Below, piece by piece: positions 1 to 64,000 of a stretch of DNA of 64,000 nucleotides. The stretch covers positions 1 through 64,000 of the forward strand of contig JAIOPP010000024.1 in assembly GCA_021413845.1 (NCBI GenBank), in the 5' to 3' direction. The stretch's first letter is position 1. Every line of letters starts with the position of its first letter. The DNA is from Planctomycetia bacterium (GTDB taxonomy: Bacteria; Planctomycetota; Planctomycetia; Pirellulales; PNKZ01). The notes beneath the pieces are model-generated. The model was not told where the DNA came from. It saw nothing but the letters and a program-made list of their open reading frames with translations, and made no database searches. A program made the position numbers and the translations under genes.

Positions 1-821
1 AGAACTTTGCCGTCCATGTTGCCGAAGATGTTGTGACCGACCCAACTCATGACGTTCAAATTGCGGCGGGCGAACATCGGGGCCAACACGCTCTTGAGCA
101 GCGTCTCGCCCGTCTTGCCGTCGTAGCCCATGTGGCGCGAGCTTCGTTCGCGAGCCAATTCGTCGATCGCCGGCAGGTTCGTACCAAGCGACGGCGTGAA
201 GTTCAAATGCGAGAACCCGAGATCGAGCGCGGCGATCGCGTAGAGCGAACTTGCGGGCAGCGTGCATTTGCGCGGCTTGTCGATCAGCTTATCGAGCTCG
301 CTCCACTTGGCCGGGAACTGCGCCGGGTCGACCGGAGGCTCCGTCGAAGCGACGTTGATGACGATCACATGAGCCAGCTTATTCTCTTCGGCGAACTTCT
401 TGAGATCGCCTTGAATGCGGGCGATCGTTTCGCGCGGCGTTTCGCTCTTCGTCGCTTTCACAGCCGCCGAAGCAAGGCCTTCGATCGTCGAACCGCAATT
501 CGCGACCGTGCCGGGCCGGATCACCTTGTCGAGCTTTTCCAGTTCGCTTTTCAGCTTCGTGATGAGCTCGCCGTCGATGGCGCGACTTTCGGTGCTCATC
601 CGCATCGCTTCTTCGTAACTCTTCAGCTCGCGAATCTCATGGCCGCCGATGACGAGATCTTTCCAGTCGATCAAATCGAGCGACTTAAACTGCGGCAACT
701 CGCTTACGAGCGCGGTCGTTTGCGTGAGACCCTTCTTAAGCGCCAATAGTCCGACGATAGCCGTCGAGGCGACGCCTCCCTTGGCGCCGATAAACCAAAC
801 ACCGATTCGATTGCGAGCCAT
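1..821 (-). CDS. ino1: Inositol-3-phosphate synthase, 3' end cut by window edge
   Basis: This NAD-dependent enzyme turns glucose 6-phosphate into 1D-myo-inositol 3-phosphate, the first step of inositol phospholipid and inositol-based solute synthesis. The frame opens at ATG 821 and stays open for 273 codons until it leaves the window. Residues 6-20 form a Rossmann start with GAKGGVAST. Later come a family-like NVASTEPP stretch, FTPSLG, and DGKTGETLLKS near the cut, the segment that lines the active site in this family. The C-terminal catalytic half is missing here only because the window ends. The gene is transcribed away from the cupin gene at 1089. The assignment rests on the conserved dinucleotide and DGKTGETL motifs. 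Confidence 0.85.
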   Translation of the reverse strand, partial: MARNRIGVWFIGAKGGVASTAIVGLLALKKGLTQTTALVSELPQFKSLDLIDWKDLVIGGHEIRELKSYEEAMRMSTESRAIDGELITKLKSELEKLDKVIRPGTVANCGSTIEGLASAAVKATKSETPRETIARIQGDLKKFAEENKLAHVIVINVASTEPPVDPAQFPAKWSELDKLIDKPRKCTLPASSLYAIAALDLGFSHLNFTPSLGTNLPAIDELARERSSRHMGYDGKTGETLLKSVLAPMFARRNLNVMSWVGHNIFGNMDGKV

Positions 822-1088
822 GCGAGTGCGTCTTTTCAGGGTGTGCGATTGCGGAGGCGAGGCGGGAGGGAAACCGGACGCGAGGACTTGATTTACCCGC
901 GTTGGCCGGTTTACGAACTCACAATTGTCGGCAACCGATTGCCCAACGTCAAGGATCGATCGAGGCGACGTATTTGCCGGGCGCAATGCGTGGAGCACAC
1001 CCTAATTCGAGCATCTCGTTGCCGTGTCTGATACCATGGCCGCGAGGTCACGATCGCAACCCATTCGCTTGTCGAGGAGACGATTGTC

Positions 1089-1451
1089 ATGCCTACGTTC
1101 ATACCCGGCCCGAAGGTCGTAGCGGCGGCAGGAAATCTTCCGAAACGGATCGAAGAGTTCATCGGTCGAGCCAACTCGGGCACGGCTTCCGTCAGCGTGG
1201 CGCGCATGGTCAGTCCGGCGGGTTGGGTCGAGCCGGGACAAACGCCGGAATTCGACGAATACACGCTCGTCTTAAAAGGGACGTTGCACGTCAAGACGCG
1301 CGAAGGAGAGATCAAGATCGCCGCCGGGCAGGCGATCATTACCCACGGCGGTGAATGGATCCAGTACAGCACGCCGGGCACGGAAGGTGCCGAATACGTT
1401 GCCGTTTGCTTGCCGGCCTTTTCGCCGGGCACCGTGCATCGCGATGCGTGA
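1089..1451 (+). CDS. Small single-domain cupin protein
   Basis: A 120-residue protein with one cupin barrel. The pattern EFDEYTLVLKGTLHV then GQAIITHGGEW matches the two cupin motifs, and the acidic and histidine residues are partly suited to metal binding. Single-cupin proteins of this size range from sugar-binding sensors to small isomerases or dioxygenases, so the substrate cannot be named. The start ATG has a GAGGAG ribosome site at 1073-1078 with good spacing. A 267-base gap separates it from the divergent inositol-phosphate synthase, and the next gene begins 43 bases after its stop on the same strand. Confidence 0.75.
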   Translation: MPTFIPGPKVVAAAGNLPKRIEEFIGRANSGTASVSVARMVSPAGWVEPGQTPEFDEYTLVLKGTLHVKTREGEIKIAAGQAIITHGGEWIQYSTPGTEGAEYVAVCLPAFSPGTVHRDA

Positions 1452-1494
1452 ACGAACCATGTGAACGGCGACGGCCGATTTCGAGCGAAAACCG

Positions 1495-2268
1495 ATGAAC
1501 GATTCGACATCGACCCCACCTGCCGCTCCGACGCGCGCCGATCGCTTACGCCTGCGCGAACGACCGCAACGAAGATCTGCGATGCGGCAGTCTTGGCGCT
1601 CGTTGCTGTTCGCCCATTGGCGCGTCGATCCCGATCGGATTCAACGAACTCTGCCCAAGGGTCTTTATGTCGACACGTTCGACGGCTCGGCTTATATCGG
1701 CGTCGTCCCGTTCTTCATGCGCAACATCCGCCCTTGGTGGTTCCCTTGTCTTCCCGGGCTGTCGAACTTCCTCGAACTCAATGTCCGAACCTATGTCTAT
1801 GATGCCGCGGGAACTCCGGGCGTTTGGTTCTACTCACTCGATTGCAATCAGCCGCTCGCGGTGTGGGGAGCGAGAAAGTTTTATCATCTCCCGTATCGAC
1901 ATGCCGCGATGAGCGCTCCACAGCTCGGCGCCACGATCTCTTATGCATCGCGCGTCGCGCGATCGGAGCTCCATTGCAACGTGCGCTACACGCTCGACAG
2001 CAACGAGCGCGAAGCGGTTCCCGGCTCGCTCGATTTCTTCCTGATCGAACGCTATGTGCTGTTCGCGGAGAGCCGACACGGAGAGCCATTCTCGGGCCAA
2101 GTCTACCATCGACCCTATCCAATCGTGGCCGCAAGCATCGCCGATTGGGATTGCAATCTTTTTACGACGCAGGACTTCGGCATCGACGGCTCAAAACCGG
2201 AACTCCTATGCGGTTCGCATGGAGTCGACGTCGAAGTCTTCGGGTTGCAACACGCTACCGAAGGATGA
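1495..2268 (+). CDS. DUF2071 / YqjF-like protein
   Basis: A 257-residue soluble protein resembling the YqjF (DUF2071) family. Visible family features are the N-terminal RQSWRSLLFAHWRVDP, the LPKGLYVDTFDGSAYIGVVPF stretch in which a ligand-binding barrel begins, and the later ELNVRTYVYDAAGTPGVWFYSLD. The biochemical role of the family is unknown; it is often next to stress or redox genes. The gene lies 43 bases behind the cupin and could share its transcript. It converges on ftsH with only 19 bases between the stop codons. Confidence 0.75.
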   Translation: MNDSTSTPPAAPTRADRLRLRERPQRRSAMRQSWRSLLFAHWRVDPDRIQRTLPKGLYVDTFDGSAYIGVVPFFMRNIRPWWFPCLPGLSNFLELNVRTYVYDAAGTPGVWFYSLDCNQPLAVWGARKFYHLPYRHAAMSAPQLGATISYASRVARSELHCNVRYTLDSNEREAVPGSLDFFLIERYVLFAESRHGEPFSGQVYHRPYPIVAASIADWDCNLFTTQDFGIDGSKPELLCGSHGVDVEVFGLQHATEG

Positions 2269-2287
2269 ACTTCGGAAGCGACCGGCT

Positions 2288-4579
2288 CTACCCCTGCCCT
2301 TGCGAGCGGTCGTCCAGCAGTTGCGGGGGCTCGATCAAGTCTCGTGCGACCGGCGGCACCTCGCGCGGCGCGGTCGAGGTATAGCGCCGCCCTTCCGTGC
2401 CCGGCATGAGGAACGGCCCGGTCGAATTCGCTTCGACGATTTGTTTCAACTCCGCGCCGTCGATCACTTCCTTCTCGAGCACACGCTCGGCGACTGCGAC
2501 GAGTGCGGCCTTGCGCGTCGTCAAGATGTGTTGCACCCCTTCGATCGCGGCACTGATGATTCGTTTCACTTCTTCATCTATTTCACGGGCCGTTTTCTCG
2601 CTGATCGTGTGGTCGTTTGCCATATCGCGCGAGCTTGCTATGAACGGCGAGCGGTTGCTGGCCCGATAGGTCACGCGGCCGAGTCGGCTCATGCCGAAGT
2701 CCATCACCATCGAGCGTGCGATGCCGCTGGCCCGTTCGAGATCGTTCTGAGCGCCGGTCGAGACGTCGTTGAAGATCATCTCTTCGGTCATCGTGCCGGC
2801 GAGGAGGATCTGCAGATAGCTTTCGAGTTCGGCGTGCGTCGTCATGTATCGATCTTCTTCCGGCCGCATGATGACCGACGCTAGGGCATTGAGCCCGCGC
2901 GGAATGATCGAGACGCGATGGACCGGATAGGTGTTCGGCAACGAGTAAGCCGCCAGTGCGTGGCCCGCTTCGTGGTAGGCCATCCGTTGCTTCTCGTCGG
3001 CTTGAATGACGCGATGTTTCTTTTCCATGCCCGAGGTGACCCGATCGATCCCCTCGTTGAACTCGTCCATTCCGACGGACGTTTTTCCTTTGCGCGCCGC
3101 CAGCAGCGCCGCTTCGTTCACGAGGTTCGCCAGGTCGGCTCCGGCAAGACCCGACGTCACTTTCGCCACCATCTTGAGGTCGACCGTCTCGTCGAGCTTC
3201 ACACCATGAACGTGAACGTTCAGAATCTTTTCGCGCCCGCGCACGTCGGGCCGGTCGACGACCACTTGGCGATCGAAACGGCCGGGTCGCAACAACGCGG
3301 GGTCGAGCGTTTCCGGACGATTGGTCGCGGCCAGCACGATCACGCCGTTGTTCGAGACGAAGCCGTCCATTTCGACGAGAAGTGCGTTGAGCGTTTGTTC
3401 GCGCTCGTCATTGCCGCCGACGATGTTGCCGCCGCGCGTCTTGCCGAGGGCGTCGAGTTCATCGATGAAGATGATACAAGGAGATTTCGCTTCCGCTTGC
3501 TGAAACATATCGCGAACTCGGGCCGCCCCGACGCCGACGAACATTTCGACGAAATCGCTTCCCGACAGGCTATAGAACGGAACACCCGCCTCCCCCGCGA
3601 TCGCCTTCGCCAGCAATGTTTTTCCGGTTCCGGGCGGACCGATGAGCAACACCCCTTTCGGAATCCGTGCGCCGAGGCGTTGAAACTTTTCCGGCGATTT
3701 GAGGAACTCGACGACTTCGCGTAGTTCTTCCACCGCTTCGTCGATGCCGGCCACTTCTTCGAACGTGACGCCGATATCTTCTTGGGCATACATCTTCCCG
3801 CGGCTTCGGCCGAACGACATCGGCGACCCGGCACCGCTCAGGCGTCGCATGGCAATGAAGATGAACAACAACATCAAGCCGGTCAGAATAATCATCGGCA
3901 AGTATTGCTTGATCGGATGCGGCTGGCCTTCGGCGCTGACGTCGTGAAAGCCATTGTCCATGAACAGCTTCATCAACGTGCCGTTGTCGTTGTCGAACCC
4001 GTAACGACCGGTATGGAACGTCACGTTCCTCTCGGCATCGCCGGCGGGCTCGATCGACTCCATCGTTACGGTGCCGGTGACTTCCATCGGCGTGACTTTG
4101 ATGTTCGCCAACTCGGAATAGCGAGTGACACGACGCCGGCCGACGGACTCGCCGCTCACGACGTCGATATAACGCAATTGATTCCGGAGCGCTTGCACCG
4201 CAGCCGACTCCGACTTAGCGGCATCCCCCCCGCGCGTTGAAATCGAGGGAGGAGTCGCCGCTGCCGATGGCGATGTCCCGGTGGCAGTCGGTACGGCAAC
4301 AGGAGCGGTGCCCGTCGGTGTTGCCGCGGCCGGCACGGAAGCGGAAGGGATCGGCGTTGGGGTCGCCACACCGATCGTCGATGTGGCCTTCGGATTTCCC
4401 TTTTGGATGAGTTGCACGAGCTCTAGATAAGGAATCTCCGCTTCCCGAGTCGTCCGTACGAAATAGGCCGAAAGGAATAAAAACCCGCAGGTTGCGAGAA
4501 AAACCCAGAGCAGAACGGTCGTGAACGTGGCGGGCTTTTTCTCAGGCGTATTCGGGCGCGGTTTCGGCTGATTTTCCAT
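2288..4579 (-). CDS. ftsH: FtsH membrane AAA+ zinc metalloprotease
   Basis: FtsH unfolds and degrades membrane and short-lived cytosolic proteins from a hexamer anchored in the inner membrane. A first membrane segment lies at about residues 20-40 and a second at about 230-248, before the AAA domain. Walker A is GPPGTGKT at 314-321, Walker B is [12 protein letters not shown], and the second region of homology ends in RPGRFDRQ. The zinc site is HEAGH at 536-540 with a third ligand D613. At 763 residues it is longer than the usual 610-650. The excess is mostly a Pro/Thr/Ala/Ser-rich linker at about residues 65-115 in the extracytoplasmic part. The C-terminus is also extended. The gene is single and has its own likely promoter upstream. 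Confidence 0.97.
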
Positions 4580-4623
4580 GCGAAGTCACTATTCTCGCGT
4601 TTCGAGGTGATGCGGTCCTTGCT

Positions 4624-4653
4624 ATTGTAACACGCCTTCGACGATCGGGTGAA
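4624..4653 (-). promoter_or_regulatory. Candidate sigma-70 type promoter of ftsH
   Basis: On the minus strand TTCACC (4653-4648) is followed after 18 bases by TACAAT (4629-4624). The predicted start is near 4617, about 38 bases before the ftsH ATG. The -10 is good and the -35 is fair. The rest of the 4580-4898 gap holds no gene I can support. Confidence 0.45.
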
Positions 4654-4898
4654 GAACGCCGCCTCGGGTTGTCGCCTTCGACGACGACGCCTAGAATGTC
4701 CATCGGCGTGCGGAACTATCGGCGGCGCTTGACATTAGCACGTCGTCGTTCGCCGATGAACTGATCGAAATCGCGGCAGCCTCCGCACCGGCCGCTAGCG
4801 CGCCAGGCGCGGGTTTGCCGACTGTCCGCCGCACGATCGTCCTCTTAATCGCCCCAACCTTCGCTTCGCTCGTTCGACCGCATGACAAGCTCGTTCGC

Positions 4899-6053
4899 AT
4901 GACCACGCAAGTCGCCGTTCTCGGATCGACCGGGAGTATCGGACGCAACACCCTCGAGGTGATCGCAGCATCCGCAGGGCGTTTGCGCGCAGTAGCACTG
5001 ACGGCGTTCGCGAACACCGAACTGTTGCTCCGCCAAGCTTGCGAATTCCGCCCGCGCTGGGTCGTAGCTGCCGATGCCGAGGCCGCGAAGCGAACCGATT
5101 GGTCGTCGTTGCCGCCGGAATGCGAGTTGCTCGTCGGGTCCGACGCCGTTCCTCGTATCGCCTCCGAATCGGCTGTCGATGTCGTCGTCACCGCGATCGT
5201 CGGCAGCGCCGGGCTGCGCGGTACCTGGGCTGCGCTCGAAGCCGGTAAAAAGGTCGCCTTAGCGAACAAAGAGACCCTGGTCATGGCCGGCGGACTCGCC
5301 ATGAGGCTTGCCGCCGAACGTGGCGCCGTGATCATTCCCGTCGACAGCGAGCACAGCGCCGTCTTCCAAGCCTTGCAAGCCGGCCGACGCCATGAAGTTC
5401 GCAGAATCGTGCTGACTGCCAGCGGCGGCCCCTTTCGCAACTACACGCTCGAACAGCTTTCGACCGTAACCGTAGCCGACGCTTTAGCGCATCCCACCTG
5501 GAATATGGGCCGCAAGATCACGGTCGATTCGGCAACGATGATGAACAAGGCTCTCGAAATCATCGAGGCCCGTTGGTTGTTCGACCTTACGAGCGACCGG
5601 ATCGGCGTGGCGATCCATCCTCAGTCGGTGGTGCATTCGATGGTCGAGTATGTAGATGGCTCGGTCGTCGCGCAGCTCAGCCCGCCGGATATGAAGCTGC
5701 CGATCCAATATGCGCTCACGTATCCGGATCGTCTGCCCGGTCCTGCCGCTAAAATCGATTGGACCGCACCTCAAAAGCTCGAATTCTTTCCCCCCGACAC
5801 GACCCGCTTCCCGGCTTTGGAACTAGGCTTGGAAGCGGCCCGTAGCGGCGGCACGACCGGTGCCGTGCTGAATGCGGCGAACGAAGCGGCGGTCGCGCAG
5901 TTTCTTGCCGGTGAAATCAAGTTCACCGATATCGTCCCGGCGTGTCGCAGCGTGCTGGACTCTCACAATTACGAACCGCAACCGACGCTCGACCGGCTCA
6001 TCGAGTCCGATCGTTGGGCTCGACAGGAGATCGCGAATTGGATTTGCCATTAG
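4899..6053 (+). CDS. dxr: 1-deoxy-D-xylulose 5-phosphate reductoisomerase
   Basis: Dxr is the committing step of the MEP isoprenoid pathway: it rearranges and reduces DXP to 2-C-methyl-D-erythritol 4-phosphate with NADPH and a divalent metal. Residues 5-14 (VAVLGSTGSI) are the NADPH loop. Further family motifs are LANKETLVMAG, PVDSEHSA, the flexible-loop LTASGGPFR, and WNMGRKITVDSATMMNK with the metal ligands. I chose ATG 4899 because the protein then begins directly at the Rossmann strand at the normal length of 384 residues. An in-frame ATG at 4815 would add an unlikely arginine-rich leader. The 3' end overlaps rseP, so the two are probably translated together. Pairing of dxr with rseP is common in bacteria. 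Confidence 0.96.
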   Translation: MTTQVAVLGSTGSIGRNTLEVIAASAGRLRAVALTAFANTELLLRQACEFRPRWVVAADAEAAKRTDWSSLPPECELLVGSDAVPRIASESAVDVVVTAIVGSAGLRGTWAALEAGKKVALANKETLVMAGGLAMRLAAERGAVIIPVDSEHSAVFQALQAGRRHEVRRIVLTASGGPFRNYTLEQLSTVTVADALAHPTWNMGRKITVDSATMMNKALEIIEARWLFDLTSDRIGVAIHPQSVVHSMVEYVDGSVVAQLSPPDMKLPIQYALTYPDRLPGPAAKIDWTAPQKLEFFPPDTTRFPALELGLEAARSGGTTGAVLNAANEAAVAQFLAGEIKFTDIVPACRSVLDSHNYEPQPTLDRLIESDRWARQEIANWICH

Positions 6054-8146
6054 TCGCCGCCGCGTCCTCGATCGATTGGTCCTACTGGGGGCATCTCGCC
6101 CAAGGCATCCTCGCGCTCGGCCTTGTGATCTTCATTCATGAGTTCGGCCATTTCGCAGCCGCGAAACTTTGCGGCGTGCGGGTCGAAAAGTTTTACGTCG
6201 GCTTCGATCCCTACGGGCTACGGCTGTTTCGCTTCCGCCACGGCGAAACGGAATACGGCATCGGCGCGATCCCGCTCGGCGGCTACGTCTACATGCTCGG
6301 CCAAACCGACAACCCCGGCAAGCAAGCCGAGGAAGCGGAGCGCGCTAAAGCATTGAACGCCGGATCGGCGGCCGAAGGGCTCGTCGAAGGTCAAACGATC
6401 GAGAAGCAACAAGTCGTTTGGGATCCGCGCAGCTACCCGGCGCAATCGGTGCCGGAGCGGATGCTCATCATCTCGGCAGGGGTGATAATGAACGCGATCA
6501 CGGCGTTCTGCTTCGCTACGGTCGCGTATCTCATGGGAGTTCAATACACGCCGACGTCGGTCACGGCGGTTTCTCCCGGCGGGCCGGCTTGGGAAAAGAA
6601 CCTGAGCGCCGGCGACGTGATCGTGCAGATCGACGACGTAACGAAGCCTCGCTTCGAAGCCGATCTTCGCTCGCGCGTGGCGCTAGCCGATCTGAAAAAG
6701 GGGCTCGAATTTCGAGTCAAGCGCGCCGGTAGCGACGAATATGCGCTCGTCGTCCATCCTCGCAAGCCGCGCGCAGATACCGTTCCGTCGCTCGGCATCG
6801 CCGGGCCGACTCTTACGAAGCTGAGCAACCCGAAGGATACGAAGAAGTTCCCCTCGACGCTCGAAGGAACACCGGCCCGTGCCGCCGTTCCGGCATTCGA
6901 GCCGGGCGACGAATTCGTTAAGATCGGCGACCGCGATGTGCATTCGTACGTCGACATCGCGACCGCGATGACCGAGTTCGCGGATCGGAAGCTTCCGATC
7001 ACGGTGCGTCGCACGACGGTCGACGCCGGTGGGACCGTGACCGTGCGCGAAGTGAAAACCGAAGTCGCTCCCCGGCCGCTGCGCATGCTGGGCATGACGA
7101 TGCAGTTCGGTCCGATCGTGAGCGTGCAAATCGACTCGCCTGCGGCCAAGGCCGGATTGCAAGTCGGCGATGTTTTGAAGTCGATCGACGGCGAACCCCT
7201 GGGGGATCCCGTCACCGCGTCGGAGCGATTCCGCCGCAAGCAAAAATCGGCGCCGGAAAAGGCATGGCACATCGTCGTCGAACGCAAGACCGGCGACAGC
7301 GCGAAAGAACTGACGCTCGACATCGTGCCGCGTGCGGCCGATCGCTTCGAAGCCCCTCTTACGTTCCCTTACTTGTCGTTGCCGACCCTGGGCATCGCGT
7401 ATTCGATTCCGCCCGTCATCGCGACGGTCGAGCCGGGAAGTTCGGCGGAGAAGGCCGGATTGAAGGCGGGAGATACGCTGACGCTCTTCAAAACGCAACC
7501 GACAAGCGAGCCTCTCGAATCGGGTGAAGCTCCGGAAGCAAGAAGCATCAAGCTCACCGAGAACGACATCAACAATTGGCCGGCCTGTGCGCTCGGGCTG
7601 ACCAGCATGCGCAACAGCACGAAGATCGAACTCACGACGAGCGACGGCCGAAAGGTCGTGCTCGAACCGATCGACTCGAAGGAGTTCTTCTCTACCGATC
7701 GTGGCTTCATCTTCCAAGCTCCGAAAGAAATTCGCAAAGCCGAAGACTTATCTCAAGCCTTCAACTACGCCTGGATCGACACGCGCGATTCGATGACGCA
7801 GGTCTATCGCTTTCTGCATGCGATGTGGATCGGTCAGATCCCGCCGAACAACGTCGGCGGTGTCATCACCATCGCTACGCAAGCCGGCGAGGCGGCCTCG
7901 GGCGGCCTGTCGACGCTGCTCCTGTTCTTGATGATGCTCAGTTGCAATCTCGCCGTGCTCAACTTCTTGCCGTTCCCGGTTCTCGACGGCGGCCACATGG
8001 TGCTGTTGATGTACGAGGGAATCTTTCGGCGTCCGCCGCCGGAGCGGTTCGTCAACTATCTCCAATTGGTCGGACTCTGCTGCTTGTTGTTCCTCATGGG
8101 CTACGCCTTGAAGAACGACATCTTCCGGCTTCCGTGGCTGAACTAA
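6038..8146 (+). CDS. rseP: Site-2 metalloprotease RseP with several PDZ domains
   Basis: An intramembrane zinc protease that cleaves membrane-bound regulators such as anti-sigma factors after a first cut by another protease. The first membrane helix carries HEFGH (residues 34-38), and the last part carries the second metal motif LDGG near residue 649. Between them are PDZ domains starting near residues 175, 360 and 460, plus a degenerate PDZ-like segment near 290. The E. coli enzyme has two PDZ domains and 450 residues; this one has 702. The start is set at TTG 6038, which has AGGAG at 6025-6029 and overlaps dxr by 16 bases. A longer frame from 5942 would lie almost entirely inside dxr. A TTG at 6044 is also possible. 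Confidence 0.93.
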   Translation: MDLPLVAAASSIDWSYWGHLAQGILALGLVIFIHEFGHFAAAKLCGVRVEKFYVGFDPYGLRLFRFRHGETEYGIGAIPLGGYVYMLGQTDNPGKQAEEAERAKALNAGSAAEGLVEGQTIEKQQVVWDPRSYPAQSVPERMLIISAGVIMNAITAFCFATVAYLMGVQYTPTSVTAVSPGGPAWEKNLSAGDVIVQIDDVTKPRFEADLRSRVALADLKKGLEFRVKRAGSDEYALVVHPRKPRADTVPSLGIAGPTLTKLSNPKDTKKFPSTLEGTPARAAVPAFEPGDEFVKIGDRDVHSYVDIATAMTEFADRKLPITVRRTTVDAGGTVTVREVKTEVAPRPLRMLGMTMQFGPIVSVQIDSPAAKAGLQVGDVLKSIDGEPLGDPVTASERFRRKQKSAPEKAWHIVVERKTGDSAKELTLDIVPRAADRFEAPLTFPYLSLPTLGIAYSIPPVIATVEPGSSAEKAGLKAGDTLTLFKTQPTSEPLESGEAPEARSIKLTENDINNWPACALGLTSMRNSTKIELTTSDGRKVVLEPIDSKEFFSTDRGFIFQAPKEIRKAEDLSQAFNYAWIDTRDSMTQVYRFLHAMWIGQIPPNNVGGVITIATQAGEAASGGLSTLLLFLMMLSCNLAVLNFLPFPVLDGGHMVLLMYEGIFRRPPPERFVNYLQLVGLCCLLFLMGYALKNDIFRLPWLN

Positions 8147-8871
8147 CGGACGCGAACAGCGGGCGATCGCGCTCGCAGTTGCTTCCCGACGGCGTCGTTT
8201 TGTTCGATGCCGTCGGGACATTGCTTCGGCCCGAGCCTGCCGTGGCGGAAGCCTATGCCGCGGCTGGCGCACGCTACGGCTCGCGACTTTCTCGAACCGA
8301 TATCGATGCCGCATTCCGCAGAGTCTTCACGGCGGAAAAGGCCGCGGACTTACGGGACAACGAAGGCCGAACCGACGAAGCTCGCGAGCGAGAGCGTTGG
8401 CGAGCGATCGTCGCCGGCGTGTTCGACGACGTCCCGGCCGAGCGTCGCGACGCGCTCTTCGAAGAGCTTTGGAACCACTTCGCGGCACCGTCTTCATGGC
8501 GACTGTTCGACGACGTGCGACCGATGCTCAAGCGACTCATCGCGGCCGGCCGCTCCGTGGCGATCGCCTCGAACTTCGATCGCCGGCTGACGCCGATCGT
8601 CGCGACGCTTTTACCGGAGATTCCGCTCGAACGAGTGTTCGTCTCGTCCCTTGTCGGATATCGCAAGCCGGCGACGGGATTCTTTCGCGCTAGCGAGCGC
8701 AAGCTCGTCGAGCTTGGCATCACAACCAAGTCGTGTACGCTCATCGGCGACGACATCGACGAAGATTTTCACGGTGCGCAAGCGGCAAACTGGCAAGCGA
8801 TGTTACTCGACCGAGACGATCGATACCCCGGCCTCACGCCGCGCATTCGCAGCTTAGACGAACTCCTCTGA
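8134..8871 (+). CDS. HAD-superfamily hydrolase, REG-2-like
   Basis: A 245-residue Rossmann-like phosphohydrolase with an alpha-helical cap. Motif I is LFDAVGTLLRP, motif II is VAIASNFD, motif III is YRKPATGFF, and motif IV is LIGDDIDEDFHGA. In motif I the second aspartate of the usual DxD is valine, as in the REG-2/HDHD3 branch of the superfamily; this residue normally acts as acid/base, so activity may be weak or the substrate special. The GTG start at 8134 overlaps the end of rseP by 13 bases, and no ribosome site is seen, which suggests translational coupling. It is the last gene of the dxr-rseP group and converges on the ROK kinase. Confidence 0.85.
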   Translation: MAELTDANSGRSRSQLLPDGVVLFDAVGTLLRPEPAVAEAYAAAGARYGSRLSRTDIDAAFRRVFTAEKAADLRDNEGRTDEARERERWRAIVAGVFDDVPAERRDALFEELWNHFAAPSSWRLFDDVRPMLKRLIAAGRSVAIASNFDRRLTPIVATLLPEIPLERVFVSSLVGYRKPATGFFRASERKLVELGITTKSCTLIGDDIDEDFHGAQAANWQAMLLDRDDRYPGLTPRIRSLDELL

Positions 8872-8886
8872 GCGACTCGCGCCGCG

Positions 8887-9828
8887 TTACTCGATCGTTT
8901 CGCGCGCGAGCGCCAGCGCCCCATGCACGACCATCGCTTCGCCGAGCTTCGGTGCCGCGATCTCGTAAGTTCCGACGAGCGTCGGAAACACGTACCGCTC
9001 CACTGCCGTACGGAGCGGTCGATAAAACATCGTCTCACCCATCAAAGCCACGCCCCCTCCGACGATGACGCTTTGCGGCGCAAGCAGCGTGATCGTCTGC
9101 GCGATGGCCCAACCGAGCGTCTCGATGGCTCTGTCGAGAATCACCTGCGAAGGTCCATGTCCGCGCTCCGCCGCATATGCGAGCTCGCGCGCGGTGATTC
9201 GAACCGTCGCCCGCTCACTTTGGATGCTCGGCAACTCCGCGAAGATCGGATCGGCGACTAACTTCGCAGCGGCTCGCTCGATGCCGAGGCCGGAGGCGAT
9301 CGATTCGACCGTATCATGCGCATCGACGGCGGAGAGGCCTGGCCGTAAGTGGCCGATCTCCGCAGTAGCGGGTCCGAAGCCGTGATAGAGCTTGCCGTGC
9401 TGCACGAAGCCGCCGCCGATTCCGGTTCCTACGGTTACATAGAAAACGGGATCGCGACCCTCCCCTGCTCCGAACCGCGCTTCGGCCAATGCGGCAAGGT
9501 CGGCATCGTTGCCCAGCGCACATCCCAAGCCAAGCGCCTCGCGACACCACGCGGCCAAGGGAAAGTCGTCCCATCCGGCGACTTGATGGCTCGTGATCGT
9601 CCGGCCGGAGATCGCATCGATCGGCCCTCCGAAGCCGATGCCGACCGCGGCCAGGCCGAACTCATCCATCAACGGCCCCGCCGCCGCCGCGATTTGCTTA
9701 CGAATCCCCGCCGCTCCGGCTTCCCGATCGATCGTCAATCGGACGGGCTCTGCGGCGAACGTGCCGTCGCCGGGTCCGACGCCGAGTTGCAACTTCGTGC
9801 CGCCGATTTCGATTCCTAAGAACATCAT
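8887..9828 (-). CDS. ROK-family sugar kinase (glucokinase-like)
   Basis: A 313-residue ROK protein that likely phosphorylates glucose or an amino sugar with ATP. Residues 3-13 hold the phosphate loop FLGIEIGGTKL. GIGFGGPID and LGNDADLAALAE follow, with the catalytic aspartate in the latter. VTVGTGIGGG and AEIGHLRPG mark the ROK core. Just after the GH motif most ROK kinases have a CxCGxxGC zinc cluster; here the stretch reads LRPGLSAVDAHDTVE and has no cysteines, so the zinc site is absent. The protein begins with two methionines, and either could be used. No sugar-pathway genes flank it. Confidence 0.85.
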   Translation of the reverse strand: MMFLGIEIGGTKLQLGVGPGDGTFAAEPVRLTIDREAGAAGIRKQIAAAAGPLMDEFGLAAVGIGFGGPIDAISGRTITSHQVAGWDDFPLAAWCREALGLGCALGNDADLAALAEARFGAGEGRDPVFYVTVGTGIGGGFVQHGKLYHGFGPATAEIGHLRPGLSAVDAHDTVESIASGLGIERAAAKLVADPIFAELPSIQSERATVRITARELAYAAERGHGPSQVILDRAIETLGWAIAQTITLLAPQSVIVGGGVALMGETMFYRPLRTAVERYVFPTLVGTYEIAAPKLGEAMVVHGALALARETIE

Positions 9829-9898
9829 CGCAATGGCGACTCCGGCCGTGATCGCAGAACCGCTCGTTTCTTAGAACGGCGACTGCTTATTCACCGGC

Positions 9899-10360
9899 CT
9901 ACTTCTTGACGGGGTCGGACGATTCTTCCATACCGGCGATATATTGCCGCAGTCGCTCGAGCTCGTCGGTCACATGCCGCAGCCGCAGCATATTTTCAAC
10001 GCGCTTCAGCAACTCGACTTTGTTGACCGGCTTGCTGAGGAAATCGTCGGTGCCAGCTTGCACGGCCCGTTCGATGTCGCCGAGCTCGTTGAGCGCCGTT
10101 ACCATGAGGATCATGATCCCTCTCGTCGCGCGATCCGACTTGATCTTCTTGCAGACCTCGAACCCGCTGAGCTTCGGCATCATCACGTCGAGCAAGATGA
10201 GGTCGGGCTTGAACTCCGCGACCTTATCGAGGGTGTCTTTCCCGTCGACCGCGATCGCCATATCGCAATCGAGCCCCGCGAGGAATGCCTCGAGCAATTC
10301 GACGTTCACCGCATTGTCGTCGGCGATCAAGATGCGACTTTTCGGCAACGGGCTTGTCAT
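9899..10360 (-). CDS. Stand-alone CheY-like response regulator
   Basis: A single receiver domain of 153 residues with no output domain. The acidic pair is ADDN near residue 14, the phospho-acceptor is D58 in LILLDVMMP, the conserved threonine is in MVTAL, and the lysine is in LSKPV. The C-terminal 30 residues form a charged helix (RLRHVTDELERLRQYI) that may dimerise or contact a partner. The ATG at 10360 has GGAG six bases upstream; a TTG at 10372 overlaps that site and is less likely. It lies downstream of glyA on the same strand with a long inverted repeat between. The kinase that phosphorylates it is not identifiable from position; the hybrid kinases of this window are possible sources. 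Confidence 0.9.
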   Translation of the reverse strand: MTSPLPKSRILIADDNAVNVELLEAFLAGLDCDMAIAVDGKDTLDKVAEFKPDLILLDVMMPKLSGFEVCKKIKSDRATRGIMILMVTALNELGDIERAVQAGTDDFLSKPVNKVELLKRVENMLRLRHVTDELERLRQYIAGMEESSDPVKK

Positions 10361-10388
10361 GCGATTCTCCAACTCGAAACGGTTGAAG

Positions 10389-10480
10389 AAGTGGTCAGTG
10401 GTCGGTGGTCAGTGGTCAGTTGCGAAAAAGATTACGACATCTCCTCCTACTGACCACCGACCACCGACCACCGACCACTT
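10389..10480. repeat. Large inverted repeat built of GTGGTCA heptads
   Basis: Two 32-base arms, 10389-10420 and 10449-10480, are inverted copies that differ at two positions, with a 28-base loop. Each arm is a run of seven-base units with the core GTGGTCA or GTGGTCG. In a minus-strand transcript both differences become G-U pairs, so the whole 32-base stem can form. It begins four bases after the glyA stop codon and ends 28 bases before the response-regulator ATG. No T-run follows, so it is not a simple intrinsic terminator. Possible roles are 3'-end protection of glyA mRNA, transcription attenuation, or a mobile palindrome. Confidence 0.85.
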
Positions 10481-10483
10481 CGT

Positions 10484-11737
10484 TTATAACGCTGGAATGC
10501 GGGCTGCCGGCACGGGGAACGATTCACATAGCGAGGCTACGTCGCCGCGTACGCGCTTCGCAGTCGCTTCATCGGCCGGGTTCTTCAAAATTTCCAAGAT
10601 CCAATTGCCGACCTGCTTCATTTCACCGATTCCCATGCCGCGCGTCGTCAGAGCCGGGGTGCCGATGCGAATGCCCGACGGATCCAACGGCTTGCGGAGG
10701 TCGTAGGGAATCATATTCTTGTTGACCGTAATCTCGGCCTTGCCGAGCGCCTCTTCGGCGATCTTGCCCGAGATGCCGACGCTCGTCACATCGAGCAGCA
10801 TCAGGTGGTTGTCCGTGCCGCCGCTGGCGAGCTTGATGCCGCCGGCCATCAATGTTTCCGCAAGAGTCTTTGCGTTGTCGATCACGGCTTGAGCATACTT
10901 CTTAAAGCTCGGCTCCAGCGCCTCGCGAAAGCATACCGCCTTACCGGCGATCACATGCATCAGCGGTCCACCTTGGATGCCGGGAAACACGTTGCGATCG
11001 ACGTCTTTCGCGTAGTCGGCCTTGCACATCGTGATGCCGCCGCGCGGGCCGCGGAGAGTTTTGTGCGTCGTCGAGGTAACGAAGTCGGCGACCGGCACCG
11101 GGTTGTTGTGCAAGCCCGCCGCGACGAGACCGGCGTAGTGGGCCATATCGACGAACAACTTCGCGCCGACTTCTTTGGCGATCTCCGCGAACTTCTCGTG
11201 CTGGATCTCACGCGGATAGGCGCTCGCTCCGGCGACGATCAGCTTCGGCTTGTGCTCGCGCGCCAACTTCGCCACCTGGTCGAAGTCGATGCGGTGCGTG
11301 TCTCGCGTCACGCCGTAGCGGTGGAACTTGTAGAGCTTGCCCGAGATGTTCAGATCCATGCCGTGCGTCAGGTGCCCGCCGTGGGCTAGGTCGAGCCCGA
11401 GCACGGAGTCGCCGGGTTGCAAGGTCGACAAGTAGACGACCATGTTGGCTTGGCTGCCCGAGTGAGGCTGCACGTTCACATGGTCGGCCCCGAACAACTG
11501 CTTCAACCGATCGCGCGCCAACGTCTCGACGACATCCACATACTCGCAGCCGCCGTAGTAGCGCCGGCCGGGATACCCTTCGGCATACTTATTCGTCAGC
11601 ACGCTGCCGACCGCTTGCTGCACCGCCGCGCTCGTGTAGTTTTCGCTGGCGATCATCTCCAGCCCGATCGCCTGACGCCGCCCCTCGGCAGCAACGGCGT
11701 CCCAAACTTGCGGGTCTTCCTTAGCAAGGAAATTCAT
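10484..11737 (-). CDS. glyA: Serine hydroxymethyltransferase
   Basis: A PLP enzyme that converts serine and tetrahydrofolate to glycine and 5,10-methylene-tetrahydrofolate, the main one-carbon source. Family motifs seen are [26 protein letters not shown], and [12 protein letters not shown] with the PLP lysine K226. The protein is 417 residues from ATG 11737, the normal length. The longer open frame from 11830 adds a leader with no similarity to the family. No strong ribosome site is visible before 11737. A promoter-like pair lies about 65 bases upstream. It is followed by the large inverted repeat. Confidence 0.96.
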
Positions 11738-11801
11738 GGCGACACGAGTCTCTGAAATCAGTTCGGAATTCGGTACGGAAGTTCGTAGCGAGTAGCCCAT
11801 T

Positions 11802-11830
11802 ATTCTGGAAGCGAACGGGCGTTTCGTCAA
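11802..11830 (-). promoter_or_regulatory. Candidate sigma-70 type promoter of glyA
   Basis: Minus strand TTGACG (11830-11825), 17-base spacer, CAGAAT (11807-11802). The -35 matches consensus at five of six positions. The start point would be near 11795, giving a leader of roughly 60 bases. No glycine or folate riboswitch fold could be recognised in this short leader. Confidence 0.5.
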
Positions 11831-11908
11831 TCCGCTGAGAACGGCGGTAAATACCGATGATGAAGTAGCGCCTTCCGCAACGTGCCGAACATTTCGCGAG
11901 TCGAACGA

Positions 11909-12991
11909 TTAAAACAACCGCATCTGTCCGCTTGCCGCCTGCGGGGTTTGGAACTTCGAGAAGTCGTATTCGGGCAGCTTACGGTCGAGGCCGAATTTGC
12001 GACTGAAGATAGCGAACGACCGGCCGATCTGTTCGGCATAGGCGCCGGTGCCGCGCTGCCGCACGGTCCACTCCGATTGATAAAGGGCTCCGTCGCGCGT
12101 GTCGCGAATCAACCCTTCGACTTTATCGCGCTGGTCGGGCCGGTGGGTCGCGAGCCAATCGAGAAAGATCGGCTTCACCGCGAGCGGCAATCGCAGCAGC
12201 ACATAGCCGGCGCTCATCGCTCCCGCTTCGGCGGCCGCTTCGAGAATGCGCGGCATCTCATGATCGGTAAGGCCGGGAATGATCGGCGCGACCAACACCC
12301 GCACCGGAACACCGGTCGCCGAAAGCTTCCGAACCGCCGCGAGCTTCGCCGCCGGAGTCGAGGTGCGCGGCTCCAGCGTGCGGGCCAGTTCATGATCGAG
12401 CGTCGTGATGCTGACGTTCACATGCGTCAAGCGTTCGGCGGCCAGCGGCGCAAGCAAGTCGAGATCGCGCACGACGAGCGCATTCTTCGTGATGATCGTG
12501 ACTGCTTGATGCGCTTCGAGCATCACTTCCAAGAGCCCGCGCGTGAGGCGGAATTTCCGCTCGGCCGGCTGGTAGCAATCCGTTACTCCCGAGAGAGCGA
12601 TGAGCGAACCTTTCCACGACGGCTTGCCGAGTGCTTCTCGCAACAGCTTCGCAGCCGCGAGCTTCACCATAATGCGGGTCTCGAAATCGAGCCCGGCATT
12701 AAAGCCGAGATACTCATGACTCGGCCGCGCGAAACAGTAGGCGCAGCCATGTTCGCAGCCCCGATAAGGATTGGCACTGAAGTCGAACGGTACGTCGGGA
12801 CTGTCGTTCGTCGCTAAGATCGACTGCGTGTCGTCAACGAAGAACTGAGTCTTCACGCGCCGCTCGGGCACCAGCAACTCATCGTCGTCCGCGAGTTGCT
12901 CGTAGTCGTCTTCGACATGAATCGCGACGAATCGATTCGGCGGACTCACCGTAGCCGCACGTCCGACGATCGATTTTGCAGGAGACGACAT
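11909..12991 (-). CDS. Radical SAM protein, PA0069 / SplB-related
   Basis: A 360-residue radical SAM protein. The 4Fe-4S site is CEHGCAYC, preceded by FDFSANPYRG, a signature of the PA0069/Rv2578c group in COG1533, to which spore photoproduct lyase also belongs. Later segments are LIALSGVTDCYQPAE, VTIITKNALVVRD and LRLPLAVKPIFLDW. The reaction of the group is unknown; its relation to photoproduct lyase and the adjacent glycosylase gene fit a DNA-repair role, but that is inference. The start is ATG 12991 with GAGGAG absent upstream. A heptad-repeat patch lies directly before the start codon, in the gap to the glycosylase gene. Confidence 0.85.
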   Translation of the reverse strand: MSSPAKSIVGRAATVSPPNRFVAIHVEDDYEQLADDDELLVPERRVKTQFFVDDTQSILATNDSPDVPFDFSANPYRGCEHGCAYCFARPSHEYLGFNAGLDFETRIMVKLAAAKLLREALGKPSWKGSLIALSGVTDCYQPAERKFRLTRGLLEVMLEAHQAVTIITKNALVVRDLDLLAPLAAERLTHVNVSITTLDHELARTLEPRTSTPAAKLAAVRKLSATGVPVRVLVAPIIPGLTDHEMPRILEAAAEAGAMSAGYVLLRLPLAVKPIFLDWLATHRPDQRDKVEGLIRDTRDGALYQSEWTVRQRGTGAYAEQIGRSFAIFSRKFGLDRKLPEYDFSKFQTPQAASGQMRLF

Positions 12992-12995
12992 GAAA

Positions 12996-13026
12996 AGTGG
13001 TCGGTAGTCAGTGGCCGGTGGTCAGT
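12996..13026. repeat. Degenerate GTGGTCA heptad patch
   Basis: About four decayed copies of the seven-base unit found at 10389-10480 (AGTGGTCGGTAGTCAGTGGC and on). It sits four bases upstream of the radical SAM start codon, so a ribosome site and spacer have to lie inside or next to it. No second arm is present. Confidence 0.7.
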
Positions 13027-13052
13027 TGAGAAATATTCAGGCTGCTGAAGAC

Positions 13053-13115
13053 TATTCGAGATTCGTTATTCGGAATTCTTTCGTCATTCGAGCTTCGACA
13101 TTCGTCATTCCCGCA
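13053..13115. repeat. TTCG-type heptad repeat
   Basis: Nine seven-base units in two registers. The first four, from 13053, read TATTCGA, GATTCGT, TATTCGG, AATTCTT. From 13081 the units read TCGTCAT, TCGAGCT, TCGACAT, TCGTCAT, TCCCGCA. The array ends one base before the stop codon of the glycosylase gene, which is read toward it. The core differs from the GTGGTCA arrays but the seven-base period is the same. Confidence 0.7.
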
Positions 13116-13116
13116 C

Positions 13117-13785
13117 TCACCATTCCGCGGCTACCGGCCCGCCTTCCGGCAGCAGGCATTCCAGCGGGCAGCCGATACATTGCGGCTTCGTCTTGCAATG
13201 CTCTTTGCCGAGCCGCACGAGCAGCGCGTGGTATTCATTATAGACTTGCGGATCGGCTTCGAGCCGGCTTTCGAACCAGTCTTTAATCGCGTAGTAGTCG
13301 GCCCCGTATTCCATCCAGCCGTGTCGCGCGAGCACGCGCTGCGCATAACCATCGGCGACGAAGGAAGGGACGCCGGCCGCATAGAGCAAAATGCAATCGG
13401 CCGTTTCCGACCCGATGCCGTTGACGGAAAGCAACTCCTCGCGGAGCGTGTCGGGAGAGTTTGCGAACAGGGCCTCGAGCGAGCCGTCGTAGCGGTCGAC
13501 GATGAGCCGTAATAGGTTGCGAAGCCGCTTCGTCTTCACTTGGTAGTAGCCTGCCGGGCGAATCAGTTCGGCAAGTTCCTCCGGTTCCAAGGCGTACAGT
13601 TTTGCGATCTCGAGCACACCGGCTTCACGCAGATTTTCGATCGCTTTCTCGACGTTTCGCCAATTCGTATTCTGCACCAAGACTGTGCCGACGAGGATCT
13701 CCGTCGGGCCGTCGCCGGGCCACCAATGCTGCGGCCCGAAATGAGCGAAGAGCCGATCGTAGATTTCGCGCGGCAGCATCGTCAC
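13117..13785 (-). CDS. Endonuclease III-like HhH-GPD DNA glycosylase
   Basis: A 222-residue base-excision repair protein of the COG2231 type. The helix-hairpin-helix is LLSVNGIGSETADCIL, and the GPD aspartate is in SFVADGYAQRV. A C-terminal cysteine cluster, C-x5-C-x2-C-x3-C, resembles the iron-sulfur loop of Nth/MutY with altered spacing. In Nth the hairpin carries a lysine that makes the enzyme a lyase; here the equivalent stretch is SETAD with no lysine, so a monofunctional glycosylase is expected. GTG 13785 and ATG 13779 are both possible starts. It is divergent from the DUF2617-like gene. Confidence 0.85.
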   Translation of the reverse strand: MTMLPREIYDRLFAHFGPQHWWPGDGPTEILVGTVLVQNTNWRNVEKAIENLREAGVLEIAKLYALEPEELAELIRPAGYYQVKTKRLRNLLRLIVDRYDGSLEALFANSPDTLREELLSVNGIGSETADCILLYAAGVPSFVADGYAQRVLARHGWMEYGADYYAIKDWFESRLEADPQVYNEYHALLVRLGKEHCKTKPQCIGCPLECLLPEGGPVAAEW

Positions 13786-14185
13786 GGGTCATTCTCAGAT
13801 CGAAATATCAAATCCGCAGGGGCGTTCCCTGCGCGATGAAAACTAAAATGTACGCCTTTCATCACAAAGCGGAAAAAGAATTTTTCCGCAAAGTCGACTT
13901 GTCATCCGTTCCGACCGCGCGGCTTCTCGATTGCTAGCACGCGCTGCGCTGCGTAGAAGACCATGGATGAAATTGCGCACTCAAATGTCAAGAGAAGATT
14001 CGATCGCAAAATATGCCTGCGTAGTGCGGCGCAAAAACACCCTTGGTCGTTTCGACGGCGAGTTTTATAATGCGACCCGTTCGAGAGACACGACATTCGT
14101 CGAACGTCGTAGGACCGCTTCCGTTTCGTCCGCTCAGATCTTAGGTTCGTCGCTCAGGTCCATCGAATCAAGGGAAGGTTGCCCA
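13786..14185. other. 400-base intergenic region with hairpins and a promoter
   Basis: The gap separates two divergent genes. It contains a 7-base-pair hairpin at 13815-13833 with a five-base loop, and a perfect 9-base-pair hairpin at 13869-13889 with a GAA loop whose arms are GCGGAAAAA and its complement. A clear promoter follows at 14043-14071. A 33-codon open frame at 13836-13937 covers the second hairpin but has no ribosome site. The hairpin would suit a bidirectional terminator, yet no gene converges on it, so a short untranslated RNA cannot be excluded. Confidence 0.5.
14043..14071 (+). promoter_or_regulatory. Sigma-70 type promoter of the DUF2617-like gene
   Basis: TTGGTC at 14043-14048, 17-base spacer, consensus TATAAT at 14066-14071. 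The start point would be near 14078, about 108 bases before the GTG start codon at 14186. Confidence 0.6.
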
Positions 14186-14725
14186 GTGCAGACTGTTCGC
14201 CCCAAAGTCGCCGAATTGGTGTTTCAACTCTACGGCCGCTCGCTGCATCCCGAACTTTTCGACATCCATGAATCGCGTTCGTTCGAGCGCGGCGACTATA
14301 ACGTGAAGATCGACGTTACCGGTGCCGGTCACGTCATCACTTGGCGCTACCAAGGCCTCACGCTGACGGAAGTAGCCGCGGCGAGCGATCAACCGCTGCC
14401 GCAGAAGCGCCGCCTCATGTCGTATAAGCTTCGCGGCGAACGAACCGATCGGCTCGATTGCCGCGGCGGCGTGACTTATCAGGTCGGCTTCCAATTAGAG
14501 ACGGTCGAGCCCGAGATCTTTTGGGCCTTTCAACAAGAATTGACTCGCGACTCGAAGCAGCGAGGCCTGCTCTACAGCTTCAACGGCGGTGGGCGCATGG
14601 CGCTCGGAGCCTTGAGCTTCATCGGCGTGGAATCGCGCAACCGCAGCCTGTTGGTGCAATCGTTCCACACCTTCCCCGACGACTACGCGATCGTCAAAAG
14701 CCAGTCGCTCTTCGAGATTCCGTAA
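14186..14725 (+). CDS. Conserved protein, possibly DUF2617 family
   Basis: A 179-residue soluble protein of unknown function. It opens with VRPKVAELVFQLYGRSLHPE and has later segments GDYNVKIDVTGAGHVITW and YQVGFQLETVEPEIFWAFQQ. The overall look recalls DUF2617, known from actinobacteria and planctomycetes, but I am not certain of this. I place the start at GTG 14186 because AAGGGAAGG lies at 14170-14178 with ideal spacing and a strong promoter precedes it. The upstream extension to 13931 would cross that promoter and is basic and unlike a protein. It converges on the decarboxylase operon. Confidence 0.7.
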   Translation: MQTVRPKVAELVFQLYGRSLHPELFDIHESRSFERGDYNVKIDVTGAGHVITWRYQGLTLTEVAAASDQPLPQKRRLMSYKLRGERTDRLDCRGGVTYQVGFQLETVEPEIFWAFQQELTRDSKQRGLLYSFNGGGRMALGALSFIGVESRNRSLLVQSFHTFPDDYAIVKSQSLFEIP

Positions 14726-14775
14726 CTCATCGCTGTGAATGCGGCGCATGAAGCGAGTGCCGCACTGGCCGCGCC

Positions 14776-15390
14776 TTACGAAGTTAGCGCTGCTTGAAAT
14801 GCCGCGATGCGGTCGGCGATCGGCGCGGGAGGGGGCAAGTGATATTCCTTGCCGACCGACTCGACGCAAAGCTGGACGAACCTTGGGCCCGGCATTCGCA
14901 GCACTTCGCTTGCCGCTGCCTTCCACGCGGCCGCGGCATCGAACTGGAGCGACGTCGGAAATCCGGCCGCGCGAGCCATGCCGACGAAGTCGCAGCCGGC
15001 CTTCACTTCGCGATCGAGCGGCGCTGCGTATGCCGCCGCGGCAGTCGGTTGGCCGCCGGTTACTTCGTAGAGACCGTTGTCGAATACGATCAGCGTGAGA
15101 TTCTTCGCCCCGGCCGCCACGATCGACACCAGCGAACTCAAGCCCATCAGCATGCAACCGTCGCCGTTGAGGCAGACGACATGCCGCTCGGGCCGAGCTA
15201 GGGCAAGCCCCAGGGCCAGCATCGGCGCGTGCCCCATTGCCGACGGCAGGTATTGAAAGTCGAGCGGATGTTGCGAGAGCTTCGGCCATTCGCGAGCCGA
15301 GCCCATCGTCGCGACGACGATCTCGTTCGTGCGAACGTCGCGAAGCGTTTCGAGCACCGTACGAAACGGCATGCGTGCGGTCGTAGTCAT
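14776..15390 (-). CDS. ThDP decarboxylase, beta (ComE-like) subunit
   Basis: The pyrophosphate-binding half of a two-subunit thiamine-diphosphate decarboxylase like sulfopyruvate decarboxylase ComDE or phosphonopyruvate decarboxylase. The ThDP motif is LNGDGCMLMG followed after about 25 residues by VFDNGLYE. The N-terminus holds PSAMGHAPMLALGLALA, typical of the family. Length is 204 residues from ATG 15390. It follows the alpha-subunit gene by five bases, so the pair is co-translated. The substrate is a 3-carbon 2-oxo acid with a sulfonate or phosphonate group by family analogy; nothing local decides which. Confidence 0.82.
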   Translation of the reverse strand: MTTTARMPFRTVLETLRDVRTNEIVVATMGSAREWPKLSQHPLDFQYLPSAMGHAPMLALGLALARPERHVVCLNGDGCMLMGLSSLVSIVAAGAKNLTLIVFDNGLYEVTGGQPTAAAAYAAPLDREVKAGCDFVGMARAAGFPTSLQFDAAAAWKAAASEVLRMPGPRFVQLCVESVGKEYHLPPPAPIADRIAAFQAALTS

Positions 15391-15395
15391 CGGAG

Positions 15396-15878
15396 TTATC
15401 CCTTCCCTTCGGCCATGAGGACGAAGCCCGGCGTGCGGCGTTCTGCGCACGTCTTCCAATGCTCGACGATGGCCTCCGGTCCCTCGGGCGGCTGCGTCAG
15501 CAAGTAGTCGATGCCCCAAGCCTTGAGGATCGGTTCGGCAAACGCTCGGGCCGAGTCGGTCGAGTTCTTCAGCAGAAAGCTCCGATAACCGATCAAAGCC
15601 CGCAGCGGCAAGTGCAGGTCGAAGAGCGCGTTGCGCAACGAGTCGCCCGACTCGAACAAGCCGGTCGACTGCATCACGACCATCGGCCGAGCCCCGCCGA
15701 GATGCAACCCCACGGCGACGGCCCAAGCCTCTCCCTCGCGACAGACGCGGACCATCTGAAACCGGGTCGAGGCCGCAATGTCGGCGTCCCACGTGCCGAG
15801 CGTCGAATCCGGGAGCCACACGACATGCGTAATGCCGAGCGTGGTGAAAGCGTCGACGATCTGAGAACCGGTGAACAT
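15396..15878 (-). CDS. ThDP decarboxylase, alpha (ComD-like) subunit
   Basis: The pyrimidine-binding half of the same decarboxylase, 160 residues. GITHVVWLPDSTLG and VCREGEAWAVAVGLHLGG are the ComD-like segments; the glutamate of CREGEA activates the thiazolium cofactor. VVMQSTGLFESGDSLRNAL and LPLRALIGYRS follow as in the family. Its gene directly precedes the beta subunit. In methanogens these two proteins make sulfoacetaldehyde for coenzyme M, but no other coenzyme M gene is present in the window. Confidence 0.82.
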   Translation of the reverse strand: MFTGSQIVDAFTTLGITHVVWLPDSTLGTWDADIAASTRFQMVRVCREGEAWAVAVGLHLGGARPMVVMQSTGLFESGDSLRNALFDLHLPLRALIGYRSFLLKNSTDSARAFAEPILKAWGIDYLLTQPPEGPEAIVEHWKTCAERRTPGFVLMAEGKG

Positions 15879-15884
15879 GGGAGG

Positions 15885-15912
15885 AAGTCAAAAGTTAAAA
15901 TGCGGAATGCAA
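15885..15912. repeat. AAGTCAA / AATGCAA heptad patch
   Basis: Four seven-base units in register: AAGTCAA, AAGTTAA, AATGCGG, AATGCAA. It fills most of the 43-base gap between the secreted protein gene and the alpha decarboxylase gene. It belongs to the same seven-base-period theme as the arrays near 10.4 and 13.0 kb. Confidence 0.55.
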
Positions 15913-15921
15913 AACGATCGC

Positions 15922-16947
15922 TTATCGCGCCGTGATCCAAAGAAACGGTCGGCCGGCGTCGTCGATCCGTACTTCGTGCTTCATCCCGGCTTGAAACATC
16001 GCGCGGTCGAGCACCCCTTGATAGCCGAGCTTTCCCGACGGAATCTTGACTTTGATCTTCGAGGCGTCGAGTTTCTTTTCGACCAGCGTTTGCTCGTCGA
16101 ACAGCATCGGCAGTTTCACACGGTCGGCGACGACTTGCAACAACTGCGAGGCGGGAATGTCGTCGATCTCGACGTTGCGGAGCGTAAAGAGATCCGGCAA
16201 CAGCTCGGGAATCGGCTTCTCCGCCGGCCAACCGACCGGCCAGACGTCTTGTCCGGCACCGGCCCGCGTGACGAAGTATTCGAGCGTGCCGCCGGTCGCT
16301 ACGCGCGGCACGAACGACAATCCTTCGCGGCGCAAAACCGCCGCAGCCACGGTGCCGCACGCGAGCCCCTTCAATTCTCCCGGCACCTTCTCGGCATTCC
16401 CGAGTCCGGCGGCGATCGCCGGTTCGGCCACGATCGGATTCGTCGTTCGGTTGCCGATCTCGATGAGCACTTGCTTCACCGTCGCACCGGTCGTCGTGAA
16501 GTCGGCAGGCTTCCCGAGATCTTTGGCGATCGCTTCGAGTTGCGCCGGCTGCAAGCCGAACGGAACCGGTTTCGCGCCCGGTTTCTTGCCGGGACCCGAC
16601 GCTTTCAAATCGGTGACCCACTTGGCAAGCGCTGCTCTATCGTTTCGTCCGAACTTCCCACCGGGAAGCAGTAGCTCGTTGCTCGGGGTAATCACGCCGA
16701 ACACGCGATAGCCGGTCCCGTCCGCGCCGTCGGGCTTTTCGATCCCCACTTTCTTCGCCCCATTGCCCCCTCCGCCGAGACGCAAGTTGTCGACCCCCGC
16801 GCCGGTGAGCATTTCATGCCACGCGGAGATATCGGTCGGCGTGAAGCCGGGCAGCAGCGCGATTTCCAAGTCGACGCGCGGTGCCCCGTTCGCAACGGAA
16901 GCGAAAAGCAACATCGGCAAGAGGGCGAGAAGACGCAAGCAACTCAT
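15922..16947 (-). CDS. Secreted protein of unknown function
   Basis: A 341-residue protein with a Sec signal peptide at residues 1-22 (LRLLALLPMLLFASVANGA). I do not recognise the family. The C-terminal 80 residues (IDDIPASQLLQVVADRVKL to FLWITAR) loosely resemble the small beta-alpha domains at the N-terminus of secretins, with a strand-helix-strand order, but this is weak. A lysine and glycine-rich linker (GPGKKPGAKP) is in the middle. ATG 16947 is chosen because it opens the signal peptide and has GGAG upstream; an upstream ATG at 16974 would bury the signal. It is the first gene of a likely three-gene unit with the decarboxylase subunits. Confidence 0.7.
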   Translation of the reverse strand: MSCLRLLALLPMLLFASVANGAPRVDLEIALLPGFTPTDISAWHEMLTGAGVDNLRLGGGGNGAKKVGIEKPDGADGTGYRVFGVITPSNELLLPGGKFGRNDRAALAKWVTDLKASGPGKKPGAKPVPFGLQPAQLEAIAKDLGKPADFTTTGATVKQVLIEIGNRTTNPIVAEPAIAAGLGNAEKVPGELKGLACGTVAAAVLRREGLSFVPRVATGGTLEYFVTRAGAGQDVWPVGWPAEKPIPELLPDLFTLRNVEIDDIPASQLLQVVADRVKLPMLFDEQTLVEKKLDASKIKVKIPSGKLGYQGVLDRAMFQAGMKHEVRIDDAGRPFLWITAR

Positions 16948-16986
16948 AAGATCGTCACTCCGGGAAACATGCACCGGTCTCTAACG

Positions 16987-16992
16987 ATTATA
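16987..16992 (-). promoter_or_regulatory. Candidate -10 box for the secreted-protein operon
   Basis: A consensus TATAAT on the minus strand, 40 bases before the start codon at 16947. The -35 position is poor, so only the -10 is called. Confidence 0.4.
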
Positions 16993-17026
16993 GCATGCCC
17001 GGCTTAGCGACATCGAACCTGTTCGG

Positions 17027-17054
17027 TTGCGGCAATTCAGGCTTATGGCACAAT
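17027..17054 (+). promoter_or_regulatory. Candidate promoter of the TIM-barrel isomerase gene
   Basis: TTGCGG (17027-17032), 16-base spacer, CACAAT (17049-17054). The start point would be near 17061, about 60 bases before the ATG at 17122. Confidence 0.4.
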
Positions 17055-17121
17055 GACGAAAGCTACAAAGGCAATTGCAGGATTGTCACCGGTCTCCGTC
17101 TCGCTTCGAGGAGTTTCTCGC

Positions 17122-18120
17122 ATGGCACGACCCGTTACGTTGTTCACCGGTCAATGGGCCGACTTGCCTTTGGAAGTGCTGGCGCGCAAGGCTTCTGAGT
17201 TCGGCTTCAACGGCTTGGAGCTCGCGTGCTGGGGAGACCACTTCGATGTGTCGAAGGCGCTCAAAGACGATTCCTATTGTCGACGGCAGCGCGATCTGCT
17301 TGAGCGGCACGATCTGCAAGTTCACGCGATCAGTACGCATCTCGTCGGCCAAGCGGTGCTCGACAACATCGACGCCCGCCATCAAGCGATCTTGCCGCCG
17401 CACATCTGGGGCGATGGAGATCCGAAGGGAGTCAACAAACGGGCCGCAGACGAACTCAAGAACACGGCTCGCGCGGCGCAAAAGCTCGGCGTCGACACCG
17501 TCAACGGCTTCACGGGCTCAAGCATTTGGCATCTGCTTTATTCGTTTCCGCCGGTCCCAGCTTCGTGGATCGATGCCGGTTACGAGCTCTTAGCCGAGCG
17601 CTGGAATCCGATTCTCGACGTCTTCGCCGAGTGCGGCGTGCGCTTCGCGTTGGAAGTGCATCCGACCGAGATCGCCTTCGATCTATATAGCGCCGAGCGA
17701 ACCCTCGCGGCGCTCGGCCGACGCGAAGAATTCGGCTTCAACTTCGATCCGAGCCATCTCATTTGGCAAGGGGTCGATTCGGTCGAATTCTTGCGCGCCT
17801 TTCCGGATCGCATTTACCACGTGCATATCAAAGACGCGATCACGACGCTGAACGGCCGCTCCGGCATCCTTTCCAGTCATCTCAACTTCGGCGATCCTCG
17901 ACGAGGCTGGGACTTCCGCTCGCCGGGCCGCGGGGGCGTGAACTTCGAGGAGATTATTCGCGCGCTCAACGGCATCGGTTATCAAGGGCCGTTGTCGGTC
18001 GAATGGGAAGATTCGGGCATGGATCGAGAACACGGAGCGCGCGAGGCGGCTGAATTCGTCAAACGATTGGATTTCGCCCCGAGCGGCCGCGCCTTCGATG
18101 CGGCATTCGAAAAAGAGTAA
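17122..18120 (+). CDS. Sugar phosphate isomerase/epimerase, xylose isomerase-like TIM barrel
   Basis: A 332-residue TIM-barrel protein of the AP-endonuclease-2 superfamily. Metal-binding segments typical of the fold are [33 protein letters not shown] and LSVEWEDSG, which supply Glu, Asp, His and Glu ligands in the expected order. The likely substrate is a sugar, polyol or inositol derivative, not determinable here. ATG 17122 has GAGGAG eight bases before it and begins directly at the first strand ([15 protein letters not shown]). The frame is open from 17053 but that leader lies in the promoter-leader region. Confidence 0.85.
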
Positions 18121-18196
18121 CGGCGGCGGAGAGGCGCGTCGCCGCATGGTATGATCGAAGGGAAAGCTTTCGGACCTCGACGAGCCCTGCATCCCG

Positions 18197-19717
18197 ATGA
18201 CCGCTGCGCCGCTGCTGAGAATTCGTTTCGCCGGAACGAGCGCCTCGTTCTTGTTCGCCATCGTGTTCGCGTCGACTTGGACGACGATTGCATACGCGGA
18301 CGACGTTGCGGAGAAATCCGTCGGCGAGATCGCTACGGCATACGAAGCGGAAGCCGCTCGCTACCGCGCTCAGTTGGCAGAGTTGGCCGCGTGGTGTCGC
18401 GAACGGAATCTCGCTGCCGAAGAAAAGCGAGTCGCCGGCTGGCTTCCGAAACGCGAGCCGGACAAAAGCTACTTCTTTTTGATCACGCCGGATGTCGCGA
18501 CTCCGGGCGACACCGTGAAAGATTCGGAGTTTGCAGTTCGGTTTCGCACGCTGCGCAACGAGCATGCGGAACGGCTTTTTGCGCTGGCCCGCACGGCGGC
18601 GAAAGAGCAAGAATATTCGACGGCCGTACAACTCGCCTACGAAACCTTGCGCGAGAATCCGCTTCATGAAGCTGCGCTGAAGCTTCTAGGCTACCAACTG
18701 CTGGATGGTCGGCGACTCTCGTATTTCGAGTTGACGAAGCGACGAGCCGGGCAGGCGTGGCACGCCGAGTTCGGCTGGATATTGCAAAGCCATGTCGCTC
18801 GCTACGAGGCCGGCGAACGTTACTTAAGCGGCAAGTGGGTAGCAGCGGCGGAAGATGCGCGACTCCATGCGACGATCGATCGCGGCTGGAATATCGATAC
18901 CGAGAACTTTCGCGTTCGCACGAACCACAGCTTGGAAGAAGGAGTGCGGCTGGCCGAACGGTTGGAGAAGATGAATCAGGTTTGGCGCCAGCTTTTCGCC
19001 CGCTACCAAACACCCGAGGCGGAGTGGAAGCGACTTTTCGACGGCGGCGCTCCGCGCGAATTGCCGCGCAAGCGATTCAACGTCGTTTATTTTCGGACGC
19101 GCGAGGAATACGTCGCGGCGCTGATCAAGCGCGAGCCGAGGATCGAGATCACGGCCGGCATTTTCATGAATGACGACGACACGGCCTATTTCTTCGCCGA
19201 TCCGGAAAAGAACAACGATCCGTTTCTCTTCCATGAAGTGACGCATGAGCTGTTCTCACTCTCGAAGCGAACGCTAAACGTCGGCGCGAAGGGGAATTTC
19301 TGGATCGTCGAGGGGATCGCCTGCCAGATGGAGTCGCTGATCTTGCACGACGACTTCGCCGAGCTCGGCGGCGTCGATAATCCACGGATGCGTGCGGCTC
19401 GGTTCCGGCTTCTCGACACCAAGTTCTACGTGCCGCTCCTGGAGTTCACGGCCCTCACGCGAACGCAAATGCAGAGCGACTCACGGATCGCGATGCTCTA
19501 TAGCCAGGCCTCCGGCATGGCTTCGTTTCTCATGTACGGCGAGCAAGGAAAGTATCGCGAAGCGACGGTCGACTATCTCGACGCGATCTATTTGGGTCGC
19601 GATACGCCGCTGACGCTCACCCAACGGACCGGCCGCAGCTATGCGGAGCTCGATGCCGATTATCGCCGGTATATCGAGGCGTTGCCGATGCCCGCGCCTG
19701 CCGCACCCTCGAACTAA
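18197..19717 (+). CDS. Secreted gluzincin-like metallopeptidase (peptidase MA type)
   Basis: A 506-residue exported protein. Residues 1-35 include a signal peptide ending near TIAYADD. The N-terminal 200 residues are helical and charged with TPR-like features. The C-terminal half holds HEVTHE at residues 346-351, a HExxH zinc motif, with E372 in FWIVEGIACQ as the probable third ligand. This layout is typical of the peptidase MA/DUF1570 group frequent in planctomycetes. Target proteins are unknown. No ribosome site is evident before ATG 18197. Its stop lies four bases from that of rfbA, which converges on it. Confidence 0.75.
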   Translation: MTAAPLLRIRFAGTSASFLFAIVFASTWTTIAYADDVAEKSVGEIATAYEAEAARYRAQLAELAAWCRERNLAAEEKRVAGWLPKREPDKSYFFLITPDVATPGDTVKDSEFAVRFRTLRNEHAERLFALARTAAKEQEYSTAVQLAYETLRENPLHEAALKLLGYQLLDGRRLSYFELTKRRAGQAWHAEFGWILQSHVARYEAGERYLSGKWVAAAEDARLHATIDRGWNIDTENFRVRTNHSLEEGVRLAERLEKMNQVWRQLFARYQTPEAEWKRLFDGGAPRELPRKRFNVVYFRTREEYVAALIKREPRIEITAGIFMNDDDTAYFFADPEKNNDPFLFHEVTHELFSLSKRTLNVGAKGNFWIVEGIACQMESLILHDDFAELGGVDNPRMRAARFRLLDTKFYVPLLEFTALTRTQMQSDSRIAMLYSQASGMASFLMYGEQGKYREATVDYLDAIYLGRDTPLTLTQRTGRSYAELDADYRRYIEALPMPAPAAPSN

Positions 19718-19721
19718 GCGC

Positions 19722-20597
19722 TTACTTCTCGAGGAGTTCGAGAAGATATTTGCCGTAAGGGTTGCGCATTTCGGTGCCGAGACGTTCGAGTTGCGCGGCA
19801 TCGATGAAGCCGCGGAGGTGGGCGATCTCTTCCAGACACGCGACCTTGAAGCCTTGCCGAGCTTCGATCGTTTCGATGAAGTTCGAGGCTTGCAACAGCG
19901 ACTCGTGCGTCCCGGTATCGAGCCAAGCGAAGCCGCGGCTGAAGATCTGCACCTCCAGCGCTTCCCGTTCGAGATAAACTCGGTTCACGTCCGTAATTTC
20001 GAGCTCGCCGCGCGGCGAGGGCTTCAGGTTCGCGGCGATATCGATGACTTGATTGTCGTAGAAATACAAACCGGTAACGGCGAATTTCGACCGCGGCTTC
20101 TTCGGCTTTTCTTCCAACGAGATCGCGCGACCGGTCGTGTCGAATTCGACGATGCCGTACGCCTCGGGATTCTTCACGGCATAGGCGAAGACCGTCGCTC
20201 CCGCGGGCTTCGACGCCGCCTTGGCGAGCATCGCTTGCAGGCCTTGGCCGTAGAAGAGATTGTCGCCGAGCACAAGCGCCACATGATCGCGGCCGACGAA
20301 CTCGCGACCGATATGAAATGCTTGGGCCAGTCCTTCGGGCTTAGGCTGCTGCGCGTATTCGCTCCGCATGCCGAGCCGCGAACCATCGCCCAGCAGCCGC
20401 TCGAAGCTCGCGGCATCGTGCGGCGTGGTGATGATGAGTACCTCGCGAATGCCGGCAAGCATCAAGGTCGACAGCGGATAGTAGATCATCGGCTTGTCGT
20501 AGATCGGCAGCAATTGCTTGCTCACGGCGAGCGTGAGCGGATGTAACCGCGTGCCGGATCCGCCGGCGAGGATGATCCCTTTTTTGAAATGGTTCAT
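19722..20597 (-). CDS. rfbA: Glucose-1-phosphate thymidylyltransferase
   Basis: RfbA joins dTTP and glucose 1-phosphate into dTDP-glucose, the first step of dTDP-rhamnose and related deoxysugars. The nucleotide-binding loop is [13 protein letters not shown], followed by [30 protein letters not shown], and [15 protein letters not shown] near the C-terminus. At 291 residues the length is standard. It lies 104 bases downstream of rfbB on the same strand. Genes for the last two rhamnose steps are not in the window. Confidence 0.96.
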
Positions 20598-20680
20598 GGT
20601 GCAGTGGTCGATTCTCGGTGATCAGGGGTCGGAGGGAAGCATGCGATGCGCCGAATGCCGAGGCATCGTTCGCTTCTTCA

Positions 20681-20697
20681 TCGAGTATTGAGTATCG
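20681..20697. repeat. Short GAGTATT heptad pair
   Basis: Two adjacent seven-base units, GAGTATT and GAGTATC, in the gap between rfbB and rfbA. It is too short to be sure of by itself and is listed because it fits the intergenic heptad theme of this window. Confidence 0.35.
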
Positions 20698-20701
20698 CCT
20701 T

Positions 20702-21763
20702 TTATGTCGTCAGCCCGAGACGTTCGCGAGCGTAGACGCCGCTGGTGATTCGCTCGATCCAGGTCGGGTTGTCGAGATACCAACGAACCGTCGCTTCAAG
20801 TCCTGTCGCGAGGTTCTGCCGTGGCTCCCAACCGAGCTCGCGTTTGATCTTCGAGGCGTCGATCGCGTAACGTCGATCGTGGCCCGGCCGATCTTTCACG
20901 TACTTCACCAAGCTTTCGCACGGAGCATGCGCTAAGTCCGGACGAAGCCGATCGACGATCGAGCAGATCGTGCGGACGATTTCCAAGTTCGGCCGCTCGC
21001 AATTGCCGCCGACGTTGTAGGTCTCGCCCGGTGCGCCGGCCGCGAGCACCGTGCGCAGGGCACGACAATGATCGTCGACATAGAGCCAATCGCGCACTTG
21101 CATCCCGTCGCCGTAGACCGGCAGCGGCTTCCCTTCGAGCGCGTTGAGGATCATCAACGGAATCAGCTTCTCGGGGAATTGAAACGGCCCGTAGTTGTTC
21201 GAGCAATTCGTAATGACGGTCGGCAGACCGAATGTGTGGTGGTAGGCGCGAACGAAGTGGTCCGACGAAGCTTTGCTGGCCGCATACGGCGAGTTCGGCG
21301 AATAGCGAGTGGTTTCGGAGAACGCGCCGATCGGACCGAGCGAGCCGTAGACTTCGTCCGTCGAAACGTGAAGGAAACGGAACCGTTCGCGCTCTTCGGC
21401 CGCTAGGTCGCGCCAATGCTTCAAGGCGACGTCCAGCAACGTGCAGGTGCCCACGACGTTCGTCTGAATGAACGCGGCCGGGCCGTCGATCGAACGGTCG
21501 ACATGCGACTCGTCGGCGAAATGGACGATCGCGCGAGGCCGATGCTCGCGCAGCAACTCGGCCATGAGGGCTCCGTCGCAAATATCGCCGTGCACGAATG
21601 TATACGCGGCATCTGCTTGGACCGATTCGAGCGAGTCGAGATTGCCTGCGTAGGTCAAGGCGTCGAGATTCACCAGCGGCGCCGACTCCTCGGCGATCCA
21701 CTGCCGCACGAACGCCCCCCCGATGAACCCCGCTCCGCCCGTAACCAGAATCGTTTCACTCAT
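20702..21763 (-). CDS. rfbB: dTDP-glucose 4,6-dehydratase
   Basis: RfbB converts dTDP-glucose to dTDP-4-keto-6-deoxyglucose using bound NAD. The Rossmann loop is VTGGAGFIGGAFVRQW, the catalytic threonine and acids are in HVSTDEVYG, and the YxxxK pair is in YAASKASSDH. NNYGPFQFPEKLIPLMI and PVYGDGMQVRDWLYVDDH complete the signature. Length 353 is normal. It is the first gene of the rfbB-rfbA pair and has a good promoter about 100 bases upstream. Confidence 0.96.
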   Translation of the reverse strand: MSETILVTGGAGFIGGAFVRQWIAEESAPLVNLDALTYAGNLDSLESVQADAAYTFVHGDICDGALMAELLREHRPRAIVHFADESHVDRSIDGPAAFIQTNVVGTCTLLDVALKHWRDLAAEERERFRFLHVSTDEVYGSLGPIGAFSETTRYSPNSPYAASKASSDHFVRAYHHTFGLPTVITNCSNNYGPFQFPEKLIPLMILNALEGKPLPVYGDGMQVRDWLYVDDHCRALRTVLAAGAPGETYNVGGNCERPNLEIVRTICSIVDRLRPDLAHAPCESLVKYVKDRPGHDRRYAIDASKIKRELGWEPRQNLATGLEATVRWYLDNPTWIERITSGVYARERLGLTT

Positions 21764-21866
21764 GATTTACACGCTATTTCGAGATTCGTTTACTTGCGAG
21801 CCGCGATAGGGATCGGTCGCTTAAAATAGACCTGGAGACATTCCCAACTGTGTATTGCGCGGGCGG

Positions 21867-21895
21867 ATTATAGTGATTAAGCCCAATCATGTCGG
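21867..21895 (-). promoter_or_regulatory. Promoter of rfbB-rfbA
   Basis: Minus strand CCGACA (21895-21890), 17-base spacer, consensus TATAAT (21872-21867). The leader to the rfbB ATG is about 97 bases. Confidence 0.5.
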
Positions 21896-21941
21896 CATCA
21901 ATTACATGCTGCAGAGGGGCCTACCGCCTTACCTGCGACTC

Positions 21942-21969
21942 TTGCCGAACGTCGAATCCCTGGTAAAGT
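21942..21969 (+). promoter_or_regulatory. Candidate promoter of tRNA-His
   Basis: TTGCCG (21942-21947), 16-base spacer, TAAAGT (21964-21969). The start point would lie a few bases before the tRNA at 21985. Confidence 0.4.
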
Positions 21970-21984
21970 AGAGGCTTGTTTCGC

Positions 21985-22059
21985 GGCGGCTGTAGCTCAG
22001 TTGGTTAGAGCACTAGATTGTGGATCTAGGGGTCGCGGGTTCAAGTCCCGTCAGCCACC
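21985..22059 (+). tRNA. tRNA-His (anticodon GTG)
   Basis: A complete cloverleaf can be drawn. The extra 5' G (21985) faces C at 22059, the hallmark of histidine tRNAs. The D arm is GCTC/GAGC, the anticodon arm CTAGA/TCTAG with loop TTGTGGA, the variable loop GGGTC, and the T arm GCGGG/CCCGT with loop TTCAAGT. The 3' CCA is not encoded. In the acceptor stem the second pair is C (21987) against A (22057), a mismatch; all other pairs fit. Confidence 0.95.
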
Positions 22060-22493
22060 CTGCTTTCGTACTCGGTCACTCCCTTAACTCGCGACGTGTC
22101 CGTAGCTTACGAACATTCGGCGACGTTCGGCAAGAGGACTTTCCCCAAGCCCTTCGCTCACGCGATAAGCGGCGCCCTCAAGCCGTTTCTTTAAGCGGCC
22201 TGCCCATGCGGGTTGTCCACCTCGGGCATCTTCATACCGCTTCGGGCCCTCCTACCGGGCCAATCGTCACAATCGATTCGCCTTCTGCCGCTCGTTCGTA
22301 CGCTTCCGTGCGCCTTGCCGTACGAGCCCACGATTCGGTATTTCCGACCTAGACTTTTTCGCGACACGATCGGGTGGTGCCAGGCGGCCTTCACCGATCT
22401 TCGCAAGCGATTAAGACACAGAGGCGAAATCCACCACGAGCGATTCGGTATCCATCGCGGATGGATCGCTCAGGTCCCCGATCATCCTTTGCC
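22060..22493. other. 434-base region before the Amt kinase gene
   Basis: No gene can be supported here. An 11-base direct repeat CGATTCGGTAT occurs at 22331 and 22441, 110 bases apart, and could be a regulator site. I looked for a sigma-54 promoter, common before ammonium genes, and did not find a convincing GG-GC pair. The region also has to contain the tRNA-His terminator, but no T-tailed hairpin is evident. Confidence 0.5.
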
Positions 22494-25400
22494 ATGATTC
22501 AAGGCGCATCCGTTTCGACGCATCTCTCTTGGGTACTCACCTGCGCATTGCTGGTGATGTTCATGCAAGCCGGCTTCTGTCTTTTGGAGACGGGATTCTC
22601 CCGCGCCAAGAACAGCATCAACGTGGCGATCAAGAATCTCGTCGACTTCTTGATCTCGTCGCTTGCGTATTGGGCCTTCGGCTTCGCGTTGATGTTCGGT
22701 ATTTCCTACGACGGCCTCTTCGGCACGACCCGCTTCGCGCTCGGCGAAGGAACGACCGCACCGCTGCTCGGTGCGTTTCTATTCCAACTGATGTTCTGTT
22801 CGACCTCGACCACGATTATCTCCGGTGCGGTCGCCGAGAGAATTAAATTCGGTGCCTATCTCATCACCGCCTTGTTCGTCTCGGCCGTGCTCTACCCGAT
22901 CTTCGGACATTGGGCTTGGGGCGGCTCCATCGATCAGATGCAAGAAGGCTGGCTCGCGAAGCTCGGCTTCATCGACTTCGCAGGTTCGACCGTCGTGCAT
23001 TGCCTCGGCGGCTGGGTCTCGCTCGCGCTTTGCATCAAACTCGGCGCACGCATCGGTCGCTTCTCGCCGAATGCACCTCCGATGGCTCCGCACAACCTCC
23101 CCATGGCGACGATCGGTGCGTTGATCCTTTGGTTCTGCTGGTTCGGCTTTAACGGCGGCAGCGCGCTGGGTCTCACGGATGCCGTTCCTCTGATTCTCTT
23201 GAACACGAATCTCGCCGCTGCCGCCGGCGGCTTAGCGGCTCTCGGCTTTTCCGCATACTACGAGAAGCGCGCGAACGTCGGGCAAACGATCAACGGCGTG
23301 ATCGCCGGCTTGGTCGGCGTCACGGCTTCGTGCAATATCATCTCTCCTTTGTCGGCGGTCATTATCGGTGCGTGTGCCGGCGTGATCAGCATCCTCGGCA
23401 CTTATTTGCTCGAGCGCTTTCGCATCGACGACGTCGTCGGTGCGATTCCCGTTCATGCCTTCTGCGGTCTCTGGGGCACGATCGCCGTCGCGCTGTTCGG
23501 AAACGAAGCGAAGTTCGGCTTCGGCGTTTCACGCTGGGAACAGCTCGGCGTGCAATGCCTTGGGGCGGCTGTTTGTTTCGCTTGGGCCTTCGGCGGAGCT
23601 TGGGTGGTCTTGGGAGCGGTCAATCGTTTCTATGCTTTCCGCGTTCCCGCGAAAGACGAGATCCAAGGCTTAAACATTTCCGAACACGGCGCAGGTTCGG
23701 ACTTGGTCGAGTTGCTTGCCAATATGGATCGACACTTTCAGGCCGGCAATTTCTCCGCGGCGGTCCATGTCGAGCCGCACACCGAAGTCGGGCAGATCGC
23801 GGTGCAATACAATCGGGTGATCCGCCGTGCCGACGGCGAGATCCATGCTCGCGAAGAAGCCGCCGAAGCGCTCCGCAAAGCAGAAGAAAAGTATCGCGGC
23901 ATCTTCGAGAACGCGGTCGAAGGAATCTTCCAAACGACGATCGACGGCAACTATCTGAGCGCCAACCCAGCCCTAGCCCGGATCTACGGCTACGACTCGG
24001 CGGAAGAACTCATCGCCTCGCTCGACAAATTGGATGTTCGGCTCTACGTCGAGCCCGGCCGGCGCGACGACTTCCGCAAGCTGATCGATTTCGACGGCGT
24101 CGTTCGTAACTTCGAGTCGGCCGTACGCAAACGGGACGGCAGCATTATTTGGATCTCGGAGAATGCCCGTGCGATCCGCGATCGTGCGGGAAAGATCGTG
24201 TACTACGAAGGAACGGTCGTCGACATCACGGCTCGCCGCGAGGCTCTCGACTGGCAAGCTCAGAAGGAAGCGGCCGAAGCGGCCAACCGTGCGAAGAGTG
24301 AATTCCTCGCCAACATGAGCCACGAAATTCGCACTCCGCTCAACGGTGCGATGGGCATGCTCGAGTTGCTCGGCACGACGAATCTCGACGTGCGGCAACA
24401 GCGCTTCGTGCATCTCGCTCGCTCCTCGGCCGATACGCTGCTCGGCCTGATCAATCAGATTCTCGATTTCTCCAAGATCGAAGCAGGCAAACTCGAACTG
24501 GAGAAGGTCGGCTTCCGCTTGCATCCGTTGGTGGAAGACTTGGCCGAAGTGTTTGGGCATAAGGCTCAGAAGAAGGGAATCGAGTTGGCCTGTCGCATTC
24601 GTGGCGATGTGCCCGACGGCGCCTTCGGCGATCCGGAACGGATTCGACAAGTCCTCGTCAACTTGGTGAACAATGCAGTGAAGTTCACGCATCAAGGCGA
24701 CGTTTGCATCGAGTTGAGCGCCGAGCCGAACGTCGACGGCACGTCGATCGTCTGCTTTGCCGTACACGACTCAGGCATCGGTGTTCCCGCGGATCGCCGC
24801 GATCGTCTCTTCCAACCGTTCACGCAAGTCGATGCCTCGACGACGCGTAAGTACGGCGGTACGGGCCTCGGCCTCTCGATCTGCAAGCAACTCGTCGAAG
24901 CGATGAGCGGCGAGATCGAATTCGCCGAACGGCCGGAAGGGGGCTCGACGTTCCGCTTCCGAGTGCCGCTCGAAATCGCAGCGGTCCCTCGCGTGGCGCG
25001 GCATGTCGCCGAAGATGTTCAGAAACTGCGCGCCTTGGCGGTCGACGATGTCGAAGCCAACCGTGAATTGCTCGATGAAAACTTCCGCCGCTGGGGCTGG
25101 GAACTCGACACGGCGGCCGATGCGACGTCGGCTTTGGAAATGGCCCGGTGCGAAGCCGAAGCCGGCCGACCGTATCAACTCGTGATTCTCGATCGTCACT
25201 TGCCCGACATGGACGGCCTAGAGCTAGCCAAGCAACTTCACAACGAGCAAGCGTACTCGAACTCGAACATGCTGCTCCTCACCTCGATGAGCGATTCCCC
25301 GGACGCCGCCGACTTACGGCGTATCGGAATCTCAAACGTGATGAGCAAGCCGATTCGTCAATCGAAGCTGTTCGATGCCGTCGTCAAGGCAGTCCGTGCC

Positions 25401-26408
25401 GAACGGGGTGGAAGCGCCGCCGCCGGTCTCACGCAAACGACGAACAATCTCACGCAAAGCACAAGTCCTGCGCAGCCGGCGAAGAGCGCTGACGCGGCGC
25501 AGCCGAAACGAGTGAAGCTGCTCGTCGCCGAAGACAACGAAATCAATCAGATGGTGACGGAAGAGATTCTTCGCTCCGGCGGCTACGAGTGCGATATCGT
25601 CGCCAGCGGCTTGGCTGCTTTGGAAGCGTTGAAGCGAGGCGGCTACGCTCTCGTGCTGATGGATTGCCAAATGCCGGAGATGGACGGCTTCACGGCTGTC
25701 GGCGAGATCCGTCGTCGCGAAACGTCCGGCGTTCGCTACCTCGCCGAAGGTTCGATCCCGGTCATCGCCCTCACGGCCAACGCCGTGCGCGGAGATCGCG
25801 AACTCTGCCTCGCAGCGGGCATGACCGACTACGTCTCCAAACCGATCGACCGTGAGATTCTGCTTTCGACGATCGAACGCTTATTGAGCTTGCAGGCAGA
25901 TCGGATCGTTGAGAATGCCTTGCCGATTGCGGTTGGCGAAATCGCAAGCGATGCATCCAGCGGCATGGCATCTTCGCACGGGATTTCGGTGCAAAAAGCG
26001 ATTGCGCAAGCTCCGGTTGTCGATGATATCGAATCGTCGCTGGAAGCGGCCGTGGAATCGTTGCTCGAAGCGTTTCGCACCGACGATCTCCTCACGCGCT
26101 GTCAGGGAGATCGCAAGTTCGCGGGACGTGTATTGGCGAAATTTCAGAAACGGCTTCCCGAAGATCTGCTGGCTCTCGAGCAAGCGGCGACGGCCGGCGA
26201 TCGAGACGCCATCAAACGGCATGCCCATCAGCTCAAAGGTTGCGCAGGGAACGTCGGGGCAGTGCGCTTAAAGGAATGTGCCGCGCTACTCGAAATGCAG
26301 GCGGCCCAAACCGGCGCAATAGATTCGAGCATGCGACGGTTGCGGGTAGAAGTCGGAAGCTGCTTGCACGAAGTCGGTGGTTTGTTGAACGAGTTTGCCA
26401 ACGGTTAG
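22494..26408 (+). CDS. Ammonium transporter-histidine kinase fusion (Amt-PAS-HK-REC-REC-Hpt)
   Basis: A 1304-residue membrane sensor. Residues 1-395 are a full Amt domain: FCLLETGFSRAKN, GHWAWGG, D161 and pore histidine H169 in DFAGSTVVH, WFGFNGGS, and the second pore histidine H321 in PVHAFCGLWG. A HAMP-like linker is followed by PAS from about 463, HisKA with H610 in NMSHEIRTPL, and HATPase with an N box near 723 and GTGLGLS near 790. Receiver 1 has D900 in ILDRHLPDMDG and receiver 2 has D1057 in LMDCQMPEMDG. An Hpt domain carries H1245 in HQLKG. All phosphorelay residues are present. Amt-kinase fusions are known, e.g. from an anammox planctomycete, where Amt acts as ammonium sensor. ATG 22494 starts just before the first helix; ATG 22461 is possible. 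The HD-GYP regulator follows by 30 bases. Confidence 0.95.
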   Translation: MIQGASVSTHLSWVLTCALLVMFMQAGFCLLETGFSRAKNSINVAIKNLVDFLISSLAYWAFGFALMFGISYDGLFGTTRFALGEGTTAPLLGAFLFQLMFCSTSTTIISGAVAERIKFGAYLITALFVSAVLYPIFGHWAWGGSIDQMQEGWLAKLGFIDFAGSTVVHCLGGWVSLALCIKLGARIGRFSPNAPPMAPHNLPMATIGALILWFCWFGFNGGSALGLTDAVPLILLNTNLAAAAGGLAALGFSAYYEKRANVGQTINGVIAGLVGVTASCNIISPLSAVIIGACAGVISILGTYLLERFRIDDVVGAIPVHAFCGLWGTIAVALFGNEAKFGFGVSRWEQLGVQCLGAAVCFAWAFGGAWVVLGAVNRFYAFRVPAKDEIQGLNISEHGAGSDLVELLANMDRHFQAGNFSAAVHVEPHTEVGQIAVQYNRVIRRADGEIHAREEAAEALRKAEEKYRGIFENAVEGIFQTTIDGNYLSANPALARIYGYDSAEELIASLDKLDVRLYVEPGRRDDFRKLIDFDGVVRNFESAVRKRDGSIIWISENARAIRDRAGKIVYYEGTVVDITARREALDWQAQKEAAEAANRAKSEFLANMSHEIRTPLNGAMGMLELLGTTNLDVRQQRFVHLARSSADTLLGLINQILDFSKIEAGKLELEKVGFRLHPLVEDLAEVFGHKAQKKGIELACRIRGDVPDGAFGDPERIRQVLVNLVNNAVKFTHQGDVCIELSAEPNVDGTSIVCFAVHDSGIGVPADRRDRLFQPFTQVDASTTRKYGGTGLGLSICKQLVEAMSGEIEFAERPEGGSTFRFRVPLEIAAVPRVARHVAEDVQKLRALAVDDVEANRELLDENFRRWGWELDTAADATSALEMARCEAEAGRPYQLVILDRHLPDMDGLELAKQLHNEQAYSNSNMLLLTSMSDSPDAADLRRIGISNVMSKPIRQSKLFDAVVKAVRAERGGSAAAGLTQTTNNLTQSTSPAQPAKSADAAQPKRVKLLVAEDNEINQMVTEEILRSGGYECDIVASGLAALEALKRGGYALVLMDCQMPEMDGFTAVGEIRRRETSGVRYLAEGSIPVIALTANAVRGDRELCLAAGMTDYVSKPIDREILLSTIERLLSLQADRIVENALPIAVGEIASDASSGMASSHGISVQKAIAQAPVVDDIESSLEAAVESLLEAFRTDDLLTRCQGDRKFAGRVLAKFQKRLPEDLLALEQAATAGDRDAIKRHAHQLKGCAGNVGAVRLKECAALLEMQAAQTGAIDSSMRRLRVEVGSCLHEVGGLLNEFANG

Positions 26409-26438
26409 AAGCATTTTAAGAACTAAGGCGAGAAGAAA

Positions 26439-27506
26439 ATGCGAATCCTAGTAGTCGACGACGATGAAATCTCCCGCGACCTGATCGAGCACACGCTCAC
26501 TTCGGCGGGCTACGAAGTCGAAACCGTTTCCAACGGTCGCGAGGCCCTCGAAGTGCTCGAGACCGGGCGTTGCCGGTTGGTCATTTCCGATTGGGACATG
26601 CCGCTCGTCAGCGGCTTGGAACTCTGTCGAGAAGTGCGCGCCGCCGATTGGGAAGGCTACGTCTACGTGATCTTGTTGACGGGCAACGCTGCGCCGGAAG
26701 AAATCGTGCAAGGGATGTCGGCCGGTGCCGACGACTTCATCGCCAAACCATATAACCCGGCCGAACTCATCGTACGCATTCGGGCCGGCGAGCGGATCAT
26801 CAGCATGGAAACCCGCGACATGGCGATCTTCGCCCTCGCGAAACTCGCCGAATCGCGCGATCCGGAAACCGGACACCATCTCGAACGAGTGCAGTGCTAC
26901 AGCAAAATTCTAGCGCAGCACTTAGCCAAGCAACCGAAGTTCCGCAACGTCGTCGATGCCGAATACGTGCGATTGATTTATCAAACGAGTCCGCTGCACG
27001 ACATCGGCAAGGTCGCGATTCCGGACTGCATCCTGCGCAAGCCGGGTCGATTCAACGATATCGAATTCGCGATCATGAAGACGCACGCGCAAGCCGGCGC
27101 GGAAACTCTCGATGCCGCTTTGCAGCGTTTTCCCGACGCGAAGTTTTTGCGTGTGGCTCGTGAAATCGCCGCGACGCATCACGAACGCTGGGACGGCAAA
27201 GGTTACCCACTCGGTCTTGCCGGCGAAGGAATTCCGCTTGCAGGTCGCATCGTCGCTTTGGCCGATGTCTACGACGCTCTCACCAGCAAGCGCTGCTACA
27301 AAGAGCCGTATATCCACAGCATCGCGCGGTCGATCATCATCGGCGATGCCGGAACGCATTTCGATCCCGACGTCGTCGAGGCGTTCATTCAGAAAGAGTC
27401 GGAATTCATCGCGATCCACGAGCGCTTTCGCGAAGAGCGCGACGACGTAGACGCAGCGATGTCGGCAGGTGCCGTGGCCGCGAAGCCGCAAGCGGCGACG
27501 GTCTGA
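26439..27506 (+). CDS. Response regulator with HD-GYP output (c-di-GMP phosphodiesterase)
   Basis: A 355-residue two-domain protein. The receiver has the acidic pair VVDDDE and phospho-acceptor D51 in VISDWDMP. The HD-GYP domain follows, with SPLHDIGKVAIPD, HHERWDGKGYP and ALADVYDALTSKR, the metal and substrate motifs of cyclic-di-GMP phosphodiesterases. The GYP triad is intact, so an active enzyme is expected. It lies 30 bases behind the Amt kinase gene with a GGCGAGAAG ribosome site, so it is the likely target of that kinase's Hpt histidine. The gene converges on the TPR gene at 27537. Confidence 0.93.
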   Translation: MRILVVDDDEISRDLIEHTLTSAGYEVETVSNGREALEVLETGRCRLVISDWDMPLVSGLELCREVRAADWEGYVYVILLTGNAAPEEIVQGMSAGADDFIAKPYNPAELIVRIRAGERIISMETRDMAIFALAKLAESRDPETGHHLERVQCYSKILAQHLAKQPKFRNVVDAEYVRLIYQTSPLHDIGKVAIPDCILRKPGRFNDIEFAIMKTHAQAGAETLDAALQRFPDAKFLRVAREIAATHHERWDGKGYPLGLAGEGIPLAGRIVALADVYDALTSKRCYKEPYIHSIARSIIIGDAGTHFDPDVVEAFIQKESEFIAIHERFREERDDVDAAMSAGAVAAKPQAATV

Positions 27507-27536
27507 TCCAGCGGCTCACACCGGCTTGCGAGAATT

Positions 27537-29207
27537 TTACTTCGTCTCGGCACGGAGCTCGGCGATCTTATCGTCGATCTCTTGCTTCAGCGATGGCTCA
27601 AGCTCCAACGCACGGCGGAAGTCGGCCTCGGCTTCCATCGTCCGTTGCTGCGACAGGTGAACCAAGCCCCGGCCGGCATAGGCCCAGGCCAGCTTCGGAT
27701 CGAGCTCGAGCGCGCGATTGTAATCGGCCAACGCCCCGGCCAAGTCTTTCTTCAATTGTCGAGCATTGCCTCGGTTGAAGTACGCCAATTCATATTCGGC
27801 GTCGATCGCCAGAGCCAGCTCGTAATCGGCGATAGCGGCATCGAGTTCTTGCTTCGTCTCACGCACGATCCCGCGATTCACCAATACCTCCGGGTCGCGC
27901 GGCTTCAATTCATGGGCCCGCGTGTAGTCGGCGATCGCCTTATCGAGTTCTTGCTTCTCTTCCCAGGCGTACGCACGATTGAAATACGCGGCAGCGGCGT
28001 CGGGCTTGAGTTCCAAGGCGGCCGTGAAATCCGCGATCGCGTGTTCCCAATCGCGTTTGAGCAGCCATGCCCCGCCTCGATGAATCAGGGTTTGCGCGTC
28101 TTTCGGGGCGATTGTGAGTGCGCGGCTGAAGTCGGTAATGGCATCGTCGAGATTGCCCCGAGATTGCCGTACGGCGGCACGACGCAGGACGACGGTCGGG
28201 TCGTCGGGACGTCGGCGCATCATCGCCGTATACTCCGCTTCGGCCGGTTCCCACTGCTCTTGGTCTTCGTATACGCGAGCCCGATTTCGGAACGCCTCGA
28301 ACAGTTCGGGATCTAATTCGATCGCTCGACCGAGATCGGCCAACGCGAGCGCGTATTCCTTACGAATGCGTCGTGTGCTACCTCGATTGTTGAGAGCCAT
28401 CGCATTCTTCGGGTCGAGTTCGATCGCCTTGTCGTAATCGGCGATGGCCCGTTCGTAATCTTCTTTATCGTTGAGAAGGTTGCCGCGATCGATATATGCG
28501 TGCGGCGAATTCGGACGCAGTGCGATGGCCCGCTCGTAATCGGCGGTCGCCCCGGCTTGGTCCCCTGCCCGTTTCTTCACCCGACCGCGCAAGAGAAACT
28601 TCGCGGAGTCTTGCGGATCGAGTTCGATCGCACGGGTGAAATCGGCCAAGGCCTTATCGAACGCATCGCGCGCGAGATGCACGCTGCCGCGACCGACATA
28701 AGCGAACGAGTCGTCGGGATTCAACGACAATGCCCGATCGAAATCGGCCAGCGCGCCTTGTTCGTCGCGTTGATCGAGCAGGAACTCGCCTCGTCCGACG
28801 AGTGCATAACCGTAATTCGGGTTCAATCGAACGGCGGAATTCAGATCGTCGAACGCTTGCTCGACACTCCCCTTTGCTGCGAAGGCCTTGCCTCGCCGCA
28901 CAAGCACGTAAGAATCGTCGGAGGCCGATTCCAGAAACTTCGTGAAGTCGGCGATCGCCCCTTCGAGATCGCGCACGTCTTGGCGCGCCATGCCGCGATA
29001 GCGATACGCGGGTATCAGTTGCGGATCGAGCTTCAGGGCGGCATCGAGGTGCGGCAACGCTTCGGCCGCGTGGTCTTGATTCAACAAGCCGATGCCACGA
29101 CTGAGCACGACGATCGGCTCGTCTTCGGTCTGTGCGACTGCGCCACCTGCCGCAACGCAGAGGAGAATGAGCCCGACGATGGTTCGAAACGGACGATTAT
29201 TTCGCAT
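27537..29207 (-). CDS. Secreted protein of about 15 TPR repeats
   Basis: A 556-residue protein with a signal peptide at residues 1-25 (IVGLILLCVAAGGAVAQ) followed almost entirely by 34-residue TPR units. Each unit shows the pattern A-x-A-Y-x-x-R-G and A-x-x-D-Y-x-x-A-L/I-x-L-x-P, for example GALADFDRALSLNPDDSFA and RAIADYDKAIELDPKNAMA. Such superhelices bind peptides or scaffold complexes; the location should be the periplasm. No enzymatic domain is present. The gene is single and converges on the HD-GYP gene with 30 bases between stops. Confidence 0.88.
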   Translation of the reverse strand: MRNNRPFRTIVGLILLCVAAGGAVAQTEDEPIVVLSRGIGLLNQDHAAEALPHLDAALKLDPQLIPAYRYRGMARQDVRDLEGAIADFTKFLESASDDSYVLVRRGKAFAAKGSVEQAFDDLNSAVRLNPNYGYALVGRGEFLLDQRDEQGALADFDRALSLNPDDSFAYVGRGSVHLARDAFDKALADFTRAIELDPQDSAKFLLRGRVKKRAGDQAGATADYERAIALRPNSPHAYIDRGNLLNDKEDYERAIADYDKAIELDPKNAMALNNRGSTRRIRKEYALALADLGRAIELDPELFEAFRNRARVYEDQEQWEPAEAEYTAMMRRRPDDPTVVLRRAAVRQSRGNLDDAITDFSRALTIAPKDAQTLIHRGGAWLLKRDWEHAIADFTAALELKPDAAAAYFNRAYAWEEKQELDKAIADYTRAHELKPRDPEVLVNRGIVRETKQELDAAIADYELALAIDAEYELAYFNRGNARQLKKDLAGALADYNRALELDPKLAWAYAGRGLVHLSQQRTMEAEADFRRALELEPSLKQEIDDKIAELRAETK

Positions 29208-29312
29208 CCGTCCATCTTGTACCGAGCCTCGGCTCGATACAAGCGCCGCTTTGCCGCTCGCCGCAAACCCAAGAATTGCCGCGAATTTACGTCATACGGT
29301 CGTTACGGTCGT

Positions 29313-30311
29313 CTATCGCTTCCGCGTTTGTTGCGGAGCCGGAGCACGGGGCGCGGGTTTGGCGACCGTCCGATTGCCGAAGGCTTCGAGTTGCTCACCG
29401 CCACGGACGACGAACAATTTCGGATCGTCGATGATGAAGCCCGTCGACCAGGTCTTGCCGTCGTCTTGATTGAAGCAATCGTAGAAGAACGTCTCGACCT
29501 TTCGGCACGGCATCGAATACGGCGTATACGATGCCAAGAAGTCGGCAGCGGTCAGGTCTTCGACTCCCGGCTTGGCGAAGTAATGCACTCGACCGTCGGC
29601 AGTGAACGACATACCGAGGGTCCACCAGCCGGTTTGCGTAACGTCGAGAGTGCGAATGTCGCGACCTCGGCCATCGGCGCGAACCGCCAAGCTGATCCCG
29701 TCTTTGCGAGCCCGATTCTGCGTCTCGCTATCGAATTGAATGAAAATCCCCGGCCAGTATTCTTCCATTTCGTCGCCGCCGCGGCAGCCGGCACGAAACG
29801 CGAATTGACTTCCGGTGCGGTTTTCCCATTGCTCGACCGGCGGCATGTAGACGCGCGTCGTGATGCTCGGCTCGTTGGCAACCGAAATCGATCCGCCGAC
29901 CTTCGCTCGCACGTTAGCGATGAAGTCGTCTTGCTGATGAGTATAGCTCGGGTTGCCGGGGATGCCCGACTGCATCGTGCGCAACATCAGCGCACCCTTG
30001 CTGCCGGGAATACCGCCGGGCGGAGTATCGACGCGCTCGACGAAGTCGGGCTGGCCGCGCAAGGCCGCTTCGAACCAACGGCCGTTCTTGGAATAGCCGC
30101 CCGGGTTGCGGGTTCGCTTATCCATGTTGTTGCTGCTCTTCGGCCAATTCGGGACATACTCCCAGGCTTCGTCCTCGAAGTCGTCGCCGATGGTTTTGAT
30201 CTCATGACCTGTGCCGGGCACCAATGGTCCGGCCGCAAACGAGCTTGCGCTCCATGCCGGCACCACCGACGCCAACATCAACGCCACGATCCGAAATCGC
30301 AAGAGCCGCAT
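29313..30311 (-). CDS. Secreted protein of unknown function
   Basis: A 332-residue exported protein with a signal peptide at residues 1-27 (IVALMLASVVPAWSASSFA). I do not recognise the family. The body is rich in aromatic residues and beta-strand patterns (FEDEAWEYVPNW, YPGIFIQFD-like, GWWTLGMSFTADGRVHYFA), reminiscent of a lectin/glucanase-like sandwich, with a basic proline-rich tail (RAPAPQQTRKR). ATG 30311 has GAGGAG at ideal distance. An in-frame ATG at 30326 overlaps that site and is less likely. Confidence 0.7.
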   Translation of the reverse strand: MRLLRFRIVALMLASVVPAWSASSFAAGPLVPGTGHEIKTIGDDFEDEAWEYVPNWPKSSNNMDKRTRNPGGYSKNGRWFEAALRGQPDFVERVDTPPGGIPGSKGALMLRTMQSGIPGNPSYTHQQDDFIANVRAKVGGSISVANEPSITTRVYMPPVEQWENRTGSQFAFRAGCRGGDEMEEYWPGIFIQFDSETQNRARKDGISLAVRADGRGRDIRTLDVTQTGWWTLGMSFTADGRVHYFAKPGVEDLTAADFLASYTPYSMPCRKVETFFYDCFNQDDGKTWSTGFIIDDPKLFVVRGGEQLEAFGNRTVAKPAPRAPAPQQTRKR

Positions 30312-30652
30312 AACTTCTCCTCGCATGAATCAAACGGTATTCGCAAATACCAATAGTTTTCGGAAGACCCGACCGCTGCCGGCGACGCACGCATCGGCGA
30401 TGCGCGGACTTTGCCGACTGTGCCGGTTATTCCAGTTATCGGACCTTTGAGGGGTGATCCGTTACGAGAAAAATCACGCCTCAAAGATTACGAGCGGGGT
30501 CCAAGTTTGTACTCCGCCGCCGCTCGATGCAAGAGCCTGAAATGGGCCCAGCGATGTAGTAAACCGCTTGCGCCAAACGAAAAGCGGCGATTTCACACCC
30601 CGCCGGCATCGATGCCGTTGCTCGCCTGGGGCACCGTCGCAACCCCGCCGGT
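30312..30652. other. 341-base gap with an imperfect palindrome
   Basis: No gene is supported. A 14-base inverted repeat with one mismatch has arms 30445-30458 (CTTTGAGGGGTGAT) and 30473-30486 and a 14-base loop. It lies downstream of the PhyH gene and upstream of the secreted-protein gene, both on the minus strand. No T-run follows, so terminator function is uncertain. Confidence 0.55.
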
Positions 30653-31432
30653 TCAGACTCCGGCTAAGCCCCGCTCCGCGGCCCAAGCTTTGATGGCATC
30701 GTCGTCGACGCGATCGAGCCGGTTGTATTGCGGATGCCGGCCTTCCTTATACGGACTGTTGCGTGCCGCGTTGTAAGCGCAGATCAACGACCAGCGCGGA
30801 TCCGGCGACGTGTTTTGATCGCTGCGATGCAGCAAGTTGCCGTGAAAGAAGAGGGCGTCGCCCGGTTCGGCCTCGATGTATTCGAGCGGAAAAAGTTTCA
30901 TCGCTTCGTCGATCCGCTCTTGCTCGACTCCGACTTGGTCGCCGGTCTTGCCATGGTCAAGACGCCCCATCCGGTGCGAGCCGCGAAGCACTTGCAGACA
31001 GCCGTTGGCCCGCGTGGCCCGATCGACGGCGATCAGACAACTCGCCATATAAGGGAACAAGCAGCCGTTGTTGTACCAATAGCCGTAGTCTTGGTGCCAC
31101 TCCCAGGCCCCGCCGACGCGCGGCTCTTTGAGCATCATCTTGAAGTGATACAGATACACTTCGCCGCCGAGCACGCGCTCCATCGGGTCGACGATCCGGC
31201 GCGACTTCGCGAACACGCTATAGAGATCATCGCCGGCATGATTGTAGAGTGCGAGTTTCGTGACTTGGCCCGTCGAGTCGCGCCGGCCGTAAGCATCGCC
31301 GCGCAGCCGCTCGTCGTTGCGGCCGTAGTTTAAGAGGAGCCGCATCTCTTCCGGATCGAACAAGCCCGACACGCGCAGATAGCCCTGCTCTTCCCAAGCG
31401 GCGAGTTCGGCGGCGTTCGACGGACTGGTCAT
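30653..31432 (-). CDS. Phytanoyl-CoA dioxygenase (PhyH) family protein
   Basis: A 259-residue Fe(II)/2-oxoglutarate oxygenase. The metal triad is H113 and D115 in WHQDYGYW and H202 in LLHRSDQN, and an arginine in DPRWSLICAY can hold 2-oxoglutarate. The N-terminal EEQGYLRVSGLFDPEEMR is typical of PhyH proteins. Planctomycetes carry many members acting on lipids, halogenated or natural products; the substrate here is unknown. ATG 31432 gives the usual length, and the extension to 31501 has no family similarity. It is divergent from the quinone oxidoreductase gene. Confidence 0.88.
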   Translation of the reverse strand: MTSPSNAAELAAWEEQGYLRVSGLFDPEEMRLLLNYGRNDERLRGDAYGRRDSTGQVTKLALYNHAGDDLYSVFAKSRRIVDPMERVLGGEVYLYHFKMMLKEPRVGGAWEWHQDYGYWYNNGCLFPYMASCLIAVDRATRANGCLQVLRGSHRMGRLDHGKTGDQVGVEQERIDEAMKLFPLEYIEAEPGDALFFHGNLLHRSDQNTSPDPRWSLICAYNAARNSPYKEGRHPQYNRLDRVDDDAIKAWAAERGLAGV

Positions 31433-31501
31433 TTTCGCTCCGCAAGCAATCGTCGTTTTCGGCGGGTCGTTTTTCGGCAAGAGAAGTCGCGGCCTTATCA
31501 T

Positions 31502-31523
31502 ATCAGTATGAATATAAACTGAT
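31502..31523. promoter_or_regulatory. AT-rich inverted repeat between divergent genes
   Basis: ATCAGT at 31502-31507 and ACTGAT at 31518-31523 with a ten-base AT-rich spacer, in the 218-base gap between the divergent PhyH and quinone oxidoreductase genes. It is a plausible operator or promoter core by position; no experimental basis. Confidence 0.3.
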
Positions 31524-31650
31524 CTACTTGCAAGGCGTTTTGCATCTGGGCTCCACGCCCTTGGACGCTAAAATCGAAGCCGCATCGTCGTCCGACTTTG
31601 CCTATTGAGCACTCTCCCCATCACAGCTTCCCTCGCCGAGATTCCGAACC

Positions 31651-32640
31651 ATGAAAGCCGCCTTCATCCGTGAAACCGGTGCTCCGACCAATATCCAATA
31701 CGCCGATCTTCCCACACCCGAGCCGCGCGGCAGCGAAGTTCTCGTGCGCGTCGGGGCCGTCGCCGTCAACCCGATCGACACCTACATTCGAGCCGGCGGC
31801 ATCAAGATGAATTTACCGTTGCCGTTCGTCATCGGTGCCGATCTCGCCGGCACGGTCGAACGGGTCGGTCCCGACGCAAAACGCTTCAAGCCGGGCGATC
31901 GCGTGTGGGGGAGCAATCAAGGGATGTTCGGCCGACAAGGGACGTTCGCCGAGTTCGCCGCCGTCGAGGAAGGCTGGCTCTATTCCACACCGGCCGGCGT
32001 CGACGACACGACGGCCGCAGCCGCCGCGCTCGTCAGCATCACGGCGAACATCGGCTTGCACCGCGCCGCGCTCAAGCCCGGCGATACGATCTTCGTCAAC
32101 GGCGGTTCCGGCGGCGTGGGATCGACCGTGGTGCAGATGGCAAAAGCGCTCGGAGCCCGTGTGGCCGCCGTCGCCGGGAGCGATGAGAAAGTCGCGGCTT
32201 GCAAGTCGCTCGGCGCCGACGTTGCCTGGAACTACAAGACCGACGACGTCGACGCACGGCTCGCGGAGTTCGCGCCCGGCGGCGTGAACATCTGGTGGGA
32301 GACGCTGCGCGAGGCCGACTTCGATCGCGCGGTGGGCAAGCTGGCGATGAACGGCCGGATGGTGCTGATGGCAGGTCGCGATGCGCGGCCAGTCTTCCCC
32401 GTCGGACAGTTCTATACGAAGAACCTCACGCTCGTCGGCTTCGCGATCTTCAACTCGCCACCGGACGAACAACGTAGGTCGGCCGAAGAGGTCAATCGCC
32501 TGCTTCAAGCCGGCACCCTCAAGCCGCACATCGGCCGCACGCTGAAACTCGCCGAAGCCGCCGCCGCCCATCAACTGCAACAAGAAAACACGCTGGAGAA
32601 AAAAGGGACGTTGAGCGGGAAAATCGTGCTGGTGCCGTAA
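31651..32640 (+). CDS. NADPH:quinone oxidoreductase-like zinc-free MDR protein
   Basis: A 329-residue medium-chain reductase of the zeta-crystallin type that uses NADPH to reduce quinones or enones. The N-terminus AAFIRETGAPTNIQY, VAVNPIDTYIRAGG and GADLAGTVERVGPDAKRF are family signatures. The cofactor loop is GGSGGVGSTVVQMAKALGA. No zinc-binding cysteines are present. The ATG at 31651 has no strong ribosome site. VOC protein follows in the same direction after 110 bases. Confidence 0.88.
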   Translation: MKAAFIRETGAPTNIQYADLPTPEPRGSEVLVRVGAVAVNPIDTYIRAGGIKMNLPLPFVIGADLAGTVERVGPDAKRFKPGDRVWGSNQGMFGRQGTFAEFAAVEEGWLYSTPAGVDDTTAAAAALVSITANIGLHRAALKPGDTIFVNGGSGGVGSTVVQMAKALGARVAAVAGSDEKVAACKSLGADVAWNYKTDDVDARLAEFAPGGVNIWWETLREADFDRAVGKLAMNGRMVLMAGRDARPVFPVGQFYTKNLTLVGFAIFNSPPDEQRRSAEEVNRLLQAGTLKPHIGRTLKLAEAAAAHQLQQENTLEKKGTLSGKIVLVP

Positions 32641-32750
32641 GCTATTGCGCCGCGGCGATCTTTTTTTGCCGCATTGTCGAATTCCGTCTGCGGCGTTCGA
32701 CTATCCGTAGATCGTCCCCTGATTTTCTTGCTTATGCGGAGGTTCTTACG

Positions 32751-33152
32751 ATGAGCGTTAGCCATAATCCCGTCGGTTGGTTCGAGATTCCCGTTGCCGA
32801 TATGGATCGGGCCGTGAAATTTTATACGCAGGCCCTTGGGTTCGAGCTACGCGTGCAGGACATGTTCGGCGCGAAGATGGCCTTCTTCCCGATGGGCGAC
32901 TGCACTTCGCCGGGCATTTCCGGAACCTTGTTCCAAGCGCCTGAGATCAAGCCTTCACTCGACGGCACGACGATCTACTTCCACTTCCCGAGCCTCGAGC
33001 CGGTGATCAAAACGGTCGAGAAGGCCGGCGGCAAGATCGTGGTCCCACGCACAAGCATCGGCGAGTTCGGATTCATGGCGAAGTTCGAAGATAGTGAAGG
33101 CAACCGCATCGGGCTGCATGAGCCACCGGCCGGAGCCCCGCCGACGAAGTAA
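32751..33152 (+). CDS. VOC-superfamily (glyoxalase-like) protein
   Basis: A 133-residue protein with the two beta-alpha-beta-beta-beta units of the vicinal oxygen chelate fold: VGWFEIPVADMDRAVKFYT begins the first and TTIYFHFPSLEPVIKTVEKA the second. It ends with GNRIGLHEP, typical of the fold. Close relatives are annotated only as glyoxalase/bleomycin-resistance domain proteins, and their substrates are unknown. The start has GAGGTT upstream. A terminator hairpin follows 100 bases after the stop. Confidence 0.88.
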   Translation: MSVSHNPVGWFEIPVADMDRAVKFYTQALGFELRVQDMFGAKMAFFPMGDCTSPGISGTLFQAPEIKPSLDGTTIYFHFPSLEPVIKTVEKAGGKIVVPRTSIGEFGFMAKFEDSEGNRIGLHEPPAGAPPTK

Positions 33153-33253
33153 ACGGAAGCGTTTGTAAGCACACGCTGCAACCGTCCTAAGACGAGTGGG
33201 CGATGCGAGCCGAGCGTTAAGCGCGAAGCTTTCGTGCAGCTGCGTGCCCCAGG

Positions 33254-33295
33254 AGAGGCTCGCGTATCTCTTTTCGGCGGAGAACGCGAGCCTCT
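33254..33295. terminator. Bidirectional terminator hairpin
   Basis: A 12-base-pair perfect stem, AGAGGCTCGCGT with its complement, extended by four more pairs after a bulge, with loop TTTTCGGCG. It lies between the convergent VOC and S1C-like genes, and a short T run (TTTAGTT) follows on the plus side. The stem touches the S1C stop codon. Confidence 0.7.
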
Positions 33296-35659
33296 TTAGT
33301 TAGGCTTCGTTTCGGTAGCGCCGCCGGCTTTGTCTTTCATCGCTTTGAGCATTTTCGTAATCTCTTCCGGCTTGAAGGCCGCGCCGTCTTTCACGGCTTG
33401 GCCCAGGCTCGCTTGGTTCGCCGCGTCGAACGATCCCGTCGGCACGACCCGCACGGCGATCGCGATGCGCCGCGGTTGCGGATTCTTGAAGGTGAACCAC
33501 AGCAAGTAGTCTTCGCCGGGTACGAGCAGCCCGCCGGTCACGCATTGCACGATGAGATACTGCGACTCTTCTCTCGACAAAGCCGGGGCGGGCATGTCGC
33601 GCATCGTGAACTTTTGCCCCTGGACGCGCATCGGAAAATCGCCGACCGGCATCACACCCCATTCGTCGATCGCATCCTCGGGCGAATTGAACGACCAGAC
33701 GAGGTCGCCGTTGAGGCCCGGCGGCACCGAAAAGCGAACGGCATCGAATTGCCGCCCACGCGAGTTGAGGTTGATTCGCTGCCAGCGAACCGGCGCTTTG
33801 CCGACAAGCGGAGTCACACGCTCGTAAACGTCGGCGAACTTGCGCGCTGACGACTCGAAGCCATACTCCTGGCGATCGTACTTCGCCAGATCGTATGCCG
33901 CCTGCAGAACGGTATCTTCGGGCACCGGCGGCAGCGCGACGGGCAGAATGAGCCCGGCGAGAATGTTATGCACGCCGCGCGGCAACCGGCTGTTGTCCGG
34001 TGCTAAGCCGATGCGGTAGCCAAGCACGGCGATATCGTCGCCGACTTTCAGCGGCGGCACCGGTTGATTCGTCGGAATCGTCACGGCGACGACGTAGCCG
34101 CGCCCAGTCAGATCGACCCACAGATGCCGACGAGTCGCGGGATTGATGCGTCTGACTTTGCCGAAGAAGAACACGCCCCATTGTCCTTCGTCGAGGTTCT
34201 CCAGAGCGAAGCGATCGATCTGTTTCACTTCCGACTCGAAGTCCCATTTACGCTTGCCGAGCGATTCCTTGATCGATTTGATTTCTTCCATGTCGTAGCG
34301 GTGAATCGCCGCCAGGGTCAGCATCGTCGCGACGGCTTGCAACGAGAAGTAGTCTCCTTTCGTCGTCGGCCGCCAATCGACGGCGAGCGCGCGCTTCGCC
34401 GAGCGCGCGAGCCCGTCATGCACATCCGACTCGAGCCAGTTACTCTTATCGCCGATCCGATCGGGCACCTCGATCGGCTTGGCGGCCGAAAAGGGTTGCA
34501 CGCGCACCTTGGTGAGCTTGCCTTCGGTCTCGATCACGGCACTGTTCAATTCGACGACGTGTCTCACATGCGAGGCGAACGCGAGGTTGCTTCCGGCGTT
34601 GTAGCTCCAAGTGTCGATGCCGATCACTTCGCCGGTCATCGCCAGAAGCGGCCCCCCTCCATTGCCGCCGACGACCGCCGCCGTAGTTTGCACCCATTGC
34701 TGATCGTCCGGGGCGTGCATCGACTCCGTGACGTCTTCGGGAAGCTCTTTCGTGCCGCGGATCGCGCCGATGATTCCGGTCGAGGTGGTGAAATCGAAGC
34801 CGCTAGGATGCCCGATCGCTAAAACTTCTTCACCTTGTCGCAACGTCGGATTCGCGACCGTCTGGAGCACGGTAAGCTTTTGCGGTGCGTCGTCGAGAGC
34901 GAGGAGGGCCAGGTCGCGATTGCGATCGAACGCCGCCAAGCCGCGCGCCTTGTAAGTCGTGCCGTCGCGCAGGCGAATCGTTACTCCGGAAGCTCCGGCG
35001 ACGACATGGTAATTCGTTGCGACGAGCCAGAGATCGCCTTGAGGAGGCTTGTCTTCCTTTGTTACTTCCGGCTCGATCCATTGGTCGACATGCCGCCGCG
35101 CGATGATCCAGCCGCTCCCGACGTCGTACGGCTTCCCGTGCGCATCGAAGGTCGTCAGATGAACGACGCCGTTTCCTGCCGTCTGGATAAGATCGGCGAC
35201 CGACATCTTGACGCGTGGCTTCTCCTTCTCGATCGGAGGAGCCGTCGACCTGGGCGCGAAGACAGGGGCCGATCCGACTTCGGCAACAGGGGGCTGCTCC
35301 GGCTGTTTGATGGGAACGATCTGCTTCATCACGACAGGCGCATCGTCTTTCGGTTTCCCGCCGAACACGATCCAACCGATGCCGAGAAGCAGAATCAGTC
35401 CCGCGGCCGTTCCCCCCCAGACCATGATCTTCTTGGCGGAAGTATCACCTGCTACCTGCACGGTGCCGGCCGCAGGAAGATCGTCCCAGAACGGGTCGGC
35501 CGTCGGTTTGACATGCGATTTCGACGGCTTCGACGTGTTGATGGGCATCGTGCTCTTCATCGCGCTGCCGCACGCGGGGCAAATCAGATCTTTCTCCAGC
35601 GACTTATCGTCGACCAGAAATCGCTTTCGACAATCGACGCATGCGACGGTGATCTGCAT
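33296..35659 (-). CDS. Trypsin-like (S1C) membrane protein lacking the catalytic serine
   Basis: A 787-residue protein. Residues 1-40 hold a zinc ribbon (CVDCRKRF then CPACGS), and a single membrane helix lies at about 77-98, so the rest is likely periplasmic. A trypsin/HtrA-like domain spans about 160-360, with H218 in NYHVVAG and D249 in RDLALLAL. Where active enzymes read GNSGGP this protein reads GNGGGP (332-337), so serine is replaced by G334. The C-terminal 400 residues are unrecognised and hold no PDZ domain. It is probably a pseudoprotease with a binding or sensing role. The N-terminal zinc ribbon facing the cytosol is a frequent planctomycete design. Confidence 0.82.
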   Translation of the reverse strand: MQITVACVDCRKRFLVDDKSLEKDLICPACGSAMKSTMPINTSKPSKSHVKPTADPFWDDLPAAGTVQVAGDTSAKKIMVWGGTAAGLILLLGIGWIVFGGKPKDDAPVVMKQIVPIKQPEQPPVAEVGSAPVFAPRSTAPPIEKEKPRVKMSVADLIQTAGNGVVHLTTFDAHGKPYDVGSGWIIARRHVDQWIEPEVTKEDKPPQGDLWLVATNYHVVAGASGVTIRLRDGTTYKARGLAAFDRNRDLALLALDDAPQKLTVLQTVANPTLRQGEEVLAIGHPSGFDFTTSTGIIGAIRGTKELPEDVTESMHAPDDQQWVQTTAAVVGGNGGGPLLAMTGEVIGIDTWSYNAGSNLAFASHVRHVVELNSAVIETEGKLTKVRVQPFSAAKPIEVPDRIGDKSNWLESDVHDGLARSAKRALAVDWRPTTKGDYFSLQAVATMLTLAAIHRYDMEEIKSIKESLGKRKWDFESEVKQIDRFALENLDEGQWGVFFFGKVRRINPATRRHLWVDLTGRGYVVAVTIPTNQPVPPLKVGDDIAVLGYRIGLAPDNSRLPRGVHNILAGLILPVALPPVPEDTVLQAAYDLAKYDRQEYGFESSARKFADVYERVTPLVGKAPVRWQRINLNSRGRQFDAVRFSVPPGLNGDLVWSFNSPEDAIDEWGVMPVGDFPMRVQGQKFTMRDMPAPALSREESQYLIVQCVTGGLLVPGEDYLLWFTFKNPQPRRIAIAVRVVPTGSFDAANQASLGQAVKDGAAFKPEEITKMLKAMKDKAGGATETKPN

Positions 35660-35824
35660 AATTCGTTACTTACGGAAAATCAGCGGCGACTCGCAACTTC
35701 TCACTCCATCATGCACCGAAAATCGCCCTTCGCCAGGATAACGGGACGAGCCCGGCATTTCAAAGCCGTAACGGCTTTCTACATCGAGTCCTCACGCAAC
35801 CGTCGCCGTACGACCACCGAAGGC

Positions 35825-38800
35825 TTAGCCCGGCGCGAGTTCCGTTTGTTCGGCCATTAGTTGGTCGTATCGTTGGCGGATGCGCAGCGTATGGCGGCGA
35901 TAATCGCTTAAAAGCTCTTCCGGATCTCCGTAGTCGAGCGAGCGTGCCAGTTTCGCAAGTTCGATGGCGTCGGTCGGCAGATCGTTGCGCGCGGTCAGGC
36001 TCAGCAACCGCAGCCGACTCTTGAGCGCTCGCAGAAAGCCGTAGCCTGCGGTGAAGAATTCGTAATCGGCGGCCGTCATTCGGCCCGCGGCGTAGAGCGC
36101 CCCCATCGCCGCGGCCGTGTTCGGCACGCGCAGGCTCGGGTCGTTCCCCGCATAGCGCAACTGCAGCATTTGCACGAGGAATTCGACGTCGAGCGCCGTG
36201 CCCGGCGCGCGCTTCAAGTTCTCCGGCGTAGCGTCGATCTCCAATCTGCGGCGCATCTCGCCGATCGCCGCCACGTCTTCCGGCTTCCAAACGTGATCGA
36301 ACGCCGCCCGATGCACTACCTCGAGCGCTTCCACGGCCGTTCGCTTGTCGCCGTAGACGGTGCGCGCTCGGCAGAGTGATTGCCGTTCCCAAACGCCGGC
36401 TTGTCCTTCGGCATAGTAACGCGCGAACTCCGCGAAGCTCGTCGCCAGCGGACCGCTTCTTCCGGTCGGACGAAGCCGCGGATCGACTTCATACAGCCGA
36501 CCGTATTGTCCGAGATAGGAGGCGACCTTGATGATGCGCTGACCGAGTTCGCCGAAGAAATGTTGATTCGTCGTCGGCTCGCCGCGCCGCGGCCGTCGGA
36601 TCACCGTCGGCCCATCGGCCTGATAGAGAAATACGAGATCGAGATCGCTCCGATACGTCAGCTCGCGCGCGCCGAGCTTGCCGAGCGCGACGAGTGCGAA
36701 GCCGCAGGGAGCGCCGGCCGTGAGCCCCGCCGCTTCGTTCGTTTCGCCGATCGTCGGTTCGCCGAGCTTCTCGACGAGCCGCTCGTATTCCCAACGGACG
36801 ATCCGCGTCAGGCAGGTCTCCGCCAAATCGGTCAGCACCGAGCCGATTTGCCGCACGTCGTCTTTGCCGAGAATGTCGCGCACGCCGATGCGAAGCAGGC
36901 CGGCGTTTTTGAAGCTGTGCAGAATCGGCTCTAAGTCTTCCGCGCCGGCGCACAACTCTTCGAGATGGTCCCGCAGATCGAAACGTGTCGGAAGTTTGTT
37001 GAGGACGAGCCCATCCATAAGCTCGTCAATCATACCCGGATTGCCGACGAGGATGCCCGACAGATAAGGGCTCGACGCGCACAATTCGACGTAGAGCTTC
37101 ATCGACGGCGGATTGAAGCTAAACAGTTCCCAGAGCACCCCTTTGCCGCCGAGCGAATCGCTGACGTGCGCGAGGTTGACGAGCGTCGAATCGGGATCGG
37201 GCATCGCCGCGACCGCTTTCAGCAACCGGGGCGCAATCGAAGCGAGGAAGTGTCGGCAACGGCGCGTCGAAAGAAAGCGAATCCGTTCGACGGCCAGCGA
37301 ATCGAGATTGCGATACGCTTGTTGCGGATCGCGAAAACGATACTTCGCCAGCACCTCGGCGATCTTCTCCGGCGGCGGATCCGGGTCGAGCACGAGATCG
37401 ACCTCAGGCTCCGTTTCGGCATCTTCTCCGAACGCATCGTGTAGAAGATGGTCGAGAATTTTGCGATTCACGTCGGAACGCTCACGGTATTCAGCCTCGA
37501 ACGCTTCAAGCGCCGTGCGCTCCGGAGTGTCGAGATAGCCGAGACGAATCGCAAGCCGGCGCAACTCGACGGGATCGTTCGGAACCAAGTGCGTTTGCAG
37601 ATCGAACATGATCTGCAAACGATGCTCGATTTTGCGAAAAAATGCGTAGTTCTCGGCTAGGAACGTCCGTTCTTGGTGCGTGAGGCAGCCGCACGCTTCG
37701 AGTTGTGCAAGCGCTTCGAGCGTGCCGGAGACGCGAACCTTCGGCAGATCGCCCCCGTTGAGCAACTGCAGAAATTGAATCACGAATTCGACGTCGCGAA
37801 TGCCTCCGCGTCCCGTCTTCACGTTGCGAGCGTCGTGTCCTTCGCGAATCACTCGTTGCTCGATGCGCCGCTTGAGGGCTTTGATGCCCGTGATGTCGGC
37901 GAGCCCGAGGTAGCGGCGATAGATCCATGATTCAAGGTACGTGAGAAACTCACGGCCGAGATCGACGTCGCCGGCGCAAGGCCGAGCCTTCACATAGGCT
38001 TGGCGTTCCCAGGTGCGGCCGAGGACGTCGTAGTATTGCATGGCGCTTTCGAGATTGCGCACGAGCGGCCCTCGCTCCCCTTCGGGCCGAAGTCGGAGAT
38101 CGACCCGATAGGCGATTCCAAGCGGCGTCGACTCGGTGAGCAGTCGCGTGACGTCTTGCGCCAGGCGCTCGAAGAATTCCGTATTCGTCGAAAGTCGCGG
38201 CGGCCCGGTTTCCGAGGCCGGCGTGCCGAGCGGGAGCGGGCCGCGCCGGGCTTCGGTTTTACCGTCGACATCGTAGAGAAACACGAGATCGACGTCGCTG
38301 GAATAATTGAGTTCGTTGCCGCCGAGCTTACCCATTGCCAACACGACGAACCGCGCCGGCTTGCCGTCTGCGCGGCGCGGGATGCCGCGCTTGACTTCGA
38401 GCCGGCGACGGGCGAATCGCACCGCGGCATCGATCACGGCGTCGGCCAAGTACGAAATCTGCGCCGTCACGACTTCCAAGCGTTGATTGCGAATGATATC
38501 GCCGTACGAAATGCGCAGCGTCTCGCGCCGCTTGAAGCGCCGCAGCGCCGTCATCACGCTCGCTTCATCGGCCAACGAATCGACTTCGGCCCGAAGTTCG
38601 CCGATGAGCATCTCTCGCTGCACCGGGCTTCCTTCCGTAAGCCGTAGGAGATCGTAGCTCTCGTTGTCGGCGACGAGCAGGTCGCTCAAGTGCCGGCTCG
38701 AGGAAAAGATCTGCAACAGCGTCGGCAGCGCATCGCGGTCGCGCTCGAATAACGCCGCCAGCGACAACGGCGACCTCGCCACACCGAAGAACCGCTCCAA

Positions 38801-39013
38801 GCTACCGAGCGCAAGATCGGGATCGCTGAGGCGCGGCAGCGTCTCGCCTAGCTGCTCGCAAACTACGCCCATCAGATCGAGCGTTACGCCGAATTCGGCG
38901 ATGCGCACGAGCACGGCGTGCGCCTGCGCCGGGTCGGCGACACCCCACGTCCGGAGCCATGCTTCGGCCGGCTTTACGTCGTCGAGTCGGCGGCGCAATT
39001 CATCGAGATTCAT
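35825..39013 (-). CDS. glnE: Glutamine synthetase adenylyltransferase/deadenylase
   Basis: GlnE adds AMP to glutamine synthetase when glutamine is high and removes it when nitrogen is short. Two nucleotidyltransferase domains are present. The N-terminal deadenylase has GGNELNYSSDVDLVF near residue 230, and the C-terminal adenylylase has ARELTYRSDLDLVF near 780. Both Asp-x-Asp metal pairs are intact. PII-responsive helices lie in between (KTGRGGIRDVEFVIQ). At 1062 residues it is about 110 longer than the E. coli protein. No glnA or PII gene is next to it. Its stop is 3 bases after the end of miaB's frame: the pair miaB-glnE is adjacent on the same strand. Confidence 0.94.
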   Translation of the reverse strand: MNLDELRRRLDDVKPAEAWLRTWGVADPAQAHAVLVRIAEFGVTLDLMGVVCEQLGETLPRLSDPDLALGSLERFFGVARSPLSLAALFERDRDALPTLLQIFSSSRHLSDLLVADNESYDLLRLTEGSPVQREMLIGELRAEVDSLADEASVMTALRRFKRRETLRISYGDIIRNQRLEVVTAQISYLADAVIDAAVRFARRRLEVKRGIPRRADGKPARFVVLAMGKLGGNELNYSSDVDLVFLYDVDGKTEARRGPLPLGTPASETGPPRLSTNTEFFERLAQDVTRLLTESTPLGIAYRVDLRLRPEGERGPLVRNLESAMQYYDVLGRTWERQAYVKARPCAGDVDLGREFLTYLESWIYRRYLGLADITGIKALKRRIEQRVIREGHDARNVKTGRGGIRDVEFVIQFLQLLNGGDLPKVRVSGTLEALAQLEACGCLTHQERTFLAENYAFFRKIEHRLQIMFDLQTHLVPNDPVELRRLAIRLGYLDTPERTALEAFEAEYRERSDVNRKILDHLLHDAFGEDAETEPEVDLVLDPDPPPEKIAEVLAKYRFRDPQQAYRNLDSLAVERIRFLSTRRCRHFLASIAPRLLKAVAAMPDPDSTLVNLAHVSDSLGGKGVLWELFSFNPPSMKLYVELCASSPYLSGILVGNPGMIDELMDGLVLNKLPTRFDLRDHLEELCAGAEDLEPILHSFKNAGLLRIGVRDILGKDDVRQIGSVLTDLAETCLTRIVRWEYERLVEKLGEPTIGETNEAAGLTAGAPCGFALVALGKLGARELTYRSDLDLVFLYQADGPTVIRRPRRGEPTTNQHFFGELGQRIIKVASYLGQYGRLYEVDPRLRPTGRSGPLATSFAEFARYYAEGQAGVWERQSLCRARTVYGDKRTAVEALEVVHRAAFDHVWKPEDVAAIGEMRRRLEIDATPENLKRAPGTALDVEFLVQMLQLRYAGNDPSLRVPNTAAAMGALYAAGRMTAADYEFFTAGYGFLRALKSRLRLLSLTARNDLPTDAIELAKLARSLDYGDPEELLSDYRRHTLRIRQRYDQLMAEQTELAPG

Positions 39014-39015
39014 GG

Positions 39016-40545
39016 TTAAATCGACAGCGAGTAGACCTCGGGCACGACATGCTCGGTCTTCACTTCGCCGAACAACGTGAACGAGTTGGCGTCGTAGATC
39101 GTTACCGGAAGGAACCGGCCGATTTGGCGAGGATTGCCGTCGAACACGACGATCCGATCACAGTTCGTCCGGCCGACAAGCTGCAACGGGCCATGATGAT
39201 GATCATGGTCGCCGTCATCATGGCTTTGCACAGCCTCATCCTCCGCTTGCGGCTTCGCCGACGACTTCGTCAAAGGGAGCGCGCTCGGCGACGTCGCATC
39301 TTGCTGCGCCTCGCCGCGGACATGCTTCCGGCTCGGGCCTTCGACGAGAATTTCGACATCACGGCCGATGAACGGCTGGTTGTCTTCGTAGCTGTTCTTA
39401 TTCTGCACTTCGAGTAGCTCGACGTTACGGCGACGCTTCACTTCTTCCGGCACGTCATCGGGCCAGAGATCGTCGGCCTTCGTCCCTTCGCGTGGGCTGT
39501 ACTTGAATATGTAGCTGTTCTTAAAACGCTGCTCGGCGACCAAGTCCATCGTCTTTTGAAAGTCTTCTTCGGTCTCGCCGCAGAAGCCGACGATGAAGTC
39601 GCTCGTAACGCTCGAATCGGGAATCGTTTCTCGAATCCGACACATCATCTCGCGATACTGCTCGACGGTGTAGTTGCGCTTCATCCGTTTCAGCACTTCG
39701 TTCGATCCGCTTTGCGCAGGAACATGTAGGTAGTGCGAACACTTCTTAATGTCGCGCACCGCCTCCAGCAAATCCTGCGTCATATCGTTCGGGAAGCTCG
39801 TCACGAAACGCAACCGATCGATGCCCGACACTTCGCTCAATTGAAGCAGTAAATCGCTCAAGCGCGTCGTCCGGCCGTCGGCTGTGTGGCGATAGCTGTT
39901 CACGGTCTGCCCGAGCAGCGTGATCTCGCGGCAACCTTCGTCGGCGAGTTTGCGCACTTCCGAAAGAATTTGCGCTGCCGGCCGGCTTTGCTCCGGTCCC
40001 CGCACTTTCGGCACGATGCAATAGGTGCAGAACTTATCGCAGCCGATCATGATCCGCACGAAAGCCTGGTAGCGCGACGGCCGCATCGATTCATCGCGCA
40101 GCGGGTCGTAGCTCTCGAAGCTGCGCTCGACGTCGCGACGAGCCCCTTCCTTGCGGTCGAGGCTCACTTCCATCTGCCGCCCTGCCCCGGCCTTGATCTG
40201 GTCGACGAGTGCGGGAATCTGATGGAGTTGGCCCGGCCCGACGACGAGATCGACGTACGGTGCACGATCGAAAACGATCTTCTGATGGTTCTGGGCCATG
40301 CAGCCGATCACGCCGATGATCTTCTCGGGATGCTGTTGCTTATGGATCTTCAACCGCCCGAGGTTGCTGTAGATCTTCTCTTCGGCATGCGAACGGATGC
40401 TGCAAGTATTGAAGAGCACGAGATCGGCGGCCAACGGATCGGCGGTCATCTCATAGCCGCGATGGCGCAGATCGGCGACGACCAACTCGCTGTCGAGCAT
40501 GTTCATCTGGCAACCGACCGTTTCGATATAAAGCTTACGAGTCAT
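39016..40545 (-). CDS. miaB: tRNA-2-methylthio-N6-isopentenyladenosine synthase
   Basis: A radical SAM methylthiotransferase that modifies A37 of tRNAs reading U-starting codons. The N-terminal cluster uses cysteines in VGCQMN, NTCSIR and IGCMAQN, and the SAM cluster is CDKFCTYC. The end is a TRAM domain, but between its strands lies an extra stretch at about residues 405-452, low in complexity, with HDDGDHDHHHG. The usual length is 440-475; here it is 509. The start is ATG 40545 with GAAGG upstream, and a TTG at 40551 is less likely. A 49-residue membrane protein gene lies 51 bases upstream, and glnE follows. Confidence 0.94.
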   Translation of the reverse strand: MTRKLYIETVGCQMNMLDSELVVADLRHRGYEMTADPLAADLVLFNTCSIRSHAEEKIYSNLGRLKIHKQQHPEKIIGVIGCMAQNHQKIVFDRAPYVDLVVGPGQLHQIPALVDQIKAGAGRQMEVSLDRKEGARRDVERSFESYDPLRDESMRPSRYQAFVRIMIGCDKFCTYCIVPKVRGPEQSRPAAQILSEVRKLADEGCREITLLGQTVNSYRHTADGRTTRLSDLLLQLSEVSGIDRLRFVTSFPNDMTQDLLEAVRDIKKCSHYLHVPAQSGSNEVLKRMKRNYTVEQYREMMCRIRETIPDSSVTSDFIVGFCGETEEDFQKTMDLVAEQRFKNSYIFKYSPREGTKADDLWPDDVPEEVKRRRNVELLEVQNKNSYEDNQPFIGRDVEILVEGPSRKHVRGEAQQDATSPSALPLTKSSAKPQAEDEAVQSHDDGDHDHHHGPLQLVGRTNCDRIVVFDGNPRQIGRFLPVTIYDANSFTLFGEVKTEHVVPEVYSLSI

Positions 40546-40596
40546 GAGCAACCTTCAATAACTTCGCACATAGGAGTTCGCCGCGCGATTCGGCAG

Positions 40597-40746
40597 CTAC
40601 TTCTTCTTTTGTTTTCGCTTTTCCGCTTCGACTTGCGTTTTCCACTCGGCAACGACCTGATTGCGCCGCACGACCATCAGCTTCACAAGCGCCCCGACGG
40701 CCACGAGCCCCCCGACGGCCCACAGTGCGATAATCCCGTTCGACAT
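40597..40746 (-). CDS. 49-residue single-helix membrane protein
   Basis: A small open frame with ATG 40746 and TAG 40599-40597. GGAG lies six bases before the start codon. The sequence has a hydrophobic helix at residues 4-26 (IIALWAVGGLVAVGALVKLM), followed by a basic amphipathic tail ending QVEAEKRKQKKK. The helix-then-lysine layout predicts one membrane span with the tail in the cytosol. It is co-directional with miaB, 51 bases upstream. The function is unknown. The good ribosome site, start and clear helix argue it is real. Confidence 0.65.
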   Translation of the reverse strand: MSNGIIALWAVGGLVAVGALVKLMVVRRNQVVAEWKTQVEAEKRKQKKK

Positions 40747-40898
40747 CTGCGACTCCGTTCGCAACCGTGTGACTCGTCACTTGAGGAACGCTTATTCTAA
40801 TCTACCGACGCGAGATCGTGGGAGGCGTCTCGCTTGGAGGGGATGGTTCGCGAAACCGCTAGCGACGGGCCTGGCTGCGGCGATTGCGACTCACTTAG

Positions 40899-41924
40899 CT
40901 AGGAAATCGCCGGGGCTGGCCCGAACTTTTCGCCGACTTTCACTTGGTAGCCGCGCAGAAACTCGCCGGCAGGCATAGAGCGCTTGCCGGCTGGCTGAAG
41001 CTCTTGCACGACGAGCAGGCCCTCGCCCGTCGCAATGACGAACTCTTCTTTGGAGACTTCCGTAACCACCCCCTGCGTAGCCGCCGCGTCTCCTGCTGCG
41101 CTGGTGGATTCACGAATCGCCGCGCGACACAGAATTACGCGCAACGGCTCCACACCGGCACGCAACCAGTGCGTTGCCGTTCGCGGCCACGGCTCGAGCG
41201 CTCGAATCTGATTCTTAATCTGCAAGGCCGTTCGGCTCCAATCGACTTCTCCGTCGGTCTTCCTGAGCCGCCGCGCCGGAGTCGCCAGCGCGGAGTCTTG
41301 CACGAGCGGCTGCACCGCCCCGACTGCCAAGCGTTCGACGATCTCGACAACCAGCGGAGCCCCCAGCGCCGCCAGCCGATGTTCCAACTCGACGGCGTTT
41401 TCTTCCGGATCGATCGCGAGTTTGGCTTGCATGAGACAAGCGCCGGCGTCGACCTTCGACGACATCTGGATCACGGTCACGCCGGTCTCCGCGTCTCCGT
41501 GGAAGATCGCCCAATTGATCGGGGCCGCGCCACGATACTTCGGCAACAAGGAGCCATGCAGGTTGATGCCGCCGAGTCGGGCCGTGTCGAGTGTGGCGTT
41601 CGAGAGAATCTGCCCGTAGTCGGCCACGATGAATAAGTCGGGACGAAGCTCGCGCAGCTGCGTACGCGATTCGTCGGTATTGATACTTTCCGGGTCGAGG
41701 ATCGGCGTGCCGCGGCTTTCGGCAACGGCTCGCATCGGGCTCGGCGGAGGTGCGCGATTGCCGCGGGCCGTGCGAGCGGGCTGTGTGACGAGTGCGACGA
41801 CCTCGTGCCCTTTAGCGCGAACCTCATCGCTCAGCATCGCTTCCAGCGACGGGACCGCGAACGGCCCCGTTCCCATGAAGACGATCCGTAGCGCCGCGGC
41901 GGAGGTAGTGTTCGATATCGTCAT
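40899..41924 (-). CDS. fmt: Methionyl-tRNA formyltransferase
   Basis: Fmt formylates the initiator Met-tRNA using 10-formyl-tetrahydrofolate. The N-terminal domain shows IVFMGTGPFAVPSLEAML and the catalytic GSLLPKYRGAAPINWA, with the essential histidine in LHGSLLP. The OB-fold C-terminal tRNA domain follows. Length 341 is somewhat longer than the common 310-315. It lies 36 bases downstream of def, the usual def-fmt pair. Confidence 0.95.
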   Translation of the reverse strand: MTISNTTSAAALRIVFMGTGPFAVPSLEAMLSDEVRAKGHEVVALVTQPARTARGNRAPPPSPMRAVAESRGTPILDPESINTDESRTQLRELRPDLFIVADYGQILSNATLDTARLGGINLHGSLLPKYRGAAPINWAIFHGDAETGVTVIQMSSKVDAGACLMQAKLAIDPEENAVELEHRLAALGAPLVVEIVERLAVGAVQPLVQDSALATPARRLRKTDGEVDWSRTALQIKNQIRALEPWPRTATHWLRAGVEPLRVILCRAAIRESTSAAGDAAATQGVVTEVSKEEFVIATGEGLLVVQELQPAGKRSMPAGEFLRGYQVKVGEKFGPAPAIS

Positions 41925-41960
41925 CGCGTGCGCATTCCGAGAGGGTTCGGGGCGGCAGAT

Positions 41961-42542
41961 CTAAGTGCGCAACTTTTCCAACTCGGCCAGATGCGCAAAG
42001 ATTTTGGCATCGCTCGGGATCTCTCCCATGCTCCGCTTGCGCTCGAATTCGCCGCGGAATTCTTCGAGTTCGTCCTTCACGTCGATGAGCGCGGTTTGGC
42101 TGAGCCGGTCGATGAACATGACGCCGTCGAGATGGTCGTTCTCATGTTGCACGACCCGCGCGAAGAGCCCTTCGGCAGCGTATGTCGCCGCTTGCCCCGA
42201 CAGGTTGTACGCGGTGACGTGGATATGGCTCGGCCGCCGGACCGGCGCATAGAGCTTCGGCAAACTGAGGCACCCCTCTTCGGCCTCTTCGCTTCCCTTC
42301 GGCTTACTGAGCACGGGATTGATGAAGACGAATTCTTGTTCGGTCTCGCGCGAGTCGCCGGTCTCGTTGACGACGAACAGTCGATACGGCAGCCCGACTT
42401 GCGGCGCGGCCAAGCCGATCCCCTTTTGCTCGTACATCGCGTCGAACATTTCGCGAATGATCGTTCGCAATTCGGCATCGACGCGCGTCAGCGGCTTTGC
42501 CGGCCGCAGCAAGGTGGGGTGAGGATATTTAAGAACTTGCAA
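41961..42542 (-). CDS. def: Peptide deformylase
   Basis: Def removes the formyl group from new proteins using Fe2+ or Zn2+. All three motifs are intact: GIGLAAPQVG from residue 41, EGCLSLP with the metal cysteine, and QHENDHLDG with both histidines. I set the start at TTG 42542 with GGAG nine bases upstream, which gives the standard 193 residues beginning QVLKYPHPTLL. The frame is open upstream to 42989, but that stretch is Arg/Ser-rich, crosses the promoter and operators of the divergent operon, and is not family-like. Confidence 0.95.
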   Translation of the reverse strand: MQVLKYPHPTLLRPAKPLTRVDAELRTIIREMFDAMYEQKGIGLAAPQVGLPYRLFVVNETGDSRETEQEFVFINPVLSKPKGSEEAEEGCLSLPKLYAPVRRPSHIHVTAYNLSGQAATYAAEGLFARVVQHENDHLDGVMFIDRLSQTALIDVKDELEEFRGEFERKRSMGEIPSDAKIFAHLAELEKLRT

Positions 42543-42674
42543 GAATCGAAACTCCGACGGACGGGACGCGGCGATCAAAAGGAAACCGCGAATTATAAGG
42601 AAGCGTTGCGGTTCGCAGTAGGCGGAAGCATGCTTCGGCGGCCGACAAGGCGTGTCCGTTTTCATCGCCTCGCG

Positions 42675-42704
42675 TTGACTCTCATGCGGCAAGCGGCCTA
42701 GAAT
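42675..42704 (+). promoter_or_regulatory. Strong promoter of the VWA-ExbBD operon
   Basis: TTGACT (42675-42680), 18-base spacer, TAGAAT (42699-42704): five of six in each box. The start point should be near 42711, inside the first TTGCGCAACGA site, with a 70-base leader to the first gene. Confidence 0.65.
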
Positions 42705-42753
42705 TGCGCAACGAATCTCGCAATTCCTTTCCATAGAACGGGTTGCGCAACGA
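42704..42753. promoter_or_regulatory. Paired TTGCGCAACGA operator-like sites
   Basis: The 11-base word TTGCGCAACGA occurs at 42704-42714 and 42743-42753, centre to centre 39 bases apart. Its first eight bases are a perfect palindrome. The first copy shares its first base with the -10 box and covers the predicted start point, so a bound protein could block the promoter. Two same-oriented copies suit a repressor of the downstream operon. Confidence 0.5.
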
Positions 42754-42780
42754 CACACCACCTCGCAAGCGTTTTTCCGC

Positions 42781-43818
42781 GTGTCCCGAACCTCAACTCC
42801 AAACCTACCGCTGCCGACCGCCGACGCCGCCTCGGCCCGATCATCCAATGATCCGGTTCGTCGTTGGGTGGTGATGCTGGAGACCTGGGGACTTTCCGTC
42901 CTATTCCACGTCTCGCTCATCGTCGTGCTTGGGCTTTCGTGGAAAGCGACGACAAAGCCCGCCGGTGCGGCACCGGAGATTCTCCGCACCGTCGAACTTG
43001 TGGCGAAGCGCGAGTCTGCCGAGGGACCGGTCTACGTCGATCGTGCAGCGGCCGAAGCGCAAGCGGCTGCCGCGGCAGCGAACCCGTCCCCCGTCAATGT
43101 TCAGCAACTCTTAGGGGGCGGCGGAATGCAGTCGCCGGTCGACATCGGCTCGGCTCTGCCGAAAGCGGCCGACGTCGCAGGCCTCGGGCTCGGTAGCGGC
43201 CCGCCGATGTTGGGTGGCGGCAACTTATTGGATGGCCCCTCGGCCAAGACTTTTCCGGCCGGCGGCAAGGCTCGCACCAAGGTCTACGGCCTAAACGGCG
43301 AAGGGTGGAAATTCGTCTACGTGTTCGATCGCTCGGGCAGCATGGGAGGCTCCGGCAATCGAGCGTTGAACTCCGCCAAGAACGAGCTGCTGAAAAGCAT
43401 CGCCGACCTCGGTGAGACGCATCAGTTTCAAATCATCTTCTACAACGAACAACCGACGATCATGAAGTTCAACGATTCGTCTCAACTGATGTTCGGCAAC
43501 GATGCCAACAAGAAGCAGGCCCGTTCCTTCGTCGGCGGGATCACGGCCGACGGCGCTACCGCTCATGAACCGGCTCTCTTACTCGCCCTGCAACTTTCTC
43601 CCGACGTTATCTTCTTCCTCACCGATGCCGATCAGCCGGAACTCTCACCCGCTCAGTTGCAACGTATCCAACAGCGTAACAAAGGCGGTGCGACGATCAA
43701 CACGATCGAATTCGGACTCGGGCCGAAGATCCGCAAAGAAAATTTTCTCGATCGCCTCGCCGCGCAAAACAACGGCGGCAGCGTCTATGTCGACATCAGC
43801 GCTCGCGCAGCGCCCTAG
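42781..43818 (+). CDS. Membrane-anchored von Willebrand factor A protein
   Basis: A 345-residue protein with a GTG start. A membrane helix lies at about residues 36-55 (GLSVLFHVSLIVVLGLSW), an Ala/Pro/Gly-rich linker follows, and the VWA domain starts near 170 with MIDAS motif DRSGSM (about 183), a threonine in ITADGAT and FFLTDAD. All metal residues of the MIDAS are present, so it should bind a partner protein through Mg2+. It opens a six-gene operon with ExbB/ExbD proteins; the VWA is expected outside the inner membrane. No clear ribosome site precedes the GTG; a later start is possible. Confidence 0.85.
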   Translation: MSRTSTPNLPLPTADAASARSSNDPVRRWVVMLETWGLSVLFHVSLIVVLGLSWKATTKPAGAAPEILRTVELVAKRESAEGPVYVDRAAAEAQAAAAAANPSPVNVQQLLGGGGMQSPVDIGSALPKAADVAGLGLGSGPPMLGGGNLLDGPSAKTFPAGGKARTKVYGLNGEGWKFVYVFDRSGSMGGSGNRALNSAKNELLKSIADLGETHQFQIIFYNEQPTIMKFNDSSQLMFGNDANKKQARSFVGGITADGATAHEPALLLALQLSPDVIFFLTDADQPELSPAQLQRIQQRNKGGATINTIEFGLGPKIRKENFLDRLAAQNNGGSVYVDISARAAP

Positions 43819-43862
43819 ACGTCACGACTCCTTAACTTCTCTCATGCCTTCTTGGTCGCGCC

Positions 43863-44900
43863 GTGTTCAATCGCCCGCTACTCTGGTTCACGCTCGCCGG
43901 CTTCGCCGCTTGCGGCACCGCGCATGCGCAAACGCCGACACCGCTCGACACGGTCGTCGTCGCTCCCCGTCCGGAAGAGCCGGGCCGGATCATCATGACG
44001 GGTCGCATCGTCGACTACACCGGTGCGGCACTCGTGATCGAGCTTTCCTCCGGAAAGCAAACCGTGCCCGGCAAGCGCGTCGTCGAAGTTCGCAGCACTT
44101 GGTTACCGGAGCAACTCGCGGGAGAAGAGCTTTGGCGCAGTCGCGACTACGCCGCCGCTGCGGCGAAGTTTCAAGCCGCGCTGGCCGGTGAGCAACGGCG
44201 CTGGGTTCGTCGCAAGCTGCAAGCGCGCATCGTCGATTGCTTGCGCGAAGACGAACGTTGGGGGGCGGCGGCCGATCACTTTATTGCGCTCATTCGCGAC
44301 GATCCGACGACCCCCTATTTCACTTCGATCCCCCTCCCCTGGACCACGATATTCCCCGATCCGGTATTAGAAAAAAAGGCCCAGGGTTGGGCCGCCGATC
44401 GGAATACTTCGGCGGCCGCGCTGTTCGGCGCTGCCGTGTTGCTTTCGACTCCGGCTCGCGCCGAAGGGATCAATCGCTTGAAGGAACTCGCGCTCGACGG
44501 CGACGCGCGCGTGGCGCTTTCGGCCGAGGCTCAACTGTGGCGCAGCGCGGCCGTGACGGCGGACAACGCCACCGTACAGACCTGGGAACGGATGCTCGAT
44601 AAGCTCCCCGCCGATCTCGCGGCGGGGCCGGCCGTAGTCGTCGGACGCGCCTGGGCTCAGCGAAACGAACCGGAACGCGCGGCGCTGGTGTTGTTACGCG
44701 TGCCGATTCTGCATGCCGATCAACATCGACTCGCCGCCGAAGCGCTTTGGAGCGCAGGCCAGATGCTCGAACGACTCACGCAACCGAACCAAGCCGCCGA
44801 ACTTTATCGTGAACTAAGACGCGACTTTCCGAAGGCATCGGTCGCCGCACAGGCGGGCGATCGCTTGAAGGAACTCCGAACTGAACTCAAAACGGAATAG
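43863..44900 (+). CDS. Secreted TPR-like protein
   Basis: A 345-residue exported protein with a GTG start and a signal peptide (LLWFTLAGFAACGTAHAQ). An N-terminal small domain (RIIMTGRIVDYTGAALVIEL) has an OB- or SH3-like strand pattern. Helical TPR-type pairs follow (AAAAAKFQAALAGEQRRWVR, AAEALWSAGQMLERLTQPNQ). The stop is 18 bases before the ExbB-like gene. As a helical repeat protein it is likely to link the VWA protein with outer-membrane or peptidoglycan partners; this is inference from the cluster. Confidence 0.8.
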   Translation: MFNRPLLWFTLAGFAACGTAHAQTPTPLDTVVVAPRPEEPGRIIMTGRIVDYTGAALVIELSSGKQTVPGKRVVEVRSTWLPEQLAGEELWRSRDYAAAAAKFQAALAGEQRRWVRRKLQARIVDCLREDERWGAAADHFIALIRDDPTTPYFTSIPLPWTTIFPDPVLEKKAQGWAADRNTSAAALFGAAVLLSTPARAEGINRLKELALDGDARVALSAEAQLWRSAAVTADNATVQTWERMLDKLPADLAAGPAVVVGRAWAQRNEPERAALVLLRVPILHADQHRLAAEALWSAGQMLERLTQPNQAAELYRELRRDFPKASVAAQAGDRLKELRTELKTE

Positions 44901-44918
44901 ACCGAAGGACGAACCGGG

Positions 44919-45809
44919 ATGGAACGCATGGATGGACAACCTGACGCGAACTCGTACGCACGACTAACGAAACGTGGATGGTCGCGCTACGCGACTCCCT
45001 GCGCCGTTGCGATCGTCGTTTTAGGCGCGATCTTGGTGACAACTTCGCTCGAAGCGCAATCTGCGGCAAAGCCTGCGGCCGGAAACACGAAACCTTCGGC
45101 GGCTGCTCCCGCGGAGTTCGACAACAGCTTTTTCGGCATGATTAAAGCCGGCGGTTGGGTCGGCCATACGATCATTCTGCTGTCCGTCGTGGCGGTTTCG
45201 ATCGCGATCGAACACTTACTGACGATTCGACGTAAGACGCTGATTCCAGCGAGCCTGCCGGAAAAAGTGCGCGATCTGCTGCGTGCCGGGCAATACGCGC
45301 AAGCCGATCAACAATGCCGTTTGCAGCCGAGCACGTTGGCGTCGGTGTTGCAAGCGGGCATCGGCGAGATCGACGGCGGCTGGCCGGTCGTTGAGAAAGC
45401 GATGGAGGACGCGATGGGAGAACAGGCCGCGAGGCTGCATCGCAAAGCGGAATATATTTCCGTCATCGGCAACATCGCACCGATGCTCGGGTTGCTCGGC
45501 ACCGTGATCGGGATGATCGAAGCGTTCAGCGTCGTCGCCGAATCGCAAGGGACCGCGAACGCCGGCGAACTGGCACGGGGCATTTATCTGGCGCTCGTCA
45601 CGACCGTCGAAGGGCTCGTCGTCGCGATTCCGGCATTAGCCGTGTTCGCGATCTTTCGCAATCGGATCGACGGACTCGTCGCCGAGACTGCTTACGTCGC
45701 GCAGCATGTGTTTGCGCCGTTGCGTCGGGCCGCGGCCGCCGGCGCAATCTCTCCGCCACCGACGCGGCGCCCGGCTCCTCCTCCGCCGCCGATCGCGGGA
45801 CCGGCCTAA
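44919..45809 (+). CDS. MotA/TolQ/ExbB proton channel protein
   Basis: A 296-residue membrane protein. A signal-like helix lies at about 29-46, and the ExbB core has helices near 80-98, 180-200 and 214-238. The core motif APMLGLLGTVIGMIEAF and VTTVEGLVVAIPALAVF are the family signatures. A basic cytosolic stretch lies between helices one and two (LHRKAEYISVI). The C-terminus is proline-rich (PPPTRRPAPPPPPIAG). Together with ExbD it forms a proton-driven complex. The ExbD gene overlaps its stop codon by one base (TAATG), so translation is coupled. Confidence 0.92.
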   Translation: MERMDGQPDANSYARLTKRGWSRYATPCAVAIVVLGAILVTTSLEAQSAAKPAAGNTKPSAAAPAEFDNSFFGMIKAGGWVGHTIILLSVVAVSIAIEHLLTIRRKTLIPASLPEKVRDLLRAGQYAQADQQCRLQPSTLASVLQAGIGEIDGGWPVVEKAMEDAMGEQAARLHRKAEYISVIGNIAPMLGLLGTVIGMIEAFSVVAESQGTANAGELARGIYLALVTTVEGLVVAIPALAVFAIFRNRIDGLVAETAYVAQHVFAPLRRAAAAGAISPPPTRRPAPPPPPIAGPA

Positions 45810-46231
45810 TGCGACTCCCCAAAAACAAAGATCGCGGAAGCCTCGAGTTCAACATGACGCCGATGATCGACGTCACGTTTCAACTCATCATTTTTTTTCT
45901 CGTATCGAGCCACTTGGCGAAGCAAGAGACCCTCGTCGAGCTCGATTTACCGTCGGCCGAAAGCGGCGTCGAAACGCTCGAAGAAGATGCCCATCGCCGG
46001 TTCACGGTCAACGTCACTCTCGACGGCGGTTTAGTCGTCGCCGGAGAATCGCTCGACGAATCGCAACTCGGACGACGCCTTGCCGCACAGCGCGCCAAGA
46101 ACGACAAGCTCGAAGTGCGCATTCGAAGCGACCGCCAAGTCGAATACGGCCGCGTGAAGCCGATCTTGAAAGAGTGCTTAAAAAACGATGTTTGGAAAGT
46201 GACTTTCGCGGTCATGAAGCAAGGCCCGTGA
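45809..46231 (+). CDS. ExbD/TolR protein 1
   Basis: A 140-residue protein with a short basic cytosolic head, one membrane helix with the proton-carrying aspartate in MTPMIDVTFQLIIFFL, and a periplasmic domain of about 95 residues with the ExbD/TolR strand-helix order (FTVNVTLDGGLVVAGESLDE, LEVRIRSDRQVEYGRV). Its ATG overlaps the ExbB stop. It is the first of two ExbD paralogues here. Confidence 0.92.
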   Translation: MRLPKNKDRGSLEFNMTPMIDVTFQLIIFFLVSSHLAKQETLVELDLPSAESGVETLEEDAHRRFTVNVTLDGGLVVAGESLDESQLGRRLAAQRAKNDKLEVRIRSDRQVEYGRVKPILKECLKNDVWKVTFAVMKQGP

Positions 46232-46308
46232 AGATATGCTTTTCCTTTCGTCATCCGTTCTTAGCGATTCCGCAGTCATCATAATTTAGATCTTCGTCAT
46301 CCACGCCC

Positions 46309-46770
46309 ATGCGTCTTTCCGGCTACCAACGCTCCTCCGCGACGCGATTCGATTCGCAGATGACGCCGATGATCGATGTCGTGTTTCAGTTGCTGATCTT
46401 CTTCGTCTGCACCGTCAGCTTTCAGAAACAGGAGCAATCGCTTCCTGCGACTCCGCGCATGTCCGCGAGCGCCGGTGGAGGCAAGGTGGCCGATCGCCCC
46501 CCTCCCGAACTCGAAGACTTGCAGCAAGTCGAGCTATCGCTTTCGCGTCGCGGCGGGGCCACGGAGTGGAACGTGAACAAGGATGTTTGCCGGACGCTGG
46601 CGGAGGTTCGAGCCAGGCTCGCCGCGCTGGCCCGCATTGCGCAGTACAAGACGATCGTCCCTGTCGTGCTCGATGCGGCCGACGACGTCCCTCTGGCCGA
46701 TGCGATCGATGCCTACGATCTTTGCCTTCGGCTTGGCTTCCAGAAGGTTCAATTCGTCACGCCGGAATAA
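46309..46770 (+). CDS. ExbD/TolR protein 2
   Basis: A 153-residue paralogue of the preceding protein. It keeps the aspartate in MTPMIDVVFQLLIFFVC and has a Gly/Ser-rich linker (SASAGGGKVADRPP) before the periplasmic domain, which is less like the first copy. The two may form a hetero-oligomer with ExbB. It is 77 bases after ExbD 1 and 18 bases before the TPR gene. Confidence 0.9.
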   Translation: MRLSGYQRSSATRFDSQMTPMIDVVFQLLIFFVCTVSFQKQEQSLPATPRMSASAGGGKVADRPPPELEDLQQVELSLSRRGGATEWNVNKDVCRTLAEVRARLAALARIAQYKTIVPVVLDAADDVPLADAIDAYDLCLRLGFQKVQFVTPE

Positions 46771-46788
46771 ATTAGCTGCTAGTTCGCC

Positions 46789-49368
46789 ATGCGCAAGACG
46801 TCGCTCATCCTCGTTTTTAGCTTGTTCGCAATTTCATGGGCGACCTCGGCGCCGGTGCGCGGTGATCTTTCGGAAACCTCGGAAGCCCGTTACCTCGCAG
46901 GGTTGCGCGAGCGTCGGTTGTTTTCGCTGGTCGAAGCGTATTGCCGACGCCGGCTCGGCGAGGCTTATCTCATCGAGCGGCGTCGGGCCGAGCTCACGGT
47001 CGAACTGAGTCGCACGGCTCTCGAAGCGGCGCTATTCGCGAAGTCGCCGGAGCGCGAAGAGCTCGCGGCCCGCGCGCTGAAGATCGTCGACGATGAACTC
47101 CGCAACAAACCATCGAGCGCATGGCGACCGCTCCTCGACGTGCAGCACGGCCTCGTCGACCTCGTGTGGGGAGAGCGCTTGCGCGAAGAGGCGCAACTGT
47201 TGGACGTCGGCGAGCCGCAACTCGAACAGGCCCGCGCACGATTGCGAACCGCCGTGATGCAACTGAAGCAGGCTCGCACCACGCTCGAAGAACGACTTCG
47301 CGAGCTGAATCGGACACGGCCGAGCAATGTCGATTCGCCGCTGAACTCAGATGTTCCCGACGCCGATGATTGGGCTTCGTTGCGACGCAACGTCGACTAT
47401 CAACTCGGTCGAGCTTATCGCAATCAAGGAGAAAGCTATCCGCCGCGCAGCGCCGACCGAGCCTCTTCGCTCGAACTCGCCATCGAGACGTTCGAGTCGC
47501 TCACGCGCGCCGAGTCGACCGACTCGATCACCTGGCAAGCCCGGCTCGAAGAGGTTACGTGTAAGCGATTGCTCGGCGACCTCATGGCCGCCGAGCGTGT
47601 ACTCGATCTCGTCGATGCGCAGGCTCCTCCGGCCGATGTGGCCGATCGAGCGCGGGCCCAGCGCATTCGAGTGCGCATTCTTGCCGGTCGACTCGACGAA
47701 GCGCGCAAGTTTCTCAGGCCGGAAGATACGGATGCCGCGAGCAATGCCGATGCCGACGTGCGACTCGCTGCGCTCGAATGGCTGATCGCATCGACCGTGG
47801 CCGAAGAGAAAGCCGGCCGCACGAGCGAAGCCACGGAAGTTCGCGCCCGCGCCGGAGCGCTGACGAGGCTCATCGCCGAGCGGCAAGCACCGTACTGGGC
47901 TCGACGCGCCGAAGCATTGGCGGCGAGCGCCGTCGCAACTTCACCGGCGGGTCATGGCGACTCTTCGCTCGCGGTCGCGGCGGCGAGCTTCTATCGGCAA
48001 GGAAACCTCGACAAAGCGATCGAGATTTACGACCAACTCTTCACACAGGCTTGGTCGAAGCGGCAGCAAGAACTCGCCTTCGATGCGGCTTTCACGGCCG
48101 GAGCGATCGAGCAAGGCCGCAAACGCCACGAAGCCGCGGCCGAGCGATTCGCAAAGCTTTCGCAAACGCTTGCCGATCATCCTCGCTCCGCCGAAGCGCA
48201 GCTCTTGGCTTCTTATAACCTCGGTCAAACGCTGCTCGCGACGCAAGCGAATCCCGATCTGCTGCAAGCCGGCCTTGCGCGTTACGCGCAATCGCTCGAA
48301 ACGCAGATCAGGCAATGGCCGAACGCGAAAGAAACGGCGCAAGCCCGCGTGTGGCTCGGCCGATTGCGCACGCAGCAACGAGCATGGGACGCCGCGGCGC
48401 AAGCGTTCGGCGCCGTGGGGCTCGACGCGTCCCTCGCGCTCGAAGCGGTACAAGGATTGATCTATTGCCGTTCCGCACAGCTGGCTGCACTGCGCGCCGC
48501 GGCACAGCCCACCGAGCCGGCGTTTTCGGTCATCGAAATTGAGCTGAGTCGTTACGTGCCGGGCTATCCCGATCGAATCGCATCGCCGATGCCGCCTGCT
48601 TCGAGAGCCGCCGCGATCTCGCTGGCGAAACTCGGGCTCCTTTACGGCAAGCAGGACTTTGCATCCGGATCTTCGGCAACACACGCATTGAGCTTGATCA
48701 CGGCCGTGGCCGGCGAACCGGAATTACCGGCCGAGGAAAGATCGACGATAGAGGTGTGGATGATCGCCGCACTCAGCGCGACGCATCGGCTCGACGATGC
48801 GCTAAAGCGAGCGGTGCAACTCAAGACCGCGAATCCGCGCGACGCGTCGGCGGTCGTCCAACTTCTCGATGCGATGCCGACCGCAAGCGACGGTATCAAT
48901 TTAGTTCGGGCTCAAACCGTGATGCGGCTGATCGGGCTGCTTCCATCGCAACGAGAACTGCTGAACGCCACGGAGCGGTTGCCGGTCGATCGGGCGGAGG
49001 CGCGTGCGCTCGACTTGCTCGGCCCTGCCGGCGAGACACGTCGTGCGTACGATGCGCTCGCGCGCAACTATCCGCAAGACGGCGATGCGCAGCTTGCTTA
49101 TGCGGAGTTCTTGTCGAAGCAGACGGATCGAGAATCGCTCACGATTGCAGCGGCGAAGTGGCGTGAGATCGAGCGAGCCTCCTCCGAGAGTTCGCCTCGC
49201 TGGTATCGCGCGCGACTCGGCATGGCCGAAGCATACGACAAGCTCGGCGACCGCGCTCGGGCCAAGCAACTCATCGAACTAACCCAAGCATTGCATCCCG
49301 AACTCGGAGGCCCGACGTTGAAGCCGAAGTATGATGCGCTGCTGATGCGGTTGAACACGACGAAGTAA
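46789..49368 (+). CDS. Large secreted TPR protein of the ExbBD operon
   Basis: An 859-residue exported protein; the signal peptide ends near SWATSAPVRG. Most of the chain is helical with TPR-type pairs, for example SLAVAAASFYRQGNLDKAIE and EAQLLASYNLGQTLLATQAN, ending GDRARAKQLIELTQALHPEL. No enzymatic domain is evident. A large TPR protein after ExbD is a recurring planctomycete arrangement. Its size suggests a scaffold reaching toward the cell wall or outer layer. It is the last gene; the stop lies 17 bases from that of ptsI, which converges. Confidence 0.85.
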   Translation: MRKTSLILVFSLFAISWATSAPVRGDLSETSEARYLAGLRERRLFSLVEAYCRRRLGEAYLIERRRAELTVELSRTALEAALFAKSPEREELAARALKIVDDELRNKPSSAWRPLLDVQHGLVDLVWGERLREEAQLLDVGEPQLEQARARLRTAVMQLKQARTTLEERLRELNRTRPSNVDSPLNSDVPDADDWASLRRNVDYQLGRAYRNQGESYPPRSADRASSLELAIETFESLTRAESTDSITWQARLEEVTCKRLLGDLMAAERVLDLVDAQAPPADVADRARAQRIRVRILAGRLDEARKFLRPEDTDAASNADADVRLAALEWLIASTVAEEKAGRTSEATEVRARAGALTRLIAERQAPYWARRAEALAASAVATSPAGHGDSSLAVAAASFYRQGNLDKAIEIYDQLFTQAWSKRQQELAFDAAFTAGAIEQGRKRHEAAAERFAKLSQTLADHPRSAEAQLLASYNLGQTLLATQANPDLLQAGLARYAQSLETQIRQWPNAKETAQARVWLGRLRTQQRAWDAAAQAFGAVGLDASLALEAVQGLIYCRSAQLAALRAAAQPTEPAFSVIEIELSRYVPGYPDRIASPMPPASRAAAISLAKLGLLYGKQDFASGSSATHALSLITAVAGEPELPAEERSTIEVWMIAALSATHRLDDALKRAVQLKTANPRDASAVVQLLDAMPTASDGINLVRAQTVMRLIGLLPSQRELLNATERLPVDRAEARALDLLGPAGETRRAYDALARNYPQDGDAQLAYAEFLSKQTDRESLTIAAAKWREIERASSESSPRWYRARLGMAEAYDKLGDRARAKQLIELTQALHPELGGPTLKPKYDALLMRLNTTK

Positions 49369-49385
49369 CCGCTTCGCCAATCCGG

Positions 49386-51311
49386 CTACGAGCCCAGAAT
49401 GGCGAGGTTCGGCGCAAGCTGCTGAATTTGCTCGTCCATGAAGCGAGCGATTTGCGCGGTCGTGCGCAGCTTCAAGACTTGCTTTAAGATCGCTTCGGCA
49501 TGCGCCGCCTTCAGCTTACCGAGCAAGTCTTTGATGATCGGCACGAAGGCAGGGCTCATGCTGAAGCTACGCAGCCCCATTCCGAACAGCAGCACGCACG
49601 CTTTCGGCGCGGCGGCGATCTCGCCGCAGAGGGTTACCGGCTTATTGGCCGCGCGGCAAGCTGCGATGACTTGCGTAAGCACTTGCAAGACGGCCGGGCT
49701 GAAAGGATCGCAGAGCGCACTGACCTTGGGGTTGTCTCGATCCGCGGCCATGAGATATTGCACGAGATCGTTCGAGCCGATCGAGACGAAATCGGATTCT
49801 TCGAGCAACACGTCGATCGAAACGGCCGCGGCCGGCACTTCGAGCATCATCCCGATCGGCACGCGCGCGAAGGGCACTTTGCGTTGGATCAATTGCCGCT
49901 CGGCCCGATGAACGAAGGAGCGAATTTTGCGCATCTCTTCGACCGTGGTGACCATCGGAAACATCAGCCGCACGCTCTTCGGCGCGTCGTCTTCGGCGGC
50001 AGCCCGGAGCACGGCACGGATCTGCGCGAGAAAAAACTGCGGGTGCTCGAACGAGATTCGGATCGAGCGCCAACCGAGAAACGGGTTCGCCTCACGACTG
50101 TCGCCGATGTACGCGATCTTCTTGTCGCCGCCGACGTCGAGGGTGCGGATCGTGATACGGCGGTTCGGAGCCGCGGCGATCGCATCGCAGTAGGCTTGGT
50201 ACTGCTCCTCTTCGTCGGGCACATCCGGATGCGTCAAGAATAGGTATTCGGTCCGATAGAGACCGACGCCCGACGCTCCCATGCCGCACGCCGCACGAGC
50301 ATCGGCCACGCCGCTGATGTTGGCCTGCAGTTGCACGACTTCGCCGTCGGCCGAGATCGACTGCGAGTGGCAGTTGTGAGCCAGCGTGTCTTTGAGGTTC
50401 GCGAACTCGCGTTGGAGCTTGCGATAAGCGACGAGCGTTTCGTAGTCGGGATTGAGAATGACGTGGCCGTTGCGGCCGTCGACGACGACGCAATCGCCGT
50501 TCGCCGCGTTTTTCAGAACTTCTTCGACGCCCGACACGGCCGGAATGCCTCGGCTGCGCGCGAGGATCGCGGCATGGCTCGTTCGGCCGCCGGCTTCGGT
50601 GACGATGCCCGCCACTTCGCGGTCGCCGAGCGTAAAGACATGCGAAGGAACTAACTCCCCGGCGATCAGGATCGAAGGCTCGTCGTCTTCGGTAAGATCG
50701 CCGGCGTCGAGCTTCTTCGCGCCGCGCCCCTCGTCGAGATGAGCCGTAAGGCGAATGATGACGTCGCGCACGTCGGCCAATCGATCTTTGATGAACTGAT
50801 CGACGGCCGAGGCGAAGAGCTGCGTGTATTCCGCCGACAAACGCTGCAAGGCCGCGGCGGCCGACAGCTTCGAGTCGACGACCCAAGCCCGAACTTTGGC
50901 CGTGAAGGAAGGATCGTGCAAGATCGCTTCATGGGCCTGAAAGATCGACGCGTGTTGTTCGCCGAGTTGCTCGCGCACCTTTTTGTAGACTGCCCGGAGA
51001 TCGGCTTCCGTTTTCTCGCGCGCCGCATCGTAGCGCGCGAGCTCTTGCAGCACGTCGGCATCGTTCAAGGGGCGGGAGTCTTCGCCGATGAAGATGTCGT
51101 GGATGCAATAGGCCCGACCGATCGCAACCCCCGGCGAAACGGCGACCCCGCCGCGAAACACGATCGGCTTCTTCGTCGCAGTCTTAGTTTCGCGGCGCGG
51201 TGCGAGCTTCGTGATCTCGGGCGACGATGCTCCGTCGGCCGGCGAAGTCGTCGAGGTTTTTCGTGATCGCGCCATCGAACGAGTCGTCCGCCGTGACTTC
51301 TGAGAAGGCAT
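49386..51311 (-). CDS. ptsI: PTS enzyme I (phosphoenolpyruvate-protein phosphotransferase)
   Basis: EI passes phosphate from PEP to HPr. The phosphorylated histidine is H246 in GRTSHAAILARSRG, and the C-terminal PEP-binding domain has MFPMVTTVEEMR, GIGSNDLVQYLMAADRDN-like text and TLCGEIAA with the catalytic cysteine. The protein is 641 residues; EI proper starts at about residue 52 (GGVAVSPGVAIGRA), preceded by a basic Ser/Thr-rich extension. ATG 51311 is the best start although the ribosome site is weak; ATG 51275 would shorten the extension. No HPr or EII gene is adjacent. It is preceded on the same strand by the MFS gene. Confidence 0.92.
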   Translation of the reverse strand: MPSQKSRRTTRSMARSRKTSTTSPADGASSPEITKLAPRRETKTATKKPIVFRGGVAVSPGVAIGRAYCIHDIFIGEDSRPLNDADVLQELARYDAAREKTEADLRAVYKKVREQLGEQHASIFQAHEAILHDPSFTAKVRAWVVDSKLSAAAALQRLSAEYTQLFASAVDQFIKDRLADVRDVIIRLTAHLDEGRGAKKLDAGDLTEDDEPSILIAGELVPSHVFTLGDREVAGIVTEAGGRTSHAAILARSRGIPAVSGVEEVLKNAANGDCVVVDGRNGHVILNPDYETLVAYRKLQREFANLKDTLAHNCHSQSISADGEVVQLQANISGVADARAACGMGASGVGLYRTEYLFLTHPDVPDEEEQYQAYCDAIAAAPNRRITIRTLDVGGDKKIAYIGDSREANPFLGWRSIRISFEHPQFFLAQIRAVLRAAAEDDAPKSVRLMFPMVTTVEEMRKIRSFVHRAERQLIQRKVPFARVPIGMMLEVPAAAVSIDVLLEESDFVSIGSNDLVQYLMAADRDNPKVSALCDPFSPAVLQVLTQVIAACRAANKPVTLCGEIAAAPKACVLLFGMGLRSFSMSPAFVPIIKDLLGKLKAAHAEAILKQVLKLRTTAQIARFMDEQIQQLAPNLAILGS

Positions 51312-51426
51312 CCGTGGGCCGGCTTTCCTCGTTATCGGAAGGCCGAGCACATCAAGCCGTTGTAGCGAAACGAACCGATCGGAGCAATCGCCCGCCGGCC
51401 GCGGAGTACGGCAGGCGATTGAGCGA

Positions 51427-52989
51427 TCAGCGTGCGTTGGGATCGGAAGTCGTCGTGGATCCGCCGGTCGCCATCGACGAGGAGCCCTGCGACGGCCCTT
51501 GCGACATCGCTCCGCCGACGACATGGGGCGAAGCCGCCGCGATGTTGATCGAAAGCGTAGGTCGGGCCGTGCGCTGAGGCACGGCCTTCGGCGGGGCCGC
51601 AAAGCGTGGTCGCAACAGCCAGAAGGCGAGAAACCGCAATACGGCCGAGGCAGCGAAGATGCCGAGATAGACCTCGCGACGTTCGCCGAGAGATAAGAGC
51701 ACCGCTCCTCCTACAAGCGAGCCGATCACCGACGCCAGCGAGTGGCCGAAGTTGAAGGTCGTCAGCACGCTCGTTCGTTCTTCTTTCGGAAGCATCTCGA
51801 AGAACAGCAGAAACCACGCCAATTCGTAGCCCGCCCACGCCACGCCGCCGATGACTTGCAGCACGACAAGGAAGCCGAAGTTATTGCTGACGAGCCACAT
51901 CGCCGACAACGGCATGATGCCGATCGCACCCCATAGCAGCAGCTTGCGCGCCCCATAGCGATGCGCCATGTGGCCGAGCCAAGGGAGCGAGAGCATCTTG
52001 GCCGCAAAGGCCGAAGCGACGAGGATCATGTAGCTCACATACGAGAGCTTCATCTGCTTGAGCATGTAGGGAGTGAAGAACGGACCGGAGAGTTGCACAG
52101 CCGCCTGCACCGCCATGAGATAGAGCAAGAACTTGCCGTCGGCACGACGACCGATGCGCGACGCGAACTCGCGCAACGACACATGCCGATCGGCTCCGCT
52201 CGGTGCGACCGGTTCGGTCTTCCTAGCGAGCGCGATCGCCGAGACGAACCGACTCAGGCCCGCCGCCGCGAACAGAGCCGCGAACGCTAAGAGCGTGGCG
52301 CCACGACTGTTTCCATATTGCAAGGCCATGCCGGCACCGACGAAGCCGAGCAACGTGCCGGCTTGCACTAAGCGCGTGCGCCAAGCAAAGAAGCGGGCAC
52401 GAATCGGAACCGGTACGAGCGTACCGATCCAAGTATTCCAAGCCGGGCCGGTGGCGAGCCCCGCCCCCCAGTAGATCGAGGTGAAGAGAAACACGAGCGC
52501 CGCCGGAACACGCCGATCGACAGCCATCACGACGAGCGGAATGAACACGGCCGCTTGGATGCAAACGCAAGCAACGATCCAGCGCCGATAAGAACCGATG
52601 CGCTGCAACAGATGCGGCGAGGCGAGTTGCAACAGCGAACCGACCAAGAGCGGTAACGTAGCGACGAGTCCGGAGGAGACTTGGCTGAGCCCGAGCGCGA
52701 GCGCGAAGGCCGAGAAGTAGGTTTCGCCGCAGCCGACCATGAGGCTGAAAGCGGTGCCGTCGATCAGGCTCGAGGCGAGGTTGCGACGGAGTTCGGTTCG
52801 CCGACCCGTGGCGTTGGGCGCACTTGAAGCTTGGTCGCCGGTCGTGCTAGGCAGGCTCGGCGCGGAGGGGGCCGGAGCGGCAGCGGCGGCAGGAACCGGG
52901 CGCGGGCTCGGTTGTGGTTTCGCTACGCGCGACGAACCTGCGGAAGCCTGAGGGCTGGAGGACGGCGGAGACTGGATGGGTGCGATCAC
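51427..52989 (-). CDS. Major facilitator superfamily transporter
   Basis: A 520-residue membrane transporter with about 12 helices. The N-terminal 60 residues are Pro/Ala/Ser-rich and cytosolic. Helix segments include TAFSLMVGCGETYFSAFALA, GLVATLPLLVGSLLQLASPH, GYELAWFLLFFEMLPKEERT and VIGSLVGGAVLLSLGE. A Ser/Gly tail ends the chain. The substrate is unknown. It lies upstream of ptsI with 115 bases between and is divergent from dacB. Confidence 0.85.
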   Translation of the reverse strand: MIAPIQSPPSSSPQASAGSSRVAKPQPSPRPVPAAAAAPAPSAPSLPSTTGDQASSAPNATGRRTELRRNLASSLIDGTAFSLMVGCGETYFSAFALALGLSQVSSGLVATLPLLVGSLLQLASPHLLQRIGSYRRWIVACVCIQAAVFIPLVVMAVDRRVPAALVFLFTSIYWGAGLATGPAWNTWIGTLVPVPIRARFFAWRTRLVQAGTLLGFVGAGMALQYGNSRGATLLAFAALFAAAGLSRFVSAIALARKTEPVAPSGADRHVSLREFASRIGRRADGKFLLYLMAVQAAVQLSGPFFTPYMLKQMKLSYVSYMILVASAFAAKMLSLPWLGHMAHRYGARKLLLWGAIGIMPLSAMWLVSNNFGFLVVLQVIGGVAWAGYELAWFLLFFEMLPKEERTSVLTTFNFGHSLASVIGSLVGGAVLLSLGERREVYLGIFAASAVLRFLAFWLLRPRFAAPPKAVPQRTARPTLSINIAAASPHVVGGAMSQGPSQGSSSMATGGSTTTSDPNAR

Positions 52990-53289
52990 GAGCGTGGAGC
53001 GAAGACTGAAAAAGGTCGGCGAGCTGATATCGTATGCGCAAGCCGGGCGGAAAGGGAAACCGTTTCTTCGGGGGCGGCGATCATAGGAACCTCACGTGGA
53101 GGCCGCAACGGCAGAGTCCGCCGAGTGCGCAAGTCTTTTATGTAAAATAAGTTACATCGAAACCACTCGCTGATCACGAAACTGCGGAAGGATGTTTGCA
53201 CCCATACTGTATGTTGCTCACAATTGAACTTCGGTCACACACCTTTTAGTGAATTCTCGATTCTCGAGAGTTCTCGCGCGGACAAAGAT
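52990..53289. other. 300-base gap between divergent MFS and carboxypeptidase genes
   Basis: No gene is supported. It holds the AT-rich inverted repeat at 53140-53157 and AT-rich stretches suited to promoters for both directions, such as TTTTATGTAAAATAAG. I could not place confident -35/-10 pairs. Confidence 0.5.
53140..53157. promoter_or_regulatory. ATGTAA-N6-TTACAT inverted repeat
   Basis: A perfect six-base inverted repeat with a six-base AT-rich spacer. Its geometry is that of a site for a dimeric helix-turn-helix regulator. It lies 151 bases before the MFS start and 133 bases before the dacB start. Confidence 0.4.
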
Positions 53290-54945
53290 ATGAATCGTCG
53301 CCGATTCTCGATTCATTTCTTGTTCTGCTGCGCGTCGCTGATTCTTCAGCAACCCCTCTTTGGTCAAGATGTTGCGACTCCGATAGCGAAACCGACAACC
53401 GCGCCCGTCGCGGTGCCGGCAGCCACCACTTCGACCGACGAAACCGATCGTCGGCTCATCGCAACGCTTCGCTCCGAGATCGAACCGGTGCTCGATGCGC
53501 CGGAATTCAAGCATTCGCATTGGGGCGTGCTCGTCGTCGATGCCACGACCGGCAACACCCTCTATGAGCGAAACGGGGATAAATTGTTCGCGCCGGCAAG
53601 CGTCACGAAATTATTTTCCGTTGCCGCGGCGTTCGACGAACTCGGCGGCGACCACAAGTTCGAGACGCCCCTCTATGCCCGCGGCAATCTCGACCCAGCC
53701 GGCGTGTTGGAAGGAGATCTCATCCTCGCCGCATCGGGCGACCCGACGATGGGGGGACGAACCGACGAAGCCGGCGGAATTGCTTTGGAGAACGTCGATC
53801 ATACTTATGCCGGCTATTCCGCGAAGGCGCGGCTTACGAAGCCCGACCCTTTGGCGGGGCTCGACCGTTTGGCGAAGCAAGCTTACGAGCGAGGCTTGCG
53901 CGAAGTGCATGGCGCGGTGCTCGTCGACGATCGACTATTTCATTCGGCGATGAGTTCGGGAAGCGGACCGTCGCGCGTATCGCCGATCACGATCAACGAC
54001 AACGTCCTCGATTTTACGTTCACTCCCGGCGCAACGGGGAAGCCGGCCGAAGTCGATTGGCGGCCGAAAACCTCGGCTTATACGATCGACTCGCAAGTCA
54101 CGACCGGAGCGAGCTCCTCGAAAACTTCGATCACGATCGACGAACCTTTACGCGGCACGATCACGATTCGCGGCACGATTCCGCACGGCCACGTGCCGCT
54201 GGTGTTGACCCATGAAGTCGAGCATCCGGCATCGTTCGCTCGCTCGCTGTTGATCGAAGCGTTGCGACGGGCCGGGGTTCGAGTCGAAGCTTCGCCGTTG
54301 GTCGAGAACACGATCGACAAGCTGCCCCGGCGTGAGGCGCAGGCGATGCTCGATAAGCTGGCGGTATTGGAGTCGCCGCGGTTTGCGGAAGAGATGAAGC
54401 TCACACTCAAGGTGAGCTTAAACCTTCACGCCACGATGATGCCTCTGTTGGTAGCGACGAAGCACGGCAAGCGAACGATGGCCGAGGGATTGCGACTGGA
54501 GCGCGAAGCGTTGGCCCGGCTCGGCGTCGATGTCGATACGATCTCGTTCGCCGGAGGAGCCGGCGGCGACCGAGGAGACTACGTGACGCCGCGCGCTACG
54601 GTGCAGTTATTGACTGCGATGGCGAAGCGGCCCGACTTCGAGACGTATCGCGATGCGCTGCCGATCTTAGGAGTCGACGGTACGCTGGCAAACGCGGTCG
54701 AAAAGAGTTCGCCGGCGCTGGGCAAGGTGCGCGCGAAGACCGGCACGCTTTCGTGGTCGAATCTATTGAACGATCGGCCGCTCTTGCAAAGCAAGGCTTT
54801 AGCCGGTTATGCCGAGACGAAAAGCGGCCGAACCGTGGTGTTTGCGTTTTTCGTCAACCTGGTTCACATCAAGGAATCGGCCGATCGCGAACGGATTGGG
54901 CGCGTGCTCGGAACCCTGTGCGAGAAGTTGCACGGGGCGCTCTAG
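53290..54945 (+). CDS. dacB: D-alanyl-D-alanine carboxypeptidase/endopeptidase, PBP4 (S13) type
   Basis: A periplasmic enzyme trimming or cutting peptidoglycan cross-links. A signal peptide covers residues 1-26 (IHFLFCCASLILQQPLFG). The catalytic motifs are S104-V-T-K107, S376-L-N378 and K483-T-G. The S13 insert domains between S104 and S376 are present. Length 551 is a little above the 480 of E. coli. ATG 53290 opens the signal peptide; the frame is open from 53224 but that leader is not a signal. Presence of a peptidoglycan enzyme fits modern evidence that planctomycetes have peptidoglycan. Confidence 0.93.
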   Translation: MNRRRFSIHFLFCCASLILQQPLFGQDVATPIAKPTTAPVAVPAATTSTDETDRRLIATLRSEIEPVLDAPEFKHSHWGVLVVDATTGNTLYERNGDKLFAPASVTKLFSVAAAFDELGGDHKFETPLYARGNLDPAGVLEGDLILAASGDPTMGGRTDEAGGIALENVDHTYAGYSAKARLTKPDPLAGLDRLAKQAYERGLREVHGAVLVDDRLFHSAMSSGSGPSRVSPITINDNVLDFTFTPGATGKPAEVDWRPKTSAYTIDSQVTTGASSSKTSITIDEPLRGTITIRGTIPHGHVPLVLTHEVEHPASFARSLLIEALRRAGVRVEASPLVENTIDKLPRREAQAMLDKLAVLESPRFAEEMKLTLKVSLNLHATMMPLLVATKHGKRTMAEGLRLEREALARLGVDVDTISFAGGAGGDRGDYVTPRATVQLLTAMAKRPDFETYRDALPILGVDGTLANAVEKSSPALGKVRAKTGTLSWSNLLNDRPLLQSKALAGYAETKSGRTVVFAFFVNLVHIKESADRERIGRVLGTLCEKLHGAL

Positions 54946-55056
54946 ACTGGTACAGTCAAAGGCTCGATTTTTCGAAGCTACGACATCGTGCCGCTCCCGT
55001 GTGTCAGGTGTCGCGCCGTCGCCGCCCCCTTCGCCTCCGCTCGAAAGTTTTGCGTC

Positions 55057-56157
55057 ATGAAAGCCGTCGCCGTTCGTCCCGGTTCGCCCAATAGCGTGCA
55101 TCTCGTCGACACCCCGGCCCCGAAACTCGGCGACGTTCCCAACGGCCGCGGGGTGCTGGTGAAGGTGCTTAAAGTCGGAGTCGATGCCACCGACAAAGAA
55201 ATCAACGAAGCGAAGTACGGCAACGCGCCGACCGGTTTCGATTATCTCATCATCGGGCACGAGGTGTTCGGCGTCGTCGAAGAAGTCGGGCCGAAGGTCA
55301 CGCACGTCAAGCCGGGCGACTACGTCACCTGCACGGTGCGGCGCCCCGGCTCGTCGATCTACGACTTGATCGGCACGAACGACATGACGAGCGAAGAAAC
55401 GTACTACGAGCGCGGGATCAATCTTCGGCACGGATTCATGACCGAGCGGTTCGTCGACGATGCCGAGTTCGTCGTCCGCATGCCGCAAGGGCTCAAACAC
55501 TTGCACGTGCTGGCCGAGCCGATGAGTTGCGCTGCGAAGGCCGTGAGCCAAGCGTATGAAGCGCAGCGGCGTTTGAAAGTGTGGCGACCGCAACGGGCCT
55601 TCGTGCTCGGCGTCGGCCAGATCGGTTTGTTAACGACGCTCGTGCTGCGATTGAAGGGAATCGAAGTTTTCGCTCTGGCACGAAGCGCTGCCGGTACGTT
55701 GAATTCGAAGATCGTCGAACAACTCGGCGCGAAATATGTGAGCACGCGAGAAACGTCGCCGGCGGAATTGGTGAAGAAGGTCGGAAAGGCCGACCTAATC
55801 GTCGAGGCGACCGGCAATAGTTCTTCGGCCTTCGGGGCGATGGAAGCGCTCGGACACAACGGCGTTCTCGTCTGGACGAGCATCACCGGCGGTCAGGCCA
55901 AGACGGAAGTGCCGAGCGATAAGATCAACATCGAGTGGGTGCTCGGCAACAAGTTGCTGCTAGGAAGTGTGAACGGCAATCGCGACCACTTCGAGATGGG
56001 AATCAAAGATCTCTCGCAAGGAGAACTGATGTACCCGGGAGTGATCCAACAAATCCTTACGACGCCGGTGCGCGGCCTCGACAACTATCAAGAGATGATG
56101 CGGCTGTTGGTCGAAGGAAAACACCTGAAGGTGTTCGTCGACGTGGCGGAAGGGTAA
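55057..56157 (+). CDS. Glucose 1-dehydrogenase, archaeal-type zinc MDR
   Basis: A 366-residue medium-chain dehydrogenase that probably oxidises glucose with NAD(P), as in the archaeal Entner-Doudoroff route. Metal-site segments are D43 in [23 protein letters not shown], and a glutamate further on. Cysteine of the usual catalytic zinc is aspartate, as reported for haloarchaeal enzymes. The structural-zinc cysteines are absent. The cofactor loop is [16 protein letters not shown] 55057 gives the normal length; the leader from 54988 is not family-like. It is 111 bases behind dacB. Confidence 0.82.
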
Positions 56158-56166
56158 GCCGAGCCG

Positions 56167-56376
56167 TTACTGACAAGCACACGGCTGCGCACCGTAGGGC
56201 TGCGCATACGTTTGCGTCGGGACCGGTTGCTGCGGTTGGATCGCCGGAGCGGGCATCGCCGGGTAGCAGTAGCCGTTGTAGAACGACCCACCGCGCTGCC
56301 AACAGCAAAGTCGGCAACAGCCGGTCGCGTTGAGTGCGAGGAAGGCGAGCGCGCAGCCGCTAAGAAATTTTCGCAT
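56167..56376 (-). CDS. Small cysteine-rich lipoprotein
   Basis: A 69-residue protein. The signal peptide ends in the lipobox-like LNATGC (Cys20-21), after which CRLCCWQRGG gives a dense cysteine patch. The rest is Pro/Gln/Tyr-rich and ends QPCACQ, with six or more cysteines in all. The function is unknown. ATG 56376 is chosen; the frame is open upstream but without a signal or ribosome site. It converges on the glucose dehydrogenase gene with nine bases between. Confidence 0.7.
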   Translation of the reverse strand: MRKFLSGCALAFLALNATGCCRLCCWQRGGSFYNGYCYPAMPAPAIQPQQPVPTQTYAQPYGAQPCACQ

Positions 56377-56565
56377 AATCGATACTCGGAGTGCTTGAAT
56401 CGTGCGGCAATTTGGAAATGCGACGACGCACGAAGCGACGTCGAAAGGCCGAGATTCGGGCAGACTGGGATGTGAAGTCGTGACGTGAGCAAGGCGGGGC
56501 GAGAGATTAGGGAAGTCGCCCCGGAACGTCAAGAGCGGTGCCGCTCCACATAGACTGCCCGCGAA

Positions 56566-58539
56566 TCAATTCCGATTCGTACGCCCGGAAAGCGATGCGA
56601 CGACGGCGATCAGCTCCGACGGAATCACCGGCTTCGCGAGGTGAACTTGGTAGCCGGCAAGCAGCGCCTTACGGCGATCATCGGCACGCGCGAATGCCGT
56701 CAGCGCCACTGCCGGCACGTTCGCTTTGTTCGGCCCTTCGGCCGCGCGAACACGACGAATGAACATGTAGCCGTCTTCGCCCGGCATGCAGATATCGCTG
56801 ATGATGATGTCGGGACGTGAAGCATTGAACGCCTCAACGCCTCCTTGGGCGCTGGGAGCAATTTCCGTATCGGCGCCGCAGCGACGGAGAATGCGCGACA
56901 AAATCTCACGCGAGTCGCGCTCGTCGTCGACGACGAGAATCTTCAACCCGGTAAGGTCAGGCATGCGCTCGAGCGCGGCATGCTCGAAACGGGACGTTTC
57001 ATTCGCGACGACGTCGCGCGGCTCGACGTCGTGCGTCACTGCCACGATCGGCAGGCGTACCGTGAACGTCGATCCCAACCCTATCCCGCGACTGTCGGCA
57101 TGCACGGATCCGCCGTGGAGCTCCGTAAGATGGCGAACGATCGCGAGCCCGAGCCCGAGTCCTCCTTGCATGCGCATGGTCGAGGCATCCGCTTGGCGAA
57201 AGCGATCGAAGACGTACGGCAAAAACTCCGGAGCGATTCCCTGCCCGTCGTCTTGAACGCTGATTTCGACTTGGCTTTCGACGCGGCGCAGACGGAGCGT
57301 TACCTTCCCGGACTTCGGCGTGAATTTGATCGCGTTGGAAAGCAGATTCCAAATGATTTGCTGTAGACGACCGGAATCGCCCATGATCGGCCCGGCGCCG
57401 GGATCGACGATGCGGATGATTTGAATCCGCTTTCCGTCGGCAGCGGAACGAACCGCTTCCACGGCCGCATCGAGGACGCTCGCCATTTCCACGATTTCGA
57501 CGTTCAACCGAAGCTTGCCGGAGATAATGCGCGAGACGTCGAGCAGGTCTTCGATCAGCTGTGCTTGCGCCTTGGCATTGCGATCGATCACGTCCATGCC
57601 GGTTTGTACTTCGCTCGGCGAGAGTTCGCTGATCTTGAAGAGTTGCGTCCAGCCGAGAATCGCCGTCAGCGGAGTGCGTAATTCGTGAGATAGAGTCGCA
57701 AGAAATTCGTCTTTCAAGCGATTCGCAGTCTCGGCATCGCGACGAGCCGATTGTTCGGCGGCGAGCAATCGCGAGCGTTCTTCTTCCGTTTCTTTTCGCT
57801 CGGTCACATCGCGAACGATGGTCGTGAAACCGAGCAGGTTTTTCTCTTCGTCATAGATCGCGGTGACGCTGCCGCTGGCGAAGAAACGGGAGCCGTCGTT
57901 GCGCTCGTGCCATCGTTCGTAGCTGAACGCCCCCTGCTCGGCCGCCGATTGAAGATCGCTCTTCGCTTCTTCTTCCGTGGCAAAGACGATGCTGTAGGGC
58001 TGGTCGGTAAAGTCGTCGCGACGGTAGCCGAGGATCCGCTGTACCCCTTCGTTCCAACTGGTGATGGTGCCGCGCGGGTTCGAGGTGAAGATCGCGTATT
58101 CCTGCACATTACGCACCAGCGATTGGAAGCGGACTTCCGATTCACGTAAAGCCCGTTCCGCTTCCCGCGCACGCAGCAGAGCGCGAATGGTAGCGATGAA
58201 TTCCAGCGGGTTGACGATATCGGTGAGATAAGCGTCGGCCCCGCTATCGAGTCCTTGAACGCGGTCGCCCGTTTCGACCAACGTCGCCGACATGTGGACG
58301 ATTGGAATCGACGACGTTGCCGCATCGCTTTTCAAACGGCGACAAACCTCGAAGCCGCTCATGTCGGGCAGTTTGACGTCGAGCACGATCATAACCGGGC
58401 GCTCTTGCGCGCGCTGCAGCCCCGACGCACCGTCGGCGGCTTCGATGACCTCGAAGCCTTCCGCTTTTAAGACGCGGCAAATGCTGTAGCGTTTGGCCTC
58501 GTCGTCGTCGACGACGAGAATTTTATTTTGCGAGTTCAT
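56566..58539 (-). CDS. Hybrid sensor kinase REC-PAS-HisKA-HATPase-REC
   Basis: A 657-residue cytosolic protein without membrane helices. Receiver 1 has D54 in VLDVKLPDMSG, PAS lies at about 140-255 (VRNVQEYAIFTSNPRGTITS), HisKA has H285 in LSHELRTPL, and HATPase has NLLSNAIKFT and GLGLGLAIVRH. Receiver 2 has D582 in ISDICMPGEDG. All key residues are present. Its ATG overlaps the end of the preceding kinase gene by 17 bases, so both are one transcription and translation unit downstream of the stressosome genes. Input through receiver 1 is expected from another kinase. Confidence 0.93.
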   Translation of the reverse strand: MNSQNKILVVDDDEAKRYSICRVLKAEGFEVIEAADGASGLQRAQERPVMIVLDVKLPDMSGFEVCRRLKSDAATSSIPIVHMSATLVETGDRVQGLDSGADAYLTDIVNPLEFIATIRALLRAREAERALRESEVRFQSLVRNVQEYAIFTSNPRGTITSWNEGVQRILGYRRDDFTDQPYSIVFATEEEAKSDLQSAAEQGAFSYERWHERNDGSRFFASGSVTAIYDEEKNLLGFTTIVRDVTERKETEEERSRLLAAEQSARRDAETANRLKDEFLATLSHELRTPLTAILGWTQLFKISELSPSEVQTGMDVIDRNAKAQAQLIEDLLDVSRIISGKLRLNVEIVEMASVLDAAVEAVRSAADGKRIQIIRIVDPGAGPIMGDSGRLQQIIWNLLSNAIKFTPKSGKVTLRLRRVESQVEISVQDDGQGIAPEFLPYVFDRFRQADASTMRMQGGLGLGLAIVRHLTELHGGSVHADSRGIGLGSTFTVRLPIVAVTHDVEPRDVVANETSRFEHAALERMPDLTGLKILVVDDERDSREILSRILRRCGADTEIAPSAQGGVEAFNASRPDIIISDICMPGEDGYMFIRRVRAAEGPNKANVPAVALTAFARADDRRKALLAGYQVHLAKPVIPSELIAVVASLSGRTNRN

Positions 58540-60331
58540 CGCTCCGCCTCTCCGGTCGATCGTTCAAACCGACGGTCGTAAGTATATCGCGTAGCTTTCG
58601 TCCCTGCTGGAGTCCGGTTCCTTCTTCTTTTCGCAGCACGGCGACGACGTGTCGCTCCAGATCGCGCCGTTCGGAATCCTTTAAAACCTGAGAACTGTAG
58701 ATCACGATCGGCACGTCGCGCGTCCGTTCCGAATTGCGAACCGCTTCTAAAACCGCCGAGCCATGCATGTCGGGCATATTCAAATCGAGAAACACGATCT
58801 TCGGCTTCAAGGCGTCGATCATCTCCAAGCCTTGCCGGCCCGACGAGGCTTCGATGATCTTGAGTCCGTATTCTTCCAGTCCTTTGCGCAGCACGTAGCG
58901 AGCTGCGTCGTTGTCATCGACGATCAACACATCGGTCGGCTCTTCCCTCGCCGGGAGCTCGACGAACGAACTCGGTTCTTGCTCCGCAGGATCCGCCAAT
59001 TCGGCGAAGTCGAGCGCGCTCCAGCGGATCGGAACTCCGACGGAGAAAGTCGAGCCGCGGCCCGGTTCGCTGACGACCGAGATCGAGCCGCCGAGCAATT
59101 CGGCGAAGCGTTTCGACAGGGCGAGGCCGAGCCCAGTTCCCTTGCTGCGACCTTGCAGTCGGTTCTCGACCTGCACGAACTCCTCGAAGATGCGTTCATG
59201 ATCCGCCGCAGCGAGGCCGACGCCCGTATCGCTTACGAAGAAGCGGATCCAATCAGGGCGTTCCGCGTCGGGTCTGGAACCGACGCGCACTTCTCCCGCG
59301 TCGGTGAACTTCAAGGCGTTGGAGATGAAGTTACGCAGAATCTGAGCGAGCTTGCCTTCATCGGTGTAAAGCTTGATCGAGGGAGAGTCGTCGAAGACGA
59401 GCGTGACGTTCGGATTCACCAACAGCGGACGCATGATGCCGCGCAATCCGGTCATCATTTCGTCGACGTAGAACCATGTCGAGCGCACGACCATCCGCCC
59501 GGCGTCGACCTTCGCGAGGTCGAGGAGGTCGTTGACCCAGCCGATGAGATTATGCGCCGACTTCTTTATCAGCGACACTTGCTTGGTTTGCTCGGTGCCG
59601 AGCGTGCCGTCGAGACCATCGAGCAGCATTTGCGAAAGACTGAGGATCGAATTGATCGGCGTACGAAATTCGTGGCTGACGCCGGAATAGAAGCGGGTCT
59701 TCTGTTCGCCCGCTTGTCGGAGCGATTCGGCCTTTTGTTCCAACTCGGCATAGAGTGCCACGACGCCCCGGTTCGTTTCTTCCAGTTCTCGATTCAGCTG
59801 CGCCAACGTCGCTTGATTGGCGCGGAGCTCGCTTAGCGCGTGCAGGAGCTCTTGATTCTGCGCTTGGTATTCTTGATAGATGTTGCGCGGAGTGAACTTC
59901 GCGAGTTCGGCCTGCAGATCCTCGACGCGCACCGTGCTGCGCATAGTCCCTTTACGAGAATGCTTCTTAGCGAAGGTTAAGGTCGTGGCGGTCTCCGAGA
60001 CCTGCGAATCGAACTCATCCATCATGCGACGTGCGGCCAGGAGTTCTTCCGCGCGGTCCAATCTCCGAGTCGCCGGGGCATCGGTTCCTGAGTCGGGAAG
60101 ATAAAAGCGAAAGTAAAGGAAGTCCGAAGCGAGATCGTCGATGTAAATTTCGACCGTAGCTCCTTTGCCGCACTGGCGCGCCAAGCGGGCCACATCCGAG
60201 ACGATCGCCGAAATGCGGACTTGATCGGGCGTATCGAAGCCGAGCGATTGCGAGATCTGCCGGGCTTGCTGACTCGCCGAAACGACATCCTGCTCGTAAG
60301 CGAGATCGATGAAGACTAAGCGTTTTTCCAT
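58523..60331 (-). CDS. Cytosolic sensor kinase with RsbT-like head and receiver tail
   Basis: A 602-residue protein starting at ATG 60331. The first 80 residues (VSASQQARQISQSLGFDTPD, ISAIVSDVARLARQC) resemble the start of an RsbT-like GHKL domain. A coiled-coil of about 70 residues (LHALSELRANQATLAQLNRE) leads to HisKA with H220 in VSHEFRTPI. HATPase shows NFISNALKFT and GTGLGLALSKR, and the receiver has D516 in FLDLNMPDMHG. No membrane helix is seen. The RsbT-like head next to stressosome genes suggests it binds RsbR/RsbS complexes. It sits between the SpoIIE-like phosphatase (13 bases upstream) and the hybrid kinase. Confidence 0.9.
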   Translation of the reverse strand: MEKRLVFIDLAYEQDVVSASQQARQISQSLGFDTPDQVRISAIVSDVARLARQCGKGATVEIYIDDLASDFLYFRFYLPDSGTDAPATRRLDRAEELLAARRMMDEFDSQVSETATTLTFAKKHSRKGTMRSTVRVEDLQAELAKFTPRNIYQEYQAQNQELLHALSELRANQATLAQLNRELEETNRGVVALYAELEQKAESLRQAGEQKTRFYSGVSHEFRTPINSILSLSQMLLDGLDGTLGTEQTKQVSLIKKSAHNLIGWVNDLLDLAKVDAGRMVVRSTWFYVDEMMTGLRGIMRPLLVNPNVTLVFDDSPSIKLYTDEGKLAQILRNFISNALKFTDAGEVRVGSRPDAERPDWIRFFVSDTGVGLAAADHERIFEEFVQVENRLQGRSKGTGLGLALSKRFAELLGGSISVVSEPGRGSTFSVGVPIRWSALDFAELADPAEQEPSSFVELPAREEPTDVLIVDDNDAARYVLRKGLEEYGLKIIEASSGRQGLEMIDALKPKIVFLDLNMPDMHGSAVLEAVRNSERTRDVPIVIYSSQVLKDSERRDLERHVVAVLRKEEGTGLQQGRKLRDILTTVGLNDRPERRSDELAK

Positions 60332-60344
60332 AACGTGCTCCGGC

Positions 60345-61337
60345 CTAAGTCGACGCCACGACGACCGTCGCGTCGTCCTTGCCACGTTTGAAATCACGAT
60401 ACAAAGCGGCCGCGAGCAGCGCCGGATCATGGCCGATCAACCCAGGATAAGCCATCAGGCCCGTCTGCGTGAGAAGTCCGTCGGAATATAGAGCGACGAC
60501 CGCGCCGAGCGGCAGCGCATAGGTGAACTCGCGCGGCTTCGGCGCCGCGCAGCCGAGCGTACCGTTGATCGAAACCATTCGCTGCGTCGATTCCGGAGTA
60601 GCGATGAAACCGACCACATTGCCGATCCCCGCATAAGTAACGTGACGAGAAATAAGATCAAGCGAAGCGATCGATACGGCAGCACCGCGCGTGGCTTTCA
60701 AAGCTTGATGAATCTCGTCGAGCTGTCTCGCCGGTGTACTTGCTTCCAACGAACGAAAGACTCGGATGGCTTCGCTCGCAGCCTTATGCGCCGCGATACC
60801 ATGGCCGAGGCCGTCGGCGACGATGACCGTGATGTTCGTCGGACTTACTCGCGCGTCCCAAGCATCGCCGCAAACCGTTTCTCCCGGATGCGGAACGGAA
60901 ACCCCGCGTACGCGGTACTCCGCCCTGCTCGCATCGAAGGTTTTGCGATTTCCGACACGAACGAGTTGCACGGTCCCCACGTCGGGTTTGCTGAAGATAT
61001 CCCAGTGCGAGGCAAGGCGACGAATGGCGCTCAAGCCCATGCCGCGACTACCGGCCGTGGAGAAGCCATCCTCGAAGCAACGCTCGACGTCGTACATTCC
61101 CGGCCCACGATCGAGGGCGAGAAGTTCGAGTCCGCCGTCGCCATCTGCTTGCAGGAGCAGTTGTCCGTCGCGAGCATGTTTGACGAGATTGGTCGAGAGC
61201 TCGTTGACGATCAAGCCGAGATTGCCGAGCGCTATGCCATCGAGTCCGAGTCCTTCGGCGAATTGCACGGCACGTCGGCGCGCATCGCCGACATGGTTCG
61301 CTTCGAGAACGGGAATAACGAGCGGCGGAAGGCGCAT
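60345..61337 (-). CDS. RsbT-like ATPase fused to SpoIIE/RsbX-type phosphatase
   Basis: A 330-residue two-domain protein. Residues 1-130 are a GHKL kinase domain of the RsbT type (GNLGLIVNELSTNLVKHA, LDRGPGMYD, GSRGMGLSAIRRL). Residues 150-330 are a PP2C/SpoIIE-like domain (VVIVADGLGHGIAAHKA-like text, AGIGNVVGF, ALYSDGLLTQ, KDDATVVV) with the aspartates that hold metal. RsbX resets phosphorylated RsbR and RsbS in Bacillus; the fusion with RsbT-like ATPase is a variant of this job. Gene start is ATG 61337, four bases after rsbT. Confidence 0.85.
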   Translation of the reverse strand: MRLPPLVIPVLEANHVGDARRRAVQFAEGLGLDGIALGNLGLIVNELSTNLVKHARDGQLLLQADGDGGLELLALDRGPGMYDVERCFEDGFSTAGSRGMGLSAIRRLASHWDIFSKPDVGTVQLVRVGNRKTFDASRAEYRVRGVSVPHPGETVCGDAWDARVSPTNITVIVADGLGHGIAAHKAASEAIRVFRSLEASTPARQLDEIHQALKATRGAAVSIASLDLISRHVTYAGIGNVVGFIATPESTQRMVSINGTLGCAAPKPREFTYALPLGAVVALYSDGLLTQTGLMAYPGLIGHDPALLAAALYRDFKRGKDDATVVVAST

Positions 61338-61341
61338 GCGT

Positions 61342-61764
61342 TTACATCCACTTAGTCGCGACGACGCGCGTTCCTTCACCGGGACGAGAGACGATGTCGA
61401 ACTCGCTGACCAACCGTTTGGCTCCGCTGAGCCCCATGCCAAGCCCTCCTCCGGTGGTGTAGCCGTCGGTCATCGCGAGTTTCAAATCGGGGATGCCGGG
61501 CCCTTGATCTTCGAAGATCATTCGGAGCCCTTTACGCTGATCCTTGACGACGACTTCGAGAATCAACTTCCCCCCTTTGCCGTAAACGAGCGTATTGCGC
61601 GCAAGCTCGCTGGCCGCCGTCACGATCTTCGTCTGATCGACGAGCTTGAACCCCAAGGCGACGCTCGCGACGCGCACTGCTTGGCGCGATTTGACGATGT
61701 CCATTTCCGCGGCGATTACGATCGTTTCCGACTTGAGTGCCGGCTCAGACTTGAGGATCGTCAT
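61342..61764 (-). CDS. rsbT: RsbT-like switch kinase
   Basis: RsbT phosphorylates RsbS and RsbR when the stressosome is stimulated and then leaves to turn on a downstream target. The 140-residue protein has the GHKL motifs SELARNTLVYGKGG, EDQGPGIPD and GGGLGMGLSGAKRL. ATG 61764 has an ideal AGGAGG six bases upstream; the frame is open to 61797 but with no reason to extend. It overlaps no gene and lies between rsbS (10 bases upstream) and the phosphatase fusion (4 bases downstream). Confidence 0.92.
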   Translation of the reverse strand: MTILKSEPALKSETIVIAAEMDIVKSRQAVRVASVALGFKLVDQTKIVTAASELARNTLVYGKGGKLILEVVVKDQRKGLRMIFEDQGPGIPDLKLAMTDGYTTGGGLGMGLSGAKRLVSEFDIVSRPGEGTRVVATKWM

Positions 61765-61774
61765 CCGAATCCTC

Positions 61775-62140
61775 CTAGGAAGCGACATGCACGGCATTCT
61801 GCAAGAGCTTCATCCCGCGCTCGACATTGAGCGCCGTCTTCACTCCGGAAAGAGACATGCCGAGCTCGACGAGCGTGATCGCGACGGCAGGCTGCATGCC
61901 GACGATCAGCGTCTCGGCATCGAGAATGCGCGACATCGACGCGATGTTGGCAAGCATGCGCCCGATAAAAGAGTCGACCATTTCCAAGGCCGAGATGTCG
62001 ATCAAAACTCCTTTCGATCTACTTTTGACGATGCGTGTCGTCAGGTCTTCCTGAAGCGTCATGGCGAGTTGGTCGTGCATGTCGACCTGAATCGTCACGA
62101 GCAAAAAGGGTCCCATTTGGAGAATCGGAATACGTTCCAT
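61775..62140 (-). CDS. rsbS: RsbS-like STAS antagonist
   Basis: A 121-residue single STAS domain that holds RsbT in the resting stressosome. The phosphorylatable serine is S57 in EMVDSFIGRML, equivalent to S59 of Bacillus RsbS. VLIDISALEMVD and VGMQPAVAITLVELG are the other conserved parts. It follows rsbR by 12 bases and precedes rsbT by 10. Confidence 0.93.
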   Translation of the reverse strand: MERIPILQMGPFLLVTIQVDMHDQLAMTLQEDLTTRIVKSRSKGVLIDISALEMVDSFIGRMLANIASMSRILDAETLIVGMQPAVAITLVELGMSLSGVKTALNVERGMKLLQNAVHVAS

Positions 62141-62152
62141 AGCGGTTCTCCC

Positions 62153-63037
62153 TTACGATTGGCCTGCGGGAGAACCGGCGACACGCGTCTTCTTCACTAC
62201 GGTCAATTGAGCGCGATCCAACGCGCTCGCAAACGCATCGCGCAACGACGCTTTCGTGGAGACGGTATTGAGATCGATCCCGAGATGCACGATCGTCTGC
62301 GCGATCTGGGGACGAATGCCGCTGATGATGCACTCGGCACCCATCAAGCGTGCGGCGGTCACTGTTTTCAAAAGGTGTTGCGCCGTGAGCGTATCGACGG
62401 TCGGAACACCCGTGATGTCGATGATCGCGATCGCCGAGCCGGTTTCGACGATCTTATTCAAAAGCGATTCCATGACCGTTTGGCTACGCTCGCTGTCGAG
62501 AGTACCGATGATAGGCAGTGCAAGGATACCGTCCCACAATGAAACTACCGGCGTCGAAAGCTCGAGCATGTCTTGCTGTTGTCGGTTGATGATCGACTCG
62601 CGTACTTTTTGATAGCTCTCCGCGGTGAATAAGCCGAGCAAGTCGAGGAGATGGTTGAATGTGAGGGCATCATCGAGAGCCCGCTCCGTTTCTTTCCCAC
62701 CTGCTTTGCGTAAGCGGCTCGTCACAGGACCTTTTAAGGAGAAAATGAAAAGCGCCGTTTCCGTGGGGGTAAAGCCACGCTTGGCGCGATCTTCCGAAAG
62801 GCTCATTAAGAACTGTCGGGTATCGGCCCAGGAATCGCCATGAATGTCGTCGATGCTCCCGGTTTGAACGCCGTGAACGAGTAATCGCAGGAAATCACGG
62901 CTTTGGTTTTTCAGCTCGCTTTCGGCAATCAGGTCTCGACGGATCGACTTGAGTTGTTCGCCGATCCATTCATTGAGAAGTTCGGATTGGTTTTGATCGA
63001 GAAATTCCGCAAGACGCGAGGTGTTCTTCGGCCCCAT
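62153..63037 (-). CDS. rsbR: RsbR-like stressosome sensor
   Basis: The stressosome core co-antagonist. The N-terminal half (LAEFLDQNQSELLNEWIGEQ, ALFIFSLKGPVTSRLRK) is a helical RsbR_N-type sensor, and the C-terminal half is a STAS domain. Both threonines phosphorylated in Bacillus RsbR are present: T216 in GVPTVDTLTAQHL and T248 in RPQIAQTIVHLG. The sensor has no heme or flavin signature that I can see, so the signal is unknown. It is the first gene of the operon. Confidence 0.93.
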   Translation of the reverse strand: MGPKNTSRLAEFLDQNQSELLNEWIGEQLKSIRRDLIAESELKNQSRDFLRLLVHGVQTGSIDDIHGDSWADTRQFLMSLSEDRAKRGFTPTETALFIFSLKGPVTSRLRKAGGKETERALDDALTFNHLLDLLGLFTAESYQKVRESIINRQQQDMLELSTPVVSLWDGILALPIIGTLDSERSQTVMESLLNKIVETGSAIAIIDITGVPTVDTLTAQHLLKTVTAARLMGAECIISGIRPQIAQTIVHLGIDLNTVSTKASLRDAFASALDRAQLTVVKKTRVAGSPAGQS

Positions 63038-63086
63038 GGTTCAGAGTTCCCTAAATGGATTCGATGGGTGAGGAGCCCAATATAGC

Positions 63087-63121
63087 GAAAGCGTCGGCCG
63101 TCGATAGCGACCGACGCTTTC
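63087..63121. other. 11-base-pair hairpin upstream of rsbR
   Basis: GAAAGCGTCGG at 63087-63097 and its perfect complement at 63111-63121, with a 13-base loop. It lies 50 bases before rsbR and lacks a T-run in the minus direction. It could be a leader hairpin or a remnant terminator of the upstream gene. Confidence 0.5.
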
Positions 63122-63162
63122 AGATTAATCGTTGCGGCAATCGGCGACTCTCTTCAAGGACA

Positions 63163-63206
63163 CGAAAAAGGAACGGCCGGGACGTCTCTCAAATCCCGAC
63201 CGTTCC
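63163..63206 (-). terminator. Rho-independent terminator of the low-complexity gene
   Basis: On the minus strand a stem of 7 + 5 base pairs with one internal mismatch (arms 63206-63194 and 63182-63170, 11-base loop) is followed by TTTTTC. It lies about 50 bases after the stop codon at 63255. On the plus side GCTTTT follows, so it may work both ways. Confidence 0.75.
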
Positions 63207-63254
63207 GCTTTTAGCATGCGAGTGTAATCATCTCCGCTCGAATGAAGCCCCATG

Positions 63255-64000
63255 TTAAGGAGTCGTAGGGTTCGCCTGGTTGACGCTGTCGTACACACCA
63301 TTGAGTTGCGTACGTAGCCCTTCAAATCGTGCCCTATCTGCGGCGGAAGCACCAGTTCCGGCATTGTCGAATTGCGAACGCAACGCGTTGAGCTGGAAGC
63401 GAACCCGATCGTTTCTCAGTCGCGCATCGGCCGGAGTTTCGTTGGTAGGAGCCGTGAGATCGCTCCGAAGCGAGCCGAGGCTATCGTTGAAGCGCGAGAG
63501 CTGCGTTCGCGTCTCGCCGGTCGCACCGTTCATCGCAGTACGAAGATCGCCCGTGAAGCGCTCAAAGCTTTGCGATGCGGTATTTGGAACTCCATTCACC
63601 GGGTTTGATTTGGTGGAATTCGTACCGACGCTAATATTCCCGACTGCACCGTTAGCAGTAGCATTAACACCCCCCGCATTGGCTCCATTCGTTGTGCCAT
63701 TACCAGCAGATCCATTGGTGGCTGTTCCTGTCGGGTTCGTTCCACCGGCGGTCGCTCCGATCCCCGTGGAAACTCCCGTCGAGGTCGTTGTGCCGGAGCC
63801 GATCGCACCGCTGCTCCCGGACGTGATGCCGTTGGCGGCTGGAGGTATGGCCGTCGGGCTCGTCCCGTTGGTGTTGTTCGTGCCGTCGGCATTGAAGTTC
63901 GAGCCTGTGTTCCCGATTCCGGTCGAAACTCCGGTATCGGTTCGCGTTCCGCCGAGTTGCGGAACACTGAAGTTCGGGTTTGCTTGCCCTGCCGAGCCGT
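63255..64000 (-). CDS. Low-complexity Gly/Thr/Asn-rich protein, 5' end cut by window edge
   Basis: The frame is open from the window edge (first full codon at 63998) to the stop at 63255, about 248 codons. The first 135 residues are Gly/Thr/Asn/Ser/Ala-rich with two copies of GVSTGIG about 50 residues apart. The last 110 residues are helical and charged (FERFTGDLRTAMNGATGETR, ADRARFEGLRTQLNGVYDSV). An internal GTG at 63599 is not needed. A secreted or surface location is likely from composition but the N-terminus is outside the window. Short T-rich terminator follows. I do not recognise a family. Confidence 0.7.
   Translation of the reverse strand, partial: GSAGQANPNFSVPQLGGTRTDTGVSTGIGNTGSNFNADGTNNTNGTSPTAIPPAANGITSGSSGAIGSGTTTSTGVSTGIGATAGGTNPTGTATNGSAGNGTTNGANAGGVNATANGAVGNISVGTNSTKSNPVNGVPNTASQSFERFTGDLRTAMNGATGETRTQLSRFNDSLGSLRSDLTAPTNETPADARLRNDRVRFQLNALRSQFDNAGTGASAADRARFEGLRTQLNGVYDSVNQANPTTP

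Follow-up and report, generated by a model that had tools for sequence, protein, structure and literature searches.

A conserved six-gene VWA, TPR, ExbB and ExbD operon of Pirellulales planctomycetes, a putative proton-driven trans-envelope machine

The window analyzed here, the whole stretch of 64,000 nucleotides from the genome of a Pirellulales planctomycete, carries six open reading frames on the + strand (42781-49368) coding for a VWA protein, a first TPR protein (TPR1), an ExbB, two ExbD proteins (ExbDa and ExbDb) and a second TPR protein (TPR2). The closest named match, 77% identical in the VWA protein, comes from Pirellula sp. PB1.007. Window positions are as follows.

42675-42704, + strand: single match to a sigma-70-like promoter (TTGACT-18-TAGAAT) ahead of the VWA gene; not significant
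42781-43818, + strand: VWA force-transducer-like protein, 345 aa, GTG start; N-terminal transmembrane (TM) helix, linker, C-terminal VWA domain
42886-42945, + strand: TM helix of the VWA protein, about residues 36-54, reading WGLSVLFHVSLIVVLGLSW
42895-42897 and 42907-42909, + strand: S39 and H43, forming Ser-x3-His, the TonB/TolA motor-docking signature
42943-43290, + strand: linker of the VWA protein, residues 55-170, ~116 residues, Gly/Pro/Ala-rich
43327-43626, + strand: metal site (MIDAS) of the VWA protein, D183-x-S185-x-S187, T260, D282
43863-44900, + strand: TPR1, 345 aa, exported; N-terminal beta domain and TPR solenoid
44919-45809, + strand: ExbB/TolQ-family motor subunit, 296 aa; Pfam match, conserved pore threonines
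45809-46231, + strand: ExbDa motor dimer subunit, 140 aa; TM aspartate D21 at 45869-45871
46309-46770, + strand: ExbDb, a second and different ExbD, 153 aa; TM aspartate D23 at 46375-46377
46789-49368, + strand: TPR2, 859 aa, exported; all-alpha TPR-type solenoid

In all six genes divergence from a same-genus relative fell mostly at third codon positions; therefore, we consider these frames to be real genes under protein-level selection. The six-gene set named in the initial annotation was thus confirmed. Its coupled starts were seen at a single junction, where the start of ExbDa overlaps the stop of ExbB by 1 base; the other neighbors are separated by 44 bp (VWA/TPR1), 18 bp (TPR1/ExbB), 77 bp (ExbDa/ExbDb) and 18 bp (ExbDb/TPR2). 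The start of the element at 42675 had to be given up: this position is the −35 box of the lone promoter-like site (one such site observed, 1.7 expected by chance), and the first gene begins at 42781.

The motor subunits were identified by Pfam, with matches of ExbB (E=1.3e-28) and of the two ExbD proteins (1.8e-24 and 8.9e-17) all above the cut-offs. The Pfam VWA match of the window protein was just under the cut-off (E=2.3e-5); its identity is nevertheless firm, as 20 of 24 VWA homologues matched VWA_2. A profile search of the PDB gave inter-alpha-trypsin inhibitor heavy chains (ITIH) as the nearest solved relatives of the VWA domain, with other VWA proteins also matched. Among the TPR proteins, TPR1 had a weak Pfam match and TPR2 had none; however, TPR families dominate among the matches of their homologues, and AlphaFold predicted for TPR1 (pLDDT 94) a beta domain of five strands at the N-terminus (residues 29-77) and a TPR solenoid behind it (82-344), and for TPR2 (pLDDT 91) an all-alpha TPR/alpha-solenoid fold. 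Relatives and models together make both TPR identities firm. The NCBIfam family YbgF/CpoB matched both proteins weakly, while fold searches of the two returned generic TPR/solenoid matches only (BamD, YbgF, LGN, SKI3, Ctr9 and a Campylobacter periplasmic flagellar scaffold). These matches give no functional pointer, and they barely cover the beta domain of TPR1.

The pore threonines of ExbB, T195 and T229, were invariant in 67 homologues; the TM aspartate motif was present in all 62 homologues of ExbDa and was found in 53 of 57 homologues of ExbDb. Residue E176 is functionally important in E. coli ExbB. The corresponding position of the window ExbB is occupied by leucine (L224), with a glutamate at position 231; across the family we saw mainly two combinations, Q224/G231 (33 sequences) and L224/E231 (21 sequences, the window among them). 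Such a coupled swap could shift charge along the ExbB helix. The ExbB-ExbDa-ExbDb motor looks competent. The host genome (G000) has nine genes of the MotA/TolQ/ExbB family (contigs C8, C20, C23, C24, C51, C93, C124 and C133), several of them within ExbB-ExbD clusters.

The VWA protein shares its plan with TonB and TolA. S39 and H43 were invariant in the alignment of 24 homologues, and Ser-x3-His was located within a hydrophobic helix in 98 of 109 distinct homologues, the usual form being P-A-W-x2-S-x3-H-x6-L, with leucine at +11 of the motif in 75 of these 98; the final serine of the SHLS motif (+15) was not conserved at the TonB spacing. Residues 36-53 of the helix include no acidic residue. 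Just past the helix, at the place of the TonB/TolA motor box, there is a conserved hydrophobic segment, PEILRTVELVAKR, a candidate motor box assigned from position and sequence. All MIDAS residues (D183, S185, S187, T260 and D282) were invariant in the 24-homologue alignment; their conservation in a larger set of 80 loci is partly circular, these loci having been found with VWA motifs. Having TonB/TolA architecture and sitting in the position of TonB, the VWA protein is predicted to be the transducer arm of the motor rather than a passive part of a scaffold. The initial annotation, which saw in the VWA and TPR proteins a scaffold and reported no TonB, is to be modified in both respects: no match to the TonB C-terminal domain (PF03544) was found on the contig of the window (C24), but the VWA protein is itself built on the TonB/TolA plan, with the S39-x3-H43 helix, the linker and a globular end domain. 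The host genome's two TonB C-terminal-domain matches are on contigs C23 and C84; the one on C23 adjoins a MotA/TolQ/ExbB-family gene.

The neighborhood of the VWA gene was surveyed in 82 distinct loci of Pirellulales, those where the available sequence was long enough for a test. These fell into the following groups: (i) all six genes, in the order VWA-TPR1-ExbB-ExbDa-ExbDb-TPR2 without exception (38 loci); (ii) VWA and motor with a partner missing or undetected (9 loci); (iii) VWA and both TPR genes without the motor (9 loci, the TPR genes being fused in four); (iv) VWA and one TPR gene (7 loci); (v) VWA alone (19 loci). Motor genes were thus in place at 47 of the 82 loci. The linkage of VWA and TPR genes assumed in the initial annotation was borne out, at least one TPR gene lying beside VWA in most testable loci; the motor genes, on the other hand, proved to be separable and were absent from many relatives. 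We counted the persistence of TPR1 and TPR2 beside VWA where the motor is absent in favor of a VWA-TPR partnership. In one genome (G014) the run TPR1-ExbB-ExbDa-ExbDb-TPR2 is placed on a different contig from VWA; in another (G022) the motor lies with TPR2, far from VWA. Fusions of TPR1 and TPR2 into a protein of ~1160-1300 aa, the motor genes between them gone, were observed at loci L044, L048, L051, L055 and L056.

The arrangement extends beyond the order. The identical six-gene order is also present in L202 and L205, from two distantly related planctomycetes outside the class, TPR1 of L205 being recognized from its position and sequence character only. In Planctomycetaceae the run VWA-TPR1-ExbB-ExbDa-ExbDb is kept and TPR2 is absent from it; two members (L222 and L223) have an inserted lspA-like gene, a gene for a penicillin-binding protein downstream and divergent lptF/G upstream (the neighbor identities are backed by Pfam for L222). 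Within Pirellulales the commonest outside neighbors in 113 distinct loci, named from sequence, were def and fmt, which are neighbors in the window as well; miaB and glnE also recurred, and no receptor or porin family was recognized among the recurrent neighbors of these loci. A MiaB-like protein is encoded in the window as well (39016-40551, − strand), with an insertion near the C-terminus that includes an Asp/His-rich stretch, SHDDGDHDHHHG. Two relatives have, besides the main cluster, a second, diverged VWA...ExbB-ExbDa-ExbDb-TPR2 cluster (L184:5818-12360 and L185:5247-11664). Two further VWA proteins of the window's own genome (L079:5809-6903 and L080:8613-9689) carry the Ser-x3-His TM helix, with no motor genes detected alongside.

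Presence of the motif and presence of the motor went together in one direction. Ser-x3-His was kept in all 27 scored genomes with an orthologous ExbB motor, and its losses were confined to genomes without one, a signal peptide replacing the helix there. A Fisher test of motif versus motor gave p=0.012 with related genomes counted as independent; three of its rows call for caution, one because the segment is not a TM helix (G052) and two because the contigs end near VWA (G001 and G004). Since the genomes are related, we use the association as a pattern only. Most motor-less genomes retain the Ser-x3-His helix and have other ExbB genes; either another motor must serve there or the motif has a further use, and docking of the VWA helix onto a substitute motor is possible. 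Overall, we regard coupling of the VWA arm to a motor as well supported.

Planctomycetes are diderm, and many of them divide without FtsZ. In a set of 57 genomes, gathered by whole-protein search unlike the motif-found 80 loci, VWA matches were present in 55/57 relatives (a few are weak and may be paralogues), TonB_C in 24 and Plug receptors in 31. TolB_N was matched in none of the 57 genomes, the host included, while the positive controls, E. coli and two others, were matched. Across these relatives the VWA system is therefore found more constantly than TonB, in an order without recognizable TolB. OmpA-type domains were present in 56 of the 57, and a Tol-Pal-like system without recognizable TolB may exist in these genomes. 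The system cannot be strictly essential throughout the order, as some genomes lack the motor.

An arrangement of this kind, for which the initial annotation knew of no assigned function, had already been described by Williams-Jones et al. 2025 (PMC12204202), where the function is likewise not known. These authors reported, in PVC and other bacteria, Planctomycetes among them, vWA force transducers encoded beside TPR, tolQ-like and paired tolR-like genes, with docking of the transducer helix outside the motor predicted by AF3; the linker of their family is disordered and has a motor-box strand. The operon of the window is a member of this class: common to both are the TM helix with S and H, a linker of ~100 residues and the VWA end domain, as well as a tolQ-like gene, two different tolR-like genes and an adjoining TPR gene. 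Differences were seen in gene order (VWA is downstream of the motor in the published loci and is the first gene in the window), in the presence of two distinct TPR proteins in the window (TPR1, which is short and has a beta domain, and TPR2, a solenoid of 859 aa) and in the SHLS motif, whose last serine is not conserved in the window's family. New relative to the published description are the presence of two TPR proteins, the invariable order of the six genes and the depth to which it reaches, a motor that can be separated, the lack of TolB across the relatives and the conservation of residues.

Likeness to the TonB-ExbB-ExbD system includes the motor subunits, the S-x3-H TM helix and the extended linker; the window differs in that VWA stands where TonB has its C-terminal domain, in having two ExbD proteins and in lacking a TonB-dependent receptor at the locus. 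With TolQ-TolR-TolA (Tol-Pal) it shares a motor, a single-TM transducer and a periplasmic TPR partner, an arrangement resembling that of CpoB; however, TolB is missing from the genome and from 56 relatives, VWA replaces the end domain of TolA, and the TPR proteins are far larger or differently built. A second family of the same authors, TPH-vWA with TolQ only (PMC12204202), also combines VWA with a TolQ-like motor; its helix carries the proton Asp and it has no ExbD, whereas the window has ExbD proteins and a VWA helix without Asp. A plain TonB system was rejected because no TonB C-terminal domain is encoded at the locus, plain Tol-Pal for lack of TolB, and the TPH-vWA type because of the two ExbD genes and the helix without Asp. 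A MoxR/Bat (BatA-BatC) aerotolerance-type operon, in which a MoxR AAA ATPase gene accompanies the VWA and TPR genes, appears unlikely: no AAA ATPase was recognized by eye among the recurrent neighbors in the 113 loci, some of these neighbors also having been run through Pfam, and TPR2 has only a weak NCBIfam match to BatC. Neither the Planctopirus essential-gene paper (PMC10632474) nor a Verrucomicrobium paper mentions these genes in its main text under the terms looked for.

Conversion of proton flow into force on a VWA/TPR apparatus, as the initial annotation proposed, is still the best-supported reading. With a probability of roughly 0.6, these genes specify a trans-envelope force machine powered by protons, whose VWA arm works on TPR scaffolds in the periplasm to keep up the envelope. 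Proton flow would be turned into rotation by an ExbB pentamer whose pore holds an ExbDa/ExbDb heterodimer (a presumed 5:2 stoichiometry). The VWA protein would dock outside the motor via the Ser-x3-His helix, like TonB and TolA; the pull would be relayed through the linker to the periplasmic VWA domain with its metal site, and this domain would engage TPR1 and TPR2, or a partner held by them. Force would then reach the outer membrane or the cell wall; its direction, like any cargo, we infer. The likeliest job would be envelope upkeep, the role of Tol-Pal in other diderms; we place it first because of the distribution (VWA in 55/57, TonB in 24/57, TolB in 0/57) and the gene context. Against the reading as a whole we count the unconserved final serine of SHLS, the replacement of E176 in the ExbB family, mostly by Q or L, the many relatives with S-x3-H but no orthologous motor, the genomes that have lost the motor, and the OmpA-type domains in 56/57 genomes. 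One could speculate further that planctomycetes without TolB rely on such a VWA-armed ExbB-ExbD-ExbD motor, with its own TPR scaffold, as a general machine tensioning the outer membrane and the cell wall, a metal-dependent grip replacing Tol-Pal; this broader claim is tentative.

Surface uptake, suggested in the initial annotation, is one candidate output among several. The same motor and arm could energize uptake of polymers or proteins, with VWA opening a gate in the outer membrane that the TPR proteins hold. Uptake of dextran into the periplasm of Gemmata obscuriglobus was abolished by the protonophore CCCP (0 of 816 cells, versus 23% of 1,065), by a mechanism not known (PMC5394234), and a motor of this type does depend on the proton gradient; however, CCCP acts on many processes, the top recurrent neighbors are def and fmt with no receptor or porin family recognized among the recurrent ones, and the neighbors in Planctomycetaceae are lspA, the penicillin-binding protein gene and lptF/G. 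We thus consider an uptake function unlikely. Somewhat less probable still is that the VWA and TPR proteins form a scaffold for assembly or quality control whose basic function is free of force, the motor being an accessory dropped by several lineages. The nine motor-less loci that keep VWA with both TPR genes, four of them with fusions, would agree with it, as would the VWA homologues with a signal peptide instead of a TM helix; against it, the motor is in place at more than half of the testable loci, and most genomes lacking the motor retain S-x3-H and possess other ExbB genes. The intact MIDAS site, along lines suggested by Williams-Jones et al. (PMC12204202), would also suit a machine for surface adhesion or gliding, with VWA as a metal-dependent adhesin like the myxobacterial CglB; yet the VWA protein is anchored in the membrane and its linker is short, and its near order-wide distribution fits housekeeping better than motility, so that we give this explanation very little weight.

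A trans-envelope force machine for envelope upkeep can be put to experiment in Planctopirus limnophila, for which genetic tools and a transposon essentiality map make the system testable. If the reading is true, the docking helix of TonB and TolA can take an unrelated grip. Being nearly universal in an order without recognizable TolB, and probably driven by protons, such a machine is a strong candidate for attaching or energizing the outer membrane.
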